A stretch of DNA of 56,762 nt from Bacteroidales bacterium (GTDB taxonomy: Bacteria; Bacteroidota; Bacteroidia; Bacteroidales; Bacteroidaceae). The DNA is taken from the NCBI GenBank assembly GCA_030528885.1, contig JAUMXY010000014.1, positions 1 to 56,762 of the forward strand, given 5' to 3'. The position numbers and the translations under genes are program-made. Under the pieces are notes generated by a model that was not told where the DNA came from, did no database searches, and worked only from the letters and a program-made list of their open reading frames with translations. Shown here piece after piece: positions 1-56,762 of this stretch (the stretch's first letter is position 1; each line of letters begins with the position of its first letter).

Positions 1-80
1 AAAGTTACGCATAAAGACCCCCTGCTTGCAAGCATTTCAGCGCGAAAAGCGAGGGATGTCGCCACAATGCCCCCAAAGTT

Positions 81-94
81 GGCGAATATTCGCC
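81..94. promoter_or_regulatory. 14-bp perfect palindrome GGCGAATATTCGCC
   Basis: A perfect palindrome just downstream of the dinB stop codon. The same half-sites (GGCGAAT and ATTCGC) flank the promoter of the XRE-type regulator at 3322-3352, so this could be a second binding site of that regulator. This is inference; the site could also be chance. Confidence 0.25.
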
Positions 95-141
95 ACCCCC
101 AATTCAGTATCCATTTCACCCCAAGCCCTCATTATCTCCTC

Positions 142-1239
142 TCACTCTCCCTCAAACGGCAGGTACTGGTCTATCCATTCCTCTCGGTGGGGCTTGGTGT
201 CGCTGGCGGATGGTGGGTTGCCTATGGAGAGCCCGAGCAGGCGGATGGGGTGCTGCTCGAAGGTGACTTTGTGCAGCAGTTGCTTGGATAGGGGGAGCAG
301 CTGTTCTTTGGTGAGCAGAAGCTCGGGTGAGGTGATGGAGCGTGTGATTTGGGTGAAATCGTGGTACTTCACTTTCAGGGTTAGCGTATACCCCTGGAAC
401 TGGGTGCGGTGCAGGCGGTCGAGCAGTTCGAGCAGGATGTGGTAGAGTTCGATGGTGATGGCGGCCTTGGTGTGGATGTCATGCTCGTAAGTCCGTTCGC
501 ACCCTACTGACTTGCGCACCCAGTCTTTCACGACAGGGCGGTCATCTATGCCTCGCGCAAAATCGTAAAACATTTGTCCTGCCTTTCCAAAGGCTGTCGT
601 GAGGCCTTGCAGCGAGTAGTCGCGCAGTTGGGCGCCATTGTAAATGCCCATCTTGTGCATCTTCTCTGCTGTCTTTTTGCCGACTAGCCAGAATTGCTCG
701 ATGCGCAGGCGGGCAATGAAGCTGAGGGCTTGGTCGGGGTGGATGGTGCAGAGGCCGTTGGGCTTGCGGTAGTCGGAGGCGATTTTGGCCAGGAACTTGC
801 AATAGGAAACGCCGGCAGACGCTGTCAGTCCTGTCTCTTGCAGGATGCGCTGCTTGATTTCCTTGGCTATGTCTACTGCCAGCTCTATGTTCTTTTTATT
901 GTGGGTGACATCCAGAAAGGCTTCGTCCAGAGAGATGGGCTCGATGAGGTCGGTGTAGTCTTGCATGATGTCCCGAATCTGGGCTGACACTTCTTTGTAC
1001 CTGTCGAAATGGGAGGGTACAATGATGAGCTCGGGGCACAGGCGCTTGGCGACTTGGATGCTTTGGGCTGAGTGGACGCCGAAGCGGCGGGCTTCGTAGC
1101 TGGCTGTGGACACGACGCCGCGCTCGCCGTCATGGCCAACGGCAACAGGGAGGCCGCGCAGCGCTGGATTGTCGCGCTGCTCTACTGCTGCAAAGAATTG
1201 GTCCATGTCTATGTGGATGATTTTACGATGTGTGTCCAT
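142..1239 (-). CDS. dinB: DNA polymerase IV (Y-family translesion polymerase)
   Basis: A Y-family polymerase of 365 residues that copies past damaged bases. The first catalytic aspartates lie in HIDMDQFF (D11, D13) and the second catalytic pair in SLDEAF (D105, E106). A helix-hairpin-helix region and the little-finger domain follow, so the length is normal. I start it at the ATG at 1239 rather than the in-frame ATG at 1263. The -7 element TACCTTTG at 1261-1268 would place transcription initiation downstream of the earlier codon, and MDTHRKIIHIDMD is a standard N-terminus for the family. It is divergent from holA, with about 190 bp between the two start codons. No LexA-type operator is obvious. 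Confidence 0.95.
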   Translation of the reverse strand: MDTHRKIIHIDMDQFFAAVEQRDNPALRGLPVAVGHDGERGVVSTASYEARRFGVHSAQSIQVAKRLCPELIIVPSHFDRYKEVSAQIRDIMQDYTDLIEPISLDEAFLDVTHNKKNIELAVDIAKEIKQRILQETGLTASAGVSYCKFLAKIASDYRKPNGLCTIHPDQALSFIARLRIEQFWLVGKKTAEKMHKMGIYNGAQLRDYSLQGLTTAFGKAGQMFYDFARGIDDRPVVKDWVRKSVGCERTYEHDIHTKAAITIELYHILLELLDRLHRTQFQGYTLTLKVKYHDFTQITRSITSPELLLTKEQLLPLSKQLLHKVTFEQHPIRLLGLSIGNPPSASDTKPHREEWIDQYLPFEGE

Positions 1240-1260
1240 GCGTGCTGAAGCCTTGGTATG

Positions 1261-1268
1261 CAAAGGTA
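1261..1268 (-). promoter_or_regulatory. dinB promoter -7 element TACCTTTG
   Basis: Matches the Bacteroidetes consensus TAnnTTTG on the minus strand, about 20 nt upstream of the chosen dinB start, and decides that start. Confidence 0.6.
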
Positions 1269-1384
1269 GGGATTTTATTCAGGACTTGGAAATCGATTTC
1301 GGGCTTTTCCTTGAAGCAGAGCGGTTTTTTCGCTTGCTGTGCATTTCGTGCTGGATTACACGCATGTAATTCCTTTTTATTTTT

Positions 1385-1392
1385 TATCTTTG
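1385..1392 (+). promoter_or_regulatory. holA promoter -7 element TATCTTTG
   Basis: Exact TAnnTTTG match 36 nt before the holA ATG. The upstream sequence is T-rich with no clear TTTG at -33. Confidence 0.6.
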
Positions 1393-1428
1393 CAGCGAAG
1401 TTCTAATTTATAGCAAAGAAAACTATTT

Positions 1429-2451
1429 ATGGCGAAAGCGAATATCACGCATCGTGACATTGTGGAAGCTGTGCGCAGGCAAGAGTATGCTCCTATCTAT
1501 CTGCTGATGGGAGAGGAGTCTTATTATATAGATCGTGTTTCGGAATATATCGCAGAGAATGTGCTGACGAAGGAGGAGCAGGATTTTAATCAGACAACTA
1601 TCTATTGCACGCGTGAAACGGCTGTGGGAGACATCGTGAATTATGCGAGGCGGTATCCGATGATGGCAAAATATCAAGTGCTAATTGTTAAAGAAGCGCA
1701 GAATTTGTTAAAATTGGATGAACTGGCTGTTTATGCGCAAAATCCGTTAGAGACCACAATTTTGGTGATTTGCTACAAAAATGGAACGGTTGACAGAAGA
1801 AAAAAACTCGTCCCTGCCATCGAAAAAGTGGGGGTGGTGTTTGAAAGCAAGAAATTGAAGGATGGCATGCTGCCGCAGTTTATTATGGATTACTTGCGAC
1901 GTAAGCAGGTGAGCATAGAGGAGCGGGCGTGCCTGATGATGGCTGAGAGTGTGGGGGCTGACTTGAATCGTCTGACTGGGGAGCTGGATAAGCTTGTTCT
2001 GGCTCTGCCGACTGGGAAAAACCGCATTGACGAGGACTTGGTCGAAAAGAATGTTGGAATATCTAAGGAATTCAACATGTGGGAGTTAAGGGCGGCTATC
2101 ATCAATAAGGATGTGCTGAAAGCCAACAAGATTCTTTTTCACATGGAGCAGAATCCCAAGGCGAATCCTCCTGTGATGGCTGTTGCCATGCTTTTCAACC
2201 TTTTTGCTACGGTGATGCAGGCTTTTTATTCGCCTGATCGTTCAGAACAGGGGCTGATGGCGCATCTGGAGCTGAGACAGAGCTGGCAACTGCGTGACTA
2301 CACTACGGCAATGCGCCATTATAATGCGATGAAGACAATGAAGATTATTGGGAAGCTGCGTGAGACGGATGCGCGGTTGAAGGGTATCAATAGGGGAAAC
2401 CTGACGGATGCTGATATCATGCATGAGCTGTTTTTCTTTATTTTGCATTGA
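1429..2451 (+). CDS. holA: DNA polymerase III subunit delta (clamp loader)
   Basis: A 340-residue protein with the usual length and layout of the delta subunit, which opens the sliding clamp within the DnaX complex. The N-terminus (YAPIYLLMGEESYYIDRVSEYI) corresponds to the degenerate AAA+ domain, where LLMGEE replaces a working Walker A. The middle segment GADLNRLTGELDKL is characteristic of family domain II, and the C-terminal helical domain ends in NRGNLTDADIMHELFFFI. It is monocistronic, with its own promoter and a strong terminator 27 nt after the stop. The dnaX gene of the same complex is at 35889-37691. Confidence 0.93.
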   Translation: MAKANITHRDIVEAVRRQEYAPIYLLMGEESYYIDRVSEYIAENVLTKEEQDFNQTTIYCTRETAVGDIVNYARRYPMMAKYQVLIVKEAQNLLKLDELAVYAQNPLETTILVICYKNGTVDRRKKLVPAIEKVGVVFESKKLKDGMLPQFIMDYLRRKQVSIEERACLMMAESVGADLNRLTGELDKLVLALPTGKNRIDEDLVEKNVGISKEFNMWELRAAIINKDVLKANKILFHMEQNPKANPPVMAVAMLFNLFATVMQAFYSPDRSEQGLMAHLELRQSWQLRDYTTAMRHYNAMKTMKIIGKLRETDARLKGINRGNLTDADIMHELFFFILH

Positions 2452-2477
2452 CCTGACCAATTTTTTATTTCCTATAA

Positions 2478-2509
2478 ATGCTGTCCTCGTGGAGGGCGGC
2501 ATTTTTTTT
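2478..2509 (+). terminator. Rho-independent terminator of holA
   Basis: ATGCTGTCCT and AGGGCGGCAT form a 10-bp stem with two G-U pairs around loop CGTGG, followed by eight T residues. Confidence 0.85.
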
Positions 2510-3376
2510 GCATGAAAAAATGAGTCAAAAAAAATGAAGAGGGATTTCAGGGTGGTAAAAAATGGGGAAAGCGAAGCTGATTTTTGTTCTTCTGGACTCT
2601 TTTGAGGGGTGTTTAGCGAGGTGGAAAAGCATGAAAAAAATCTGTTTCAATCAAAAAACTGAACAAAAAAAGAGGGGGTGTTTGTTCGGAAAATCAGAAG
2701 TTTAAGCGGTAAAAATAGGGTGAAAAAATGCTCCTTTTTCGAGTGAAAAAGGATGTTGTTGATGGCTGTGCGATTCTCGCAAAAATCATTCGTTTTTCTA
2801 ATTTTTCAAGACGCCATTTTTTACGTTAATGATTTTTAAGTTTTCCAAGAGTGAATTTTACAAAATAAAACTAATACAAAAAGAGGCTGACTTTACAAAA
2901 GAAAACGATGCAGATGCCGCCTTTATGGAATTAAAAATGTAAAATGTAAAAATGTTATTTTTGTAAATATGTTTATTTGCGTTTGAAAAATGTTAAATAT
3001 TCACCATTTTGTCTTTATTTGTAACTAATTGGTTTATCTGTATTTATATATGTTTGTTTAATTAAAGACTAAAAAGAGGGGTGCTCTTGATGCTCGTTTC
3101 GGGGCTCATTTTACCGTGTTATTCCCTTTTTTAGCTGTTTGTGCAGATGGTATCCGCTTTATAATCAATAAACTAAATTTGATTTAAGAAGTGATAGAGG
3201 ATGTCGGTTTTACAGAGTGAAAGTTTGCATGGTTTTACAAAAACAAAACATAAGGTATGAGTGTGTTATACCAATTGAATTTATAAATAGAAAATTAAAT
3301 TTTAGAAATAAAAATAATTGGCGAATCGTTTTGCGAAACCAAAAATATTCGCTAACTTTGTAAAAAGTTTAGAAAG
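2510..3376. other. AT-rich gene-free stretch
   Basis: About 870 bp with no credible reading frame on either strand. It is rich in A and T runs and in short recurring words such as TGAAAAAAT and AAAATGTAAAA. No DnaA boxes, tRNA or long hairpins were found. It ends in the promoter and candidate operator of the XRE regulator. It may be decayed DNA or a long regulatory region. Confidence 0.5.
3322..3360 (+). promoter_or_regulatory. Promoter and candidate operator of XRE regulator
   Basis: The -33 TTTTG at 3329-3333 and -7 TAACTTTG at 3353-3360 are 19 nt apart, a good Bacteroidetes promoter. Inverted half-sites GCGAAT (3322-3327) and ATTCGC (3347-3352) bracket the spacer, as expected for autoregulation. 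The operator role is inference. Confidence 0.6.
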
Positions 3377-3922
3377 ATGACAGATAAAGAGAAAATTGAG
3401 CTTATCATACAAGAAAAGCGTTTGAACAATACACAATTTTGCAGTGAGGTTTGTATCGCACCAGGTACCCTCTCGCATATTCGAAGTGGAAGGACTGAAC
3501 CTACTCTTAATATTCTTCGAAACATCGCCCAGGCTTTTCCGGACATCAATCCTGCATGGCTTTTTTATGGTGAGGGGTCTATGTATAAGAATGTGGACTC
3601 CCCTGCCGCTGATCGTGATGCTGCAGATGTGAGTGAGGGTCATGGGGCTTTGGAGGAAGATGGTGAGGGTATGCCAGACTTGTTTGGAGCTTCTAAACAG
3701 CAAGGTGGTTCTGCAAAATCGGCTATGTCTGCAATTGCTGCGCAGACTGTGCGAGATACCGCAATGGGCCGTTCAACTTCTGCCGCAGTACCTGTGACGG
3801 CTGTATCTGTTCAGGAAATTGTGGCTGAGACTCTGAGGCAGCAGCAGAAGCCACAGCGTAAGGTGGTGGAGGTTCGTATCTTTTTTGATGATGGTACGTT
3901 TGAGACATTCAGCGCCAATTAG
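3377..3922 (+). CDS. XRE-type helix-turn-helix regulator
   Basis: A 181-residue protein whose first 70 residues form a Cro/CI-type DNA-binding domain. The recognition helix region is IAPGTLSHIRSGRTEPTLN, and FPDINPAWLFYGEGSMY is a motif that typically closes this domain in Bacteroidetes regulators. Residues 75-150 are low-complexity, rich in Ala, Asp, Glu and Ser, and likely disordered. The last 30 residues (KVVEVRIFFDDGTFETF) look like a beta-strand cap. There is no protease or ligand-binding domain, so it is not a LexA/CI-peptidase regulator. The promoter carries inverted half-sites that suggest self-control. The target genes cannot be told from the context; the neighbours are a tRNA and an outer-membrane protein. 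Confidence 0.8.
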   Translation: MTDKEKIELIIQEKRLNNTQFCSEVCIAPGTLSHIRSGRTEPTLNILRNIAQAFPDINPAWLFYGEGSMYKNVDSPAADRDAADVSEGHGALEEDGEGMPDLFGASKQQGGSAKSAMSAIAAQTVRDTAMGRSTSAAVPVTAVSVQEIVAETLRQQQKPQRKVVEVRIFFDDGTFETFSAN

Positions 3923-4080
3923 GGTGTAAAATTAACAATTATTCGCAATCGTTAAAAAAATAACAGATTTAACAAATATAATTTATTTAGTTACCGAAAT
4001 GATTATTTTGTTTTGTCTGTTTTCGTGAACAATCTAGAAATTTGAGGGGTAAGGAGTGTTGCGGATGGGGAAAATGAAAA

Positions 4081-4119
4081 AACAGACCTGCTTTGTGGCA
4101 ATCACAAAACAGGTCTGTT
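4081..4119 (-). terminator. Terminator downstream of tRNA-Arg
   Basis: AACAGACCTG (4081-4090) pairs perfectly with CAGGTCTGTT (4110-4119). On the minus strand the stem is followed by a T tract, ending the tRNA transcript. The plus strand also has a T tract, so it may stop the XRE transcript as well. Confidence 0.85.
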
Positions 4120-4127
4120 GTTTTTTG

Positions 4128-4201
4128 TGACTCGGATGGGACTCAAACCCATGACCTGCAGAACCGGAATCTGACGCTCTATTCAACTGAGCTACCGAGC
4201 C
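4128..4201 (-). tRNA. tRNA-Arg(CCG)
   Basis: A cloverleaf is present on the minus strand. The acceptor stem is GGCTCGG/CCGAGTC with one G-U pair, the D stem is GCTC/GAGC, and the T arm is ATGGG-TTTGAGT-CCCAT. The anticodon loop TTCCGGT gives anticodon CCG, which reads the CGG arginine codon. The base pair at 27-43 is mismatched. The discriminator base is A and CCA is not encoded. A TAACTTTG promoter and a terminator make it a single-tRNA transcription unit. Confidence 0.93.
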
Positions 4202-4221
4202 ATTTTGTTGCAATTCGTTGG

Positions 4222-4229
4222 CAAAGTTA
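4222..4229 (-). promoter_or_regulatory. tRNA-Arg promoter -7 element TAACTTTG
   Basis: Minus-strand TAnnTTTG match about 20 nt upstream of the mature tRNA 5' end. Confidence 0.6.
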
Positions 4230-4292
4230 GTTATTTTTATTGATATTAGGTATTTTATCGTTGTTTTTTGTCATTTTTTTAGGATTTTATGG

Positions 4293-4300
4293 TAATTTTG
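4293..4300 (+). promoter_or_regulatory. Promoter -7 element TAATTTTG of the OmpA-like gene
   Basis: TAnnTTTG match with a TTTTTTG about 22 nt upstream (4264-4270). It lies downstream of the in-frame ATG at 4240, which rules that codon out as the start. Confidence 0.6.
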
Positions 4301-4326
4301 CAAGTATATCATACAAATTAGGAGAT

Positions 4327-5457
4327 ATGAAGAATCGGATATTTTTGATGTTGTTCTTGCTAGTATGCACAGTGCAGGCTGTGGCACAGTCGTATGTGGA
4401 AAAGCATAAGAATGGTGATTGGTATTGGGGATTGGCTGCTGGATTCAGTCAGTCGCTGGCTGAAAATGCTGTCAGCACGGATTTTATCAGCCATCAGATT
4501 CCTTCAGCCAATGTGTTGCTGGGGCATAACTTTACGCCTGTGTTTGGAATGAAGCTGACGGGAGGTCTGAATATGCAGCTGTCGAGATGCAGCAAGGCGG
4601 CAGAGACGGCAATGCCCAATGTGTATGGGAATGGAAGGTATAGCTTCAAGTGCTTGACTGCAACCCTTACGGGTATGGTGAACATCAGCAATATGTTTTT
4701 CGGATATGAGGATGAAAGGCCGCTGACGTGGAGCTTCCTGTTTGGTGGCGGTGTGTTGAAAGCATTTGATTTTGATAAGAAGATTCAAGCCTGGAATGAA
4801 TATCCTTATTATCCTGTGAATGGCGATGGAGGTGTCTATGCTCTTGGTCATGTGGGTGTGCAGTGTGCTGCGCGGCTTAGCGAACCATGGGACTTGCAGG
4901 TGGAATTGCGTACGAATGTGACTGACAATCAGTATAATGGTGTTTCAAATGGTAATCACTTGGATTTCTATCTTGACTTGATGGTGAATTTTGTCTATCA
5001 CTTCAAGAATGGTAAGCAGGGGTTGCGCCGTTTCCGTGACCCGAAGAGAGAGCCGTTTGTTGACCCTATCCTTAAGGATAACAGCGCCAGCTATGTGGAG
5101 ACTGTGAGGATGGGAGAGGCTATGCATACGGTCATTCCGTTCTATTCTGGTTTCTATTACCTGAATGTCCCTACGACGAAGAGGGTTGAAGTGGTCGCTA
5201 ATTTCTTGAAGAAGAATCCTTCAGTGAATCTGAATATCATAGGGCGTCCTGATGTGACGCCAGATGAGGATGTGGAATATCATCGCATGCTGGCGCAGAA
5301 GAGGGCGCAGGTGGTGAAGAATGCGCTGGTGGAGCAGTTTGGCATAGATGAGCAGCGTTTGCGCATTTCGCACGAGGAGAGGGCTCTGCAGCCCTATAAG
5401 ACGGTGCGGGAATGGGTGCCATCTGTTACTTTTGTGATGGAATCGCCAGCTGAGTAG
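4327..5457 (+). CDS. OmpA-family outer-membrane protein
   Basis: A 376-residue secreted protein. Residues 1-21 are a signal peptide (MKNRIFLMLFLLVCTVQAVAQ). Residues 22-245 have the alternating Tyr/Gly-rich pattern of a beta-barrel, ending near LDLMVNFVYHF. Residues 260-370 resemble a peptidoglycan-binding OmpA C-terminal domain, with strand YLNVPTTKRVEVVANFLKKNP, a helix RMLAQKRAQVVKNAL and DEQRLRI. The classical Asp and Arg that bind peptidoglycan are only partly recognisable. It probably links outer membrane and cell wall. The start follows from the promoter at 4293-4300 and the signal peptide. It is a single gene between a tRNA and a convergent small gene. Confidence 0.85.
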   Translation: MKNRIFLMLFLLVCTVQAVAQSYVEKHKNGDWYWGLAAGFSQSLAENAVSTDFISHQIPSANVLLGHNFTPVFGMKLTGGLNMQLSRCSKAAETAMPNVYGNGRYSFKCLTATLTGMVNISNMFFGYEDERPLTWSFLFGGGVLKAFDFDKKIQAWNEYPYYPVNGDGGVYALGHVGVQCAARLSEPWDLQVELRTNVTDNQYNGVSNGNHLDFYLDLMVNFVYHFKNGKQGLRRFRDPKREPFVDPILKDNSASYVETVRMGEAMHTVIPFYSGFYYLNVPTTKRVEVVANFLKKNPSVNLNIIGRPDVTPDEDVEYHRMLAQKRAQVVKNALVEQFGIDEQRLRISHEERALQPYKTVREWVPSVTFVMESPAE

Positions 5458-5483
5458 CTTTTTTGTGCCGCTCAGCCCTTCTG

Positions 5484-5678
5484 CTATATGGTAAAGAATA
5501 ACAGCACCAAGCCTATGCTGAGCGTCAAATACAGCCCTTTGCGAGCGTTTTTGCCCATGATGCGTGAGGATATGAGCCAGATGAGAATGGCGATGAAGAT
5601 GGGGAAGGGGAATGCTCCTATAGCTGCAAAGATGGTTGAGCCTACAAAGACGTTTTTTAGTAAAAGATAAGAAGTCAT
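5484..5678 (-). CDS. Small membrane protein, 64 aa
   Basis: Two predicted membrane segments, FVGSTIFAAIGAFPFPIFI (merging into AILIWLIS) and GLYLTLSIGLVLLFF, are separated by a short basic loop SSRIMGKNARK. I do not recognise the family. A minus-strand TAACTTTG at 5706-5713 supports the start at 5678 rather than the ATG at 5708. It lies between the convergent OmpA-like gene and the WYL regulator and appears to be its own transcript. Confidence 0.6.
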   Translation of the reverse strand: MTSYLLLKNVFVGSTIFAAIGAFPFPIFIAILIWLISSRIMGKNARKGLYLTLSIGLVLLFFTI

Positions 5679-5705
5679 AATTGCATCATTTAATGGTTGA
5701 TGATG

Positions 5706-5713
5706 CAAAGTTA
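5706..5713 (-). promoter_or_regulatory. Promoter -7 element TAACTTTG of the small membrane protein
   Basis: Minus-strand TAnnTTTG match 28 nt upstream of the chosen start. Confidence 0.5.
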
Positions 5714-5755
5714 TAGGGTGGGTGTACCAAATCGCGGTACAGACAAAAACTTTTT

Positions 5756-6694
5756 CTACTTTTGGTAGATTTTCATCGCTTCTTCGTGTTTTTGCCTGAT
5801 TGATTCAGCCAGCCATTTGGGCTCTATCACTTTGAGCCAGGCTCCTCTTGACAGGATTTGCCCTTGCAGGTCGGCTGTGGGGCGCATGCAGACTTGAAAG
5901 TCTGTGTAGTCGTCGGTCTCTGCTGTTCCTTCTGGCTGTGAAGGGCTTTTCTTTTTCAGTTCTTTCTGGGTGTGGTGCAGAGGAAGGTCGCGCAGATAGT
6001 ATTTTTCTTTGCCAAAGGCTCTGAGCGTGATGCGCTCAGGCTTGCTGCCGTCGCCTATGACTACGCCATAGCATTCGCTGAAGAAGTCGGAGGCGTTGAA
6101 TGTCTTGTCTATCTTAAAAGCCTCGTCTGTGGACTGGATGGTTTCGATGCGGTCGAAGGAGAACATGGCAAAGCCTCCGTCGTTGAAGCGGCCGAGCAGA
6201 TACCAGCGCTGGCGGAAGAGCTTGATGCAGTAGGGGGATAGCGTGAAGGTTTTGGAAGAGGAGGATTGGTAGCGGCGGTATTGGATTTCTATCTTCTTGT
6301 TTTCTTTCATGGCCTTGACGACAGCTTCGAGGTGTTCGCCGTCGGAGGGTATGTTCTCCAGTACGATGCGCTGCTGTATGCTCATGCTTTCGCTGACCAG
6401 GTTGCTGACGGTCAGTGTGGAGAGCATCCAATTCTGTACAGACTCCTCGCGCAGCACTTCCTCATTGCCGATATAGTAGCGGTAGCCGTTCTTGCGATCG
6501 CAGTCGATGTAGATGCCGAAGATGTCTTCAATGGCGTCTTTGTGGCGATTGAAGGTGGTGCGAGGCAGGGGGAGTCCTTCGCTCATGTCGGTCTGCATCC
6601 ACTTTCTGTTGATGTCGTTCAGCGAGATTTTTCCTGCTCGGCTGATGGTGTTGACCAGCCAGATGTACTCTTTGAAAAGGGTGGGTGTCTTCAT
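5756..6694 (-). CDS. WYL-domain transcriptional regulator
   Basis: A 312-residue protein. The N-terminal winged-helix part (about 1-75) contains LPLPRTTFNRHKDAIEDIFG, a typical recognition region. A WYL domain follows (about 120-215), with IEIQYRRYQ, the LSPYCIKLFRQRWYLLGR motif and FSFDRIETI. A C-terminal extension (WCX-like) ends in VIEPKWLAESIRQKHEEAM. WYL domains sense ligands, often nucleotides or nucleic acids, and couple them to transcription. The start codon overlaps the stop of the upstream glycosidase as ATGA (6691-6694), so the two are translated from one message. That would fit feedback control of arabinan use, but this role is inferred from position only. The longer frame reaching to 7057 is a shadow of the glycosidase. 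Confidence 0.88.
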   Translation of the reverse strand: MKTPTLFKEYIWLVNTISRAGKISLNDINRKWMQTDMSEGLPLPRTTFNRHKDAIEDIFGIYIDCDRKNGYRYYIGNEEVLREESVQNWMLSTLTVSNLVSESMSIQQRIVLENIPSDGEHLEAVVKAMKENKKIEIQYRRYQSSSSKTFTLSPYCIKLFRQRWYLLGRFNDGGFAMFSFDRIETIQSTDEAFKIDKTFNASDFFSECYGVVIGDGSKPERITLRAFGKEKYYLRDLPLHHTQKELKKKSPSQPEGTAETDDYTDFQVCMRPTADLQGQILSRGAWLKVIEPKWLAESIRQKHEEAMKIYQK

Positions 6695-9600
6695 TCTTTT
6701 GCAATGACTTTTTTGCCGTTGATGATGTAGATGTGGTTGGGCTGCATTTGTGCTGCTGGCATGCCGCTGAGCGTGTATGCATGGGGACTGCTGGCTGTGG
6801 GCTGGATTTGCTGTATGCTTACAGCCTCTTCTATGTCGTCGAGCGTGGCGTGGAATCCGATGTGCTTGATGGTTGAGGTGCCTGTGGAGGAGGTGAGTCC
6901 GAAGATGGTGGCTCCTTGGCAGATGCTGAATGTGTCGCCGCTGTTGTTGTCGGCTAGCCCTGACTGGGCCATGTCCCAGATGAAGCATGTCGTGCCTTGG
7001 TAGTTCCGTATATAAGTGGGTGCGACGCTTGACCCTCTGTTGACTCCGTTGAGCCACCAGAGATAGGCTGAGCCGGCTGTGGTCTTGACGTTGGTTGCTG
7101 CTGCAACGAGATACTTCTGTTTTGCTTGCAGCTGGTCGTCCTCAACCTCTTCGAAATTAAGAGACAGGCACAGGTTGTTAGCCCCTGTGCCTGCCTTAAT
7201 GGTGATGGTATTGTCTTCGTTGTAAGTAAAATCGCTTTGTGACACACGTCCAGTGTCGCCTGTCTCCCAGTCTGTTGCAGTCCATGTGTAGGCATGGTCG
7301 TCATAGTCTTTCAGCAGACGGAGATAGTATAAGCCAGGCATGAAGGTGCTATTTGACGCTACGATTTTGAACGTGAGCTTATCCTTTGTTTTGCCCTGAC
7401 TGTCTTTCAGCAGCTCGTCTGGAATGCGGTATTCAATGTTGTAGAATCCATTGTCAGAGTTCTTGACAGAAGACGGGATGGTGATGTCTGCAATTTTCAC
7501 ATTGTCCACATAAATGCTGGCAGCTCGTCCTTTATCTGCTGTTGTAAAGCGGAGCATCAGCGATACGTTTGTGCTTTCCTTGCCTTTGTTCTCCAGCGCA
7601 TACTGCACATATTCTCCAGCTTTAGCGTCGCGATAGTTTTCTCCATTGTAGCTTCCGCTTGTAGAGCCCACTGAATATTTAGCCTCGTGTCCTGCTTCGC
7701 TCTGCTGCTCGCCTGTGGCTACATAGTCGAGCGTGCGTGCCAGCAATGCCTGTTCTTCTGCATCTTTTCTGCCCATTTCGGAATTGGCGTAGTCTTCTTC
7801 TGTTCCCTGGAAGAAGTAGCATGAATAGCGTGAGTGGTGAATGCTGTAGAAGGGTTCCAGCGTGACATCTCCTTTGTTGGTGGTAGTCAACGTGAATTGC
7901 AGCTTGCTTGCGTCTTTAGTCTTGATGTTTTGAAGCACTTCCGCCCGATTGCCAACAAGAAGAGGTGCGGAAGAGAGCGGTTTCACGCTGGCGCGCACAC
8001 CAGGAGAGTGGTCCATGCGTCCTTCTCCAGCGTATTCGTTTGGTAGCTTAGCCTCAGTTTCTGTGCGTGCAGCCAAGAGGATTGGGCCGTATTTGAACGC
8101 GATGTAGCCTGTGTAGTCAGGGCATTCTTCATATCGAATCTCCATAGGGAGGTCGAAATCGATAGTTTCGCCTTTTTCCCATTTCTTGGTCTGGCATACA
8201 TAGCTGGCCTTGCCGTCAGCGCTTGCCCATGCAGGCTTGCGAATGGCGAGGGTGAAGTTTCCGCCTTTGGTGATGGTCAGTTTTGTTTTCTGCTCATAGG
8301 GGAATTGAGTTTCTTGGCGTATGCCAAACTTGTCGGCGTTCAGTTCGCTGGGGATGAACTGGTTCACATAAAGCGTGTCGTTGTCTTCACTGTGGGTGTA
8401 GATGAAGTGCCCGTACTTGCTGTGATTCTCCATTCCTGTGCCCACGCAGCACCACATGCCTTGGTTCACTTGCGAGTAGATGCGATAGGACTGCGGACGG
8501 AGCGAGGTGAAATACACATAGCCTCCTGTTTGTGGGTCTTGCGTTGACATGATGTGGTTCCACATCGTAGCCTCGTAGAAGTCAGCATATTTAGCCTCGT
8601 GTGTGTCGTCAAACAAGTTCTCTGACAGCTTCAGCATATTGTTCGAGTTGCAGGATTCTGGCCCCTCCAGGTTGTTGATGTAGAGCTCTCCTCTGTCGTG
8701 GCTTTGGAAATGCTCGCTGATGGAGTTGCCGCCTATGCAGACAGTGCGGTTCTGTGCCACGTCATTCCAGAAGTTAAGAACGGAGTTGCGATAGCTGCTC
8801 ACCGTGTTGTCCTCTTGCCAGATACGCTCAAAGCCAATGTACTTAGGCACCTGCGTGTTGGCGTGCTTGCCGTCGAGGAAAGTGGGGTTGAACGTCTTCA
8901 TGCCGTCAATCATGTACTGATGGCTGTACTTCTTGGCAGCAATGAGATATTTCTTGTCGCCAAAAATTTTGTAGGCATCAGCCAGCGTCTCGTTCATGCC
9001 TCCGTGCTCCCATCCCAGCACTTGCTGCATCTGGTCGGTGGAGAGCTTGCTCACCAAGTTCACGCTCCAGTCAGAAAGCCCCTTGAAAAGCTCCTTTGCC
9101 AACGAACTGCCTGTGTAGAGATAAGCATCGCGCAAACCTGCCAACACTTTGTGCTGACAATAGAAAGGCACCCAGCCGCCCGATTTGCGAAACTCTGTGA
9201 GATCGCCTGCATAAAGTCCTGTCCAAATATGATTGAGGGGCTGCCCGCCAATAAATCCCTTCAGTCCTGCTGTGTTGTTCTTGTAAGCATCCTGGCAGTC
9301 TTTCATGATGTTCAGGCAGTAGTCCATGCGCTCTTTCAGCAAGGTTTTCATGCTTGCGTCGCTGGTGGCAGCATAAGCCAATGCCAATGCGCTCACATAG
9401 TGTCCGCCCACATGGCCGCTGAGGTCGAAGCCTGCATCGCCTCCCCAGTTGCGAAAGTTGGGGTGTTTCTCTTCCCATCCGTAGTATTTGGAAGAGGATT
9501 TCTTGGAGAGTCCTGCCTGACGGATGAAAGGAGTCATCAGTCGGTCTGCATCATACTGCAAGAGATGCTCATTGTTCGTCTCCAGCATCGTTTTTACTGG

Positions 9601-9720
9601 ACCATCCAGCAAAGTCACTTCATTCAAATCGAAATGCTGCGGATAGATTTCACTCTGTGCAGCCGCGTTGCCAGCCAATGCCAGCGCTAACGCAGTTGTG
9701 AATAGTTTTAGTTTTTTCAT
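6691..9720 (-). CDS. GH127/GH146-type beta-L-arabinofuranosidase, secreted
   Basis: A 1009-residue glycoside hydrolase. Residues 1-22 are a signal peptide (ending AGNAAAQ). The DUF1680-type (alpha/alpha)6 catalytic domain covers about 30-600. Visible signature residues are GPESCNS (E355, C357) and MWCCVGTGMENH (C424, C425). In characterised GH127/GH146 enzymes the equivalents are the acid/base Glu and the Zn-bound cysteines with a Cys nucleophile. A DUF4986-like segment follows, then a carbohydrate-binding-like beta region (about 660-810). The C-terminal tail LSGMPAAQMQPNHIYIINGKKVIAKE-type sequence (cut here as YIINGKKVIAKE) resembles Prevotella export tails. It would remove beta-L-arabinofuranose from plant arabinans or glycoproteins, outside the cytoplasm. 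The start at 9720 is set by the signal peptide. It is the first gene of an operon with the WYL regulator. Confidence 0.88.
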   Translation of the reverse strand: MKKLKLFTTALALALAGNAAAQSEIYPQHFDLNEVTLLDGPVKTMLETNNEHLLQYDADRLMTPFIRQAGLSKKSSSKYYGWEEKHPNFRNWGGDAGFDLSGHVGGHYVSALALAYAATSDASMKTLLKERMDYCLNIMKDCQDAYKNNTAGLKGFIGGQPLNHIWTGLYAGDLTEFRKSGGWVPFYCQHKVLAGLRDAYLYTGSSLAKELFKGLSDWSVNLVSKLSTDQMQQVLGWEHGGMNETLADAYKIFGDKKYLIAAKKYSHQYMIDGMKTFNPTFLDGKHANTQVPKYIGFERIWQEDNTVSSYRNSVLNFWNDVAQNRTVCIGGNSISEHFQSHDRGELYINNLEGPESCNSNNMLKLSENLFDDTHEAKYADFYEATMWNHIMSTQDPQTGGYVYFTSLRPQSYRIYSQVNQGMWCCVGTGMENHSKYGHFIYTHSEDNDTLYVNQFIPSELNADKFGIRQETQFPYEQKTKLTITKGGNFTLAIRKPAWASADGKASYVCQTKKWEKGETIDFDLPMEIRYEECPDYTGYIAFKYGPILLAARTETEAKLPNEYAGEGRMDHSPGVRASVKPLSSAPLLVGNRAEVLQNIKTKDASKLQFTLTTTNKGDVTLEPFYSIHHSRYSCYFFQGTEEDYANSEMGRKDAEEQALLARTLDYVATGEQQSEAGHEAKYSVGSTSGSYNGENYRDAKAGEYVQYALENKGKESTNVSLMLRFTTADKGRAASIYVDNVKIADITIPSSVKNSDNGFYNIEYRIPDELLKDSQGKTKDKLTFKIVASNSTFMPGLYYLRLLKDYDDHAYTWTATDWETGDTGRVSQSDFTYNEDNTITIKAGTGANNLCLSLNFEEVEDDQLQAKQKYLVAAATNVKTTAGSAYLWWLNGVNRGSSVAPTYIRNYQGTTCFIWDMAQSGLADNNSGDTFSICQGATIFGLTSSTGTSTIKHIGFHATLDDIEEAVSIQQIQPTASSPHAYTLSGMPAAQMQPNHIYIINGKKVIAKE

Positions 9721-9753
9721 GTTTATTTGCGTTTCATGTGAAAATTGCAACAA

Positions 9754-9884
9754 ATCTACAATTTTTTATTTAGATATTAGATGTGTAATGAATCTTTCTT
9801 CATCGAATTCATGAAAATAATGGAATAAACGCTTCTTTTCTTTTGCCTTTTTTGTCTTATATGAAATTAATGTGTATTTTTGCA
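9754..9884. other. Intergenic, upstream of glycosidase
   Basis: AT-rich. I see no clear minus-strand TAnnTTTG for the glycosidase gene and no other feature. Confidence 0.4.
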
Positions 9885-9892
9885 ACAGTTTC
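9885..9892 (+). promoter_or_regulatory. Candidate promoter -7 element TATTTTTG for RNA
   Basis: Plus-strand TAnnTTTG match that would start a transcript at about 9896-9899. No TTTG lies at the ideal -33 distance, so support is partial. Confidence 0.4.
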
Positions 9893-10200
9893 CCTGTTGG
9901 GGCTTCGTGTTTATACAAGGCTTAATGGGAGGAAAATATAAAAGGCGTACTTGACGCTTGGTGCTTGACGTTCTGAAATCTAGCAGTTTCACTTAACAAT
10001 CAAGTAGCAAGGTAACAAAGACGCCCTTGCTGGTGTATTATTAGCACCATTTGCAAATTGCTTTTAAGGCTGTTTGCACTTGTGTTGTTTTATACCATGC
10101 GTGGGCTTCTGCGTTGCTTGTTCGATTGTTAGGGCAATGCTAGAGCCTCAGAGCGTGGGACAAGTGACAAGGATAAAATCCCCACGCATTTTTCGTTTTT
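9893..10200 (+). ncRNA. Candidate structured non-coding RNA, ~300 nt
   Basis: No reading frame, but several nested helices are visible. They are CAACAG/CTGTTG near the 5' end, GGCGT (9944-9948) with ACGCC (10021-10025), TACTTGA (9948-9954) with TCAAGTA (10000-10006), TGAAAT/GTTTCA inside that, and TGGTG (10031-10035) with CACCA (10045-10049). A long-range 9-bp helix pairs ATGCGTGGG (10097-10105) with CCCACGCAT (10181-10189). The last helix runs straight into TTTTTCGTTTTT, a terminator-like end. The features of RNase P, tmRNA and SRP RNA are absent. It could instead be the leader of the TM2 gene at 10232. Identity unknown. Confidence 0.5.
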
Positions 10201-10231
10201 ATTAATTGTCGAATAGGGGATTTCGGCAGAT

Positions 10232-10606
10232 ATGTTTAGCCATGTTATGGATGCACAAAAAGTAGATTTGTTTATTGCAATGAATGGCAATAAATTTCCA
10301 GAAGGACAACTTTATTTAATTCGTGAGAAGTTGTTGCAATGCGATGAAAAAAAGGGGGAATATCTTTCTTCCATACAATTTAAGGATCCTACGACAGCAT
10401 TGGTGTTGTCGTTGTTTTTAGGTATGTTTGGTATAGTTCGTTTCTATATTGGAGATACAGGTATGGGTGTCGGGAAGTTAATCTCGTTTTTGCTTCTAGG
10501 TTGGGCGTTTATAGGTCTTGTATGGCCTCTTGTTGACTGTTTTCTTATAATGAAAGCCACTCGTGAAGACAATCTGTTGAAATTGAATCGTATGATGTTG
10601 ATGTGA
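10232..10606 (+). CDS. TM2-domain membrane protein
   Basis: A 124-residue protein. After a charged N-terminal part (1-50), SIQFKDPTTALVLSLFLGMFGIVRFYIGD begins the TM2 domain: one membrane helix, a turn of the G-x-x-RFYIGD type and a second helix ending in LVWPLVDCFLIMKATRE. The domain pairs two helices and is found in small membrane proteins of unknown function. The usual glycine-histidine before RFY is replaced by Ile-Val. ATGs at 10232 and 10247 are both possible. It has no promoter of its own in the 30 bp behind the RNA terminator, so it may depend on read-through. Confidence 0.8.
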   Translation: MFSHVMDAQKVDLFIAMNGNKFPEGQLYLIREKLLQCDEKKGEYLSSIQFKDPTTALVLSLFLGMFGIVRFYIGDTGMGVGKLISFLLLGWAFIGLVWPLVDCFLIMKATREDNLLKLNRMMLM

Positions 10607-10679
10607 TGCTTTAGGGGCTATTGGAATACCTGAGTCATTCCTGTGACGAATCAATATGAAGTTTTCTGTTGGGATGTCT

Positions 10680-11444
10680 TTAGTATCCCAGCAGGTGCTT
10701 TCCCAGAAAGAACAAGATGACAATCAGGAATGCAGGCAGCATGTTGATGGTCTTGCAGTCCTTGATTTTCAGGATGCTGAGACCTGCAGTGGCAATCAGT
10801 ACGCCACCCACGATGCACAGCTCTGTTCGCAGTTCGTCTGAGATGGCATCTGCCGAACAGATGGCAATGAGGTAGAACATTCCTTGCCAGCAGAACAGCA
10901 CAGGGGCAGCCCACACCATGCCGATGCCATACGTGGTGGCAAGCATGGCTGATGTGATGAAGTCGAGTGTAGCGTTTGTATAGAGATAGGTGTTGTCGCC
11001 ATACAGCGCGCTCAGCACGGGACCCACCATCGAAAATGTGCCAATGCAGTAGAGCAGGATGCCTGTGGAGAGACCTTCAGCCAGTCCTCCACCTTCTGAA
11101 GAGGGAGAGCGTTTGCCGTCTTGAATGTTGTTGGATGCTTGTGGCATCTTGCCTGATAGCTTCTCTCTTTTGCGTTTGGGACGCTCCACCAGATTCTTGA
11201 ATCTCTCGTCCAGTTTCAGCATGTGGCCAATCAGCGAGCCGGCAGCCAGGCTTACGATAAACAGCACGGGATATTGGCTCTTGGGCATATTTTGGCAAAA
11301 GGCATTGAATCCCAAAGCCAGCGAGCACAAGCCCATCGCATTGAACAGCGCCTGCTGATACTGCGGTTTGATGCCTCGCTTCAGGCATGCGCCCACAATC
11401 GCCCCTGCAATGATGGTAGCTGTATTGACGATAGTTCCCAGCAT
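10680..11444 (-). CDS. DUF554 family membrane protein
   Basis: A 254-residue integral membrane protein that begins with MLGTIVNTATIIAGAIVGACLKRGI, the conserved start of DUF554 (YqgA/YdfK-like). About seven hydrophobic helices follow, with a non-conserved charged loop at about 85-120 (ERPKRKREKLSGKMPQASNN) and the family segment LYGDNTYLYTNATLDFITSAMLATTYGIG (starting about residue 145). Proposed to be a transporter; the substrate is unknown. The upstream hydrolase ends 13 bp away on the same strand, so the two probably share a transcript. Confidence 0.85.
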   Translation of the reverse strand: MLGTIVNTATIIAGAIVGACLKRGIKPQYQQALFNAMGLCSLALGFNAFCQNMPKSQYPVLFIVSLAAGSLIGHMLKLDERFKNLVERPKRKREKLSGKMPQASNNIQDGKRSPSSEGGGLAEGLSTGILLYCIGTFSMVGPVLSALYGDNTYLYTNATLDFITSAMLATTYGIGMVWAAPVLFCWQGMFYLIAICSADAISDELRTELCIVGGVLIATAGLSILKIKDCKTINMLPAFLIVILFFLGKHLLGY

Positions 11445-11457
11445 AGTTCTTTATCCT

Positions 11458-12258
11458 TTACTTCAGGAACTCCCTTATCCACTCAATGGCTTTGTTGCGC
11501 TCTTGAGGTTTGAAGCCATGTCCTGCTTTTTCTATGACTTCCAGACGGACTTTCTTGTAAGCCTGTACTGCCCGATGAGAATAGCTGATGGGCACCACAG
11601 GGTCGGCATCGCCATGAATGATGAGCACCGGCTTCTTGTACTTGGGCAATTCCCTGTAAGGGTCCATGTCTCGCAGCTCCATGAAGAAATTGCGGCTCAG
11701 CGGCACATTCCACATGCGGGTCGTGTCTGGTATGGCAGCCACATCAGGGTAACGTTCGTTCCAGTTGTCTGGGATGCACAGAGCTGGGTAGATGAGCACC
11801 AGCTGGCTGATGTCTTTCGCCTTGCTTGATGCTGCCAGTGCAGAGACAAGCCCTCCCTGGCTCTCGCCAATGAGCACGATGCGCTTGCTGTCCACATCGG
11901 GGCGATTCTTGAAATAGCGTACCACTGCCAGCAAGTCATCCACCTCATTCTTTACAGACATGTTCATCGTGTTGCTGTCGCTTCGGCTGTTCATCGAGCC
12001 GCCAGGGAAATCAAGCGTATAGCACTGATAGCCCTTTTCTGCCAGCATGGCAAAATAGTCTTTCCCAAAGTGGTGCGTGCCGTTGAAACCATGCGAAATG
12101 ATAGCCACAGGCTGTTTCTTCGCCCCATTCTCAGGACGGCTCAATACACCATAAATATTTCGCTCTCCATTCTTTATCCACAGCTCCTCTTGTGTCTGGG
12201 CATTCACATTCGCCAGAGCTGCCAATGCCATGCAAAGTCCTATCAATCTTCTTTTCAT
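11458..12258 (-). CDS. Secreted alpha/beta hydrolase
   Basis: A 266-residue protein with a signal peptide (cleavage near ALANVNAQ). A complete catalytic triad is visible: nucleophile S133 in GESQGG, acid D217 or D219 in HGDADPV, and H247 in AGHGF. HGF (56-58) provides the oxyanion region. The closest recognisable group is bacterial feruloyl/cinnamoyl-type or acyl esterases, but the substrate cannot be read from sequence. A minus-strand TATCTTTG at 12283-12290 excludes the ATG at 12306, so the start is 12258. It is followed by the DUF554 gene. Confidence 0.85.
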   Translation of the reverse strand: MKRRLIGLCMALAALANVNAQTQEELWIKNGERNIYGVLSRPENGAKKQPVAIISHGFNGTHHFGKDYFAMLAEKGYQCYTLDFPGGSMNSRSDSNTMNMSVKNEVDDLLAVVRYFKNRPDVDSKRIVLIGESQGGLVSALAASSKAKDISQLVLIYPALCIPDNWNERYPDVAAIPDTTRMWNVPLSRNFFMELRDMDPYRELPKYKKPVLIIHGDADPVVPISYSHRAVQAYKKVRLEVIEKAGHGFKPQERNKAIEWIREFLK

Positions 12259-12282
12259 TGTATTCTTGTTTTTTTGTTGTTG

Positions 12283-12290
12283 CAAAGATA
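12283..12290 (-). promoter_or_regulatory. Promoter -7 element TATCTTTG of the hydrolase
   Basis: Exact consensus on the minus strand, 24 nt before the chosen start. Confidence 0.6.
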
Positions 12291-12419
12291 ATGAAAAAAG
12301 CGTCATGATGCATTATGTAAAGGAAAATTTTAAACACCCTTTGGCAGAACTCATTCAAATGAATGGGGTTTCATGCGCCAATAACCAAGGTTTTCTTTTG
12401 CTGTTTGAGTGAAAAGCGC

Positions 12420-12427
12420 TACCTTTG
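12420..12427 (+). promoter_or_regulatory. Promoter -7 element TACCTTTG, nearly leaderless
   Basis: TAnnTTTG match ending only 5 nt before the ATG at 12433, so the message would have almost no 5' leader. Confidence 0.5.
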
Positions 12428-12432
12428 CAGGT

Positions 12433-13447
12433 ATGGAAATTCCAAGCATCTTCAATTGTTCCAATGATATGGCACTGGCGGCGAATGTGCGTCAGTACGT
12501 GCCCCCTAAGCGCATTCAGCAGATGGAAGCGGAGCTTGCTGCGTTGGCTTGTGTGTGGGAAGGCACACGCTTTGCCGGCCCGTGGGGATGGAGCTTGGCT
12601 ACCAAGCAGCGCTATCGCCTGATGGGAGTGCCCATGGAGATGCTGCCTTCAGACGAATGGCTGGAGGAGGTGAGGAGGCTCTCGAGCAGAGAATTTGCGT
12701 GGCGCTACTTGATGCAGATGCTGGCGGCGATGAAGGGAGATGGGCTGTTGGGAGGTGAGATGAATTATTGGGAAAAGTTGCCGTCGCTATCGGAACAGGA
12801 CGAAGGGGTGACGGAGGCGTACCCGAGGGGTCCACCCTGCCGTACCCGAGGGGGCCGTTTCTGAAGGGGGGGATATGCCCCTGCTTATTTTCAAGTCCCC
12901 GTGGTCATCTTCGGGCAGGGGAGTGTTTGTGGGAGACTGGTGTGACGAGCGTGCCAGGACGAGGCTGCAAGGCTTCCTTTCTTCGCAAGGAGGCTTCGTG
13001 ACAGACCGCTTTTATGCTGACAAGGTGCTTGACTTTGCCATGGAATTCTTTATCGGCGAAGACCATACCGTAGAGTTTTTAGGATATTCTGTGTTTCATG
13101 CTGCTGAGAGCGGAGCTTACGGCTACAACTATGTGGAGAGCCAGCAAGAGCTGTTGCAGCGCATAGGGGCTGACGAAGCCTTGCTGCAGCGCCTGATAGA
13201 TTACCACAAGGAGCATCTTTCGCAGATGGCCTATCACGGACCTGTGGGCATCGATATGCTCAAGACGGCTGACGGGTGCATTCATCCTTGCATCGAAATC
13301 AATCTGCGCATGAACATGGGCATTCTCGCCCTGTTGCTCCATGAACGCTATGGCTCTGGCGCTACGGTGGCATTGACGCCTGAGCGCGAGCATGGCTTCT
13401 GGGCATTGGTGGACGAAGGAAAGCTGATGATTCAGTTTCACCCTTGA
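12433..13447 (+). pseudogene. ATP-grasp-like protein gene broken by repeat and frameshift
   Basis: Two frames together make one protein. The first runs 12433-12864 (MEIPSIFNCSNDMALA at its start, WEKLPSL near its end). The second runs from about 12812 (ATG at 12875) to 13447 and carries IFKSPWSSSGRGV, FVTDRFYADKVLDFAMEF, GIDMLK and HPCIEINLRMNMG. Those resemble the nucleotide-binding loop and metal-binding end of ATP-grasp enzymes. In intact relatives, as I remember them, the SPWSSSGRG loop follows directly. Here the junction is filled by two units of the dispersed repeat (12818-12858) and a run of seven G. Loss of one base between 12812 and 12861 would join the frames, so slippage in the G runs, a recoding event or a sequencing error are alternatives to a dead gene. 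The substrate is unknown. Confidence 0.7.
12818..12858 (+). repeat. Dispersed repeat, locus 1 (two units, inside a gene)
   Basis: Two units, GTACCCGAGGGGTCC and CGTACCCGAGGGGGCC, separated by a short spacer. The core is flipped relative to the other loci (CCCGAGGGG in place of CCCCTCGGG between the same GTA and TCC ends). It lies exactly where the coding frame of the surrounding gene changes. Confidence 0.75.
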
Positions 13448-13481
13448 AGAAATGGGCTTTAGGGGACAATGCCGATGGACA

Positions 13482-13519
13482 TAAAAAAACCTCGCACGAT
13501 CATCACTGACAGTGCGAGG
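13482..13519 (-). terminator. Terminator of the outer-membrane barrel gene
   Basis: CCTCGCAC (13490-13497) pairs with GTGCGAGG (13512-13519). On the minus strand the stem is followed by seven T residues. Confidence 0.8.
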
Positions 13520-13544
13520 GGTGTGTACACTTGTTTAACTTTCT

Positions 13545-16250
13545 TTACTCTTTTTTCTTGGGTTCAAATTTATATTTGAAGCTGAGCATGACGTAGCGGT
13601 GGAGATAGTCTTCACCGCTTTCGGTGTGGGTGGTGGGGGTGATGCTGTAGGTGTGGCGTTTGACCTGATTGAGGAGGTCTTTGCCCTCTAAGGTCAGTTC
13701 AGCCTTGTTGTGCAGGAACTTGTAGGTGGCGGAGGCATTGAGCAGGAACTGGCTGGTGTTCATGGTCTGTGCGATGTGCCCTCGGTCGATGGCGAGTTTA
13801 GGATGGAGGCGAAAAGTCCATTTGGGGTGGTGATAGCGGATGTTCAGCTCGGTCTCGTTGCGGAAGATGTCCTGTTGCTGTTGGCTCTTGTCGCTGTAGG
13901 TGTAGTTTGTCCATCCGAACCTGTTGGAGAGATTCAGCGTCCATGCTGCCAGACTGCATTCTGCTTCTGTTGTGTAGGAAAGCACAGAGCGGCTCTGCCG
14001 ATTGTAGGTCACTTCTGTCGCTTCGTCCACCATGGTCAAGATGCCATAGCTTCTGCCCCATGTCTCAGAGAGTTTGTTTCGCCATGTGACGTGATTGCCG
14101 ATGCTGCGTTCGTAGTCGATGCCGATGTTCCACGTGTTGCCGCCTTGCACGTTCTGCTGAGTGGCATGGTACACGCCTGTCTGCGAGTTGTAGTGCAGCA
14201 CCATGGCGATGGGGGAGTGCTGTTTCTGGTAATCGGCAGAAACGCTCAATGCCTGGCTTGCTTGGGTGAGCAGCATGTTGTACTTGATGCTCGCATAGAG
14301 CGAGTGGCTGTTTTTCAGCTCAGAGTTGCCCGAACGGATGTAGAGCGGATTGGTGTCATCCACATAGTCGATGCAGTCCAGCAATTGGGCAGGGGTGGTT
14401 GTGTAGCCTATAGAGCCCTGCAAGTTCATTTGCTTTCCGAGCTTGTATCTCATCCCTACGCTGGGGTTAATCATTAGCAGGTTTCTTTGTGTCATCGTGT
14501 CGAGTGCGCCACGTTGATAGTCAATGTGTTCGTACTGATGGGTGAGCGCAACTGAAGGACTCAGCGAGAAGGCGTCAAGGGTGAGGGTTGCTCTTGTCGA
14601 AAGGGAGTTTCCCCAAGTTTGAGTGCGACTGTTGAGGCTATTGGCGAGGTCGGGGGTGTTGTCTCGCTGTCGCTCTTCGTCGTGGGTGTCGTGACTATAG
14701 GTGGTGGAGAAATTGATGTCTGTGAAGAGTTTGCTCCCCACTCCTTTCGAAAGCCCCATGTGCCATGTGGCAGCAAGATAGCGCGTGTCCGTGTCGTAGT
14801 TCTGCAGGTCGAGCGTATGGTGCGGGTCGAGCGTGTAGTAATGGTAGTTGCCCTCCGAGGCTCCCTTGTTGTTCTGTTGGCTGAAGTTCAGGTTGATGCC
14901 TGTCGAGACGGCACCGTCGTTGATGTAGCGTGTCAGCGAAGCCTCACCTTTGGCCGTGATGCCTTTGGAGCGGTTGGATGCGTGGTAGGTGGAGGTGTTC
15001 ACTGTGAGGAGTTTGCCTTCGGTCAGTTCGGAGAGGGTTTGATGCTGATGGTTCTCCTTCCGCCCCTCTTCATACTTGACCTCCCCCTCCAGCCGCAGGG
15101 TGTGTTTCTTGAGATAAAGGTAAGAAACGGAATGGAGGGGAACCGTCAGGGCGTGTTGGTAGTCGTGACGGGTGGTGCGGCTCTCGGTGGGTGCTGTGCC
15201 TGGCAGGAAAGTTTGTGTGTTCTCCCAACTTTCCTTGCTTCGGTCGGTGTGGTTGGGGTTTGCCGTGATGTTCCAGTAGTTGTGGCTCAGTTCCTCGCCA
15301 GTCTTCTTCCACGAATGCCGATACCCCACCGATGCCATCTGCTGCCTCACAGGCTCAGCACCCCATCTGGAACCGCTGGAATTGATGGTTCGCATGGTCA
15401 CTTCTGCTGGTTCGTTAGACACTCGTCCGAATATCAGCAGCGGGTCGGTGTCGCTTAGCCGCAAGGCATCCAGTGACGCGGCATAGTGTCCGCTCGAATA
15501 TCCTGTGGCCATTGCCTCGCCATACATCTTGTCCATCCACGAGGGCTTGATGCTCACGTCCAGCACGTGTTCCTCCTTGCCGTCGTTCACGCCTGTCCGC
15601 TCTGCCAACTCGCTCTTCCGGTCGTAAGCCTTGATGTTCTCCACCGCCTCTACGGGCAGATGCTTCATCAGCATGTCCTTACTGAACGCTTCTTGCCCGT
15701 TCATCATCAGTTTCAGCGGTTCGCCGTTCCAGAGCAGTTGGCCGTCCTTGATGCTTACGCCCGGCAGTTTCTCGATGAGTTCTCCCAGCCGTGCGCCCTC
15801 TTCCATGTTGAAGGCTTCTGGGTTGAACACCACCGTGTCTCCTCGCATGTAGAACCTTCGTTGCTTGGCTCTCACCTCCACTTCCTTCAGCAGCAACTGC
15901 GAGGGTTTCAGTCGGATGTCTTTCAGTCGGATGGTGTCGTTGCCTTCAATGCCGATGGTCTTCTCTGTCCCGTCGTGGTAGCCGAAGTATTTGGCGGTGA
16001 AGGTCAGTCGCCCCATGTCGCCACAACGGTAGTGGAAGTAGCCCAGCGAGTCGGTGTTCACTTTGGTGAAGAAGGTCGTTGACACAAAAGCCTCGTTCAC
16101 ATGCACTTGTGCGCCTTCCAGCGGTTCGCCTGTTTCGGCATCGACCACACGGCCTCGGATGATGTTAGCTTGCAGGGTCGCTGTGCTTGCAAAAAGGCAT
16201 AGCATCAGCAGGATGCGGAGACTTCCGCATCGTAAGAGATTGTTTTTCAT
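13545..16250 (-). CDS. TonB-dependent-receptor-like outer-membrane beta-barrel protein
   Basis: A 901-residue protein. After a signal peptide (to about 29, TLQANIIRG) comes a carboxypeptidase-D regulatory-like domain (30-115, GRVVDAETGEPLEGAQVHV), then a plug-like domain (about 120-220, FYMRGDTVVFNPEAF, LGELIEKLPGVSIKDG, NIKAYDRKSELAERTG). A long beta-barrel of the OMP_b-brl_3 kind fills the rest and ends in aromatic VMLSFKYKFEPKKKE. No TonB box or SusD partner is visible, so I do not call it SusC. It is probably an uptake or surface protein. It starts 19 bp after the stop of the TPR/HTH regulator gene and is the second gene of that operon. Confidence 0.85.
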   Translation of the reverse strand: MKNNLLRCGSLRILLMLCLFASTATLQANIIRGRVVDAETGEPLEGAQVHVNEAFVSTTFFTKVNTDSLGYFHYRCGDMGRLTFTAKYFGYHDGTEKTIGIEGNDTIRLKDIRLKPSQLLLKEVEVRAKQRRFYMRGDTVVFNPEAFNMEEGARLGELIEKLPGVSIKDGQLLWNGEPLKLMMNGQEAFSKDMLMKHLPVEAVENIKAYDRKSELAERTGVNDGKEEHVLDVSIKPSWMDKMYGEAMATGYSSGHYAASLDALRLSDTDPLLIFGRVSNEPAEVTMRTINSSGSRWGAEPVRQQMASVGYRHSWKKTGEELSHNYWNITANPNHTDRSKESWENTQTFLPGTAPTESRTTRHDYQHALTVPLHSVSYLYLKKHTLRLEGEVKYEEGRKENHQHQTLSELTEGKLLTVNTSTYHASNRSKGITAKGEASLTRYINDGAVSTGINLNFSQQNNKGASEGNYHYYTLDPHHTLDLQNYDTDTRYLAATWHMGLSKGVGSKLFTDINFSTTYSHDTHDEERQRDNTPDLANSLNSRTQTWGNSLSTRATLTLDAFSLSPSVALTHQYEHIDYQRGALDTMTQRNLLMINPSVGMRYKLGKQMNLQGSIGYTTTPAQLLDCIDYVDDTNPLYIRSGNSELKNSHSLYASIKYNMLLTQASQALSVSADYQKQHSPIAMVLHYNSQTGVYHATQQNVQGGNTWNIGIDYERSIGNHVTWRNKLSETWGRSYGILTMVDEATEVTYNRQSRSVLSYTTEAECSLAAWTLNLSNRFGWTNYTYSDKSQQQQDIFRNETELNIRYHHPKWTFRLHPKLAIDRGHIAQTMNTSQFLLNASATYKFLHNKAELTLEGKDLLNQVKRHTYSITPTTHTESGEDYLHRYVMLSFKYKFEPKKKE

Positions 16251-16269
16251 AAATGTATGTTTATAGGGG

Positions 16270-17916
16270 TTAGTATGTTTCTATCACATGGTCGAGCGTC
16301 GTTTTGGGGTCTGTTACGCCAAACCCTTCTTTTTTCAGTTTCTGTTTGCGGTGCTGTACGGCTGAGACAGAGATGGAATAGATGGAAGAGAGGGCTGTGT
16401 TGCTGAGTTGCAGCCGGGTGAGCATGCACAGTCGTATGTCGTCTTCGCTGAAGGTGGGGTGCTCGGCTCGCAATCGGCTCACAAAGTGATTGTCTGCTAT
16501 GTCAAGCGTGGCCTCAATTTCTCGCCAGTTGCGGGCATTGATGATGGTGCGTTTGGTAGCTGAATCTAGCATTTCGAGGATTTCGCTCTTGTCGATGATG
16601 TTCCCACGCAGGATGGCGATGAGTGTTTCCTTCTGTTGCAGTTGAGTCGACAGCCGTTCCACTTCCTGCTCCTGCTTCAACAACTCTTCCTTGTGCTTCC
16701 GCTCCACCTTTTCATGCCAATTCCACACGAACAGCAGCAGCACGAGCACCGCCAAGATGAGGCAGCCGATGACCGCCCACAGCAACCGTGTCTGCAGCAT
16801 GGAGGCCTGACGTGCATAACCCGCAGAGAGATAGGTGCGTGTCTGCACATTCAGGCGGTTGATCGCACGTCGCATCTCCTCGTCAAACTGTTGTTGTTTC
16901 TCCTTCACCGTTGCAGCCCAGCCTTCTTTCGCTTCTTCCTCGTAGGCATGCTCTGCATCCTCAAACATTCCTTTCGGCACACCGAGTTCGCGGACTGTCA
17001 GTTTCCCATCGTAAGTGGAATGGTACTGCATGTAGGAAGAGAAGGGGAGCACTGGGGCGTTCTCCACACTGTCTATGAGGGCAGCCACAGAGTCGTACAG
17101 GGTCTCTGGGATCTTCCCGCTTTTGCAGGCGAGGCTTGCCGCATGAACCAATGTGGGGAAGTGGCGAGGATTGAGCGATTGCAAAGACAGGTAGGAGAAT
17201 CCGTAGTCATTCACGAGGGTGAGCAACCATTGTGCGTCACCTCGGCATCGGCCGAAGTGCTTTAGAGCCTGCCTTTGGCAGTGGTGCGCCTCGTTGTTGG
17301 CTGCATGGTGGGCATATTGCAGATGCCTGCCCAACTGCTGATAAGCACGATGGGCCGTCTCGCTGTCTCCGCAAGCCTCGGCACAATGGATGGCCAGCAA
17401 GTAGAGTTGGTCTTTCTGTAGCAGCGAGTCGTTTTCCCCATGGTGGCGGCTCAGCACATAGCAGATGCGACCAAACCGCCGCAAGTCCTCCTCGTCATTC
17501 GTCACTCCGCCCACGCTCTTCTCGCTGTAATAATGGTACGCGCGGAGGAGCGACGAGTCAGCCATCATGCTGTCCAACTCCTCGTCAAGCCGTCCTTTGC
17601 TCGACATGGTCTCACGCTTAAACTCCCAAGTTTCCTCATAGTCACCCAGACACACCGCCGTGTCGGCATGGGCACGTTGCCATTGTTCTTCCAGCACGAG
17701 CGCCCGGGTGAGTGCATATAGCATGAAGTCGGCTTCATCCAAGTTTGCTGTATCTACTTCTTCTAAGAGGGTAGCGGCACTGTCTGGTGCATCGAGCGCC
17801 AAGAGTTCTGCTTCGTTCAGCAACAGCGATTGCTTTCTGCTGCATGCTGAGAAGATGATGGCGCAGAGGCAAGTCAGCATCATGGCAACCATCAGTAAAG
17901 GATTTTTTCGTTTCAT
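16270..17916 (-). CDS. Membrane-anchored TPR regulator with C-terminal HTH
   Basis: A 548-residue protein with a lipoprotein-type signal (AIIFSACSRK, Cys about 25). An all-helical TPR-like sensor region (about 30-380) follows, then a single membrane helix (about 385-410, LLWAVIGCLILAVLVLLLFVW). A coiled coil (KHKEELLKQEQEVERLSTQLQ) comes next, and a C-terminal helix-turn-helix (about 480-535) with FSEDDIRLCMLTRLQLSNTALSSIYSISVSAVQHRKQKL (from about residue 482). This layout is common in Bacteroidetes, where a periplasmic TPR part faces a cytoplasmic LuxR-like DNA-binding part. The promoter at 17938-17945 excludes the ATG at 17964. It probably controls its partner, the outer-membrane barrel downstream. 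Confidence 0.8.
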   Translation of the reverse strand: MKRKNPLLMVAMMLTCLCAIIFSACSRKQSLLLNEAELLALDAPDSAATLLEEVDTANLDEADFMLYALTRALVLEEQWQRAHADTAVCLGDYEETWEFKRETMSSKGRLDEELDSMMADSSLLRAYHYYSEKSVGGVTNDEEDLRRFGRICYVLSRHHGENDSLLQKDQLYLLAIHCAEACGDSETAHRAYQQLGRHLQYAHHAANNEAHHCQRQALKHFGRCRGDAQWLLTLVNDYGFSYLSLQSLNPRHFPTLVHAASLACKSGKIPETLYDSVAALIDSVENAPVLPFSSYMQYHSTYDGKLTVRELGVPKGMFEDAEHAYEEEAKEGWAATVKEKQQQFDEEMRRAINRLNVQTRTYLSAGYARQASMLQTRLLWAVIGCLILAVLVLLLFVWNWHEKVERKHKEELLKQEQEVERLSTQLQQKETLIAILRGNIIDKSEILEMLDSATKRTIINARNWREIEATLDIADNHFVSRLRAEHPTFSEDDIRLCMLTRLQLSNTALSSIYSISVSAVQHRKQKLKKEGFGVTDPKTTLDHVIETY

Positions 17917-17937
17917 AGATTCTTTGATTTTGTGCTG

Positions 17938-17945
17938 CAAAGGTA
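17938..17945 (-). promoter_or_regulatory. Promoter -7 element TACCTTTG of the TPR/HTH regulator
   Basis: Minus-strand TAnnTTTG match 21 nt upstream of the chosen start. Confidence 0.6.
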
Positions 17946-18078
17946 CGGCAAAAGCAATAAACAAAAAAAGGAACAGGTGGAAAAGTGCTTTCCAGTCTGT
18001 TTCTTTTGTTAATCAGTTGTTTAGGTGCTGTTTTTCCACCCTTTTTCCACCTTTTTAGATGGAAATCTTGCTTGTTCG

Positions 18079-19713
18079 TCACTTCTTTTTCCTTTTCTTT
18101 TTCCCTTTTTCATCCTCGTTTGCTTTGTCTCGATTGATGAGTTGAGGGACGTTGATGTTGCGTGGCAGGCTGACAGAAGGCTTAGCTTCTTGTGCTGCTG
18201 GACTCTCGTTGCCGTAGCGGTCGATAGCCGTAACAGCGTGGTGCAGCACTTTGGTGTCCCTTCCTTTGAGTTCGTATTGTGTGTCGCGTATGTTGGTGGC
18301 AAGAAGATTCTGTGGGTCGGTCACATCAACGGGATAGGTGTTAGAGCCATATACATTATATAATATGTATTCTCCTGCAAGGACAGGAGCTTCCTTTTGG
18401 GGAAGAGAGGCATTCCAAGTGAGCTTGCCGTTGGTGTATTTTAGGTTGGCGGGGACGGTGGGCGGCTGGGTGTTGTCGGTCCAAGTCATGCGTGGCGTGA
18501 GAGCTGGATAGGGGAAAAACTCGTCGCAAGCCGTTGTGTAGATGCCCTTGTAGTTGCCTGTGAGGAACTCGCCTCTGTAGAAGGCGATGCCGCCAATGCC
18601 GCTGTTACGGGCTGTGTGCATCTGGGCACGCACGTCGTTGAGTGTCCAGCGTCCTTCTTTAGGGTCGAGGAAATAGATGCCAAGTCCAGGCACAACGGGG
18701 TGGCCATAACTGTTTTCTTTCCAGTCAAACAGGAAAGGGTAGAAGTTGTCGCCCGTGAAGTACATCATGGGAAAGAGCATGTCCTGATAGTTCTCGCGCA
18801 GCCATTGCTGAGGGTCTTGATAGACAGCGGAATAGCAGTTCCATCCTCCTGCGCTGTAACGCTGGGTGTCGTCGTATTTGCCGATAGGGGAACTGCTGAG
18901 CTTCACCCATGGCTTGATGGGCTTGACTGTGTCGTGCACGCGTTTGACAATGCGAGTGATGTTGTCGCGTCGCCACTCGGCCTTGGACATGCCGCTTGAC
19001 TTGGAGTACAGGTTGTCGTCTGAAAATCTGTAGGTGGCTTCAGGATAGCGGATGTAGTCGAGCGATATGCCGTCCACATCGTAGTTCTCGACGATTTCCT
19101 TGCAGATGCTGGCTATGTAGTTGGCTGTTTCGGGCTTGCCTGGTATCATGAACATCTCTCCTCCTTTCGCGGTCTTGACAAGCTCTTTTCTTTTTCTGAT
19201 GATGGAGGCTGCTCCGTAGCTGCGCTGGCGCTGGGTGGTACCGATGGGGATGCAGACAATCCATGCGTGCAGCTCCATGCCCCTCTTGTGGCACTCTTCG
19301 ATGCAGAAAGCCAGCGGGTCATAGCCAGGGGCTTTCCCTGCACGCCCAGTCAGGCTCTGTTCCCAAGGTTCGATGGCGGAGGGGTAGATGACGGAGGCTC
19401 TGACGCGTGTCTGAAGCAGGACGGTGTTGATGTTCGCTTTCTTGTAGCTATCGAGGATTTGGGTCAGCTCTCGTTTCTGCAGCTCCAGGCTTCTGGTGTC
19501 CGTGGCTTTGGTGCGTGGCCAGTCCAGTCCGCCGATGGTGGTAAGCCATACAGCTCGTGTCTCGCGAAGAGGGTGGGCTGTATCCCAAAGGTCTGGGGGG
19601 AATGATGCCTTTGGGGATGGCGTGAGGGAGGTTGCAGGCTCTTGTGCATGAAGTGCGGTTGACAGAATAATAAAAAATGTCAACAATGCCCACAGTTTAT
19701 GTGTATATGTCAT
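18079..19713 (-). CDS. GHL10 (DUF187) glycoside-hydrolase-like protein
   Basis: A 544-residue secreted protein. A signal peptide (MTYTHKLWALLTFFIILSTALHA, written here in part) precedes the GHL10 barrel (about 45-390). Signature segments are ETRAVWLTTIGGLDWP, ANINTVLLQTRVRASVIYPS, GMELHAWI and DGISLDYIRYP; the last holds acidic residues expected at the active site. A fibronectin-III-like domain (about 410-500) follows, and the C-terminus is a run of lysine and arginine (KGKKKRKKK). Family members act on cell-wall or polysaccharide substrates; the exact reaction is not established. The start is set by the promoter at 19733-19740 and the signal peptide. The larger open frame to 20901 is antisense to cstA. 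Confidence 0.85.
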   Translation of the reverse strand: MTYTHKLWALLTFFIILSTALHAQEPATSLTPSPKASFPPDLWDTAHPLRETRAVWLTTIGGLDWPRTKATDTRSLELQKRELTQILDSYKKANINTVLLQTRVRASVIYPSAIEPWEQSLTGRAGKAPGYDPLAFCIEECHKRGMELHAWIVCIPIGTTQRQRSYGAASIIRKRKELVKTAKGGEMFMIPGKPETANYIASICKEIVENYDVDGISLDYIRYPEATYRFSDDNLYSKSSGMSKAEWRRDNITRIVKRVHDTVKPIKPWVKLSSSPIGKYDDTQRYSAGGWNCYSAVYQDPQQWLRENYQDMLFPMMYFTGDNFYPFLFDWKENSYGHPVVPGLGIYFLDPKEGRWTLNDVRAQMHTARNSGIGGIAFYRGEFLTGNYKGIYTTACDEFFPYPALTPRMTWTDNTQPPTVPANLKYTNGKLTWNASLPQKEAPVLAGEYILYNVYGSNTYPVDVTDPQNLLATNIRDTQYELKGRDTKVLHHAVTAIDRYGNESPAAQEAKPSVSLPRNINVPQLINRDKANEDEKGKKKRKKK

Positions 19714-19732
19714 TATCTTCTTATTTTTTTTG

Positions 19733-19740
19733 CAAAGATA
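19733..19740 (-). promoter_or_regulatory. Promoter -7 element TATCTTTG of the GHL10 gene
   Basis: Exact match on the minus strand, 19 nt from the start. It is arranged back to back with the cstA promoter 12 bp away. Confidence 0.6.
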
Positions 19741-19752
19741 CGGATAATTCCG

Positions 19753-19760
19753 TATTTTTG
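19753..19760 (+). promoter_or_regulatory. cstA promoter -7 element TATTTTTG
   Basis: TAnnTTTG match 25 nt before the cstA start, divergent from the GHL10 promoter. Confidence 0.6.
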
Positions 19761-19785
19761 CCACATAAATATTCAATAAATAGAT

Positions 19786-21270
19786 ATGGTTACATTTATC
19801 ACATCGTTGCTGCTCCTGATTTTGGGCTATGTCCTGTATGGAGCTTTTGTGGACAGAGTGTTTGGTGCTGATTCGAAAAGGCAGACTCCATGCTATGCCT
19901 CTCAGGATGGAGTTGACTACATTCCCATGCCAACATGGAAGGTGTTCCTCATTCAGTTCCTTAACATAGCAGGGACGGGACCTATCTTTGGTGCCATTCA
20001 AGGCATCTTGTTCGGCCCAAGCGCTTATTTCTGGATTGTGCTGGGATGCATCTTCGGAGGTGCTGTGCATGACTACATGTCGGGCATGATTAGCATCCGC
20101 AAGAATGGCGCCAGCCTGCCTGAGATTGTGGGCGATGAACTGGGCACTGTGGCGCGCTTTGCGTTGCGTGTCATGTCGTTGGTGCTGATGGTGCTTGTGG
20201 GAGCTGTCTTTGTGACGACTCCTGCCGACATCCTCGATGGCATGATGGTTGACCAAGGTTTCCTGTGGTCCAAGTATTTCTGGGTGGTCATCATCATCAT
20301 ATACTATATTCTGGCCACCTTGCTGCCTGTTGATAAGCTCATAGGCAAGATCTATCCCGTGTTTGGAGTGGCGTTGCTGGTGATGGCTGTAGGCTTGGGA
20401 TATGGCATCTTTGTATATGATGGCACGATGCCAGAGATAACAGAGGCATTCAGCAACCATCATCCTACCAGCACGATGCCTATCTTCCCGGGTCTGTTCA
20501 TCACGATTGCCTGTGGTGCAGTGAGCGGTTTCCATGCAACACAAAGCCCAATGATGGCTCGATGCATGAAGAACGAGAAATATGGTCGCCCCATCTTCTA
20601 CGGAGCAATGATAACAGAGGGACTTGTAGCCCTGATCTGGGCAGCAGCAGCCATCAAGTTTGCTGATAGCCTCAATGTGGCAGGTGACACGCCTTACGAG
20701 AAATTGCTGGCTGCCATGGTTAATCCAGAGACAGGCAAACCATCGCCAGCCGTATTGGTCAATGCCATTTGCTCCAGCTGGCTCGGCAAGGTCGGAGCGG
20801 TGCTCGCGCTCCTCGGCGTGGTAGCAGCGCCTATCACCAGCGGTGACACAGCGTTCCGCAGCGCTCGTCTGATTGCGGCAGACTTCATGCACTACAAGCA
20901 AAACAAGATATACAAGCGCATCGTCCTGTCGTTGCCTATCTTTGTGGTGAGCATCGTCCTGATGTTCGTCAACTTCGACATCCTGTGGCGCTATTTCGCA
21001 TGGTTCAATCAGAGCCTTTCAGTCTTCACGCTGTGGGCTGTGACAGTATGGATGACAAAGAGATGTGCTGCAGAGTCAAGAAATCTCTACACCGTGCTCA
21101 TACCGCTTGTGCCAGCCTTGTGGATGACCATGGTCTGCACCACCTATATCTTGATTGCCCCAGAGGGCTTCCAGCTGAACCATACCCTTTCCTACACGCT
21201 TGGAGGTCTGGTGGTGCTGGGCATTTTAATTTGTTATATCATGTGGGCTAAAAAACTTTACAGAAAATGA
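19786..21270 (+). CDS. cstA: CstA-family carbon starvation / peptide or pyruvate transporter
   Basis: A 494-residue polytopic membrane protein. It carries CstA family blocks: FLNIAGTGPIFGAIQGILFG near the N-terminus (from about 60), GGAVHDYMSGMISIRKNGASLPEI (from about 100), GVVAAPITSGDTAFRSARL and a C-terminal set of helices. This is the short Bacteroidetes form; the E. coli protein is about 700 residues. Relatives import peptides or pyruvate when preferred carbon is short. It overlaps the next small gene by 4 bp (ATGA, 21267-21270), and a porin-like gene follows 2 bp after that, so the three form one operon that continues into nadC. Confidence 0.9.
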   Translation: MVTFITSLLLLILGYVLYGAFVDRVFGADSKRQTPCYASQDGVDYIPMPTWKVFLIQFLNIAGTGPIFGAIQGILFGPSAYFWIVLGCIFGGAVHDYMSGMISIRKNGASLPEIVGDELGTVARFALRVMSLVLMVLVGAVFVTTPADILDGMMVDQGFLWSKYFWVVIIIIYYILATLLPVDKLIGKIYPVFGVALLVMAVGLGYGIFVYDGTMPEITEAFSNHHPTSTMPIFPGLFITIACGAVSGFHATQSPMMARCMKNEKYGRPIFYGAMITEGLVALIWAAAAIKFADSLNVAGDTPYEKLLAAMVNPETGKPSPAVLVNAICSSWLGKVGAVLALLGVVAAPITSGDTAFRSARLIAADFMHYKQNKIYKRIVLSLPIFVVSIVLMFVNFDILWRYFAWFNQSLSVFTLWAVTVWMTKRCAAESRNLYTVLIPLVPALWMTMVCTTYILIAPEGFQLNHTLSYTLGGLVVLGILICYIMWAKKLYRK

Positions 21271-21452
21271 AACGTTACATCTGGCAGCCGGTGGCTTTCT
21301 TCCTCGTCGGCATAGGATTCTACATCTACAATGGCGTGACATGGAACACATGGACAGCTTACCTGCCGCACATACTGACCTATGCTGTCATCTGCGGCAC
21401 ATTGATGTGGGCTTTATACAGAAAAGAACAATATAAAAACAAAATCAAGTAA
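21267..21452 (+). CDS. Small two-helix membrane protein coupled to cstA
   Basis: A 61-residue protein with two hydrophobic segments (PVAFFLVGIGFYIYNG and LPHILTYAVICGTLMWALY) and a basic tail. Translation is coupled to cstA by the ATGA overlap. In other bacteria CstA has a small soluble partner (YbdD), but this sequence has no resemblance to it. It may be a Bacteroidetes-specific accessory subunit; that is inference. Confidence 0.75.
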   Translation: MKRYIWQPVAFFLVGIGFYIYNGVTWNTWTAYLPHILTYAVICGTLMWALYRKEQYKNKIK

Positions 21453-21454
21453 TT

Positions 21455-21937
21455 ATGAAAAGATTGTTTTTCGCGATGCTTCTTGTCATCGCTGGTGTCA
21501 GCACAGCGTCTGCACAGTTCGAGAAGGGAAAGTATTATCTTGGTGCAACCACCAACTCAGCAGGACTCTCCTACAGCAAGGACAGCAAGTTCGCCCTCAA
21601 CTTAGGTGTGAACGGAGGCTATATGTTTGAAGAGGCATGGCTGGCGATTGCCGAAGTCGGCTTCGACTATCACAACTCCGACATGCAGCACTTCTACGCA
21701 GGTGCCAAGTGCCGCTATCTCATCGAGCAGAACGGACTCTTCTTGCAGGCTGGAGCCAAGTATATTCATGGGGCGAAAAACTTCAACGATGTACAGCTCA
21801 CGCCCGAGGTAGGCTACTGCTTCTTCCTCAATCGTCACCTGACCGTTGAGCCTTCCCTCTATTACGACCTTTCTCTCTCCGACTTCTCCGACAGGAGCGA
21901 GTTCGGATTGAAAGTAGGACTCGCATGGTATTTCTAA
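21455..21937 (+). CDS. Small outer-membrane beta-barrel protein
   Basis: A 160-residue protein with a signal peptide (ending STASAQF) and an eight-strand-like barrel pattern, including GGYMFEEAWLAIAEVGFDY, FLQAGAKYIHG and a C-terminal FGLKVGLAWYF ending in phenylalanine, typical for outer-membrane insertion. The OmpW/OprD-like small barrel group is the nearest description. It sits in the cstA operon and may be the outer-membrane channel that goes with the inner-membrane transporter. The nadC start follows 17 bp after its stop. Confidence 0.8.
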   Translation: MKRLFFAMLLVIAGVSTASAQFEKGKYYLGATTNSAGLSYSKDSKFALNLGVNGGYMFEEAWLAIAEVGFDYHNSDMQHFYAGAKCRYLIEQNGLFLQAGAKYIHGAKNFNDVQLTPEVGYCFFLNRHLTVEPSLYYDLSLSDFSDRSEFGLKVGLAWYF

Positions 21938-21954
21938 AAAACAATAAAAGCTAT

Positions 21955-22830
21955 ATGTTAAGTGTAGAAGAACTGAACGACAGGCTGATAGACCTGGCCT
22001 TTGCCGAAGATATAGGCGATGGCGACCATACAACCCTCTGCTGCATCCCTGCCGACGCCTATGGCGAGAGCAAGCTCCTCATCAAGGAGGAGGGAATCTT
22101 TGCAGGAGTAGAAATTGCAAAAGAAGTGTTTCGCCGCTTTGACCCCACCATGGAGGTGGAAGTCTATATACAGGATGGTGCTCACGTCAAGCCCGGCGAC
22201 ATCGTCATGTCAGTGAAAGGCAAGGAACAGAGCCTGCTCCAGACAGAGCGCCTCATGCTCAACATCCTTCAGCGCATGAGCGGCATAGCCACTATGACCA
22301 ACAAGTACCAGCAGGCGCTCATCGATGCCGGTACCAAGACCCGTGTGCTCGACACACGCAAGACCACTCCAGGCATGCGTATGCTGGAGAAAGAAGCGGT
22401 CAAGATTGGCGGAGGCATGAACCACCGCATCGGACTCTTCGACATGATTCTGCTGAAAGACAATCATATCGACTTCTGTGGCGGCATCCACAATGCCATC
22501 TCACGCGCCAAGCAATACTGCAAGGAGCATGGCAAGGACCTCAAGATAGAGTGTGAGGTGCGCAACTGGAAAGAGCTGGAAGAAGCCCTTGCCGAAGGTT
22601 GCGACCGCATCATGTTCGACAACTTCACGCCCGAAGACACTGCCAAGGCCGTGCAGCTCGTGGCAGGTCGTGCCGAAACAGAATCCTCTGGCGGCATCAC
22701 CTTCGACACCATGATTCCCTATGCCAAGGCAGGCGTGGACTTCATCTCCTTCGGAGCATTGACCCACTCTGTCAAAGGACTCGACATGAGTTTCAAGGCA
22801 GCAGGAAGCGACAAACTCATTATTAAGTAG
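21955..22830 (+). CDS. nadC: Nicotinate-nucleotide diphosphorylase (quinolinate phosphoribosyltransferase)
   Basis: A 291-residue enzyme that joins quinolinate and PRPP to give nicotinate mononucleotide in NAD synthesis. Family blocks are present: AEDIGDGDHTT at the N-terminus, TERLMLNILQRMSGIAT, LDTRKTTPGMRMLEKEAV (substrate-binding Arg/Lys cluster), LLKDNHI, IMFDNF and ESSGGI. It begins at the ATG at 21955; the in-frame ATG at 21925 lies inside the previous gene. The last 56 bp of the gene recur at 23838-23893, beyond an inserted gene, so the present 3' end may have been delivered by an integration event. Confidence 0.95.
   Translation: MLSVEELNDRLIDLAFAEDIGDGDHTTLCCIPADAYGESKLLIKEEGIFAGVEIAKEVFRRFDPTMEVEVYIQDGAHVKPGDIVMSVKGKEQSLLQTERLMLNILQRMSGIATMTNKYQQALIDAGTKTRVLDTRKTTPGMRMLEKEAVKIGGGMNHRIGLFDMILLKDNHIDFCGGIHNAISRAKQYCKEHGKDLKIECEVRNWKELEEALAEGCDRIMFDNFTPEDTAKAVQLVAGRAETESSGGITFDTMIPYAKAGVDFISFGALTHSVKGLDMSFKAAGSDKLIIK
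22774..22829 (+). repeat. Direct repeat, copy 1 (3' end of nadC)
   Basis: Identical to 23838-23893 at 55 of 56 positions. The one difference (T to C at 22824/23888) is synonymous in the nadC frame, and the copies end in TAG and TAA respectively. Confidence 0.95.
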
Positions 22831-22909
22831 TGAAGAGTGAAAAATCTAAGTTACTTTTGCTAACGAGAGACTATCCGAATGGCAGGTAACTTAGATTTTT
22901 CACTCTTCA
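22831..22909. repeat. 24-bp perfect inverted repeat
   Basis: The segment 22831-22854 (starting TGAAGAGTGA) is the exact reverse complement of 22886-22909, with a 31-nt loop. It begins at the first base after the nadC stop. It could act as a terminator (TTTTT follows) or be the edge of an inserted element. Confidence 0.85.
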
Positions 22910-22949
22910 TTTTTCACTCTCCACATTCCTTCTCCCGCTCCTCACTCTC

Positions 22950-23768
22950 TCAAAGCAGAGGGATGGGGAATATCCTGCTCTGCATCTGCTTCGGTTTCCC
23001 GTTGATGAGGTAGAGCGGAATGAGACCTTTCGACAGAACGTATTTGCTCAGTTTCTCTTTCAGTTCGCGTGCCATCTGCTGATTGGATGGTTCATTTCTC
23101 ACAAACTTGATGTCCACCGCTGTGGGCATATAGTTCTGGTCAAAGGCCGAGTATTTGATACGAACAAAAATGCGCCCACTCATTTCTGGATAGCGCTTGT
23201 GCAGTTCTGCCCCCAACCGCTTGAAATCCTCCACACATTCCTTCTCCTGCTTGCTGTTGACCATTCCCTTGATGAGCACCTTGTTTTCCGACCGATTGAC
23301 AGACACAATCTTGCCACGTTTCACCACAATGAAATCCTCATGTTCATAGTGGCGGTTAAAACCACAGTGCTCGTAGAAAACCATATTGCCCGACACAACT
23401 CGCAAGGTGTCTGAGAACCACGTTGCAACAGCCCGTTCCCCCTTGCAGTACTTCTTGAGTTCTGGAATATCCCTGGGCGGAATATTCTTTCCTGCCGCCA
23501 CATAATCAAGATACAGAAATCCGTTCTCGATACTCCAATGTCCGACATAGCCACGATAAAGCGCTGTGCTTGTCCATTCCTTTTCCATTCGTTCGTTCCA
23601 TTTCTCCATTTCCGCATTGTAGTAGAGAGGACAAGTGAGCATCTCATACTCCTTTCCACCCCAGACAAGCCTTTCGCCCTCCTGCCCTGTGGCAGAAGCA
23701 GTGGAAATGCAGGTTGCCCACACCACAAGGGAAACTAAAAGCGTCATAGGTGTTCTTTTCTTAATCAT
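22950..23768 (-). CDS. Secreted hypothetical protein in nadC-flanked cassette
   Basis: A 272-residue protein I do not recognise. It has a signal peptide (MIKKRTPMTLLVSLVVWATC as its first part, cleavage near TASATG), then a mixed alpha/beta protein with LVWGGKEYEMLTCPLYYNAEM, a region with RLVSGNMVFYEHCGF-like aromatic content, and a C-terminal half (about 185-272) containing IFVRIKYSAFDQNYMPTAVDIKFV. The last part resembles the beta-strand-rich end of TonB-like or periplasmic sensor proteins, but only weakly. It has its own promoter (23794-23801) and is flanked by the two copies of the nadC 3' end, on the opposite strand to nadC. It may have arrived as a single-gene cassette. Confidence 0.75.
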   Translation of the reverse strand: MIKKRTPMTLLVSLVVWATCISTASATGQEGERLVWGGKEYEMLTCPLYYNAEMEKWNERMEKEWTSTALYRGYVGHWSIENGFLYLDYVAAGKNIPPRDIPELKKYCKGERAVATWFSDTLRVVSGNMVFYEHCGFNRHYEHEDFIVVKRGKIVSVNRSENKVLIKGMVNSKQEKECVEDFKRLGAELHKRYPEMSGRIFVRIKYSAFDQNYMPTAVDIKFVRNEPSNQQMARELKEKLSKYVLSKGLIPLYLINGKPKQMQSRIFPIPLL

Positions 23769-23793
23769 AAATAGAAATGTTTATATCCAATGG

Positions 23794-23801
23794 CAAAGAT
23801 A
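23794..23801 (-). promoter_or_regulatory. Promoter -7 element TATCTTTG of the cassette gene
   Basis: Exact minus-strand match 25 nt upstream of the start; it lies within the flanked segment, so the cassette carries its own promoter. Confidence 0.6.
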
Positions 23802-23837
23802 CTGCATTTTTCTGAGAATAGAAAAAATAACGTAAAA

Positions 23838-23893
23838 AAAGGACTCGACATGAGTTTCAAGGCAGCAGGAAGCGACAAACTCATTATCAAGTA
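23838..23893 (+). repeat. Direct repeat, copy 2 (orphan nadC 3' end)
   Basis: An orphan copy of the nadC tail that keeps the reading frame and a TAA stop but has no coding sequence before it. It lies 1064 bp from copy 1. Confidence 0.95.
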
Positions 23894-23953
23894 AAGAAAA
23901 GAGAACGCATAAACAAAACGTGCAGCATCGGGAGGATGCTGCACGTTTTGTTT

Positions 23954-24358
23954 TCATTCTTCCTCGTCCAGCACCTCCACATCCTCAAACTCCATTCTGT
24001 TCAGCATCTTTTGGAACTCCTTGTGCGGATAGAAACGCACCTTCACTGTACGTACACACTGAGCATCCAGCTGTTCTGGACTCTCAGCGCTCGATGCATT
24101 AAAGACAGGCTTCAGCGTGCCGATGCCGTCAATCCGCACCCCATGTCCCAGTGCCAGGTAGTGGCTCAGACGGTCCGACATGGCAGCAGCGATGCCTTTC
24201 ACCTGTGCTGCTGCCACTCCTTGCGACAGCACACACTCCTTTACGAAATTCTCAAAATTGACAAGCGACGGATTCACTTGCTGCATCAGCCATGCCTCTG
24301 ACAGGGTGTGGTCTGGCTTGATGACACTTCTTTTCACTTTACGGTAAGCAATGCTCAT
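23954..24358 (-). CDS. HU-family (HU-HIG) DNA-binding protein
   Basis: A 134-residue protein of the Bacteroidetes HU-HIG type. It begins MSIAYRKVKRSVI, has an HU-like helical base (about 30-75, VNFENFVKECVLSQGVAAAQVKGIAAAM), the turn GHGVRIDGIGTLKPVF and an arm-like strand VRTVKVRFYPHKEF, with an acidic tail (EDVEVLDEEE). Such proteins bind and bend DNA. It is transcribed from a TATCTTTG promoter with a leader of about 74 nt. Confidence 0.85.
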   Translation of the reverse strand: MSIAYRKVKRSVIKPDHTLSEAWLMQQVNPSLVNFENFVKECVLSQGVAAAQVKGIAAAMSDRLSHYLALGHGVRIDGIGTLKPVFNASSAESPEQLDAQCVRTVKVRFYPHKEFQKMLNRMEFEDVEVLDEEE

Positions 24359-24434
24359 AATATAAAAGGTTTTAATGGTTAATAATAAGGGTTAACGAGA
24401 ACTTTCAGCTGTGTTTTTCTTCTGTTTCCCACTG

Positions 24435-24442
24435 CAAAGATA
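24435..24442 (-). promoter_or_regulatory. Promoter -7 element TATCTTTG of the HU-HIG gene
   Basis: Exact minus-strand match 77 nt upstream of the start codon. Confidence 0.55.
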
Positions 24443-24550
24443 CAACATTTTTTCGCAAAAGTCAATACCTTTTTATAATCTCCTCAGTTTGAGCACGATG
24501 CAAATCCTCTCTTCTTTCTGATGACTCAAAATGCTTATAGTTATCCAAAT

Positions 24551-24614
24551 CGTACCCCTCGGGTCCGATGCACCGTACCCCTCGGGTCCACCATGGCGGA
24601 CCCGAGGGGTACGG
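24551..24614 (+). repeat. Dispersed repeat, locus 2 (three units, intergenic)
   Basis: Unit CGTACCCCTCGGGTCC at 24551-24566, a second copy at 24573-24589 and an inverted copy at 24598-24614, with short spacers, then GGTATAG. The second and third units can form a perfect 17-bp hairpin with an 8-nt loop. Confidence 0.9.
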
Positions 24615-24696
24615 TATAGTAAGGCATGGTTTTAAGCAGGTAAGAGAAAAGGAAAGTGACTTCAAATTCCCTCTTTCTGAAAAAAAATCCCTAAAA

Positions 24697-24728
24697 TTTG
24701 TTTATGTTCAATTAAATTTTTAATTTTG
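24697..24728 (+). promoter_or_regulatory. Promoter of the 6S-like RNA
   Basis: TTTG at 24697-24700 and TAATTTTG at 24721-24728 with a 20-nt spacer form a textbook Bacteroidetes -33/-7 promoter with no coding start close downstream. Confidence 0.75.
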
Positions 24729-24734
24729 CATCGG

Positions 24735-24987
24735 TTTCGGGGGAGAAATCCCGAATCTGTTGCATTAACATATTATTTCGCGCTTAACGAAGAGCCTGAG
24801 AAACTTTTTTCGAAATAGTCACGAATTAATAATGTGAGGATGAGCCAGAAATGCGGTTCACCCGAATTACCATATAATGAATGCACGCACCTTTGGTGTG
24901 GTATGTTCTTATAGGTAATTGGGGTTTCGGTTTTCTCAGGCTCGCCCCATAGTTAAGCGCATAAGAATGGCCGCACCATTTTTATGC
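24735..24987 (+). ncRNA. ssrS: 6S-like structured RNA (candidate)
   Basis: A long rod-shaped RNA of about 200-250 nt. GCGCTTAAC (24780-24788) pairs with GTTAAGCGC (24952-24960), and GAGCCTGAGAAA (24792-24803) with TTTCTCAGGCTC (24932-24943). An inner AATTACC/GGTAATT helix follows, then an apical GCACC-TTT-GGTGT loop, with unpaired bulges between. This elongated hairpin with a central bubble is the layout of 6S RNA, which binds RNA polymerase, and of the Bacteroidales-1 motif described as a 6S homologue. A 12-bp hairpin GCATAAGAATGG/CCATTTTTATGC (24959-24987) closes the 3' end. It could instead be a leader of the secreted protein at 25037. The identification is by structure only. Confidence 0.55.
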
Positions 24988-25036
24988 CTTATTGTTAGAT
25001 GCTTTATTTTTTTATTAATCTTTAATAATATGTAAA

Positions 25037-25753
25037 ATGAAAAAAGTTTATTTTTTTACTGTAATGCTGGCAATGTCAGTTGTTGCAAATGTACAAGCAC
25101 AGGGTTCAAATGGTTTGACTGAGGTTTCCACATCTTACTCGGAAGGATATTGTTATGTGATTCCGAAAGATTTTACTTTTGGGAAAAACTTTTATTTATC
25201 AAGTAGTCCTTGGGAGGAATCAAGCAGTCCTGAGAGCTTCCCTGTTTATGTTTATAATGATGATTTTGAAATAGTAAAAACAATCAATGTCACACACGGT
25301 GTCAGACGATGTCTCTATAGGGATTTTGATGGAAACTCCTTTCCAACTGATGATGATGCAGGAACTTTCTATTTGACACAGACACTATTCAATGATGATG
25401 AAAAGTTTGAGTATATAAGAAACTCTTCAGAAGGTGGATTTGAAATTGTTTCAGAAGATGGTACAGTTTTGCAGACGTGTAAAAATGTTGATTTTGATGA
25501 GAACGGTCCTTTTGATATTTATCGAATGAATGGAAAGTTATATTTAGGCGCACCATGCTATTCCGATCTCAGAGATGATTATCAGTGTTTATACAAAATA
25601 GACAAGCAAACGACACGTATTAAACGAGTAGCAGAAATTCCTGTTCCTACAACTCGTTATTCGGTTGCTGGCTATCAGTTGCCTTCTACTCAAAGCGGTG
25701 TGAATATTGTGCGTCAAGAGGACGGAACAGTGAAGAAGGTACTCGTTGAATAA
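25037..25753 (+). CDS. Secreted hypothetical protein
   Basis: A 238-residue protein with a clear signal peptide (VVANVQAQG). The mature part is acidic and rich in Asp, Tyr and Ser, with repeated short beta-strand segments such as VYVYNDDFEIVKTINV and FEIVSEDGTVLQTCK. The first resembles repeats in Bacteroidetes cell-surface beta-propeller-like proteins. It ends in GVNIVRQEDGTVKKVLVE, a form of the short C-terminal tail seen on many Prevotella secreted proteins. I assign no function. A bidirectional terminator follows. Confidence 0.75.
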   Translation: MKKVYFFTVMLAMSVVANVQAQGSNGLTEVSTSYSEGYCYVIPKDFTFGKNFYLSSSPWEESSSPESFPVYVYNDDFEIVKTINVTHGVRRCLYRDFDGNSFPTDDDAGTFYLTQTLFNDDEKFEYIRNSSEGGFEIVSEDGTVLQTCKNVDFDENGPFDIYRMNGKLYLGAPCYSDLRDDYQCLYKIDKQTTRIKRVAEIPVPTTRYSVAGYQLPSTQSGVNIVRQEDGTVKKVLVE

Positions 25754-25781
25754 CACTTTGTTAGGTATTTAATGTAAAATA

Positions 25782-25826
25782 AACAAACTCCCACGTAAAG
25801 CTTGATGCTTCACAAGGGAGTTTGTT
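25782..25826 (+). terminator. Bidirectional terminator between convergent genes
   Basis: AACAAACTCCC (25782-25792) pairs with GGGAGTTTGTT (25816-25826) in an 11-bp stem. It serves the secreted protein on the plus strand and the small lipoprotein gene on the minus strand. Confidence 0.8.
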
Positions 25827-25969
25827 CATTTTGCCTTTGTCAGATATTCCCTCACTTGTTCACGTAATGAAGGCAAATCTTCTTTAATGGCTCTTTCAAA
25901 GTGTTTCTCTGAAATGCAGAAGATGCAGCCACCTAAGATAAATAGTGTAGGAATGTGAAAAAATTTCAT
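25826..25969 (-). CDS. Small lipoprotein-like protein, 47 aa
   Basis: A short frame whose ATG overlaps the stop of the leucine-rich repeat gene (ATGA at 25966-25969), a sign of translational coupling. The product starts MKFFHIPTLFILGGCIFC, a short hydrophobic signal with a lipobox-like LGGC (Cys15). A charged helix follows, ERAIKEDLPSLREQVREYL. No family recognised. The frame ends at the terminator, which fits a real last gene of the operon. Confidence 0.55.
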   Translation of the reverse strand: MKFFHIPTLFILGGCIFCISEKHFERAIKEDLPSLREQVREYLTKAK

Positions 25970-26535
25970 TTCCAAAACTTTTTATCAAACGGGAATGCAT
26001 ATTTATGAATCTCAGTGTCCTTGCTCTTCAATGCCACATGAGCAAGGTTCTTGCAGTCGTAAAATGCACGTTCTTCGATTCTTTTCAGGGAGGCAGGAAG
26101 GATGACAGACTGCAATGTCTTGCACTCTGAGAACGCACCCTCTTTTATTGTAATGATTCCTTCAGGGAGAATCACCAAGGATGGAGTATTCATATATGCG
26201 TAGGCACCCACGACTTTTACCTCAGGAAAGATTTTGGTAGTGGTGCAAGCAAGAACCAACTCATTCGTCGCCTTCTCTACAACTGAGTTCGAACCTGCTG
26301 ACTTGTAAGTTCTGTTGTTTTCTTCCACCGTAATTGACATGCAGTATTCACAATCCTTGAAAGCATAAGAACTGTACAGACTGTTATCCTGTACAGCGAC
26401 ATTGACATGTCCATTATCTATAATCTTGTATTTGATACCCGATTCGATGAAAAAAGAATTAGCCATCATACAGTCAGCACAGCAAAACAATGCAATGAAT
26501 ATAATAGCTATTCGGCTCATAACAATACGAAACAT
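25966..26535 (-). CDS. Secreted leucine-rich-repeat (BspA-like) protein
   Basis: A 189-residue secreted protein with a signal peptide (IAIIFIALFCCADCMMA). Residues 100-180 contain LRR_5-type repeats: VVGAYAYMNTPSLVILPEG, IKEGAFSECKTLQSVILPAS and IEERAFYDCKNLAHVAL. This repeat type is common on surface proteins of Bacteroidetes, where it mediates binding. It is short for the family, with about three repeats. Starts at 26535 or 26520 are both possible. Followed by a coupled small lipoprotein gene. Confidence 0.8.
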   Translation of the reverse strand: MFRIVMSRIAIIFIALFCCADCMMANSFFIESGIKYKIIDNGHVNVAVQDNSLYSSYAFKDCEYCMSITVEENNRTYKSAGSNSVVEKATNELVLACTTTKIFPEVKVVGAYAYMNTPSLVILPEGIITIKEGAFSECKTLQSVILPASLKRIEERAFYDCKNLAHVALKSKDTEIHKYAFPFDKKFWK

Positions 26536-26580
26536 ATTAATCTATAAAAGTTTGTTTTGTTTTGATTATTTTTAATGATT

Positions 26581-27342
26581 TCACTTCGACGCCACCTTCA
26601 GCCTCACCCACAGCCATCGGGGTATCATTCGCCAGAAGAAGACGAGGAGGCGGTAGCGCCAGTCGATGGTGATGATGGAGCGGTTGTTGCGGATGCCTCG
26701 TGCGATGGAGAGGGCAACATCGTGTGGGTCGAGTTGGAGAGGGTAGTTATATCCATCAGCAATGAGGGGTGTGCGGACAAAGCCTGGACGGATGTCGTGG
26801 AGGTGGATATGGTGGATGCCTCGTATGCGGCAGAGCTGGCTGAGGCATTCCATGTAGTGGTTGGCGTAGCGTTTGGTGGAGGAGTAGGCTGGGGCGGCTC
26901 CGAGCCCGCGGGTGCCGGCTATGCTGCTGATGACAGCGAGGTGCCCCTCTCTCTGAGGATGCTGCTCGAAGTAGTGGAAGGCTGTGCCAACCATCTGGGT
27001 GAAACCTGCCACGTTGGTGGCGACAGTGGCCATCTCCTTTTCAAGGTCAAGAGCTGGATTCTGATAGCCGATACCTGCGCTGTGGAAGTAGAGGTCCATG
27101 CCGCCTGTCTTGCCGATGAGGCTGAGAAGACGGCGAGGGGCATCTTCTTGTGTGATGTCGATGCACTCGGTGGCGATGACATCGAGGTTCTTGCTCTGAA
27201 TCTGCTGCAGCAGGGCTTGCCGCCGCCCTGCTATGCCTACCTGCCAGCCTTGCGAGGTGAGCACCTTGACCATTTCGAGTCCAATGCCTGAGGTGGCGCC
27301 GATGATGATGGCTTTTTTCTGTGTCATACGCTCTGTGTCCAT
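26581..27342 (-). CDS. Short-chain dehydrogenase/reductase
   Basis: A 253-residue SDR with the cofactor motif GATSGIG (about 15-21), the NAG-like motif HSAGIG, a catalytic Ser in ISSIAG and the YSSTK motif (Y and K). The arginine in GRR after the second strand suggests NADP(H). The C-terminus is hydrophobic (IDWRYRLLVFFWRMIPRWLW) and may associate with the membrane. The substrate is not evident. The promoter TAAATTTG at 27353-27360 fits a start at 27342 or at the second ATG, 27327. Confidence 0.88.
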   Translation of the reverse strand: MDTERMTQKKAIIIGATSGIGLEMVKVLTSQGWQVGIAGRRQALLQQIQSKNLDVIATECIDITQEDAPRRLLSLIGKTGGMDLYFHSAGIGYQNPALDLEKEMATVATNVAGFTQMVGTAFHYFEQHPQREGHLAVISSIAGTRGLGAAPAYSSTKRYANHYMECLSQLCRIRGIHHIHLHDIRPGFVRTPLIADGYNYPLQLDPHDVALSIARGIRNNRSIITIDWRYRLLVFFWRMIPRWLWVRLKVASK

Positions 27343-27352
27343 GATTGTATGA

Positions 27353-27360
27353 CAAATTTA
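27353..27360 (-). promoter_or_regulatory. Promoter -7 element TAAATTTG of the SDR gene
   Basis: Minus-strand TAnnTTTG match 10 nt upstream of the first ATG. Confidence 0.5.
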
Positions 27361-27432
27361 CGAAAACTTCTTGGAAAAGGGTGGCTCTAGAGGAGAAAAA
27401 TAAGCATGTTTGGTGATTTCAGATGAAAATTG

Positions 27433-27440
27433 TATCTTTG
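27433..27440 (+). promoter_or_regulatory. Promoter -7 element TATCTTTG of the YccF-GH2 operon
   Basis: Exact match 29 nt before the YccF start. Confidence 0.6.
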
Positions 27441-27469
27441 TGGCGATTTCATGACTAAAAGGCAATAAG

Positions 27470-27847
27470 ATGAAAATACTTGGTAATCTGATATGGTGGC
27501 TGTTTGGCGGCCTGGAGGCGGCGGTGGGATACTTTACTGCCAGCCTGGCAATTGCGTGTACAATAGTGGGTATTCCTGTGGCATTGCAGACATTCAAGAT
27601 TGGCTTGCTTTGTCTGTGGCCGTTTGGCTCGCAGGTGGTGGATACTGACAGTCCGACTGGCTGCATCCGCATTCCGCTTAATGTTCTTTGGATTCTCTTC
27701 GGAGGACTCTGGGCGTGGTGCTCTCATGTTTTCTTTGGCATCGTGCTCTACATCAGCATTGTTGGCATCCCTTTCGGCAAGCAGCATTTTAAGATGGCTC
27801 GTCTGTCTTTAGCTCCTTTTGGCAAAGAGGTTAAACTGAACTTTTAA
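27470..27847 (+). CDS. YccF-domain membrane protein
   Basis: A 125-residue protein with two copies of the YccF motif: LGNLIWWLFGGLEAAVGYFTASLAIACTIVGIPVALQTFKI begins the first copy and ILFGGLWAWCSHVFFGIVLYISIVGIPFGKQHFKMARLSLAPFG the second (both shortened here from longer stretches). Each copy has hydrophobic helices followed by the VGIPxxxQxxK/VGIPFGxQ turn. It is an inner-membrane protein of unknown function. It lies 11 bp before the GH2 gene and probably shares its transcript. Confidence 0.85.
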   Translation: MKILGNLIWWLFGGLEAAVGYFTASLAIACTIVGIPVALQTFKIGLLCLWPFGSQVVDTDSPTGCIRIPLNVLWILFGGLWAWCSHVFFGIVLYISIVGIPFGKQHFKMARLSLAPFGKEVKLNF

Positions 27848-27858
27848 ATTTAATAGAT

Positions 27859-30288
27859 ATGAAAAGACTATTTTTGCAAATGCTGTTGCTCTCCTTCTGT
27901 TTCTTGTCTGGTTGGGCGCAGTACGTAGAGCAGCACGAGAAACGTGCGACGGGTAATGTGTCGCTGAGTGCGTATGCTGAGCACAAGTGTCAGCTGTTTA
28001 ACTTCGGCTGGAAATTCCAACTCGGAAATCCTGAAGGGGCGGAACGGATTGATTATGATGATTCGGCATGGAGAACGCTGGATATTCCTCATGACTATCA
28101 GTTTGAGCAGCCATGGGATGAGAAGGAGAATAAGGGGCGTGGCTTTAAGCGGATGTGTGAAGGCTGGTACAGGAAGACTTTCAATGTCCCTGAGAGTTTG
28201 AAAGGACTTCGTGTTGTGTTGGACTTTGAGGGAGTGATGTATGTGAGCGATGTGTATGTGAACGGGAAAAAAGTGGCAAGCAATGAGTATGGCTATACGG
28301 GGTTTGAGGCAGACATCACAAAGGTCGTCAATTATGGCAGCGATAATGTGGTGGCTGTTTATTCAAGCACAGGCCCTACGGGAGGAAGTCGCTGGTACAC
28401 AGGTGGAGGCATCTTCCGCAACGTGTGGCTGAAGGCTGGCAACAATACTCGCATCGCGCGGCACGGCCTGTATGTGACGACTGAGGGAGATAAGGTGAAT
28501 GTGCAGGTGCAGGTTGTGGGTTGGCAGCGGCACGACATCAAGATAAAGGCCTGTGTGAAGGATGCTGATGGTCGTGTGGTTGCAACAGCGGAGCAAGGCA
28601 TGCCTGACCATACCGTACAGAATAACACTGAGGTGCTGCTTCCGCAGATGACTGTGGCCAGTCCGAAGCTGTGGGACGTGGATGCACCTCATCTGTATTC
28701 TGTTGAGGCTGTGCTGGAGGAAGATGGAGTGGTGATAGACTCTGTAGCAGACAAGTTTGGTTTCCGCACGATTGAATACGGGTCTGATTTCGGATTTAAG
28801 TTGAATGGCAGAAAGGTCTTCCTTGTGGGCATAGCCAATCATCATGACCTTGGCGCTGTGGGTGTTGCAGCCTACAAGACAGCCATCGAGCGTCAGATGC
28901 GCACACTGAAGGCTTTCGGCTATAATGCCATACGCTGTTCTCACAACCCTTATTCTGATGATTTCTATCGTATTGCAGATGAGGTAGGACTGCTCGTCGT
29001 GGACGAACTGATTGACAAGTGGTCAGACAAGGACTATTGGGGAGGTCGCAAACCGTTTATGCAGCTTTGGCCCGAGTTGATACAGGAGTGGGTGAAGAGA
29101 GGGCGCAATCACCCTTCTGTGGTGCTGTGGAGTTTGGGAAATGAATTGCAGACCCGTTCCGATTGGAGTGGTTATCAGACCAATGACTGGGGAATAACGA
29201 CCTATCGTATTTTTGACCAGATGGTGAAACGATACGACAAGACTCGCCCGACGACAGTTGCCATGTTCCCTGCGCGTGCAGGCGCTCAGCGAAACACGCC
29301 AGACTTCAAAACCTATCTTGTTCCGCCAGAGCTGGCATGCGAAACAGAAGTGGCATCGTTTAATTATCAGTGGGATGCTTATCACGGCTACTACAAGCAC
29401 GCACCCCATCTCATCCTGTTCCAGAGCGAGGCTGTGACCAATCAGCTGCAGCAGCCCTACTATGGCATGGACCGTCAGCGTGGCGTAGGCCTCTGCTGGT
29501 GGGGCGCCATTGAATATTGGGGTGAGTCGAACGGATGGCCCAAGAAGGGGTGGAACTATTCTTTCTTTAGCCACACCTTGCAGCCATTCCCTCAGGCATA
29601 TCTCATCAAGTCATGCATACAGCCCGATAACCCCGTCGTGTGCATAGGCGTCTTGGATGGCAAGGGCGAAAGCCTCGAATGGAACGACATCAAGGTAGGG
29701 CAGCAGAAAATCAATAAGAACTGGAATCAGAAGGATGGCTCTCATCCCAATGTCTTCACTTACACCAATGCCGAAGAGGTGGAACTGCTGTATAACGGCA
29801 AGTCTCTTGGCGTGCAGAAAAACGATACGACAGATATTGCCAAGCGAAACGCAATTCTTTGGTCTGGCATTGACTACGGCACAGGCGGCAAGCTTGTTGC
29901 CATAGCTCGCACAGGCGGCAAGGAAGTAGCCCGTGATGAAATAGAAACGACAGGCAAGGCCGTTCGCCTCCGCATAGAAGAAGAAACCAAAGAGTGGACA
30001 GCCGATGGCATGTCCCTTAAGTATCTCAACATCTATGCCGTCGATTCAAGAGGCAGGGTCGTTCCCAATGCCACAGATGAGATTAGCGTCTCCGTCTCTG
30101 GTGCAGCCACCTTCCTCGCCCTTGACAATGGCGACCACTACACCAGCGACCTCTTCCATGGCGTGACCACCAAGCAGATGCAGACAGGCTACATGCAGTG
30201 CATCCTTCGCAGCACCTTGCAAGCAGGCAAGGTGACAGTGGCAGTTTCCTCCCCAACCCTGAAAGGTGCGAAGCTGACTTTCCAATAA
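27859..30288 (+). CDS. GH2 family beta-galactosidase-like enzyme, secreted
   Basis: An 809-residue enzyme with a signal peptide (FCFLSGWAQ). Domains in order are a sugar-binding jelly roll (about 45-200, GWYRKTFNVPESL, SRWYTGGGIFRNVWL), an immunoglobulin-like domain (about 205-300) and a TIM barrel (305-600). Bacteroidetes-type C-terminal domains (DUF4982-like, then an Ig-like module with LDNGDHYTSDLF) follow. The catalytic acid/base is E429 in LWSLGNE and the likely nucleophile is E524 in LFQSEA. NHHDLGAVG (327-335) is a family metal/substrate motif. It probably releases beta-galactose or a related sugar from polysaccharides in the periplasm. Confidence 0.9.
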   Translation: MKRLFLQMLLLSFCFLSGWAQYVEQHEKRATGNVSLSAYAEHKCQLFNFGWKFQLGNPEGAERIDYDDSAWRTLDIPHDYQFEQPWDEKENKGRGFKRMCEGWYRKTFNVPESLKGLRVVLDFEGVMYVSDVYVNGKKVASNEYGYTGFEADITKVVNYGSDNVVAVYSSTGPTGGSRWYTGGGIFRNVWLKAGNNTRIARHGLYVTTEGDKVNVQVQVVGWQRHDIKIKACVKDADGRVVATAEQGMPDHTVQNNTEVLLPQMTVASPKLWDVDAPHLYSVEAVLEEDGVVIDSVADKFGFRTIEYGSDFGFKLNGRKVFLVGIANHHDLGAVGVAAYKTAIERQMRTLKAFGYNAIRCSHNPYSDDFYRIADEVGLLVVDELIDKWSDKDYWGGRKPFMQLWPELIQEWVKRGRNHPSVVLWSLGNELQTRSDWSGYQTNDWGITTYRIFDQMVKRYDKTRPTTVAMFPARAGAQRNTPDFKTYLVPPELACETEVASFNYQWDAYHGYYKHAPHLILFQSEAVTNQLQQPYYGMDRQRGVGLCWWGAIEYWGESNGWPKKGWNYSFFSHTLQPFPQAYLIKSCIQPDNPVVCIGVLDGKGESLEWNDIKVGQQKINKNWNQKDGSHPNVFTYTNAEEVELLYNGKSLGVQKNDTTDIAKRNAILWSGIDYGTGGKLVAIARTGGKEVARDEIETTGKAVRLRIEEETKEWTADGMSLKYLNIYAVDSRGRVVPNATDEISVSVSGAATFLALDNGDHYTSDLFHGVTTKQMQTGYMQCILRSTLQAGKVTVAVSSPTLKGAKLTFQ

Positions 30289-30592
30289 TGCACTATCTGC
30301 TGTGGAACATTCCTTCTTCGGCATGTAGTTCCTTCCTTGTTCATCGCTTTGAGCTTTCCGTGTCCATCGCATTGTTCCTTCCGTGTTGAACAGCTTGGAC
30401 AAAGAAGGGAGGCTGAGGGGGGAGGGGAGCAACCGATGTGAAAGTCTGGGAGAGGAGAGAAATTCCTGTATGGGATGTGAAAAAAAATAGCGAAGACGAT
30501 GATGGTGTCAGAATTTTGTTTTATCTTTGCAAACAGCCTATGCGCTGGGCTATATTCTTTTGATGTAATAAATAACTAAATAATTTAATAAT
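30289..30592. other. Intergenic before phosphoglucomutase
   Basis: About 300 bp with no gene. It holds the phosphoglucomutase promoter at its right end and G-rich, purine-rich sequence around 30405-30460. Nothing else is evident. Confidence 0.5.
30522..30529 (+). promoter_or_regulatory. Promoter -7 element TATCTTTG of phosphoglucomutase
   Basis: Exact match with a 64-nt leader to the ATG at 30593. Confidence 0.6.
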
Positions 30593-32329
30593 ATGGACAA
30601 CGAATTGATTAAGCAGTGTGAAGCTGAGGCACAGAAGTGGCTTTCGCCAGCGTTTGATGCCGAGACACAGGCAGAAGTGAAGGCTATGCTCGATGCTGAG
30701 GACAAGACAGCTCTCATCGATGCATTCTATCAGAATCTGGAGTTTGGTACTGGCGGTTTGCGCGGTATCATGGGTGCGGGTACTAACCGCATGAATAAAT
30801 ATATTGTGGGCATGGCTACTCAGGGCTTTGCCAACTACATCAACAAGGCTTTTGCGGGCAAGAAGGACATCAGCGTAGTGGTGGGACACGACTGCCGCAA
30901 CAACTCTCGTCTGTTTGCTGAGACGGTGGCTGACATCTTCTCTGCCAATGGCATCAAGGCTTATCTGTTTGAGAGCCTTCGTCCTACTCCTGAGATTTCT
31001 TTCGCCATCCGTCAGCTGGGTGCGCAGGCTGGTGTGAACATCACTGCCAGCCACAATCCGCGCGAATACAATGGTTACAAGGCTTACTGGGATGATGGCG
31101 CTCAGGTGCTGGCACCGCACGACACTGGCATCATCGACGAGGTGAACAAGGTGACGATTGACCAGGTGAAGTTTGAGCCTAACAAGGATTTGATTCAGAT
31201 TATTGGAGGCGAGATGGATGTGGACTATCTGAATGCGGTGCATGAGGCGTTGGTTGACCAAGAGGTCATCAACCGACAGAAGGACCTTTGCATTGTTTAC
31301 TCTCCATTGCATGGAACAGGACGTGTCATCATCCCTGCTGCGCTCCGTACATGGGGTTTCCAGAACATTAACGTGGTGAATGAGCAGATGTCTATTGATG
31401 GCAACTTCCCAACGGTCGTTTCTCCAAATCCTGAGAACTCAGAGGCAATGACTTTAGGCATGAAGCTGGGTACGAAGCTCAATGCTGACCTGGTGCTGGC
31501 GTCTGACCCTGATGCTGACCGTCTGGCTGTGGTGTGCCGCGACCCGAAGGGAGAGTGGTGCATCCTCAATGGTAACCAGACTGCGCTCATGCTCTCTTAC
31601 TACATCATCGAGAACAAGAAGAAGCTTGGACAGCTGAAGGGCAATGAGTTTATGGTGAAGACTATCGTGACGACAGAGACCATTGCAGAAATTGCTCAGC
31701 GCAACAACGTGGAGATTCGCGATGTTTATACTGGTTTCAAGTGGATTGCTCGCGAAATCAAACTGTCTGAAGGTGTGAAGAAATATATTGGCGGAGGCGA
31801 GGAATCGTTCGGATACCTGCCATTTGACAAAGTGCGTGACAAGGACAGCCCGGCTTCTATCTGTTTGCTTTGCGAGATTGCTGCATGGGCAAAGGATAAC
31901 GGCATGACGCTCTACGACTTGCTGATGAAGATTTACCTTGATTACGGATTTGCTTACCAGAATGCTATTTCTGTCACTAAGCCAGGCAAGTCTGGTGCTG
32001 ACGAAATCAAGCAGATGATGGAAGACTTCCGCAAGACTCCACCAGCATCTCTTGGCGGCAGCCCTGTCGTTTGCGTGAAGGACTACAAGACGCTGAAGCA
32101 AGTGTGCCAAGGCGTGGAGTCTGACCTCGATATGCCTGCAACCAGCAATGTGCTGCAGTGGTTCACTGCTGATGGCACCAAGATTTCTGTTCGTCCTTCC
32201 GGTACAGAACCTAAGATTAAGTTCTATGTGGAGGTGAAGGGCGAGATGGCATGTCCTAAGTGCTATCCATCGGCTACTGCTGAGGCACAGGCAAAAGTGG
32301 ATGCTATCAAGAAGGATTTGGGACTTTGA
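30593..32329 (+). CDS. pgm: Phosphoglucomutase/phosphomannomutase
   Basis: A 578-residue alpha-D-phosphohexomutase. It has the phosphoserine loop TASHNP (S153), the metal loop DPDADR, the sugar-binding loop GGEESFGY and the phosphate-binding loop RPSGTEPK, in family order. The length matches the longer phospho-sugar mutases of Bacteroidetes and Firmicutes. It interconverts glucose 1-phosphate and 6-phosphate (or the mannose forms) and so links sugar breakdown, for example by the GH2 enzyme and malQ of this window, to nucleotide-sugar synthesis. Monocistronic with its own promoter and terminator. Confidence 0.93.
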   Translation: MDNELIKQCEAEAQKWLSPAFDAETQAEVKAMLDAEDKTALIDAFYQNLEFGTGGLRGIMGAGTNRMNKYIVGMATQGFANYINKAFAGKKDISVVVGHDCRNNSRLFAETVADIFSANGIKAYLFESLRPTPEISFAIRQLGAQAGVNITASHNPREYNGYKAYWDDGAQVLAPHDTGIIDEVNKVTIDQVKFEPNKDLIQIIGGEMDVDYLNAVHEALVDQEVINRQKDLCIVYSPLHGTGRVIIPAALRTWGFQNINVVNEQMSIDGNFPTVVSPNPENSEAMTLGMKLGTKLNADLVLASDPDADRLAVVCRDPKGEWCILNGNQTALMLSYYIIENKKKLGQLKGNEFMVKTIVTTETIAEIAQRNNVEIRDVYTGFKWIAREIKLSEGVKKYIGGGEESFGYLPFDKVRDKDSPASICLLCEIAAWAKDNGMTLYDLLMKIYLDYGFAYQNAISVTKPGKSGADEIKQMMEDFRKTPPASLGGSPVVCVKDYKTLKQVCQGVESDLDMPATSNVLQWFTADGTKISVRPSGTEPKIKFYVEVKGEMACPKCYPSATAEAQAKVDAIKKDLGL

Positions 32330-32361
32330 AGAGCTTGAATAGCTTGCGAGATTCTAAGCGA

Positions 32362-32396
32362 AGTGCACCATCCGTTTTTGTTACGGATGGTGTACT
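32362..32396 (+). terminator. Terminator of phosphoglucomutase
   Basis: AGTGCACCATCCGT (32362-32375) pairs with ACGGATGGTGTACT (32383-32396) with one wobble, followed by a run of T. Confidence 0.85.
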
Positions 32397-32416
32397 TTTT
32401 TTGTTGCCCTGAAAAA

Positions 32417-32481
32417 CCGTACCCCTCGGGTCCGATAGGGTGGACCCGAGGGGTACGGTGCGTCGAACCCGAGGGGTACGG
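32417..32481 (-). repeat. Dispersed repeat, locus 3 (three units, intergenic)
   Basis: One forward unit (32417-32433) followed by two inverted units (32442-32458 and 32465-32481), then GGTATAAG. With one unit in one sense and two in the other, it matches the two-plus-one pattern of loci 2 and 4 but with the pair at the other end. Confidence 0.9.
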
Positions 32482-32531
32482 TATAAGAGGACACAAAAGT
32501 ATGCCTAAGGCTATGCAGTGTGGAAATGGCG

Positions 32532-33974
32532 TCAGAAGGCCTTTTCTGTGAAAGTCATCCATGCTCCTGTTGCAGGGTGACGGAAGGTGATGCTCTCTGC
32601 ATGCAGGTACAGACGGTCGGAGGCTGTTCCGTAGAGGATGTCTCCTTTGATGGGGCGTCCAAGCCCGTCTGGATGAGCGCAATGGATGCGGAGCTGATGG
32701 GTGCGTCCTGTCTCTGGATACAGCTCTACGCGACTTTCATCAGTAAAATGGTAGCGTGTGATGGCTTGTTTTCCAAATCGTGGGTCAACCGTTTGGCGTG
32801 GTGAGTCAAACGGATTGCGTGAGAGTGGGAGAGAGATGATGCCTTGAGATGCTTGCCCTGGCTGTGGGGGGGATGAAAGAAGGGCGATGTACTTTTTCTT
32901 GATTTCGTGCCGGGTGAACTGTTCTTGCAGTTGGCGGCAGACTTCAAGGTTCTTGGCAGCCAGCATCAGTCCTGATGTGTCTTGGTCCAGACGGTGTACA
33001 AGGCGAATCTCTGGGCTGATTTCTGTGAGATGGGCTTGCAGCGATACCTCTCCGTGGTTGCGGCTGGGCACAGACAGCAGGCCCGAAGGTTTGTAAATGA
33101 CCATGAGGTCATCGTCTTCATGGAGGATGCGTACTTGACTGAGCAGCCTCTTGCCGCGACTGAACAGGGGATTTTCCTCAACATCGAGCCCTTGCATCAT
33201 ATAGGTGAGAATGGGGACGCACTTGTGCTGGCAAGAGGGGTAGAAGTGCCCTTCGATGCGCATCTGGCTGCCTTTAGAGGGACCTACCCAAAATTCCTCC
33301 ATGCACACAGGCTTTAGGTTGTGCTGGTAGGCATATTGCAGTAACTTGGGAGCGCAGCATTCGCCTGCTCCGCCTGGTGGAACGCCCACTTTGGATTGAG
33401 GTTTTACCTGTGTGCGGCCTTCTTTGTAGTCGATGTATTCTTCTTCGCTGAAAGGAGTCTTGTAGTCTTTGAAGATGTCGAGCAAGTCTGCCACTTGCCT
33501 GTTGGCGTTCAGCATGCGGAACTGGCGAAAGGTCCACGTTTGCAGAGCCTGTGACTTCTCTTTCCGCAGCACCTTCAGTTCTTGCTTTTCCACCTCATTG
33601 TTGCAGCTGTTGATTTGGTGGGTCAAGTCAACAATCCGCTGCTCTTCCTCGTGGAAGTAGCCTTGCTGCAAGTCACAGACGGGCGGCACGAAGCCTTCGT
33701 GATGATAGGCTCCGTTGTAGATGCCAGAAAAAGCGCGGAGGTAGTAGCGCTTCCCTTCATGTTCTACCACCAGCACGCCAAACATCTTTCCTTCGTGCGG
33801 ATACATGTCGGGGGTGTTGTAACAATAGTCGATAACCTCCTTGACTGCAAGCTGGCAAAGAGGGTGCGGACGATAGCAGAATGGGTAGGTGAATTGTGTG
33901 GGCGAAGGGATGTTTTCTGCTTCAGGCGGAAGTGGATGGAGTTGCGATTTCATGGCTGACCACAAGCGGCTCAT
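32532..33974 (-). CDS. RluA-family pseudouridine synthase with long N-terminal extension
   Basis: A 480-residue protein. The C-terminal 200 residues (about 280-480) are an RluA-type catalytic domain: the catalytic Asp is D330 in HRLDQDTSG, with YKPSGLLSVP before it and HQLRIHCAH-type binding residues after it. The first 270 residues form an extension with a charged helical stretch (EEEQRIVDLTHQINS) and clustered cysteines (GGAGECCAPK, SCQHKC) that may bind metal. It modifies uridines in rRNA or tRNA; the target is unknown. Its start is 5 bp after the mrp stop, so it is the last gene of the dnaX-trmB-mrp operon. Confidence 0.87.
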   Translation of the reverse strand: MSRLWSAMKSQLHPLPPEAENIPSPTQFTYPFCYRPHPLCQLAVKEVIDYCYNTPDMYPHEGKMFGVLVVEHEGKRYYLRAFSGIYNGAYHHEGFVPPVCDLQQGYFHEEEQRIVDLTHQINSCNNEVEKQELKVLRKEKSQALQTWTFRQFRMLNANRQVADLLDIFKDYKTPFSEEEYIDYKEGRTQVKPQSKVGVPPGGAGECCAPKLLQYAYQHNLKPVCMEEFWVGPSKGSQMRIEGHFYPSCQHKCVPILTYMMQGLDVEENPLFSRGKRLLSQVRILHEDDDLMVIYKPSGLLSVPSRNHGEVSLQAHLTEISPEIRLVHRLDQDTSGLMLAAKNLEVCRQLQEQFTRHEIKKKYIALLSSPPQPGQASQGIISLPLSRNPFDSPRQTVDPRFGKQAITRYHFTDESRVELYPETGRTHQLRIHCAHPDGLGRPIKGDILYGTASDRLYLHAESITFRHPATGAWMTFTEKAF

Positions 33975-33979
33975 GAATG

Positions 33980-35080
33980 TTATTTCTGTACAGCAACACG
34001 CTGGGTGGGCGCCATTTCTACATTCCGTTTATCCACTTGGGTAACAACCTTTGCTGCAAGACTCATGAAGGCGATGCCTTCTGGCGATGCGGGGTTGAGT
34101 ACGGCAGGAGCACCTTGGTCGCCTGTTTCGCAGACAGACTGAATCAGTGGAATTTGTGCCAGCAGCGGTACGTTCAGTTCCTCTGCCAGGTTCTTGCATC
34201 CGTCTTTGCCAAAGATGTAGTATTTGTTTTCTGGCAATTCTGCAGGAGTGAACCATGCCATGTTCTCAACCAGTCCGAGGATGGGCACGTTCACCTTGTC
34301 GTTCATGTACATGTTGATGCCTTTTCGGGCATCAGCCAAGGCAACTTGCTGAGGGGTGGATACGATGACTGCTCCTGTGATGCCCAGTGTCTGAATGAGC
34401 GTCAGGTGTATGTCGCTGGTGCCAGGAGGGGTGTCAAGAATGAAATAGTCGAGTTCGCCCCAAGCTGCTTCGGAGATGAGTTGCTTGAGCGCATTGCATG
34501 CCATGCCTCCGCGCCAAAGGGTTGCTTGCTCCGGATCCACGAAGAAGCCTATAGAAAGGAGCTTGACGCCATACTTCTCAACAGGTATAATCAGGTCTCT
34601 TCCGTCAATCTGCTCTGCATAAGGACGTGCCTCTTCCACACCAAACATCTTTGGTATGGATGGGCCGAAGATGTCAGTGTCGAGCAGCCCGACGCGATAG
34701 CCGAGCTTTGCCAGTCCGATGGCGAGGTTGGCTGTCACTGTTGATTTGCCTACTCCTCCTTTTCCTGAGCTGACAGCGATGATGTTCTTGACGCCTGGCA
34801 AAAGCTTGTCTGGTTCGGGTGGAAGAGCGGTCTTGGCTTTGGTGCCAATGGTCACTTCCACGTCAGGGTGTACAAATGTCTTGATTGCTGCTTCTGCCGC
34901 CTTGACAACAGACTTCTTGAATGGGTCTGTTTCTTTCTCAAAGATGAGCGAGAAGGATACCTTCATGCCGTCGATGCGGAGGTCGTCTTCCAGCATCTCG
35001 TTTTCCATAATGTTTTTGCCGTTGCCCGGATAGCGCACAGTGGCAAGGGCGTCGTGTATGAGTTTTGGGTATATAGTCAT
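33980..35080 (-). CDS. mrp: Mrp/NBP35 family iron-sulfur cluster carrier ATPase
   Basis: A 366-residue P-loop protein. The N-terminal MIP18/DUF59-like domain (1-75) begins PKLIHDALATVRYP. The deviant Walker A is GKGGVGKS (106-113) and DTPPGTSD is the Walker B/switch region. The usual paired CxxC near the C-terminus, which holds the bridging cluster in many relatives, is not apparent: the region after NMAW reads FTPAELPENKYYIFGKDG, so Cys ligands may differ. It carries Fe-S clusters to target proteins. Located between trmB and the pseudouridine synthase gene. Confidence 0.9.
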   Translation of the reverse strand: MTIYPKLIHDALATVRYPGNGKNIMENEMLEDDLRIDGMKVSFSLIFEKETDPFKKSVVKAAEAAIKTFVHPDVEVTIGTKAKTALPPEPDKLLPGVKNIIAVSSGKGGVGKSTVTANLAIGLAKLGYRVGLLDTDIFGPSIPKMFGVEEARPYAEQIDGRDLIIPVEKYGVKLLSIGFFVDPEQATLWRGGMACNALKQLISEAAWGELDYFILDTPPGTSDIHLTLIQTLGITGAVIVSTPQQVALADARKGINMYMNDKVNVPILGLVENMAWFTPAELPENKYYIFGKDGCKNLAEELNVPLLAQIPLIQSVCETGDQGAPAVLNPASPEGIAFMSLAAKVVTQVDKRNVEMAPTQRVAVQK

Positions 35081-35125
35081 AGAAGTTATGTGTGATTAAG
35101 ACGTGATGATTAGGGGGAGAAAGGG

Positions 35126-35887
35126 TTATTTCCCTGTTTTTTTTGTTGATACGACTTGATGGTTGTAAGAGCGATAACCGTCTACAGGGATTTCGATGTC
35201 AGGCTCTTCAAGCGCTCCTTCGTGAGGCAACTGGAATTTGAGATATTTGATAGGGATGCCACGTTCCAGCCACATGCTTTCGTAGTAGGTGCGGATGTCG
35301 GTGAGTGAAGAGTCGATGTCTTTCTCTGCATAAAGGTCGAATGTGCATTGTAGGAGAGGCAAGCTGTTGCGTTCAACCATGTATTTGGTGTATGTGGCAA
35401 GGAAATTAGAGTCGGTCTTCACGTTGATGACGGCATTGTCAACCAAGAAACGGCGATAGCGTTCCATGAAGTAGGTGGATGTGAGCCGTTTGGTTGCCTT
35501 CTTCATTTGCGGATCAGAGAAGGTGAGCCACAGTTCTGCCACTTCGTTCTCTGCAAAAAGTCCATCGATGCATTCAATGTTGGTACGCAGGAACGCCACG
35601 TTCTGCAACCCTTCTTCCACGGCAGTTTTTGCGCCGTGCCACATGCGTGCTCCTTTGATGTCGATGCCGATGAAGTTCTTGTCGGGAAAGCGTCGTGCCA
35701 GCCCTATCGTGTATTCTCCTCTGCCGCATCCCAGTTCAAGGACGATGGGATTGTCGTTCTTGAAGAAGAGCTGGTGCCAGTTCCCTTTCAAAGAAAATCC
35801 TTCTTTCTGCAGCTGCCAGAAAGGGCATTCTACCACAAGCGGGTTTTCTGCCATTTCGGCAAATTTAGCGAGTTTCCCTTTTCCCAT
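35126..35887 (-). CDS. trmB: tRNA (guanine-N7-)-methyltransferase
   Basis: A 253-residue SAM-dependent methyltransferase that makes m7G at tRNA position 46. The SAM-binding motif is [11 protein letters not shown] (about 50-60) and [11 protein letters not shown] is motif [23 protein letters not shown] is the TrmB signature; proteobacterial TrmB has PDPWPKKRH in the same place. The gene starts 1 bp after the dnaX stop, so the two are cotranscribed. Confidence 0.93.
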
Positions 35888-35888
35888 G

Positions 35889-37691
35889 TTATGTCAGTTC
35901 CAATTCAAATTCTTCTTTTAGTTTTCGTAACGCTTCGCTGTTCTCCAGCATCATGTTGAATATCTCATGACGAGTGTATGTAACACGTCTGTCGGTTACT
36001 TCGCGGATACGTGTAGCCATTTTTATCTGATGGTTCTTCAGCCGTTGCTGCAGATGCGCTTCAATACGTGGCCTCATCTTGTTCAGCTCATTCATAACAG
36101 ATGGGTTGTCTGCAATGATGAGGAATGTTGTGCCGTCCTCTGTGAGCATAGGCTCCATGTTGTCCATTTGTCGCGACATGGCCGTTTCCTCTCGTGGCAG
36201 GGCTGCTGCAAATTCTCTCCAAGCAATGGTCAGGCTCACGTTATCGACCTCTTTATCTTCGAATGTCTGCTGAATCGTTTCGTCTGCTTGCTGCTCTTGG
36301 GACAAACTGGCAGCAGGTTCTTCCTGCTTCTTTCTGATGGAGAAGCTGTGAATCGACACCCTGCGATCCGTTCCCTGTTGAGAGGGCTGTGCAGGAGGCG
36401 TGCTTGGTCTGATGCCCGCTTGATGCACGTGTTCGGCTGGTGATTTAGCAGCGGCATAGTTGTTTGGCAATGTCTCGGCAGGCTGGTTGCCTGTGGCTCC
36501 TTCCTTCCTGTCAGAAGGAGCAGGAGAGGCTTTTTGCAGCCTCTCGAATATGGGTTTAAGAATCTTCGTAGGGCAAAGCCCCGACGAAGCGTCGTCGTCA
36601 GAGGATAGCTGCGCTGTCTCGATGAGCGTGAGCTCTACAAGCAACCTTTTGTTTTGGCTTTGTTTGTAGTTCAGGTCGCAGCTGTTCGCCAGTTTCATGG
36701 CCTTGAACAGGAATTGCGGTTTGCATCTTTGCGCTTGTTCCCTGTACTTAGCTCTTACTTCCTCGCTCGCTTCGATAAGCCCTGCTGTCTGTGCATCTTG
36801 GCTGACAAGGAGATTGCGGAAATGGCTTGACAAGCCCGTGATGAAGCTTTGGCCTTCAAAGCCCTTTGACAGGATTTCGTTCAGCGTGAGCATGCATTCA
36901 GTGATTTTCCCTTCAAGGAAATAGTCTGTCAACTTGAAGAAATACTCGTAATCAAGCACGTTCAGGTTCTCGATGGTGCGCTGATAAGTGATGTTGCCTC
37001 CGCAGAACGATGCGACTTGGTCGAAGATAGAAAGTGCATCGCGCATTCCTCCGTCTGCCTTTTGGGCAATGATGTTCAGTGCAGCCTCTTCTGCCGTTAT
37101 GCCCTCTTGTGCTGCAACATTCTTCAGATGCGCCACCGTGTCGTCCACTCCCATGCGCTTGAAGTCGTAGATTTGGCATCGGCTCATGATGGTGGGCAGA
37201 ATCTTATGCTTCTCAGTGGTGGCGAGAATGAAGATGGCATGATGAGGCGGCTCTTCCAATGTCTTCAGAAAAGCATTGAATGCTGCTTGCGAGAGCATGT
37301 GCACCTCGTCAATGATAAACACTTTGTATCGTCCTATCTGAGGCGGAATCCTCACTTGCTCAATCAGTTGTCGGATATCTTCGACGGAATTGTTGGAGGC
37401 GGCATCCAGCTCGTGTATGTTGTAAGAGCGCTGCTCGTTAAACGCCTTGCACGACTCACATTCGCCACAGGCTTCTCCGTTTGCTTGCGGTGTAAGGCAG
37501 TTGATGGTCTTTGCGAAGATGCGTGCGCATGTTGTTTTTCCCACGCCTCGCGGACCGCAGAACAGGTATGCGTGTGCTAGTCGTCCGCTTTGAATGGCGT
37601 TCTTCAACGTTGTAGTCAGGGAACCCTGTCCCACTACGGTGTCAAACGTCATCGGGCGGTACTTGCGTGCCGAAACAATATAGTTTTCCAT
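35889..37691 (-). CDS. dnaX: DNA polymerase III subunit gamma/tau
   Basis: A 600-residue clamp-loader ATPase. It begins [22 protein letters not shown]-like sequence (first 20 given), with Walker A GPRGVGKT, a four-cysteine zinc site ([17 protein letters not shown] region), Walker B DEVHMLS and the SRC arginine finger ([10 protein letters not shown]). Domain III follows, then a variable linker with Pro/Gln/Ser and a C-terminal tau-like part ([13 protein letters not shown], about 510-600). The start at 37691 is fixed by the promoter at 37712-37719. No obvious slippage site for a separate gamma form was found. Confidence 0.93.
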
Positions 37692-37711
37692 TTTGATGTT
37701 GTTTGTTAGTG

Positions 37712-37719
37712 CAAAGATA
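37712..37719 (-). promoter_or_regulatory. dnaX operon promoter -7 element TATCTTTG
   Basis: Exact minus-strand match 20 nt before the dnaX ATG; it lies downstream of the alternative ATG at 37877 and so excludes it. Confidence 0.65.
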
Positions 37720-37804
37720 GTGCAAATCGAAGACAGAACAAAATAAACGTGTTTATTTTTCATGTTGTGTAGTCGTGTCTTATGTGTAGGTGCTGAATTT
37801 TTTG

Positions 37805-37812
37805 TACCTTTG
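37805..37812 (+). promoter_or_regulatory. Promoter -7 element TACCTTTG of the FAD oxidoreductase
   Basis: TAnnTTTG match 19 nt before the ATG at 37832; excludes the ATG at 37790. Confidence 0.6.
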
Positions 37813-37831
37813 TGGACTAATTCGAAAAAAC

Positions 37832-39430
37832 ATGATTGAGGAATATCAAATAAGAATTCTGCCCGAACAGGCGGCAAGCGAGCGCGGCATTAAGCAGTTT
37901 TTGCAAGAGGAAAAAGGACTTTGCGCGGATGAGGTAACGGCGTTGAGAGTGCTGAAACGTAGCATTGATGCGCGCCAGCGGACGATTTATGTGAATCTGA
38001 AGGTGCGAGTGTATGTGAATGAATTGCCCGATGATGATGGTTTTGTGAGGACGGATTATCCAAATGTAGAGGGCAAGCCTCAAGCCGTGGTGGTAGGTGC
38101 AGGTCCCGGCGGCTTGTTTGCGGCCTTGCGGCTGATCGAGCTGGGCATTCGCCCCATTGTGGTGGAACGTGGAAAAGATGTTCATGAGCGCAGGAAAGAC
38201 ATCGCCCTCATTTCTCGTACCCACACGGTGAATCCTGAATCCAATTTCTCGTTTGGCGAGGGCGGTGCAGGCGCTTTTTCCGATGGAAAGCTCTATACTC
38301 GCAGCAAGAAACGTGGCAGCGTGGAGAAAATCCTTAACGTTTTTTGCCAGCATGGTGCCAGCACCAATATTCTGGCCGATGCGCATCCGCACTTAGGAAC
38401 CGATAGATTGCCGCACATCATCGAGGCCATGCGCAATACCATTATACGCTGTGGGGGAGAAGTGCACTTCGAGACCAAGATGGACACGATACTGACAGCT
38501 AATGGTAGGGTGGAAGGAATCTGCTGTGGTGAGCAGGTGTTCAGAGGTCCTGTGATATTGGCGACAGGCCACAGTGCCCGCGATGTTTATCGTTATCTGC
38601 ATGCCCAAGGCATAGAGATGGAAGCTAAGGACATCGCGGTTGGCGTTCGTTTGGAACATCCTTCGGAATTGATAGACCGAATTCAGTATCATCGCAAAGA
38701 AGGGCGGGGCGACTACCTGCCTGCTGCCGAATATTCCTTTGTAACTCAGGTGGATGGACGCGGCGTGTATTCCTTCTGCATGTGTCCAGGAGGCACTGTC
38801 GTGCCTGCTGCCAGCGGTCCTAATCAGCTGGTGGTGAATGGCATGAGCAACTCTCAGAGAAACAGCCCTTGGAGTAACTCGGGAATGGTCGTTGAACTGC
38901 ATGCCGATGACTTGAACGAACGCTCGCTCATGGAGTTGCCTCCAGTTCCCAATGCCGACATTCGGGGCGGCGCTCTTGCCATGATGGAGTTTCAAGAAAG
39001 GCTGGAGTATACAGCGTGGATGCAAGGAAACCGCAGGCAGACGGCGCCGGCGCAGCGCATGGCGCACTTTGTCAACAATAAGGGCAGCTATGACATGCCT
39101 CGCACATCCTACACGCCCGGAGTGATTAGCACGCCCATTCATTTCTGGATGCCAGACTTTGTTTCTGTCCGTTTGCAGAAAGCCTTCAAGCACTTTGGCA
39201 AGACTTGCCATGGGTTTCTGACCAACGAGGCGCTGCTGATAGGTGTTGAGACACGCACGTCGGCACCAGTACGCATCTTGCGCGATAGAGACACGCTTCA
39301 GCACGTTCGTCTTCAAGGGCTTTTCCCTTGTGGCGAAGGCGCAGGCTATGCCGGCGGCATCGTCAGCGCAGCCATTGACGGAGAGCGTTGTGCAGACATG
39401 GTGGCCCAATATCTGAAAAACCAAGCCTGA
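37832..39430 (+). CDS. FAD-dependent oxidoreductase (NAD(FAD)-utilising dehydrogenase family)
   Basis: A 532-residue flavoprotein. Residues 1-75 form a small N-terminal domain (ILPEQAASERGIKQFL), followed by the dinucleotide-binding motif GAGPGG (89-94) and a family block NFSFGEGGAGAFSDGKLYTR. A second signature is VILATGHSARD, and the C-terminus has LFPCGEGAGYAGGIVSAAIDG. This is a widespread group of uncharacterised cytoplasmic dehydrogenases. The reaction is unknown. The MATE exporter gene begins 4 bp after its stop, so the two form an operon. Confidence 0.88.
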   Translation: MIEEYQIRILPEQAASERGIKQFLQEEKGLCADEVTALRVLKRSIDARQRTIYVNLKVRVYVNELPDDDGFVRTDYPNVEGKPQAVVVGAGPGGLFAALRLIELGIRPIVVERGKDVHERRKDIALISRTHTVNPESNFSFGEGGAGAFSDGKLYTRSKKRGSVEKILNVFCQHGASTNILADAHPHLGTDRLPHIIEAMRNTIIRCGGEVHFETKMDTILTANGRVEGICCGEQVFRGPVILATGHSARDVYRYLHAQGIEMEAKDIAVGVRLEHPSELIDRIQYHRKEGRGDYLPAAEYSFVTQVDGRGVYSFCMCPGGTVVPAASGPNQLVVNGMSNSQRNSPWSNSGMVVELHADDLNERSLMELPPVPNADIRGGALAMMEFQERLEYTAWMQGNRRQTAPAQRMAHFVNNKGSYDMPRTSYTPGVISTPIHFWMPDFVSVRLQKAFKHFGKTCHGFLTNEALLIGVETRTSAPVRILRDRDTLQHVRLQGLFPCGEGAGYAGGIVSAAIDGERCADMVAQYLKNQA

Positions 39431-39434
39431 CAGC

Positions 39435-40730
39435 ATGAATCTTCGAGATAAGCAGATACTTCACATCGCGCTTCCCAGCATTGTCTCAAACATCACCGTT
39501 CCCTTGCTTGGCCTGGTGGATGTCGCCATTACTGGGCACCTTGGCTCGGCAGCCTACATTGGCGCCATTGCGGTGGGAGGGATGCTCTTCAACATCATCT
39601 ACTGGATGTTTGCATTCCTGCGCATGGGCACCAGCGGCATGACCTCGCAGGCGCTGGGGGCTCGCAACCTGCCAGAGGTGGTGAGTGTGCTGCTGAGGGC
39701 TACGATGGTGTCGCTGCTCATTTCTGCAGTGATGCTGTGCTTGCAGGTCCCTGTGCGAGAGCTGTCTCTTGCCATCATCGCTCCCTCTGAAGAGGTGGCG
39801 GCCTACACGCGCACATATTTCAATATATGTATTTGGGGCGCGCCTGCAGCGTTGGCTCTTTTTGCGTTGACGGGATGGTGTGTCGGCATGCAGAACTCCA
39901 AGATACCTATGGCTGTGTCAATCGCTCAGAATTTGGTGAACATACTGCTGAGCCTTGTCTTGGTCTATTGGGGCGGAATGACGATTGAGGGCGTTGCGCT
40001 TGGAACAGTCATCGCCTTGTATGCAGGACTTCTTCTTTCACTTTCGCTGATAATGCGTAACTATCTGAGGCTAAAGAAGTACTTGCGTTTGCAAATGGTT
40101 GCAACAAGAGAGTCCTTGCTGCGCTTCTTTATGCTGAACAAGGACATCTTTTTGCGGACATGCTGCCTCATCCTTGTCCACTTCTTTTTCATTTCGGCTG
40201 GCGCAAAATTGGGAGATGCGGAATTGGCAGTGAACACGATACTCATGCAGCTGTTCATGCTCTACAGCTACATCATGGACGGCTTTGCTTTTGCGGGAGA
40301 AGCTATGGTGGGGAAAGCCATAGGAGCGCAGGCAAGAGGTATCTACGATGATACGGTGAAGCGCCTGTTTCGATGGGGATGGTTGCTTGCCGCACTTTTC
40401 ACTGTCGCTTATTTCTTGTTTGGAGAGGCATACATCTCAGTTCTGACAGATAATGCAGAAGTGGTTGCATCTGCCCAGGAATACCAGCCTTGGACCTTGC
40501 TGTTCCCTGTTTGCGGAGTGGCGGCATTTATATGGGACGGCGTCTATATTGGCGCTACGGCAACCAAAGGGATGCTGATTTCAATGGCATCAGGAACTGC
40601 TGTGTTCTTTTTGCTCTATCTGCTGTTGGTGCCCAGTTGGGGTAACCATGGCCTATGGGTGGCATTCGTCTGCTATTTGGCTGTGCGCGGAATCAGTTTG
40701 GCCCTAACGAGGCATCGAATCTGGCGGTGA
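39435..40730 (+). CDS. MATE family efflux transporter
   Basis: A 431-residue membrane protein with about twelve hydrophobic helices. It has the MATE N-terminal block HIALPSIVSNITVPLLGLVDVAITGHLGS (start of the protein), a mirrored second half starting near the KDIFLRTCC segment, and the GFAFAGEAMVGKAIGA motif typical of the DinF-like branch. It would export cationic or other toxic compounds by Na+ or H+ antiport. Cotranscribed with the FAD oxidoreductase. Confidence 0.9.
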   Translation: MNLRDKQILHIALPSIVSNITVPLLGLVDVAITGHLGSAAYIGAIAVGGMLFNIIYWMFAFLRMGTSGMTSQALGARNLPEVVSVLLRATMVSLLISAVMLCLQVPVRELSLAIIAPSEEVAAYTRTYFNICIWGAPAALALFALTGWCVGMQNSKIPMAVSIAQNLVNILLSLVLVYWGGMTIEGVALGTVIALYAGLLLSLSLIMRNYLRLKKYLRLQMVATRESLLRFFMLNKDIFLRTCCLILVHFFFISAGAKLGDAELAVNTILMQLFMLYSYIMDGFAFAGEAMVGKAIGAQARGIYDDTVKRLFRWGWLLAALFTVAYFLFGEAYISVLTDNAEVVASAQEYQPWTLLFPVCGVAAFIWDGVYIGATATKGMLISMASGTAVFFLLYLLLVPSWGNHGLWVAFVCYLAVRGISLALTRHRIWR

Positions 40731-40861
40731 GGGTAGTGTGGCGGAATGGATGACGTCTGCAATAAGGTGTTGATGAGAAGCATTTCGTATAGTCGGAATG
40801 AGGTCATCTGTAGTCTTTTTTCGGACCAAGATTGCAACGTTAGAATTGCAACCTATATAAG

Positions 40862-40925
40862 CGTACCCCTCGGGTCCACCACACCGTACCCCTCGGGTCC
40901 GATGCATCGGACCCGAGGGGTACGG
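40862..40925 (+). repeat. Dispersed repeat, locus 4 (three units, intergenic)
   Basis: Unit at 40862-40877, second unit 40884-40900, inverted unit 40909-40925, with the palindromic spacer GATGCATC between the last two, followed by GGTATAG. Same layout as locus 2. It lies in a 400-bp gap between the MATE gene and the double kinase that otherwise holds only the kinase promoter. Confidence 0.9.
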
Positions 40926-41113
40926 TATAGAAGAGGTGTGTTTGTTCTTCATTTCTTCAGGAGCGCCTTACGTTCATTCTGGAGTTGTGAAAACTGTCTT
41001 GGAAAAGGTTTCCGACAACTTCAAAAAGGGGCATTCAACCCTACATGCTCCCTCTAATGCTCTTAACTTCCCTAAAAAATATGCCTTTTTCTTTTGTTTT
41101 TATCTTTTTTTTG

Positions 41114-41121
41114 TATCTTTG
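41114..41121 (+). promoter_or_regulatory. Promoter -7 element TATCTTTG of the double histidine kinase
   Basis: Exact match with ATGs at 41133, 41142 and 41148 close downstream. No ribosome-binding site is clear, so the exact start is undecided. Confidence 0.6.
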
Positions 41122-41132
41122 TGGCATAATAT

Positions 41133-44100
41133 ATGATAAACATGAGTATGTATTTCCGAAAAATGTCCTTTTTCATTCCTTTGTTATTGTTAGCCGGAGG
41201 AATAGTGATAGGTTCTTGCAGCAGAATCAAGCGAGCGCGTCCAGAGAAGGTTCACAGTATAGTGGTGGTGCATTCGTGGGATAGCATCGGCGAGGAGAAA
41301 GAGTTGTTTAGCAAGACGATGAAGCAAGCGTTTAAAGACGCAGAGCTGCCGGTGAATGTGCATCACATCTATGCGAACATGGTGCATCGCACCCAAGAGT
41401 TGTTCGCCAAGTACGATTGGCCTGTGTATGCAGACTCTATCAGGAAATGGAAGCCAGATGTGATTTTGCTGAATGACGACCCTATCGTAGAATGGCTCCT
41501 CACGCAAGAAACCGTAGATTCCATCTTTCTCAAGACGCCCATCGTGTTTGCTGGCGTGAACGCGCTGCAGAGGGACTCTCTCTACAAGATTCCGCAGATG
41601 ACAGGTTTTGAGGCGCATATTGACTTGGGAAGAAATATCGAGCTGCTGATGAGAATAGACAAGAAGCAAAGCTTGATAGTGGAATTGGATAGAGCTCCGT
41701 TTGACCAGAGGTTGCGCGAGCAGTTCAATCATGACTTGAAGGACTCGACGCGCTTTGTGAATAACTCGAACTTCTATCTGAGAAATTTCGAAAACGAGTT
41801 CCTGAAAGACGTTTACGCAGGTGTGGCGGTAGTGAACTTCATCTCGTGCGAAGATCCGACTCTGAACAGGAGCGACGACGAAACGCCAGAGATGGGAAGG
41901 AAGAGGACGGAGAGCATCTATCAGAAATCAGGCACGATGCGCCACCTGCAGGTGAAGTACGACATTTTCAGCAACAGTCTCATTTACTATTCAGGCATGC
42001 CGCAGTTTACCTGCATACGTGAGCAGTTCAACGTGCCGAACAAGAACTTCTTCCTTTGCGGATATTTTACGGGAACGGAGACGCAGGTGAAGGACCAAGT
42101 GGAATATGCTGCCCGCATTCTGCATGGAGAGGAGGCAAGAACGTTGCCGATTGCTCTGCATGCGTGCGACTATTATATGGACTGGAATGTCATGCAATCG
42201 CTCTCTCCCAAGATGGCGTATGGCGTTTACTGCAAGGACTTCCATATCATCAATGCACCATACTATCTGGAGGAACCCATCATGTTCTCCGTAGGAGTCG
42301 GACTGATGTTCCTGGTGCTGAGCGGATTGGTGTTCACAATCGTTCATTTCCTTTCCCGATGGAAGAGAAAGGGACAGATGGACTTGGTGGACGATCTGCT
42401 GTACGAAGAGAAAGTGCATGAACTGATGTTCTCAAACACGAAAGATACATTGTGGGTGCTGAAAGAAGGGGAGTTCTCCTACAGCCAGCAGTTTGCAGAA
42501 TATTTTGGATTGCCACGAACATCTATGCCGATGGGAGAGGTGGAGAAGCTTGTGCATCCAGAAAGCAAGGCGTCGTTTGATTTCATCAAGAATTTCCGTG
42601 AGCAGCGAGGCAGAAAAGCTGTAAGACTGCGTCTGTCGCCAGACGGCAAGCGCTGGTACTGGGCGAAGGTGATGTATACAGTGACGGAAGAGGCTGCCAG
42701 GACTGGCGACTTGTATGGTTTGCTGATTAACATCGACAAGAAAAAAGAAACAGAGGAAAAACTGGAACAGGCACAGATATTGGCAAGCCAAGTGGCATTG
42801 AAGGAAAACTTCTTGGCCAATATCAGTCACGACTTGCGCACACCGCTTGGTGCCGTGACAGGCTTCTCCACGCTGCTGACAACCCCAGGCATGGTCTTCG
42901 AGCCGGGCGAACGTGAGCAGTATGGCGAGATTATTCATCAGAACACGGATATGATTCTGAAAATGATAGACAGTGTGATGGAAAAGGCACAGATAGAAAC
43001 GGGTGACCTGGAGATTCTCCGGAAGCCGGTGTCGGTGCGCAAGCTTGTAGGAGAATGCTACAACACCAATCGCATCATTGCACCTGCACACCTCAGCTTC
43101 TTGCTCGAGATGGCAGAGCCCGATGTGGAGGTGAGCATTGACATGACCCGGACAAAGCAGGTTGTCAATAACTTCTTGAGCAATGCCTTCAAGTTCACGA
43201 TGGAAGGTAGCGTAACCCTGGGATGGAGATACATGGACGATGGCAGCGATATGATAGAAGTCTATGTAAGAGACACAGGCATTGGCATAGAGCCAGAAAA
43301 GCAGGAACACCTGTTTGAACGTTACACCAAGGTGAATGAAACGGATAAGGGTACAGGACTTGGACTGAACATCAGTAAGACTATTATAGAGAAGCAGGAC
43401 GGTGTCATCGGCGTAGACAGCGATTATGGCATGGGAAGCCGATTCTTCTTCCGACTCTCACGAATTGTTCAATGCCTGCTGCTCGTCTTCTGCATGGGCG
43501 CAGGTCTATTGCTCCCGACATCATGTATGCCTGACTATGATGTAGAGGAGAAAGTGTCGAACGTGTTGGTTTATCATGGCTACAACAAGGCTTTCTCATC
43601 CTATAAGGAGTTTGATGAGGAATTGTTGCAGACCTTCAACGAACAGGGCATCAATGCCGACCTGAGACATGCGTATCTGGATTTGAGCTTGCCTAATCAA
43701 GATACTTATGCGAAGCACATGGAGTTGAGAGACTCTTTGAAGAATAAAGGATGGAAACCTGATGTGATTCTGCTGGAAGGCGACCGTGCTGCGCGAGATT
43801 TCCTGAAATGGAAAGATATGGGCATGATTGATGAATTTGACTCCATACCCATTGTGTTTGGAGGTCTGCATCACCCGGAATGGGATTTGCTTAGGGCAAA
43901 CAATAATATGGTTGTCATCAACGACCCGATAGATTATTGTGCTAACATCAATCTTGCTGCGGAAATGACGGGAAAGAACGTTGTGAACATAGAGTTGGAC
44001 TATTTCCATCAAGACTCTATCATTAGAACGGAAATCAGGAAAGCAATTGATAGGCCGCCTTATGTGGACAACATCGACCTGCACTTGGAATGTGAAGGAA

Positions 44101-45731
44101 ACGGAGACTTTGGCAGGCGCTTTGAGGATAGTATTATCGTGATGATGCTGTCTTCAGCTTCTCCTGAGCGGAATGTGAGGGAAGGAGAATCGCCAGAACT
44201 TGGATATGAAAAGCTGAAGCATATCTACACCAATTCGTGGATGTTCCCTGCACTGACAGTGAAAAGGGATGTATATAGCGCTTCTATTGCAGACAAGACT
44301 GGTCGTCCTCAGTTTACGGCAGTGAAAGCAGGTTTTGCTGCGGGAGATGGACGCTTCCTCTGTGGCTATTTTGCCAGCTACAGAACTGTTGCAACGGATT
44401 TGGCTACAGTCGCTTCAAAGTTGCTGAAGGGAGCTGATAAGGCGGAATTTGTAGGTCTCAGGCATGAGAAGAGATACTACATGGATTACAAAGCCATGCA
44501 GATATTAGGCATGGAGTATGATGACTACAAGGACAAGTTCACCATCGTGGGCGCACCGCCAGAGAAGACGTCGCCTATCTTCAGTTACATCACGTGGGCT
44601 GTGATTGTGATGGTCTTTGTCCTCGCTATTTTCTCCATCCTGCTGGTGGTTCAGTCTTGGCGTGAGCGCACGGCGCAGAACCTGCTTGAAAGCGTCAAAC
44701 GAAGAGCTGAGTCTCGCAATATGGCGTTGAATGGAGCGGATAGCTACACGGTTCGTTCTGAGTCAAGAATAAAGGAGATAATCTCTCATATCCATTCTGA
44801 CTATTCAAGCGATATTCCGCTGATGATGCAGTCCATCGATGTTGAGGGAACGCATAAATACGAGATATACGCGGATGTGGACGGAGACAATAACTTCAGA
44901 TGGTGGCAGCTGCGTTTCATCGTGATGTTCGATAAGAAGGAGGGAAGAAAACGTGTGGATGGCATTCTTATCAATATCGACAAAACGAAAAAGTATGAGG
45001 AAGAATTGCGGTTAGCAATGAAGTTGGCCGAAGAGGCTCGTCAGAAAGAGGACTTCTTGACTACTATCAGCCATGAGATACGTACTCCGCTTAACGCTGT
45101 GGTTGGATTTAGCGATGTGATGGTGAACATGCCGGTTGAGTCTTTCGCTGAGGAAGAATTGGCTGAGTATGCAAAGATTATCAAGACAAACAACACCAAT
45201 CTGACTGCGATGATTGAGGACATCCTGATGTTCTCTCGCATAGAAAGCGGACGAATCAGATACGAGAAAGAAGAGTTTGATGCGGCAGCTTTGGTTCAAG
45301 AGGTGGCTGCAGAATGGGAAGACATCATACCTGATGGAATCTCGCTGCAAGTGCTCGCTGTCCATAAAGGCATCATCATCAACAACGACAGGACACGAGT
45401 GAAGTACATCCTTTGCCAATTGCTGGGCAACGCCATCAAGTTCACATCGAAAGGTTCAATCGTTCTTGGTCTTACCTATCACTTGAATTCAGACAGGGCA
45501 GAGTTCTTCGTCCTGGATACAGGTTGTGGTATTCCAAAAGAAAAGCAAGAACTGGCATTTGGACTGTTCTGGAAAGATAATGGCTTCATTCCGGGCTTGG
45601 GCTTGGGTCTTCATGTCGTGAAGAAAATGACAGACGGAATGGGATTGAAGATAAAGCTTGAAAGCAAGGTTGGCTTTGGCTCTCGATTCTCTCTCTTCGC
45701 TGACGGATTCCTGAAAAAGACTGAAGAGTAA
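41133..45731 (+). CDS. Tandem double sensor histidine kinase (two complete kinases in one chain)
   Basis: A 1532-residue protein made of two homologous halves. Half 1: a lipoprotein-like signal (C29), a periplasmic ABC-substrate-binding-like sensor (40-375), a membrane helix (384-406), a PAS-like domain (428-535), HisKA with H566, N-box N684, and G boxes DTGIGI (714) and GTGLGL (740). Half 2: a new hydrophobic segment (778-798, ending LLPTSC), a second sensor (805-1140), a membrane helix (1151-1173), a PAS-like domain (1205-1285), HisKA H1314, N1433, DTGCGI (1462) and GLGLGL (1488). Sensor motifs recur about 769 residues apart (KPDVILL at 107/875, PIVF at 136/906, LCGYF at 308/1076). Both kinases keep catalytic residues and there is no receiver domain. 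The topology is consistent with four membrane passes. No response regulator is adjacent; a symporter follows 8 bp later. Confidence 0.85.
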   Translation: MINMSMYFRKMSFFIPLLLLAGGIVIGSCSRIKRARPEKVHSIVVVHSWDSIGEEKELFSKTMKQAFKDAELPVNVHHIYANMVHRTQELFAKYDWPVYADSIRKWKPDVILLNDDPIVEWLLTQETVDSIFLKTPIVFAGVNALQRDSLYKIPQMTGFEAHIDLGRNIELLMRIDKKQSLIVELDRAPFDQRLREQFNHDLKDSTRFVNNSNFYLRNFENEFLKDVYAGVAVVNFISCEDPTLNRSDDETPEMGRKRTESIYQKSGTMRHLQVKYDIFSNSLIYYSGMPQFTCIREQFNVPNKNFFLCGYFTGTETQVKDQVEYAARILHGEEARTLPIALHACDYYMDWNVMQSLSPKMAYGVYCKDFHIINAPYYLEEPIMFSVGVGLMFLVLSGLVFTIVHFLSRWKRKGQMDLVDDLLYEEKVHELMFSNTKDTLWVLKEGEFSYSQQFAEYFGLPRTSMPMGEVEKLVHPESKASFDFIKNFREQRGRKAVRLRLSPDGKRWYWAKVMYTVTEEAARTGDLYGLLINIDKKKETEEKLEQAQILASQVALKENFLANISHDLRTPLGAVTGFSTLLTTPGMVFEPGEREQYGEIIHQNTDMILKMIDSVMEKAQIETGDLEILRKPVSVRKLVGECYNTNRIIAPAHLSFLLEMAEPDVEVSIDMTRTKQVVNNFLSNAFKFTMEGSVTLGWRYMDDGSDMIEVYVRDTGIGIEPEKQEHLFERYTKVNETDKGTGLGLNISKTIIEKQDGVIGVDSDYGMGSRFFFRLSRIVQCLLLVFCMGAGLLLPTSCMPDYDVEEKVSNVLVYHGYNKAFSSYKEFDEELLQTFNEQGINADLRHAYLDLSLPNQDTYAKHMELRDSLKNKGWKPDVILLEGDRAARDFLKWKDMGMIDEFDSIPIVFGGLHHPEWDLLRANNNMVVINDPIDYCANINLAAEMTGKNVVNIELDYFHQDSIIRTEIRKAIDRPPYVDNIDLHLECEGNGDFGRRFEDSIIVMMLSSASPERNVREGESPELGYEKLKHIYTNSWMFPALTVKRDVYSASIADKTGRPQFTAVKAGFAAGDGRFLCGYFASYRTVATDLATVASKLLKGADKAEFVGLRHEKRYYMDYKAMQILGMEYDDYKDKFTIVGAPPEKTSPIFSYITWAVIVMVFVLAIFSILLVVQSWRERTAQNLLESVKRRAESRNMALNGADSYTVRSESRIKEIISHIHSDYSSDIPLMMQSIDVEGTHKYEIYADVDGDNNFRWWQLRFIVMFDKKEGRKRVDGILINIDKTKKYEEELRLAMKLAEEARQKEDFLTTISHEIRTPLNAVVGFSDVMVNMPVESFAEEELAEYAKIIKTNNTNLTAMIEDILMFSRIESGRIRYEKEEFDAAALVQEVAAEWEDIIPDGISLQVLAVHKGIIINNDRTRVKYILCQLLGNAIKFTSKGSIVLGLTYHLNSDRAEFFVLDTGCGIPKEKQELAFGLFWKDNGFIPGLGLGLHVVKKMTDGMGLKIKLESKVGFGSRFSLFADGFLKKTEE

Positions 45732-45739
45732 TAAGTCTG

Positions 45740-47176
45740 ATGCTTGTTCTTGTAACAGTCATATTATATTTCTTAGCATTGCTCCTTCTCTCTCGCTTCA
45801 CGGCAAAAAGAGGGGGCAATGATGCTTTTTTTACTGGCAACAGACAGTCTCCATGGATGTTGGTAGCGTTTGGCATGGTAGGTGCAAGCATATCTGGGCT
45901 AACTTTTATAGGTGTGCCTGGATGGGTGATGAGTATCGACATGACGTATATGCAGATGTGCCTAGGCTTTGTTGTTGGCTATCTGCTTGTTGCTTTCATC
46001 CTTCTGCCGCTTTATTATCGGTATAGGCTGACCTCTATCTATTCTTATTTGGACACACGATTTGGCAACACAAGCTATAAGACTGGCGCTTCTTTCTTCA
46101 TCCTCTGCAAATTGTTGGGAGCGGCGGCAAAGTTCTATATCGTATGCCGCATCTTGCAGGCCTGCTTTGCCGATACGTTCTCTGTTCCTTATCTGTGTGT
46201 TGTTTTGATGGCTTCTTTGCTGATATGGCTATATACACGTAAAGGGGGAATCCGAACGTTGGTCTGGACTGATTTCTTTCAGACGGCTTGCTTGCTGATA
46301 GCTCTGCTTCTGATATTGCTAAAGGTAATAACCCTGCTTGACATGAGTGTCTCGGAGGCAATGGATGCTGTGTGGAATCACCCTCATTCGCGCATCTTTG
46401 TGTTTGATGATGCTTTTTCGAAGCAATACTTCTGGAAGCAGTTCCTGGCAGGCATATTTGTAGTTGTCGTCATGACGGGGCTTGACCAGGATATGATGCA
46501 GAAGAATCTCACTTGCAAGGATTTGCGCTCTGCTCAAAAAGACATGTGCTCATACGGGGTGCTCTTCGTGCCGGTCAATTTCCTTTTCCTTTCCTTGGGC
46601 ATATTGCTGATGCTTCTGTATCAGAAGACGGGCATGCCTTTGCCTGCTGATGGAGATGCTTTGTTGTCCAATATGGTGCTGAGCGGTACCATGGGTACGG
46701 CTTGTATCGTGCTCTTTACTTTAGGCGTCATTGCCAGCGCTTTCTCATCGGCAGATTCGGCCATGACCGCATTGACGACCAGTTTCTGCATAGACATCCT
46801 TGGCAGAGAGCGTGACGAACGCACGAGGAAAAGAGTGCATCTGTGTGTGTTCGCTGCATTTGTGTTGGTGACTTTGGCTTTCAACGTCATCGACTCAGGC
46901 AGCGTCATGGATTTAATCTATACATTAGTATCCTATACCTATGGCCCGCTGCTGGGGCTTTTCGCGTTGGGCATGTTTACCAACAGGATGCCCAAAGAGT
47001 CTTGGGTTCCATTCATTGCCATTGCCTCACCCGCTGTTTGTTATCTGATAGACTGCGTGGTGCTGCAGGCAACAGGCTATAAGTTTGGCTACGAAATGTT
47101 GTTGTTCAACGGTTTTTTAACTTTCATAGGGCTGTGGGGGACGTCGACACCGCGCAGCCGTGTCATCGTGTCATGA
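45740..47176 (+). CDS. Sodium:solute symporter (SSF) family transporter
   Basis: A 478-residue polytopic protein of the SSF/LeuT-fold family. Features are FFTGNRQSPWMLVAFGMVGASISGLTFIGVPG near the N-terminus (about 30-60), SIYSYLDTRFG, the TDFFQT segment and the Na+-site region ASAFSSADSAMTALTTSF (about 333-350). About thirteen helices are expected. The substrate is unknown; relatives carry sugars, sialic acid, proline or similar. It starts 8 bp after the double kinase, and its stop overlaps the start of the methyltransferase (ATGA, 47173-47176), so sensor, transporter and methyltransferase are likely one transcript. Confidence 0.9.
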   Translation: MLVLVTVILYFLALLLLSRFTAKRGGNDAFFTGNRQSPWMLVAFGMVGASISGLTFIGVPGWVMSIDMTYMQMCLGFVVGYLLVAFILLPLYYRYRLTSIYSYLDTRFGNTSYKTGASFFILCKLLGAAAKFYIVCRILQACFADTFSVPYLCVVLMASLLIWLYTRKGGIRTLVWTDFFQTACLLIALLLILLKVITLLDMSVSEAMDAVWNHPHSRIFVFDDAFSKQYFWKQFLAGIFVVVVMTGLDQDMMQKNLTCKDLRSAQKDMCSYGVLFVPVNFLFLSLGILLMLLYQKTGMPLPADGDALLSNMVLSGTMGTACIVLFTLGVIASAFSSADSAMTALTTSFCIDILGRERDERTRKRVHLCVFAAFVLVTLAFNVIDSGSVMDLIYTLVSYTYGPLLGLFALGMFTNRMPKESWVPFIAIASPAVCYLIDCVVLQATGYKFGYEMLLFNGFLTFIGLWGTSTPRSRVIVS

Positions 47177-48528
47177 GATTCATAGATTTGTTTGCAGGTC
47201 TTGGAGGTTTCCATCTCGCCCTCTCTCGTCTTGGGCATGAGTGTGTCTTTGCCTCAGAAATCAAGCCAAAGTTGCAAAAACTATACAAGATAAATTTTCC
47301 TGATGTGCCCATACAGGGCGACATCACGAAAATCAAGGCAGAAGATATTCCGCCGCATGATATATTGTGCGGAGGATTCCCTTGCCAGCCTTTCTCTTTC
47401 TCTGGAAAGAAGCAGGGGTTTGATGATGAGCTGGGGCGTGGTAACTTGTTCGATGAGATATGCCGTGTGCTTTCTTATCATCATCCTAAATACATCTTTC
47501 TGGAGAATGTTTCGGCGCTCCCGGGCCATGACGATGGACGCACATGGATGGTGATTCAGCAGAAGCTGGACGCTTTAGGCTATGATATAGATGGACGTGT
47601 GTTTTCTCCGCATGAGTTTGGCGTGCCGCAGCACCGCCCCCGTTTCTATATTGTTGGTATGCTGCGCGATGAGCAAGGACATAGCGGCATGCGGAAGTTC
47701 CATTTCCCTCAGCCCGATGAAAAACTGATTAGCGATGTGCGAACCATCGTTGACCCTGCGGACAATGATGCGCTTCAGCCCGTGCGCCGCGCCTTGCATC
47801 CAGTGTTTGATGCTTGGCAGGAATTTGTCTATAACGTGACCAAGCGCGATGGCTATATGCCCTCACACTGCATCTTTACGATGGAGTTCGGTGCCGATTA
47901 TGAGTTTGAAGATACGCCGCCTGCTTTCCAGCCGATAGAAAGGCTGCGAGGACGCCGCGGTGCCTATGGCAAGGTGCTGGAAGGCGATACGATGGAGGAG
48001 TTGGTGGCTGGCTTGCCCTTCTACATGCAGAAGACAAAGTACAATGTCACCTATCCTGAGTTCAAGAAAGTGCTCATACGCCAGAATCGTGATTTGTATC
48101 AGCGTCATAAAGACTGGATAGACCCTTGGTTGCCTAAAATCATGAAGTATCCTAGCACTCAGCGCATGCTGGAGTGGAGCACCAATCAAGATTGGGACTT
48201 CCGCAATCATGTCATTCAGCTGCGTCCGTCAGGCATACGCATACGCTCCCTTAACTATGTGCCCACCATCACGCTCTGCACAACAGCTACTCCCATCTTG
48301 CCTTGGGTTCCTTTCCCGCCTGATGGGGCAGTGGACAAGAAGGGAAACCCTTACACTCCTGAAGACTTCCGTTGGGGACGCTACATCTCTCATAATGAGG
48401 CGGCTCGTATTCAGTCTATGCAGGAACTGAACTACAATGGATTGTCACGTTTGCAGAAGTTCAAGGCATTGGGCAACGCCGTCAATGTCGATGTGGTTCA
48501 GATGATAGCGCAAAGACTGATTAAATGA
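47173..48528 (+). CDS. dcm: DNA (cytosine-5-)-methyltransferase
   Basis: A 451-residue C5 methyltransferase. Motif I is FIDLFAGLGGFHLAL (3-17), motif IV GGFPCQPFS with the catalytic C71, motif VI ENVSAL (E111), motif VIII PQHRPRFYIVG, and motif X GNAVNVDVVQM near the end. The target-recognition region lies between motifs VIII and IX (about 210-370). The specificity cannot be read. No restriction endonuclease, Vsr nuclease or specificity subunit is nearby, so it looks like an orphan methylase. The start is chosen at 47173 because motif I must follow directly and because it overlaps the symporter stop. Confidence 0.92.
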   Translation: MRFIDLFAGLGGFHLALSRLGHECVFASEIKPKLQKLYKINFPDVPIQGDITKIKAEDIPPHDILCGGFPCQPFSFSGKKQGFDDELGRGNLFDEICRVLSYHHPKYIFLENVSALPGHDDGRTWMVIQQKLDALGYDIDGRVFSPHEFGVPQHRPRFYIVGMLRDEQGHSGMRKFHFPQPDEKLISDVRTIVDPADNDALQPVRRALHPVFDAWQEFVYNVTKRDGYMPSHCIFTMEFGADYEFEDTPPAFQPIERLRGRRGAYGKVLEGDTMEELVAGLPFYMQKTKYNVTYPEFKKVLIRQNRDLYQRHKDWIDPWLPKIMKYPSTQRMLEWSTNQDWDFRNHVIQLRPSGIRIRSLNYVPTITLCTTATPILPWVPFPPDGAVDKKGNPYTPEDFRWGRYISHNEAARIQSMQELNYNGLSRLQKFKALGNAVNVDVVQMIAQRLIK

Positions 48529-48530
48529 AT

Positions 48531-48640
48531 TGACAATTGACAAATTCCATGCGGAATGTCTAATTCTCAATTATCAATTGTCTAACTGTTGTCTGTTGTC
48601 CGTTGTCTAACTGAAGTTATTTCTCAATTCTCAATCATCT
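48531..48640. repeat. Imperfect heptamer repeats, array 1
   Basis: Runs of related 7-mers such as AATTGAC, CAATTCT, TGTCTGT and TGTCCGT, with GTCTGTTGTCCGTTGTC near 48590. An ATTCC/GGAAT hairpin lies inside. The array fills the gap between the convergent methyltransferase and DUF5715 genes and may slightly enter the latter's 3' end. Confidence 0.6.
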
Positions 48641-49627
48641 GCAAGTCAAATGGAAACAGCCTTGCTTGCGTTCGTACTTCACATAGCACAAGCCCTGTTC
48701 CCGAAGGTCGTTCAGCACTTCCGACAACACTCTTTTCATAGGTTCGTTCCAGCGCAGCAGTGCCATATCGTCATAGTAAGTGCCTGTGACGGGGACGAAA
48801 CGGTTGTAAGCAATGTCCACCGTCGTGCCATAGCAGTGGCACGAGTTGGTCGTGGCATTCTGGTTGCCTCGCTGCAATTTCGACACGTCATCAGCCGTGC
48901 GCAGCACTGACGTCACCATCAGCAGATGCACAGGCAACCCCTTCACAATGCAGGAGTCGATGAAATTCACGCTAATGGTGTTGAGCAGATGCTGAGCGCG
49001 TGGCACCAGGTAGGGAATCGAGTGGGTGAGTTTATCCACGGTGTAGAAAGGGGAGTGCGTGATGTTGACCAGCTGATGCTCCCTGACATACCGCTCTGCT
49101 TCCTCACGGCTTCTCACAGGGGTGATGCCATGCTCTTGGGCTGCTCTGATTTGTACGTCCTGCACATCAGGGAAGCATTTGCTGTAGCTCCATACCCCTC
49201 GAATGGGGTGAAACTTCTTGCGGCCAGCAGTCTTTTCTGCAATTTGCTCGCTGGGCAAAGGCTCGTCCTGGGACACCGTGTCAGAAGGCTCATCATCTCC
49301 CTCTTCCTCCTCATCTGATTCATCGTACCCCTCGGGTCCGCCAAGGTGTACCCCTCGGGTCCGCTGCGTCGTATCCGAGGGGTCCGATAATTCTTCCTCT
49401 TCATCTTCCTCGGGCAAAGATGCTTTTTCGTACATGCTCTCTGAAATGTACCTGCCATTGTCAGACGCTGTATAGGCTTGGTTGCTGGCAGCGAGAGGTG
49501 AGTCTGTATGAAGTGGAATGTCCAGCTTAAATACATGGCGTATAGCCGCAAAAAGCCCCATCACAATTATAAATGTGAGGAGGAACTTTTTCTTGCTGTA
49601 TCGAGATTTCTTTTTCCCTTGTTCCAT
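48635..49627 (-). CDS. DUF5715-like, M15-peptidase-like membrane-anchored protein
   Basis: A 330-residue protein. A basic N-terminus and a single membrane helix (FLLTFIIVMGLFAAI) are followed by an acidic, low-complexity linker (about 70-130). A C-terminal domain (about 145-330) carries SCHCYGTTVDIAYN and QGCFHLT, matching the His/Asp and His zinc ligands of M15 D-Ala-D-Ala peptidases (SxHxxGxxxD and a distal H). It is probably a periplasmic cell-wall peptidase or binding protein. A unit of the dispersed repeat (49324-49385) lies in frame in the linker and is translated as QRTRGVHLGGPEGYD. Start chosen at 49627, 4 bp after the malQ stop; an ATG at 49654 would overlap malQ by 23 bp. Confidence 0.75.
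   Translation of the reverse strand: MEQGKKKSRYSKKKFLLTFIIVMGLFAAIRHVFKLDIPLHTDSPLAASNQAYTASDNGRYISESMYEKASLPEEDEEEELSDPSDTTQRTRGVHLGGPEGYDESDEEEEGDDEPSDTVSQDEPLPSEQIAEKTAGRKKFHPIRGVWSYSKCFPDVQDVQIRAAQEHGITPVRSREEAERYVREHQLVNITHSPFYTVDKLTHSIPYLVPRAQHLLNTISVNFIDSCIVKGLPVHLLMVTSVLRTADDVSKLQRGNQNATTNSCHCYGTTVDIAYNRFVPVTGTYYDDMALLRWNEPMKRVLSEVLNDLREQGLCYVKYERKQGCFHLTCR
49324..49385 (+). repeat. Dispersed repeat, locus 5 (three units, in-frame inside a gene)
   Basis: Units at 49324-49339 and 49347-49362, and a degenerate third unit CGTATCCGAGGGGTCC at 49370-49385 with the flipped core seen in locus 1. It lies in the acidic linker of the DUF5715 protein, and the frame remains open across it. Confidence 0.9.
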
Positions 49628-49631
49628 GCCC

Positions 49632-52319
49632 TTATCCTCGTCCGGAGTTTTCAATCAGTGATTTCACCTTAGAGTTGAAGGCTTCGGCATCCAGCAGCTG
49701 CTCAATGGTCATGTGCATGCGGTAATGCCAGTAGTGGCGCGGATTGGCAGGGATGTTGATGCGTTCGGCATTAGGGTCTGGCAGACGTAAGCGCTCGTCG
49801 ATAGACAGCCAGTCTTGCAGCGACAGCAGCGTGAGCGCTGACGGCGAGAAGAGGTGGGCTGATACGACTTCCTCGCACAGCCATCCCGGAGCAGGGTGGG
49901 GCGCAGTTCCGTCCTTGTACAGGGCGTGGTTGTAGAACTGCTGTGTGCGTTCATTGTCTTCATCCCACCACATGCGCAAAGGCGGCATGTCATGGGTGGA
50001 GATGGTAGCTACCGAGCGGTAAGGATTCTCCCACAGCCTGCCAAATTGCAGATAGGGTGACTTCGACATGGTCTGTATCTCAAGAGAGAGGATTCTGAGG
50101 CTGTTCATCACCCATGCTACGCATTCTGGCACCATGCCGAGGTCTTCTGCACATACCAGCATTCGGGTGGACTGCGTCAGTGCAGGGAGCTTCTTCATCG
50201 CTTCAGTGTACCAGAAGTGGTTGTGGCGATGGTAGAAGTACTCATTGTACAGGCGGTTAAAAGCCTCCTTCTCATGCTGCAGCAGCGACTGATAGGTGAA
50301 GTCTTGCTGTGCCGAGATGCGCGGATGGTACACCTCTGGATAGCGGTGGTCGGGCACAAAGAGCACGCACGAAGCCAATGCATACAGCCCGTCGCGCATG
50401 GCAATGCTGTCCTCGTCAGTCTTTCCTGCAAATGCGGCTTCTATCTTGCGCTGACTGCCATATTCGTCCTTCAGGTCATAGCGTCCATCGGTCCGCTCCT
50501 TCAGGTAGAGCGCCTTCACAAGGTCGGCACGATAGCCGAAGATGCTTTCCAGCGATTGGTCCGTAATGTACGGACGGGTCATGTACTCTGCATTAAATCG
50601 CAGGCCGTAGCTCTCTATCTCATGGATGCTCATAGGCAGCGATGGGGAGAACTGCCCCAGCAGCCCATGAACGGAGTGGGTCGGAATCTCCCAGATGCGG
50701 AAGAAACCAAGCACATGGTCAATGCGGTAGGCATCGAAATACTCTGCCATCTTTTTGAAACGGCGCAGCCACCACTGGTAGCCGTCTTCAGCCATAGCCT
50801 CCCAGTTGTAGGTGGGGAAGCCCCAGTTCTGCCCGTTCTTGGAGAAGTCATCAGGCGGTGCGCCTGCCTGTCCATCCAGATTGAAGAGATGAGGCTGCGA
50901 CCAGGCCTCCACGCTGGTGCGTGAGATGCCGATAGGTATGTCGCCCTTGATGATGACACCTGCCTGTCGGGCGGTGTTCCGCACATCCAGCAGTTGCAGA
51001 TGCAGCTGGTACTGTATATAATAGTATAGGGCTATCAGCGCATAGTCTTTGCCTTCGGGTGCAGCCAGCTTCTCTATTTCGCGTCTGTTGTATTTGCTGC
51101 ACTGAGGCCATTTCTGAAATTCTGCTGTTTGGTAGCGGTCGCGGAGATAAGAGAAAACAGCGTAGGGAACCAGCCAGTCCTTGTTGTCTTCAAAGAAAGC
51201 CTTAAACCCTTCGCTTTCAAGCACCAGCTCTCCCTCTTGCGCAAAGGCAAGGCGCAAGTACTCCATCTTCAGCGCAATCACTTTCTCGTAGTCATATTGA
51301 GGCAAGGCGTTCAGCTCCTGCTGACGCATCATAAAGCGCTCCATTGCTAGCTTGTCATTCAGCTTGGGCAAGGCATTGATGTCGCAGTAAAGCGGATGGA
51401 AGGCATAGATGGAGTTGGAGTTGTAGGGGTAGGAGTCTTTCCAATCGCCAGACATCATCGTGTCATTGATGGGCAGAATCTGTATGGCGTGCATCTTGGT
51501 CTTGACTACCCACTGAATCAGTGTCTTCAAGTCGCCAAAGTCTCCTACGCCATAGCTCTTGGCCGTGCGTAGCGAAAAGACGGGAATCACAATACCTGCC
51601 ACCTTCCAGCTGTCGCCATTCAAGGCTGGCTGCTCGTCTGTCTTGACCCACATCTGCTTGGGTTGCAGCTTCGGGCTGCGCAGGCGTCTGTTCTGACCTT
51701 CCTCCCAGCGCAGGATGGTGTTCTGCTCATCCACTACCACATATTTGTATTCAGCTTCGTCAAACAGCAGTTCCGCGTCGATGTTGACCGCCCATTCCTG
51801 CAAGTTGATGAGCGTCATTCGTTTGGCGCGCTTCCATTCCCCCAGCTGAGGTGTGCTGCCGCAGATGGCAAGGAACTCGCCTTTTCTCAGGCGCGGTTCT
51901 ACCACACGCAACTGCAATGTGGAAGAGTATAAAGTGTCTGTAGTTGCACATCCGTCCTCCTTGGCGCCAACGCATTCCGTATAGGCAGAAGAGAACAGCG
52001 GCAGGTCTTCGGGGATGGGACGCCACTTGTCTGTGATGATATAGTGGTTGGTGATGCCGTCGAAATCTACCCGATGAGGAGATACCTCCCACTCGGTCCA
52101 TACCAACTGGTTGTCACGATACATGGCATATTGGTATTCAATCGCTTGCACTCCAGTGTTCGGGAATGTAATTTCACCTTCCCACAGGTTGCCGTCAAAT
52201 GTTTCAAGCGGACATTCCTTCATCGCTTTCTTCTGTCCCTTCTTGTCCACTTTGGCAATCCGAACATGCAGTTCTTCGCCCCATTGGGTTCTATATTCAA
52301 TGTTGAAAAGGATTTTCAT
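49632..52319 (-). CDS. malQ: 4-alpha-glucanotransferase (GH77) with two N-terminal CBM20 domains
   Basis: An 895-residue amylomaltase/disproportionating enzyme of the plant DPE2-like type. Residues 1-100 and 130-240 are starch-binding CBM20 domains (CGSTPQLGEWKRAKRM marks the second). The GH77 barrel starts near AGIVIPVFSLRTAKSYGVGDFGDL. Catalytic residues are in YRIDHVLGFFRIWEIP (nucleophile Asp), CAEDLGMVP (acid/base Glu) and TISTHDMPPLRMWW (Asp). It transfers glucan segments between maltodextrins or to glycogen, in the cytoplasm since no signal peptide is present. It feeds glucose 1-phosphate metabolism together with pgm. Promoter TATCTTTG at 52346-52353. Confidence 0.93.
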   Translation of the reverse strand: MKILFNIEYRTQWGEELHVRIAKVDKKGQKKAMKECPLETFDGNLWEGEITFPNTGVQAIEYQYAMYRDNQLVWTEWEVSPHRVDFDGITNHYIITDKWRPIPEDLPLFSSAYTECVGAKEDGCATTDTLYSSTLQLRVVEPRLRKGEFLAICGSTPQLGEWKRAKRMTLINLQEWAVNIDAELLFDEAEYKYVVVDEQNTILRWEEGQNRRLRSPKLQPKQMWVKTDEQPALNGDSWKVAGIVIPVFSLRTAKSYGVGDFGDLKTLIQWVVKTKMHAIQILPINDTMMSGDWKDSYPYNSNSIYAFHPLYCDINALPKLNDKLAMERFMMRQQELNALPQYDYEKVIALKMEYLRLAFAQEGELVLESEGFKAFFEDNKDWLVPYAVFSYLRDRYQTAEFQKWPQCSKYNRREIEKLAAPEGKDYALIALYYYIQYQLHLQLLDVRNTARQAGVIIKGDIPIGISRTSVEAWSQPHLFNLDGQAGAPPDDFSKNGQNWGFPTYNWEAMAEDGYQWWLRRFKKMAEYFDAYRIDHVLGFFRIWEIPTHSVHGLLGQFSPSLPMSIHEIESYGLRFNAEYMTRPYITDQSLESIFGYRADLVKALYLKERTDGRYDLKDEYGSQRKIEAAFAGKTDEDSIAMRDGLYALASCVLFVPDHRYPEVYHPRISAQQDFTYQSLLQHEKEAFNRLYNEYFYHRHNHFWYTEAMKKLPALTQSTRMLVCAEDLGMVPECVAWVMNSLRILSLEIQTMSKSPYLQFGRLWENPYRSVATISTHDMPPLRMWWDEDNERTQQFYNHALYKDGTAPHPAPGWLCEEVVSAHLFSPSALTLLSLQDWLSIDERLRLPDPNAERINIPANPRHYWHYRMHMTIEQLLDAEAFNSKVKSLIENSGRG

Positions 52320-52345
52320 GTTTTAGCTTAGTTAGTTTGTTTTTG

Positions 52346-52353
52346 CAAAGATA
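52346..52353 (-). promoter_or_regulatory. malQ promoter -7 element TATCTTTG
   Basis: Exact minus-strand match with another TTTG about 20 nt further upstream, giving both promoter elements; leader about 25 nt. Confidence 0.65.
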
Positions 52354-52528
52354 GTGAAACTTTTGTATTGTAACAAAGATAATCGGACGAATGTTTCACG
52401 GGTTGGCGCATAGACAGGCACAGGTGAAGCGGCAGGGTGATGGCCGATGGCAGGGGGAAGCGCCATCTGCTGATGCTGTTTTTTGATGTTGGGAAAAACA
52501 AGAGTGCGCCAATGCCGTCCATGGATGA

Positions 52529-53152
52529 TTATGGCCTTTTCACATATACCACATGGCTGCCGAATCCCTTACGCTGAATGCGGCAGTCAGCGTCATCAGC
52601 AAATTTCCTCAGTTCCATCTTCGCCTTGGTCTGTCCAAGCCCTGTCAGCCCTACATAGTCGCTCACTGTGAGGAAAGGCTGTGCGTCCAGAAACTGCAAG
52701 GCTTTCTGCAGTCGTTCCTCCTCGGTGCTGTCTATCTTTCTGATGGTCTTCACATCTCTGCTCTTGCTCAGCTCAATATCCTCGCGAAGACACCTGAGCC
52801 ATTGTTGGTCAGTCAGGAAATTCACCCCCTTGATTTCCACGTCTTTCGTGTTGTAGCGCTCTCCTCGCTGTTTCAGGACCTCAGTCTCGCTCTCTTTCTT
52901 CATGCCCAGCTTGACAGAGAAAATGCCCAGCCCGTCAATCTTGACGGAGTCGCCCCTGAGAAAGGCAAGCCCGATGGTTTTGACCATCCCTGCAATCACA
53001 GCCTGAATGGTGCCGCCCTGAAGCATCGTGACCTTCTCCATCATGTGAAGAAACTCCTCATTCGTCATCTGTCCGCAATAGTCAACTTTGGGATAGACTT
53101 TCCGTTCGCCAGTGTTCTGCATGTCTGGCAGCTCCCTAAAAGTATAATTCAT
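52529..53152 (-). CDS. HU-family DNA-binding protein with C-terminal winged-helix-like part
   Basis: A 207-residue protein. Residues 1-120 form the HU-HIG fold: YPKVDYCGQMTNEEFLHMMEKVT, then GTIQAVIAGMVKTIGLAFLRGDSVKIDGLGIFSVKLG (part quoted), and a charged linker. The C-terminal 65 residues (FLTVSDYVGLTGLGQTKAKMELRKFADD) look like a helix-turn-helix that couples promoter or target binding to the HU part. It is a second HU-HIG paralogue of the window, longer than that at 23954. Its promoter lies in the inverted-repeat region 53225-53277. Confidence 0.83.
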   Translation of the reverse strand: MNYTFRELPDMQNTGERKVYPKVDYCGQMTNEEFLHMMEKVTMLQGGTIQAVIAGMVKTIGLAFLRGDSVKIDGLGIFSVKLGMKKESETEVLKQRGERYNTKDVEIKGVNFLTDQQWLRCLREDIELSKSRDVKTIRKIDSTEEERLQKALQFLDAQPFLTVSDYVGLTGLGQTKAKMELRKFADDADCRIQRKGFGSHVVYVKRP

Positions 53153-53224
53153 ATAGTTCCTTTATATAAATAATGTGTAAATCTTTTTTTCTTGCTCCCA
53201 ACCTTGCTCCCGTCCTCTTTTTTT

Positions 53225-53277
53225 CGTATCTTTGTATATAATTTGGAACGGAAGCCGTTCGTTGCCACAAAGATACG
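53225..53277 (-). promoter_or_regulatory. Inverted-repeat promoter region with palindrome
   Basis: CGTATCTTTG (53225-53234) faces CAAAGATACG (53268-53277), so TAnnTTTG -7 elements point toward each other on both strands. Between them is the hairpin GAACGG-AAG-CCGTTC. The minus-strand element can drive the HU gene with a leader of about 110 nt. Confidence 0.55.
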
Positions 53278-53647
53278 GCATTTTTCAAAAACGTCCAAAT
53301 TTTCTTCGGTCAAAGCCTTTGACCTTGTGGTTCTATTCATCGTCTTTCCCGTCTCAACCATCGTTTATAGAGTCTCGAGCTATATTCGGGATGATGCTAT
53401 GGTGTGACTCATGCGTATGCTGCGGTATGCCATCTTCAATCACTCGGGCTTCACTCATAGGTGTTGACGAGCATCGTTTGCCAGAGTGGGTGAGCAGCGT
53501 GTTGGTAAGTCGATGGGCAGTGTTCGCTTGAGACAGCGAGTAGTGTATGGTGATGCCGTAGCTTGTTTGTTCAGCATCGATGTTCCAAGGCATGAGAATC
53601 ATGTGTTGAAGGGAATCGGCGTGCAAGGCAAAAAAAGGGAACTAAAA
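53278..53647. other. Intergenic, no gene supported
   Basis: About 370 bp. A 90-codon minus frame (53354-53626) is open but shows no family features or start context; it might be a remnant. Confidence 0.35.
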
Positions 53648-53679
53648 TTTGCCCGTTTAATCTTTTCTCGCTATTTTTG
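53648..53679 (+). promoter_or_regulatory. Promoter of the DUF3791/DUF3990 module
   Basis: TTTG at 53648-53651 and TATTTTTG at 53672-53679 with a 20-nt spacer, 16 nt before the first ATG. Confidence 0.7.
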
Positions 53680-53694
53680 CAATATAAATAGAAA

Positions 53695-53964
53695 ATGATG
53701 AATTCGCTGAAAACAAAATATAGTAAGTCAAAGGTGGAGAAAATGAATAAGATGATATTCGTTTCTTCTTGTATAGAGTCGGCTGCACGTCAGTGCAATC
53801 TCTCGGCTGCCGAAATGTATCAGCGAATGAAAAGAGTGGGATTGATAGAAGGTTTCATCCTCAAATGTTATGAGGGGCTTCATACTCAAAGCCGCCAGCA
53901 TGTGACGGAAGATGTTCTTGGTGCACTTGCCATTTGGGAAACAAAAAAGGGCATTGCAGTATGA
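53695..53964 (+). CDS. DUF3791 domain protein
   Basis: An 89-residue protein; the recognisable part is MIFVSSCIESAARQCNLSAAEMYQRMKRVGLIEGFILKCYEGLHTQ (shown in pieces: IFVSSCIESAARQ, EMYQRMKRVGLIEGFI). It is a small helical domain usually encoded beside DUF3990. It overlaps the next gene by ATGA (53961-53964). Start at 53695 or 53698. Suspected antitoxin or partner; not proven. Confidence 0.75.
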   Translation: MMNSLKTKYSKSKVEKMNKMIFVSSCIESAARQCNLSAAEMYQRMKRVGLIEGFILKCYEGLHTQSRQHVTEDVLGALAIWETKKGIAV

Positions 53965-54455
53965 GAAGAGTTGTATATCATGGTTCTATTGTGGAGATTG
54001 TTTCCCCGATGGTGGATGTGGGACGAGAAAATCTGGATTTTGGTAAAGGTTTTTATGTGACAGACATTCGTGCTCAAGCAAAAACCTGGGCAGGAATAAA
54101 AAGCTCTTATCACTTTGATGCATTGGGGATTATTAACCGGTACTTTTTTGATTTTGATGCTGCTGTGAGAGAATACCGCTACAAAAAGTTTGAACGCTAT
54201 GACCGCGAATGGCTCAATTTTATTGTGGCGTGCAGAAGTGGCAAGAAAGTGTGGCGTCATTATGATATAATAGAAGGTGGAGTGGCAAATGACAAGGTGA
54301 TAGATACCATTGAGGCTTTTATGGCAGGACATATTGAAGAGGAAAAGGCTTTGGGAGAATTGTCCAAGCATCAACCTAATAATCAAATATGTATTCTGAA
54401 ACAAAAAGTGATTGATAAATATTTGACTTTTGACAAATCAATCAAATTAAAGTGA
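53961..54455 (+). CDS. DUF3990 protein, ADP-ribosyltransferase-like
   Basis: A 164-residue protein. VYHGSIVEIVSP, then DFGKGFYVTDIRAQAKTWA, are the family marks. This pattern, an HGS strand followed by FGxGFYxT and a helix with A-x-x-W, resembles the NAD-binding core of ART-like toxins. Two small helical genes flank it, the first translationally coupled. That suggests a toxin-antitoxin or immunity module, but neither activity nor target is known. Confidence 0.75.
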   Translation: MRRVVYHGSIVEIVSPMVDVGRENLDFGKGFYVTDIRAQAKTWAGIKSSYHFDALGIINRYFFDFDAAVREYRYKKFERYDREWLNFIVACRSGKKVWRHYDIIEGGVANDKVIDTIEAFMAGHIEEEKALGELSKHQPNNQICILKQKVIDKYLTFDKSIKLK

Positions 54456-54459
54456 TGTT

Positions 54460-54684
54460 ATGTTAAGTGATTTATTGATGTGGAATAAAATAGGACGAAT
54501 CGTCACCATTCTCTCCGACCGTCTGGACATCTCGTCCGAACGTGCCTTGGATGTGTTTTATACATCCAAAACCTGTGAACGTCTGCACGACCCATCAACA
54601 CTCCTCTATACCTTCAGCGACCTCTACATCGTAGAGGACATCATCCGGGAAATACAGCAAGGCTATCCCCCTTCATCAAAGTAA
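54460..54684 (+). CDS. Second DUF3791-like small protein
   Basis: A 74-residue protein containing LDVFYTSKTCERLHDPSTLLYTFSDLYIVEDIIRE (quoted in part, KTCERLHDPSTLLYTFSD). That is like the C-terminal half of DUF3791 family proteins. It follows the DUF3990 gene by 4 bp on the same strand, completing a three-gene unit. Alternative start at 54478. Confidence 0.7.
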   Translation: MLSDLLMWNKIGRIVTILSDRLDISSERALDVFYTSKTCERLHDPSTLLYTFSDLYIVEDIIREIQQGYPPSSK

Positions 54685-55017
54685 ATATACCCCGATCTCA
54701 TTAGGAAGTAAATCACAAGTATATTTCTGCAATTCAATTTTCTAAAATTCTCACATTACCATCGATTCTACGAACGTGACCTTACGAGGCTCTTGTGATA
54801 TGTTGCAGTCAGCAACGTAAAAATCCGTGTCATCCGTGCCATCTGTGAGAAAAATCTCAAATTCCCCAGAGCCGCCCAAGGCTCCTTTCTGTACCTCCCG
54901 TCCTTTCTGTGTACAAATCAAAATCATCGCTCAATCAATCCGTAGTCTGTTGTCCGTTGTCAGCTTTCAGCTAATTCTCAAATGTCATTTTTATGAAACT
55001 CCGTTAAAAATTTTGTT
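54685..55017. other. Intergenic with short repeats
   Basis: No gene. It contains a 9-mer-like run (ATCCGTGTC ATCCGTGCC ATCTGTGAG at 54823-54849) and a heptamer-type stretch at about 54948-54985 that includes GTCTGTTGTCCGTTGTC. A 65-codon frame here is low-complexity and not supported. Confidence 0.6.
54948..54985. repeat. Imperfect heptamer repeats, array 2
   Basis: AGTCTGTTGTCCGTTGTC followed by AGCTTTCAGCTAATTCTCAA-type words; the same words recur in arrays 1 and 3. Confidence 0.6.
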
Positions 55018-55034
55018 GTGTTAGATGAATTTAA

Positions 55035-55042
55035 TATCTTTG
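55035..55042 (+). promoter_or_regulatory. Promoter -7 element TATCTTTG of the toxin-antitoxin pair
   Basis: Exact match 12 nt before the ATG at 55054; excludes the ATG at 55018. Confidence 0.6.
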
Positions 55043-55053
55043 TACACAAAATA

Positions 55054-55386
55054 ATGATTATGGCAACATCAGTACCCCTTTCACCATTAAATCAGGACAT
55101 GGTTTCTCCCATCGATGCTTTGTGGGCATTGTATCGTTCTCAGAACAAACGAGTACGTAAGGCTTTTCGGGTGCGCATCTTAGCTGAGGAGGAAAAAGAG
55201 AATGAGAAGGTCAAGATGGCTGCTTATGAACAGAATCTGACCGTAGCGGAGCGAGAAGCTGCATATCAGTTGGCGGACAAGATAAAAAAGGGGGTTGATG
55301 ATGTACAGAATGCTGTTTGTGAACACAGACCTTTAGGTCGTAGTGCGGAAGATTTTCTTTTGGAGATACAGCAGGATTGTGAATGA
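55054..55386 (+). CDS. Antitoxin-like protein of a RelE-type pair
   Basis: A 110-residue acidic/basic helical protein without a signal peptide. It has YRSQNKRVRKAFRVRI and a C-terminal LADKIKKGVDDVQNAV, the usual pattern of a small DNA-binding antitoxin with a toxin-wrapping tail. It overlaps the toxin start by ATGA (55383-55386), the normal order for type II pairs. Alternative start at 55060. Confidence 0.7.
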   Translation: MIMATSVPLSPLNQDMVSPIDALWALYRSQNKRVRKAFRVRILAEEEKENEKVKMAAYEQNLTVAEREAAYQLADKIKKGVDDVQNAVCEHRPLGRSAEDFLLEIQQDCE

Positions 55387-55715
55387 AAGTTGCAGTTTAC
55401 ACCCATCCCGAATTTGAACGTCAGTTCAAGCGTTACAGGAAGAAATACCATTCTCTTGTAGATGATTATGCCGCATTTCTAAAGACAATAAAAGAAAATC
55501 CGCTGTCAGGTGTCGATTTAGGCAATGGCGTGAGAAAAGTTCGAATGGGTGTTGCCTCAAAGAGGGGAGGAAAGAGTGGCGGCATGCGCGTTATCACATA
55601 TTTGCTACGTCAATTAGACGCAGAAAATATTGACGTTACATTACTCTATATGTATGACAAAAGCGAAGTTGGCAATATTTCCGATGATTTCATTGCCTAC
55701 TTGTTAAAGCACTAA
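55383..55715 (+). CDS. RelE/ParE-family toxin
   Basis: A 110-residue protein. MKVAVYTHPEFERQFKRYRKKYHSL is the N-terminal helical part, then VRKVRMGVASKRGGKSGGMRVITYLLR and VTLLYMYDKSEVGNIS (shown in parts) form the beta sheet of the RelE fold. The motif MxRVITYLL followed by LLYMYDKSE resembles mRNA-interferase toxins that act at the ribosome. The coupled antitoxin is directly upstream. Confidence 0.82.
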   Translation: MKVAVYTHPEFERQFKRYRKKYHSLVDDYAAFLKTIKENPLSGVDLGNGVRKVRMGVASKRGGKSGGMRVITYLLRQLDAENIDVTLLYMYDKSEVGNISDDFIAYLLKH

Positions 55716-55751
55716 ACCTTTATACACCAAAGATTGTGGTATTCGTCAAAA

Positions 55752-55812
55752 CAACCTCAATTCTCAACTTTCAATTCTCAATTTGTCTGTTGTCCGTAGT
55801 CTGCTTTCAGCT
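55752..55812. repeat. Imperfect heptamer repeats, array 3
   Basis: CTCAATT CTCAACT TTCAATT CTCAATT followed by TGTCTGT TGTCCGT-type words; the best-preserved array in the window. Confidence 0.7.
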
Positions 55813-55892
55813 AACCTGTCTTAAACTTTGTTAAAATCATTTTTTTTAACAAATTCTCCCCTCACTTTAGTTCTTATTCCTAAATTTATTCC

Positions 55893-55900
55893 TATCTTTG
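55893..55900 (+). promoter_or_regulatory. upxY promoter -7 element TATCTTTG
   Basis: Exact match 68 nt before the upxY ATG. Confidence 0.65.
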
Positions 55901-55904
55901 TACT

Positions 55905-55951
55905 CTGAAAGCCAAATCCACTTGCTTTTCTAGCAAGAAAAGGGCTTTCAG
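55905..55951 (+). promoter_or_regulatory. upxY leader hairpin
   Basis: CTGAAAGCC (55905-55913) pairs with GGCTTTCAG (55943-55951), with CTTGC/GCAAG nested inside. It begins at about the predicted transcript start. In Bacteroides, UpxY proteins prevent early termination in the leader of their polysaccharide operon; this hairpin may be part of that control. Confidence 0.55.
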
Positions 55952-55967
55952 AAGACATACAGAGTTC

Positions 55968-56564
55968 ATGTGCATCAGCTCTCAACCGGATATCCAAGTT
56001 CCGCCAACTCAAAAAGTTGACGATGCCGTAGGCGTACCGGAACGCAAGTGGTTTGTCGCGATGGTGGGACGAAACACAGAAAAAGCCAGCAGAGAGCGCC
56101 TGCAAACATTAGGCTACGAATCCTATGTAGCCACTCAGAATGAGATACGCGTCTGGCGCACCGGACAGAAAAAACAAATCGAGCACGTGCTCATCTCCAA
56201 CCTCATTTTCATCCACGTGACAGAGCGCGAACGTCGCGAAGTCGTCAAGCTTTCCTTCATCAAGTACTTCTTGACTGATAAAGCGAGCCATGCCAACGAC
56301 CTAGGCAGACATCCTCTCGCTGTCATCCCCGACAGCCAGATGAACATGCTCCGCTTCATGCTCTACAATGCCGACAGTCCCGTCACCTTCACCGCCGCCC
56401 CCCTCCACTTGGGCGACCGCATCCGTGTTGTTCGCGGCCAACTCACAGGACTCGAAGGCCAAGTCGTCCGTGAAGGCAACAGCACCAGCCTTGCCGTCAC
56501 CCTCGACCTCCTCGGCACAGCCAAAGTCACCATCTCCCCCGAAGACATTGAGAAAATCGCATAA
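55968..56564 (+). CDS. upxY: UpxY-family transcription antiterminator
   Basis: A 198-residue NusG paralogue. The NGN domain (about 25-125) contains KWFVAMVGRNTEKASRERLQTLGYE (quoted in part) and HVLISNLIFIHVTERER. The KOW domain (about 145-195) has GDRIRVVRGQLTGLEGQVV. In Bacteroides such a gene is the first in a capsular or exopolysaccharide operon and promotes transcription of that operon only. The window ends before any glycan genes, so the locus is inferred. A following fragment (56565-56681) may be a decayed gene. Confidence 0.9.
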   Translation: MCISSQPDIQVPPTQKVDDAVGVPERKWFVAMVGRNTEKASRERLQTLGYESYVATQNEIRVWRTGQKKQIEHVLISNLIFIHVTERERREVVKLSFIKYFLTDKASHANDLGRHPLAVIPDSQMNMLRFMLYNADSPVTFTAAPLHLGDRIRVVRGQLTGLEGQVVREGNSTSLAVTLDLLGTAKVTISPEDIEKIA

Positions 56565-56681
56565 TCAAACTTCCCAAGAAGAAGTGGTGATTACATTGAT
56601 GACCTATATGATAAAAATGAGATTACCAATATCTCAGACACCTATCTTCGCAATTTGATTTCAGAAATAGAAAAAGTATAA
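56565..56681 (+). pseudogene. Possible gene remnant after upxY
   Basis: In the same frame as upxY beyond its TAA, 38 codons remain open without an ATG at their beginning (SGDYIDDLYDKNEI, LRNLISEIEKV) and end in TAA. It reads like a protein C-terminus with no body; weak evidence. Confidence 0.25.
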
Positions 56682-56762
56682 CTTATCACTTTCAAAAAAG
56701 GTTTCCTGAGGTTAGCTTAAGTTTAGAAAGTGCCCCAAGTATACAACTTTCAATTCTCAACT

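Follow-up and report, generated by a model that had tools for sequence, protein, structure and literature searches.

A single open reading frame in a genome of the Bacteroidaceae reads as two sensor histidine kinases fused head to tail. Is such a fusion genuine, how did it arise, and do its two halves (hereafter HK1 and HK2) function jointly? The usual picture of a sensor kinase is a homodimer; among close relatives of this protein, the same pair is found in the form of two genes, of arrays that include dead partners, or of a single chain. The gene lies in a window of 56,762 nucleotides, which is the whole stretch of DNA analyzed, from a source genome of 2.62 Mb in 73 contigs that is 89% complete.

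Two complete sensor kinases in one frame

The frame occupies positions 41133..45731 of the forward strand, to which the coordinates of its parts below also refer, and runs without interruption through 1532 codons from an ATG start to a TAA stop. The encoded chain opens with a signal-like leader that extends to Cys29 (41133..41219, Cys codon 41217-41219), a residue invariant in 35/35 chains of the genus. There follow a predicted periplasmic sensor (residues 30-385, 41220..42287), a membrane helix (residues 386-409, 42288..42359), a PAS-like linker domain of approximate limits (42390..42767), a HisKA domain with phospho-acceptor His566 (42801..43007, His codon 42828-42830) and a HATPase_c domain (residues 671-775, 43143..43457). 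The joint between both kinases is an internal signal-like segment that ends at Ser797-Cys798 (43458..43526, Cys codon 43524-43526). Beyond it the same order is repeated: a second sensor (residues 799-1150, 43527..44582), a second helix (residues 1153-1176, 44589..44660), a second PAS-like linker, also approximate (44700..45002), HisKA with His1314 (45042..45251, His codon 45072-45074) and HATPase_c (45387..45698). The domains of the two kinase cores were located by Pfam and alignment; the two membrane helices were assigned by reading the sequence, and they served as controls in the segment scan described below.

Pfam searches of the window protein (E up to 0.01) detected two HATPase_c domains (E 1.3e-38), two HisKA domains (E 3e-31) and no receiver domain, in agreement with an initial annotation of this DNA that had described two receiver-less kinases head to tail. 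The same annotation considered that the H, N and G boxes were kept in both kinases, and alignment of the genus chains shows H, N, G1 and G2 to be invariant in 35/35. It also reported that sensor motifs recur at a constant offset of about 769 residues. The sensors do show this spacing, with PQFT at 290 and 1059 and Cys at 29 and 798; the kinase cores are 748 residues apart (His566 and His1314). HK1 and HK2 of the window are 28% identical overall, and their sensors 29%.

As for the PAS-like domains, no Pfam PAS family matched the window protein, but a single-gene relative (L166) passes PAS_3 with 29.3 bits for a cut-off of 25.6. The second linker was placed by position, and PAS_3 gives a match below the cut-off in the split HK2 of locus L052. 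If TodS-type modules of PAS and histidine kinase are taken as reference, the two kinase modules are matched here and the PAS domains are deduced only from relatives. As for the sensors, neither matched a Pfam family at E up to 1. The sensor of one relative comes near ABC_sub_bind (PF04392; E 1.6e-5, 24.7 bits for a cut-off of 25.9), a family that matches 2/19 sensors at E up to 0.1, none of them over the Pfam cut-off. Profile searches of the PDB for the sensor fold yielded weak matches only, to a designed protein at E 0.51 and to a ribosomal protein at E 0.54; the closest solved chain, 3lkv, is also a weak match (E 0.25) and covers the same C-terminal part as the ABC_sub_bind match. The sensors of HK1 and HK2 may be binding-protein-like.

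Occurrence of the fused gene in the genus

The fused protein was found in 35/45 genomes of the genus including the source genome, and the other 34 copies share 46-75% identity with that of the window. None of the 35 copies, one per species-level genome, contains an internal stop. Among genomes of the genus with at least 90% completeness and at most 5% contamination, 13/14 hold the fused protein; a search of G024 (99% complete) at E 1e-60 did not find it. Seven loci on public contigs are also open, six of which seem to overlap genomes already counted. Named relatives were sampled from sheep, water buffalo, roe deer and horse gut. Plasmid copies of the fused gene were not found at megablast level.

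One reading of a long frame of this kind is that two genes were merged by an assembly or sequencing error, and the initial annotation had considered it in case separate genes with a stop at the joint proved usual among relatives. Outside the genus they are indeed usual. A stop is mostly present at the joint position in sister genera, which would speak for such an error, as would the fact that the named relatives are metagenome-assembled genomes. Inside the genus, however, all 35 copies are open in as many separate species-level genomes. In practical terms this rules out an error of that kind, whose probability we regard as negligible. The fusion is real, genus-wide and retained; its parts are ordinary, and the whole is unusual.

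Origin of the fusion from adjacent genes

Matches at E ≤1e-60 were obtained in 58/399 genomes of the family: 29 of this genus, 21 of the sister genera g2, g21 and g24, and 8 of g3, g9 and g14. A search of 393 genomes of the order at the same threshold matched only the window's own genome and G513. Pairs were analyzed in 20 of the 21 matching sister-genus genomes (G347 was left out), and HK1 and HK2 are adjacent at all 22 loci. Relatives with two adjacent single kinase genes, as envisaged in the initial annotation, thus exist in sister genera. The two genes are separate at 12/12 loci of g24, with a 4-base overlap at 9 of them. Two consecutive pairs are found in g21 (5/5 genomes) and at the g2 loci L044 and L048. 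Loci L043, L048, L051, L053, L057 and L059 are four-kinase arrays in which one kinase is devoid of an ATPase domain and others lack the phospho-histidine.

An outgroup was provided by nine loci that have one gene of the HK1/HK2 type and no neighbor of the same type. These loci belong to seven of the 8 matching genomes of g3, g9 and g14 (G318 was left out) and to G513. At L168 (6378-12504), a single kinase of the HK1/HK2 type lies beside two kinase genes that match over the kinase part only.

A quick tree of 105 halves was built (LG+G4, SH-aLRT support only, long branches flagged). The tree and the motif tallies of relatives include 19 of the 35 genus chains, while all 35 entered the alignment of joint and motifs. 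HK1 (48 rows) and HK2 (48 rows) form sister clades with SH-aLRT of 99 each, and each clade spans four genera. The fused halves of the genus form one clade on either side (19 HK1 rows, support 99; 19 HK2 rows, support 100). The fused state requires three changes per side of the tree, which correspond to the genus, L045 (genome G114) and L044 (genome G096); the fusion at L044 joins a shortened HK1 to HK2. The separate fusion at L045 (4917-9422) has an apparently dead HK2, with His replaced by Tyr and the N box and G2 lost, and its internal Cys remains.

Most simply, the tree would be explained by one old duplication that gave rise to HK1 and HK2, followed by three fusions, with separate neighboring genes as the probable starting point. 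In principle, the three changes could also reflect one gain and two losses. The initial annotation had proposed a tandem duplication after which the stop and start separating the copies were lost. Both steps find support, but the pair is older than the fusion since both clades extend over four genera.

Degenerate partners in relatives

Do the two kinases work together? All motifs are kept in both kinases in the 19/19 genus chains tallied and at 12/12 loci of g24, and every one of the 22 sister loci has at least one complete kinase left. Losses are found in the arrays of g2 and g21. There, HK2b has lost its His in 7/7 arrays and retains intact N and G boxes; the substitute is R in g2 (2/2) and K (4/5) or N (1/5) in g21. 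The His of HK1b is kept in g2 (2/2) and lost in 4/5 loci of g21. HK1a is without HATPase in 7/7 arrays, and its His is lost in g2 (2/2) and kept in g21 (5/5). Elsewhere, HK2 of L047 has Phe in place of His. The dead partners are not decaying, as dN/dS within g21 is 0.08 for HK1a, 0.09 for HK2a and 0.06 for HK2b, values that do not include HK1b and come from synonymous sites near saturation.

A kinase that has lost its His and kept its ATPase would be able to act only on a partner, and HK1 and HK2 probably work as a pair. The degenerate partners are thus an indirect sign that HK1 and HK2 may constitute a heterodimeric pair comparable to FasB and FasC of group A Streptococcus, adjacent kinases that are reported to heterodimerize and to be able to dispense with one kinase domain (PMC12675982). 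The likeness lies in adjacent kinase genes, with products that would likewise heterodimerize here. On the other hand, FasB and FasC are six-pass kinases encoded by separate genes, and resemble the split and degenerate relatives and not the fusion. A simple pair-wise heterodimer fails for the second pair of g21, as both members are without His at four of five loci; the acceptor would there have to sit in the first pair. The pseudokinase argument comes from the relatives only, since neither kinase has degenerated in this genus.

The retention of catalytic motifs in both kinases (35/35) would suit two independent homodimers with different outputs, fused for co-expression and nothing else, and so would the low identity of the halves. 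This explanation seems, however, unlikely: the HK1 and HK2 trees are largely mirror images, the genes are adjacent at every sister locus compared, and His-less partners are under purifying selection in relatives.

The joint resembles a lipoprotein leader

The initial annotation stated that the catalytic domain of HK1 runs directly into a hydrophobic, signal-like segment, and this is borne out: the segment begins about five residues after HATPase 1, the last residue of which is 775. An uncharged stretch of 16-23 residues precedes Ser797-Cys798 in the genus chains (n=35), and both residues are invariant in 35/35. Cys798 is the paralogue of Cys29 at the start of the chain. Its column contains the leader Cys in 52/54 separate-gene rows, the two rows without Cys being one of HK1 (L056) and one of HK2 (L046), and Cys798 is also retained in the other fusions, L044 and L045.

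When a PROSITE-like lipobox pattern was applied, the N-terminal leader passed in 32/35 chains and the internal site in 16/35. The 19/35 internal sites that fail, that of the window included, do so in each case via a Pro at -3, which is found in 0/36 ordinary lipobox-like leaders of these bacteria. Conservation is not confined to Cys798, as Cys781 of the same segment is kept in 31/35. A generic scan centered on hydrophobic peaks placed the joint segment in the lipobox-like class in only 22/35 chains, in the AxA-like class in 5 and in neither class in 8; control segments gave 2, 22 and 46, respectively (n=70). Among the nine single-gene relatives, at least five have a leader of the Cys type within their first 45 residues and three are ambiguous. 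The leader of L166 ends like a signal-peptidase-I site instead of a Cys-type one, a swap that favors cleavable leaders. Most codon changes at the joint are synonymous, and the same is true of other regions (joint: pN 0.18, pS 0.69, from 85 pairs that are not independent and with synonymous sites near saturation).

Sequence conservation, the relatives and the parallel family described in the next section lead us to favor, with a confidence just short of even, a fused old pair that acts as a heteromer and whose precursor is cut at the internal lipobox-like site. An ancestral operon pair of paralogous sensor kinases would have become one gene. Each partner would consist of a leader of lipoprotein type, a periplasmic sensor and a single membrane helix, followed by a PAS-like linker, HisKA and HATPase. 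As a heteromer, HK1 and HK2 would convey two periplasmic signals into one phosphoryl-transfer unit, and the fusion would set a 1:1 supply of both. With less certainty than the heteromer itself, the joint may be exported as an internal signal sequence and receive a lipid on Cys798, where lipoprotein signal peptidase may cut to release two membrane-anchored chains that pair.

Another possibility, which deserves serious attention even if we incline against it, is that the chain is not cut. The segment at the joint would then be a lasting helix, and HK1 and HK2 would pair within or between chains of a four-pass receptor. A single open frame in 35/35 copies fits this arrangement, 16-23 uncharged residues are long enough for a helix, and the Pro at -3 in 19/35 weakens the lipobox. 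A plain helix, however, does not need an invariant Ser-Cys at its outer end (35/35). Furthermore, only about five residues lead from HATPase 1 to the membrane, yet its DHp partner is expected a PAS domain away, judging from the domain order. The initial annotation had suggested an intramolecular HK1-HK2 dimer, which may be possible; it would have only these five or so residues between HATPase 1 and the hydrophobic segment. The description of a four-pass protein in the same annotation is doubtful: both hydrophobic leaders resemble lipoprotein-type signals and not lasting helices. Overall, lipid modification and cleavage at Cys798 appear slightly likelier than an uncut chain. A word of caution may also be in order for other proteins: where a leader-like segment occurs within a long kinase frame, it may be a site of cleavage instead of a membrane pass.

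The joint might also harbor an internal start from which HK2 is additionally translated, so that the fusion would be partly cosmetic. A start-like codon (ATG, GTG or TTG) exists within residues 766-781 in 30/35 chains. No position is kept throughout: ATG occurs anywhere in this interval in 17/35 chains, and the commonest columns are GTG 779 (17/35) and ATG 778 (11/35). We consider such a start very improbable.

A parallel family of two-kinase chains

A second long kinase frame was detected in the source genome, on contig C12 (G000, L165:1068-5267). It encodes a chain of 1400 aa with DUF5112, two DUF5113 and two HATPase_c stretches; its relatives are L180-L219, and a response regulator with DUF5932 adjoins it in the source genome. 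DUF5113 is present in 50/61 genomes of the family, mostly twice per frame. Its cut-off is passed by three of 149 genomes of the order, two of this family and G528, the latter only with its neighbors in frame.

The joint was examined in 41 chains (1179-1544 aa) of the 50 DUF5113-positive genomes. A leader-like segment follows HATPase 1 closely, and a simple scan scores it as lipobox-like in 17 chains, as AxA-like in 17 and as neither in 7; the figures for the remaining hydrophobic segments in these chains are 2, 23 and 62 (n=87). Motifs of the halves were read from alignment columns, the acceptor column being picked by eye. Half 1 has N, D, G, G and G2 in 41/41, with His in 7 and Asn in 28 at the likely acceptor column. 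Half 2 has His in 41/41, Asn at the N-box column in 22/41 and no kept G boxes. This sharing out of ATPase motifs and phospho-histidine between halves suggests that the DUF5112/DUF5113 chains are paired by design.

Like the window protein, these chains place two membrane kinases in one frame with a signal-like joint just after HATPase 1. Their sensors are, however, different (DUF5112, DUF5113 and TPR), Pfam detects neither DUF5112 nor DUF5113 in the window protein, and only the first ATPase domain of the DUF5112/DUF5113 chain matched the latter. In addition, their halves divide labor, and a response regulator is adjoining in the source genome. A tentative generalization, in which we place slightly less trust than in the mechanism favored for HK1/HK2, is that Bacteroidaceae may have two-kinase precursors that pass through the membrane and are cut at an internal signal sequence by signal peptidase I or II, which would yield obligate unlike pairs at 1:1, in at least two families (HK1/HK2 and DUF5112/DUF5113). 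Since close relatives of the window protein carry the same pair in several forms, kinase heterodimers, and possibly precursors cut by signal peptidases in bacterial signaling, become testable by comparison and simple blotting.

Comparison with known systems

Hybrid two-component systems of Bacteroides combine a periplasmic sensor and a kinase in one chain with receiver and DNA-binding domains. The window protein shares the sensor-kinase chain, and their receiver and DNA-binding domains were not found in it. FbcH of Bradyrhizobium is the product of one gene and is reported to undergo cleavage within an internal signal sequence. A possible internal cut is the point of likeness; FbcH yields cytochromes b and c1, not kinases.

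The statement of the initial annotation that this architecture was not known from the literature must be qualified, as TodS-type double kinases exist (PMC4861429) and the DUF5112/DUF5113 chain is common in the family. TodS of Pseudomonas putida is described as a double sensor kinase in which both histidines are required. Like the window protein, it has two modules of sensor plus histidine kinase in one chain. TodS differs in having a receiver between modules and no membrane region, while the window protein, in which no receiver was found, carries hydrophobic segments in both modules and has a signal-like joint.

A limited literature search, which covered titles and the starts of abstracts, found no on-topic paper on tandem, double, dual or fused histidine kinases. 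Similarly limited searches gave no paper naming DUF5112 or DUF5113, and nothing usable on lipobox kinases, internal signal peptides, FbcH or substrate-binding-like sensor kinases. The terms 'HKHK', 'HK-HK' and 'two HK domains' are absent from the accessible part of a survey of kinase architectures (PMC4558063), as are 'heterodimer' and 'lipoprotein' from that of a review on sensor kinases (PMC8534201).

Neighborhood and output

Output would proceed via a separate response regulator. No partner regulator adjoining the fused gene was recognized in the genus, and ten receiver matches were found in the source genome. A lone single-domain receiver lies on contig C32 (G000:C32:9188-9592), and its family is present in 39/45 genomes of the genus. 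It shares 59% identity with a receiver that adjoins the split pair at the g24 locus L052, and is a weak candidate for the output; a role as a general phospho-acceptor is possible. A role as specific partner was rejected, since the family extends to G024, where the fused kinase was not found at E 1e-60.

At 11/12 loci of g24, a TPR-like gene comes after the pair, with a small gene (141-144 aa) next in line. Beyond the latter, convergent ORFs (130-163 aa) number two at each of 10 loci and one at L064; none is seen at L049, where ~960 bases of contig remain. The convergent ORFs were checked with Pfam at L052 alone, and there they are receivers. In the segment L052:10495-13098, the split pair is accompanied by the TPR-like gene, by the small gene, here of 141 aa and with hydrophobic segments, and by two receivers of a single domain each. 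A search for the accessory TPR gene in the source genome gave an empty result, to which little weight should be given.

Downstream of the fused gene, 8 bp past its stop, the window carries a sodium:solute symporter gene identified by Pfam (45740..47176, forward strand). The symporter was discarded as part of the system, as it is found at 12 of the 19 genus loci that were compared, at one of them behind two intervening genes. Past it, a C-5 cytosine DNA methylase (47134-48528) is found at 13/19 genus loci compared. The window also contains a G+C-rich repeat, GTACCCCTCGGGTCC, with a 23-base period and 11 matches (at most 1 mismatch) for 0.01 expected. The repeats are grouped in four clusters ~8 kb apart (24552-24612, 32419-32479, 40862-40926 and 49325-49362), and the cluster upstream of the kinase gene contains a perfect 22+22 palindrome.
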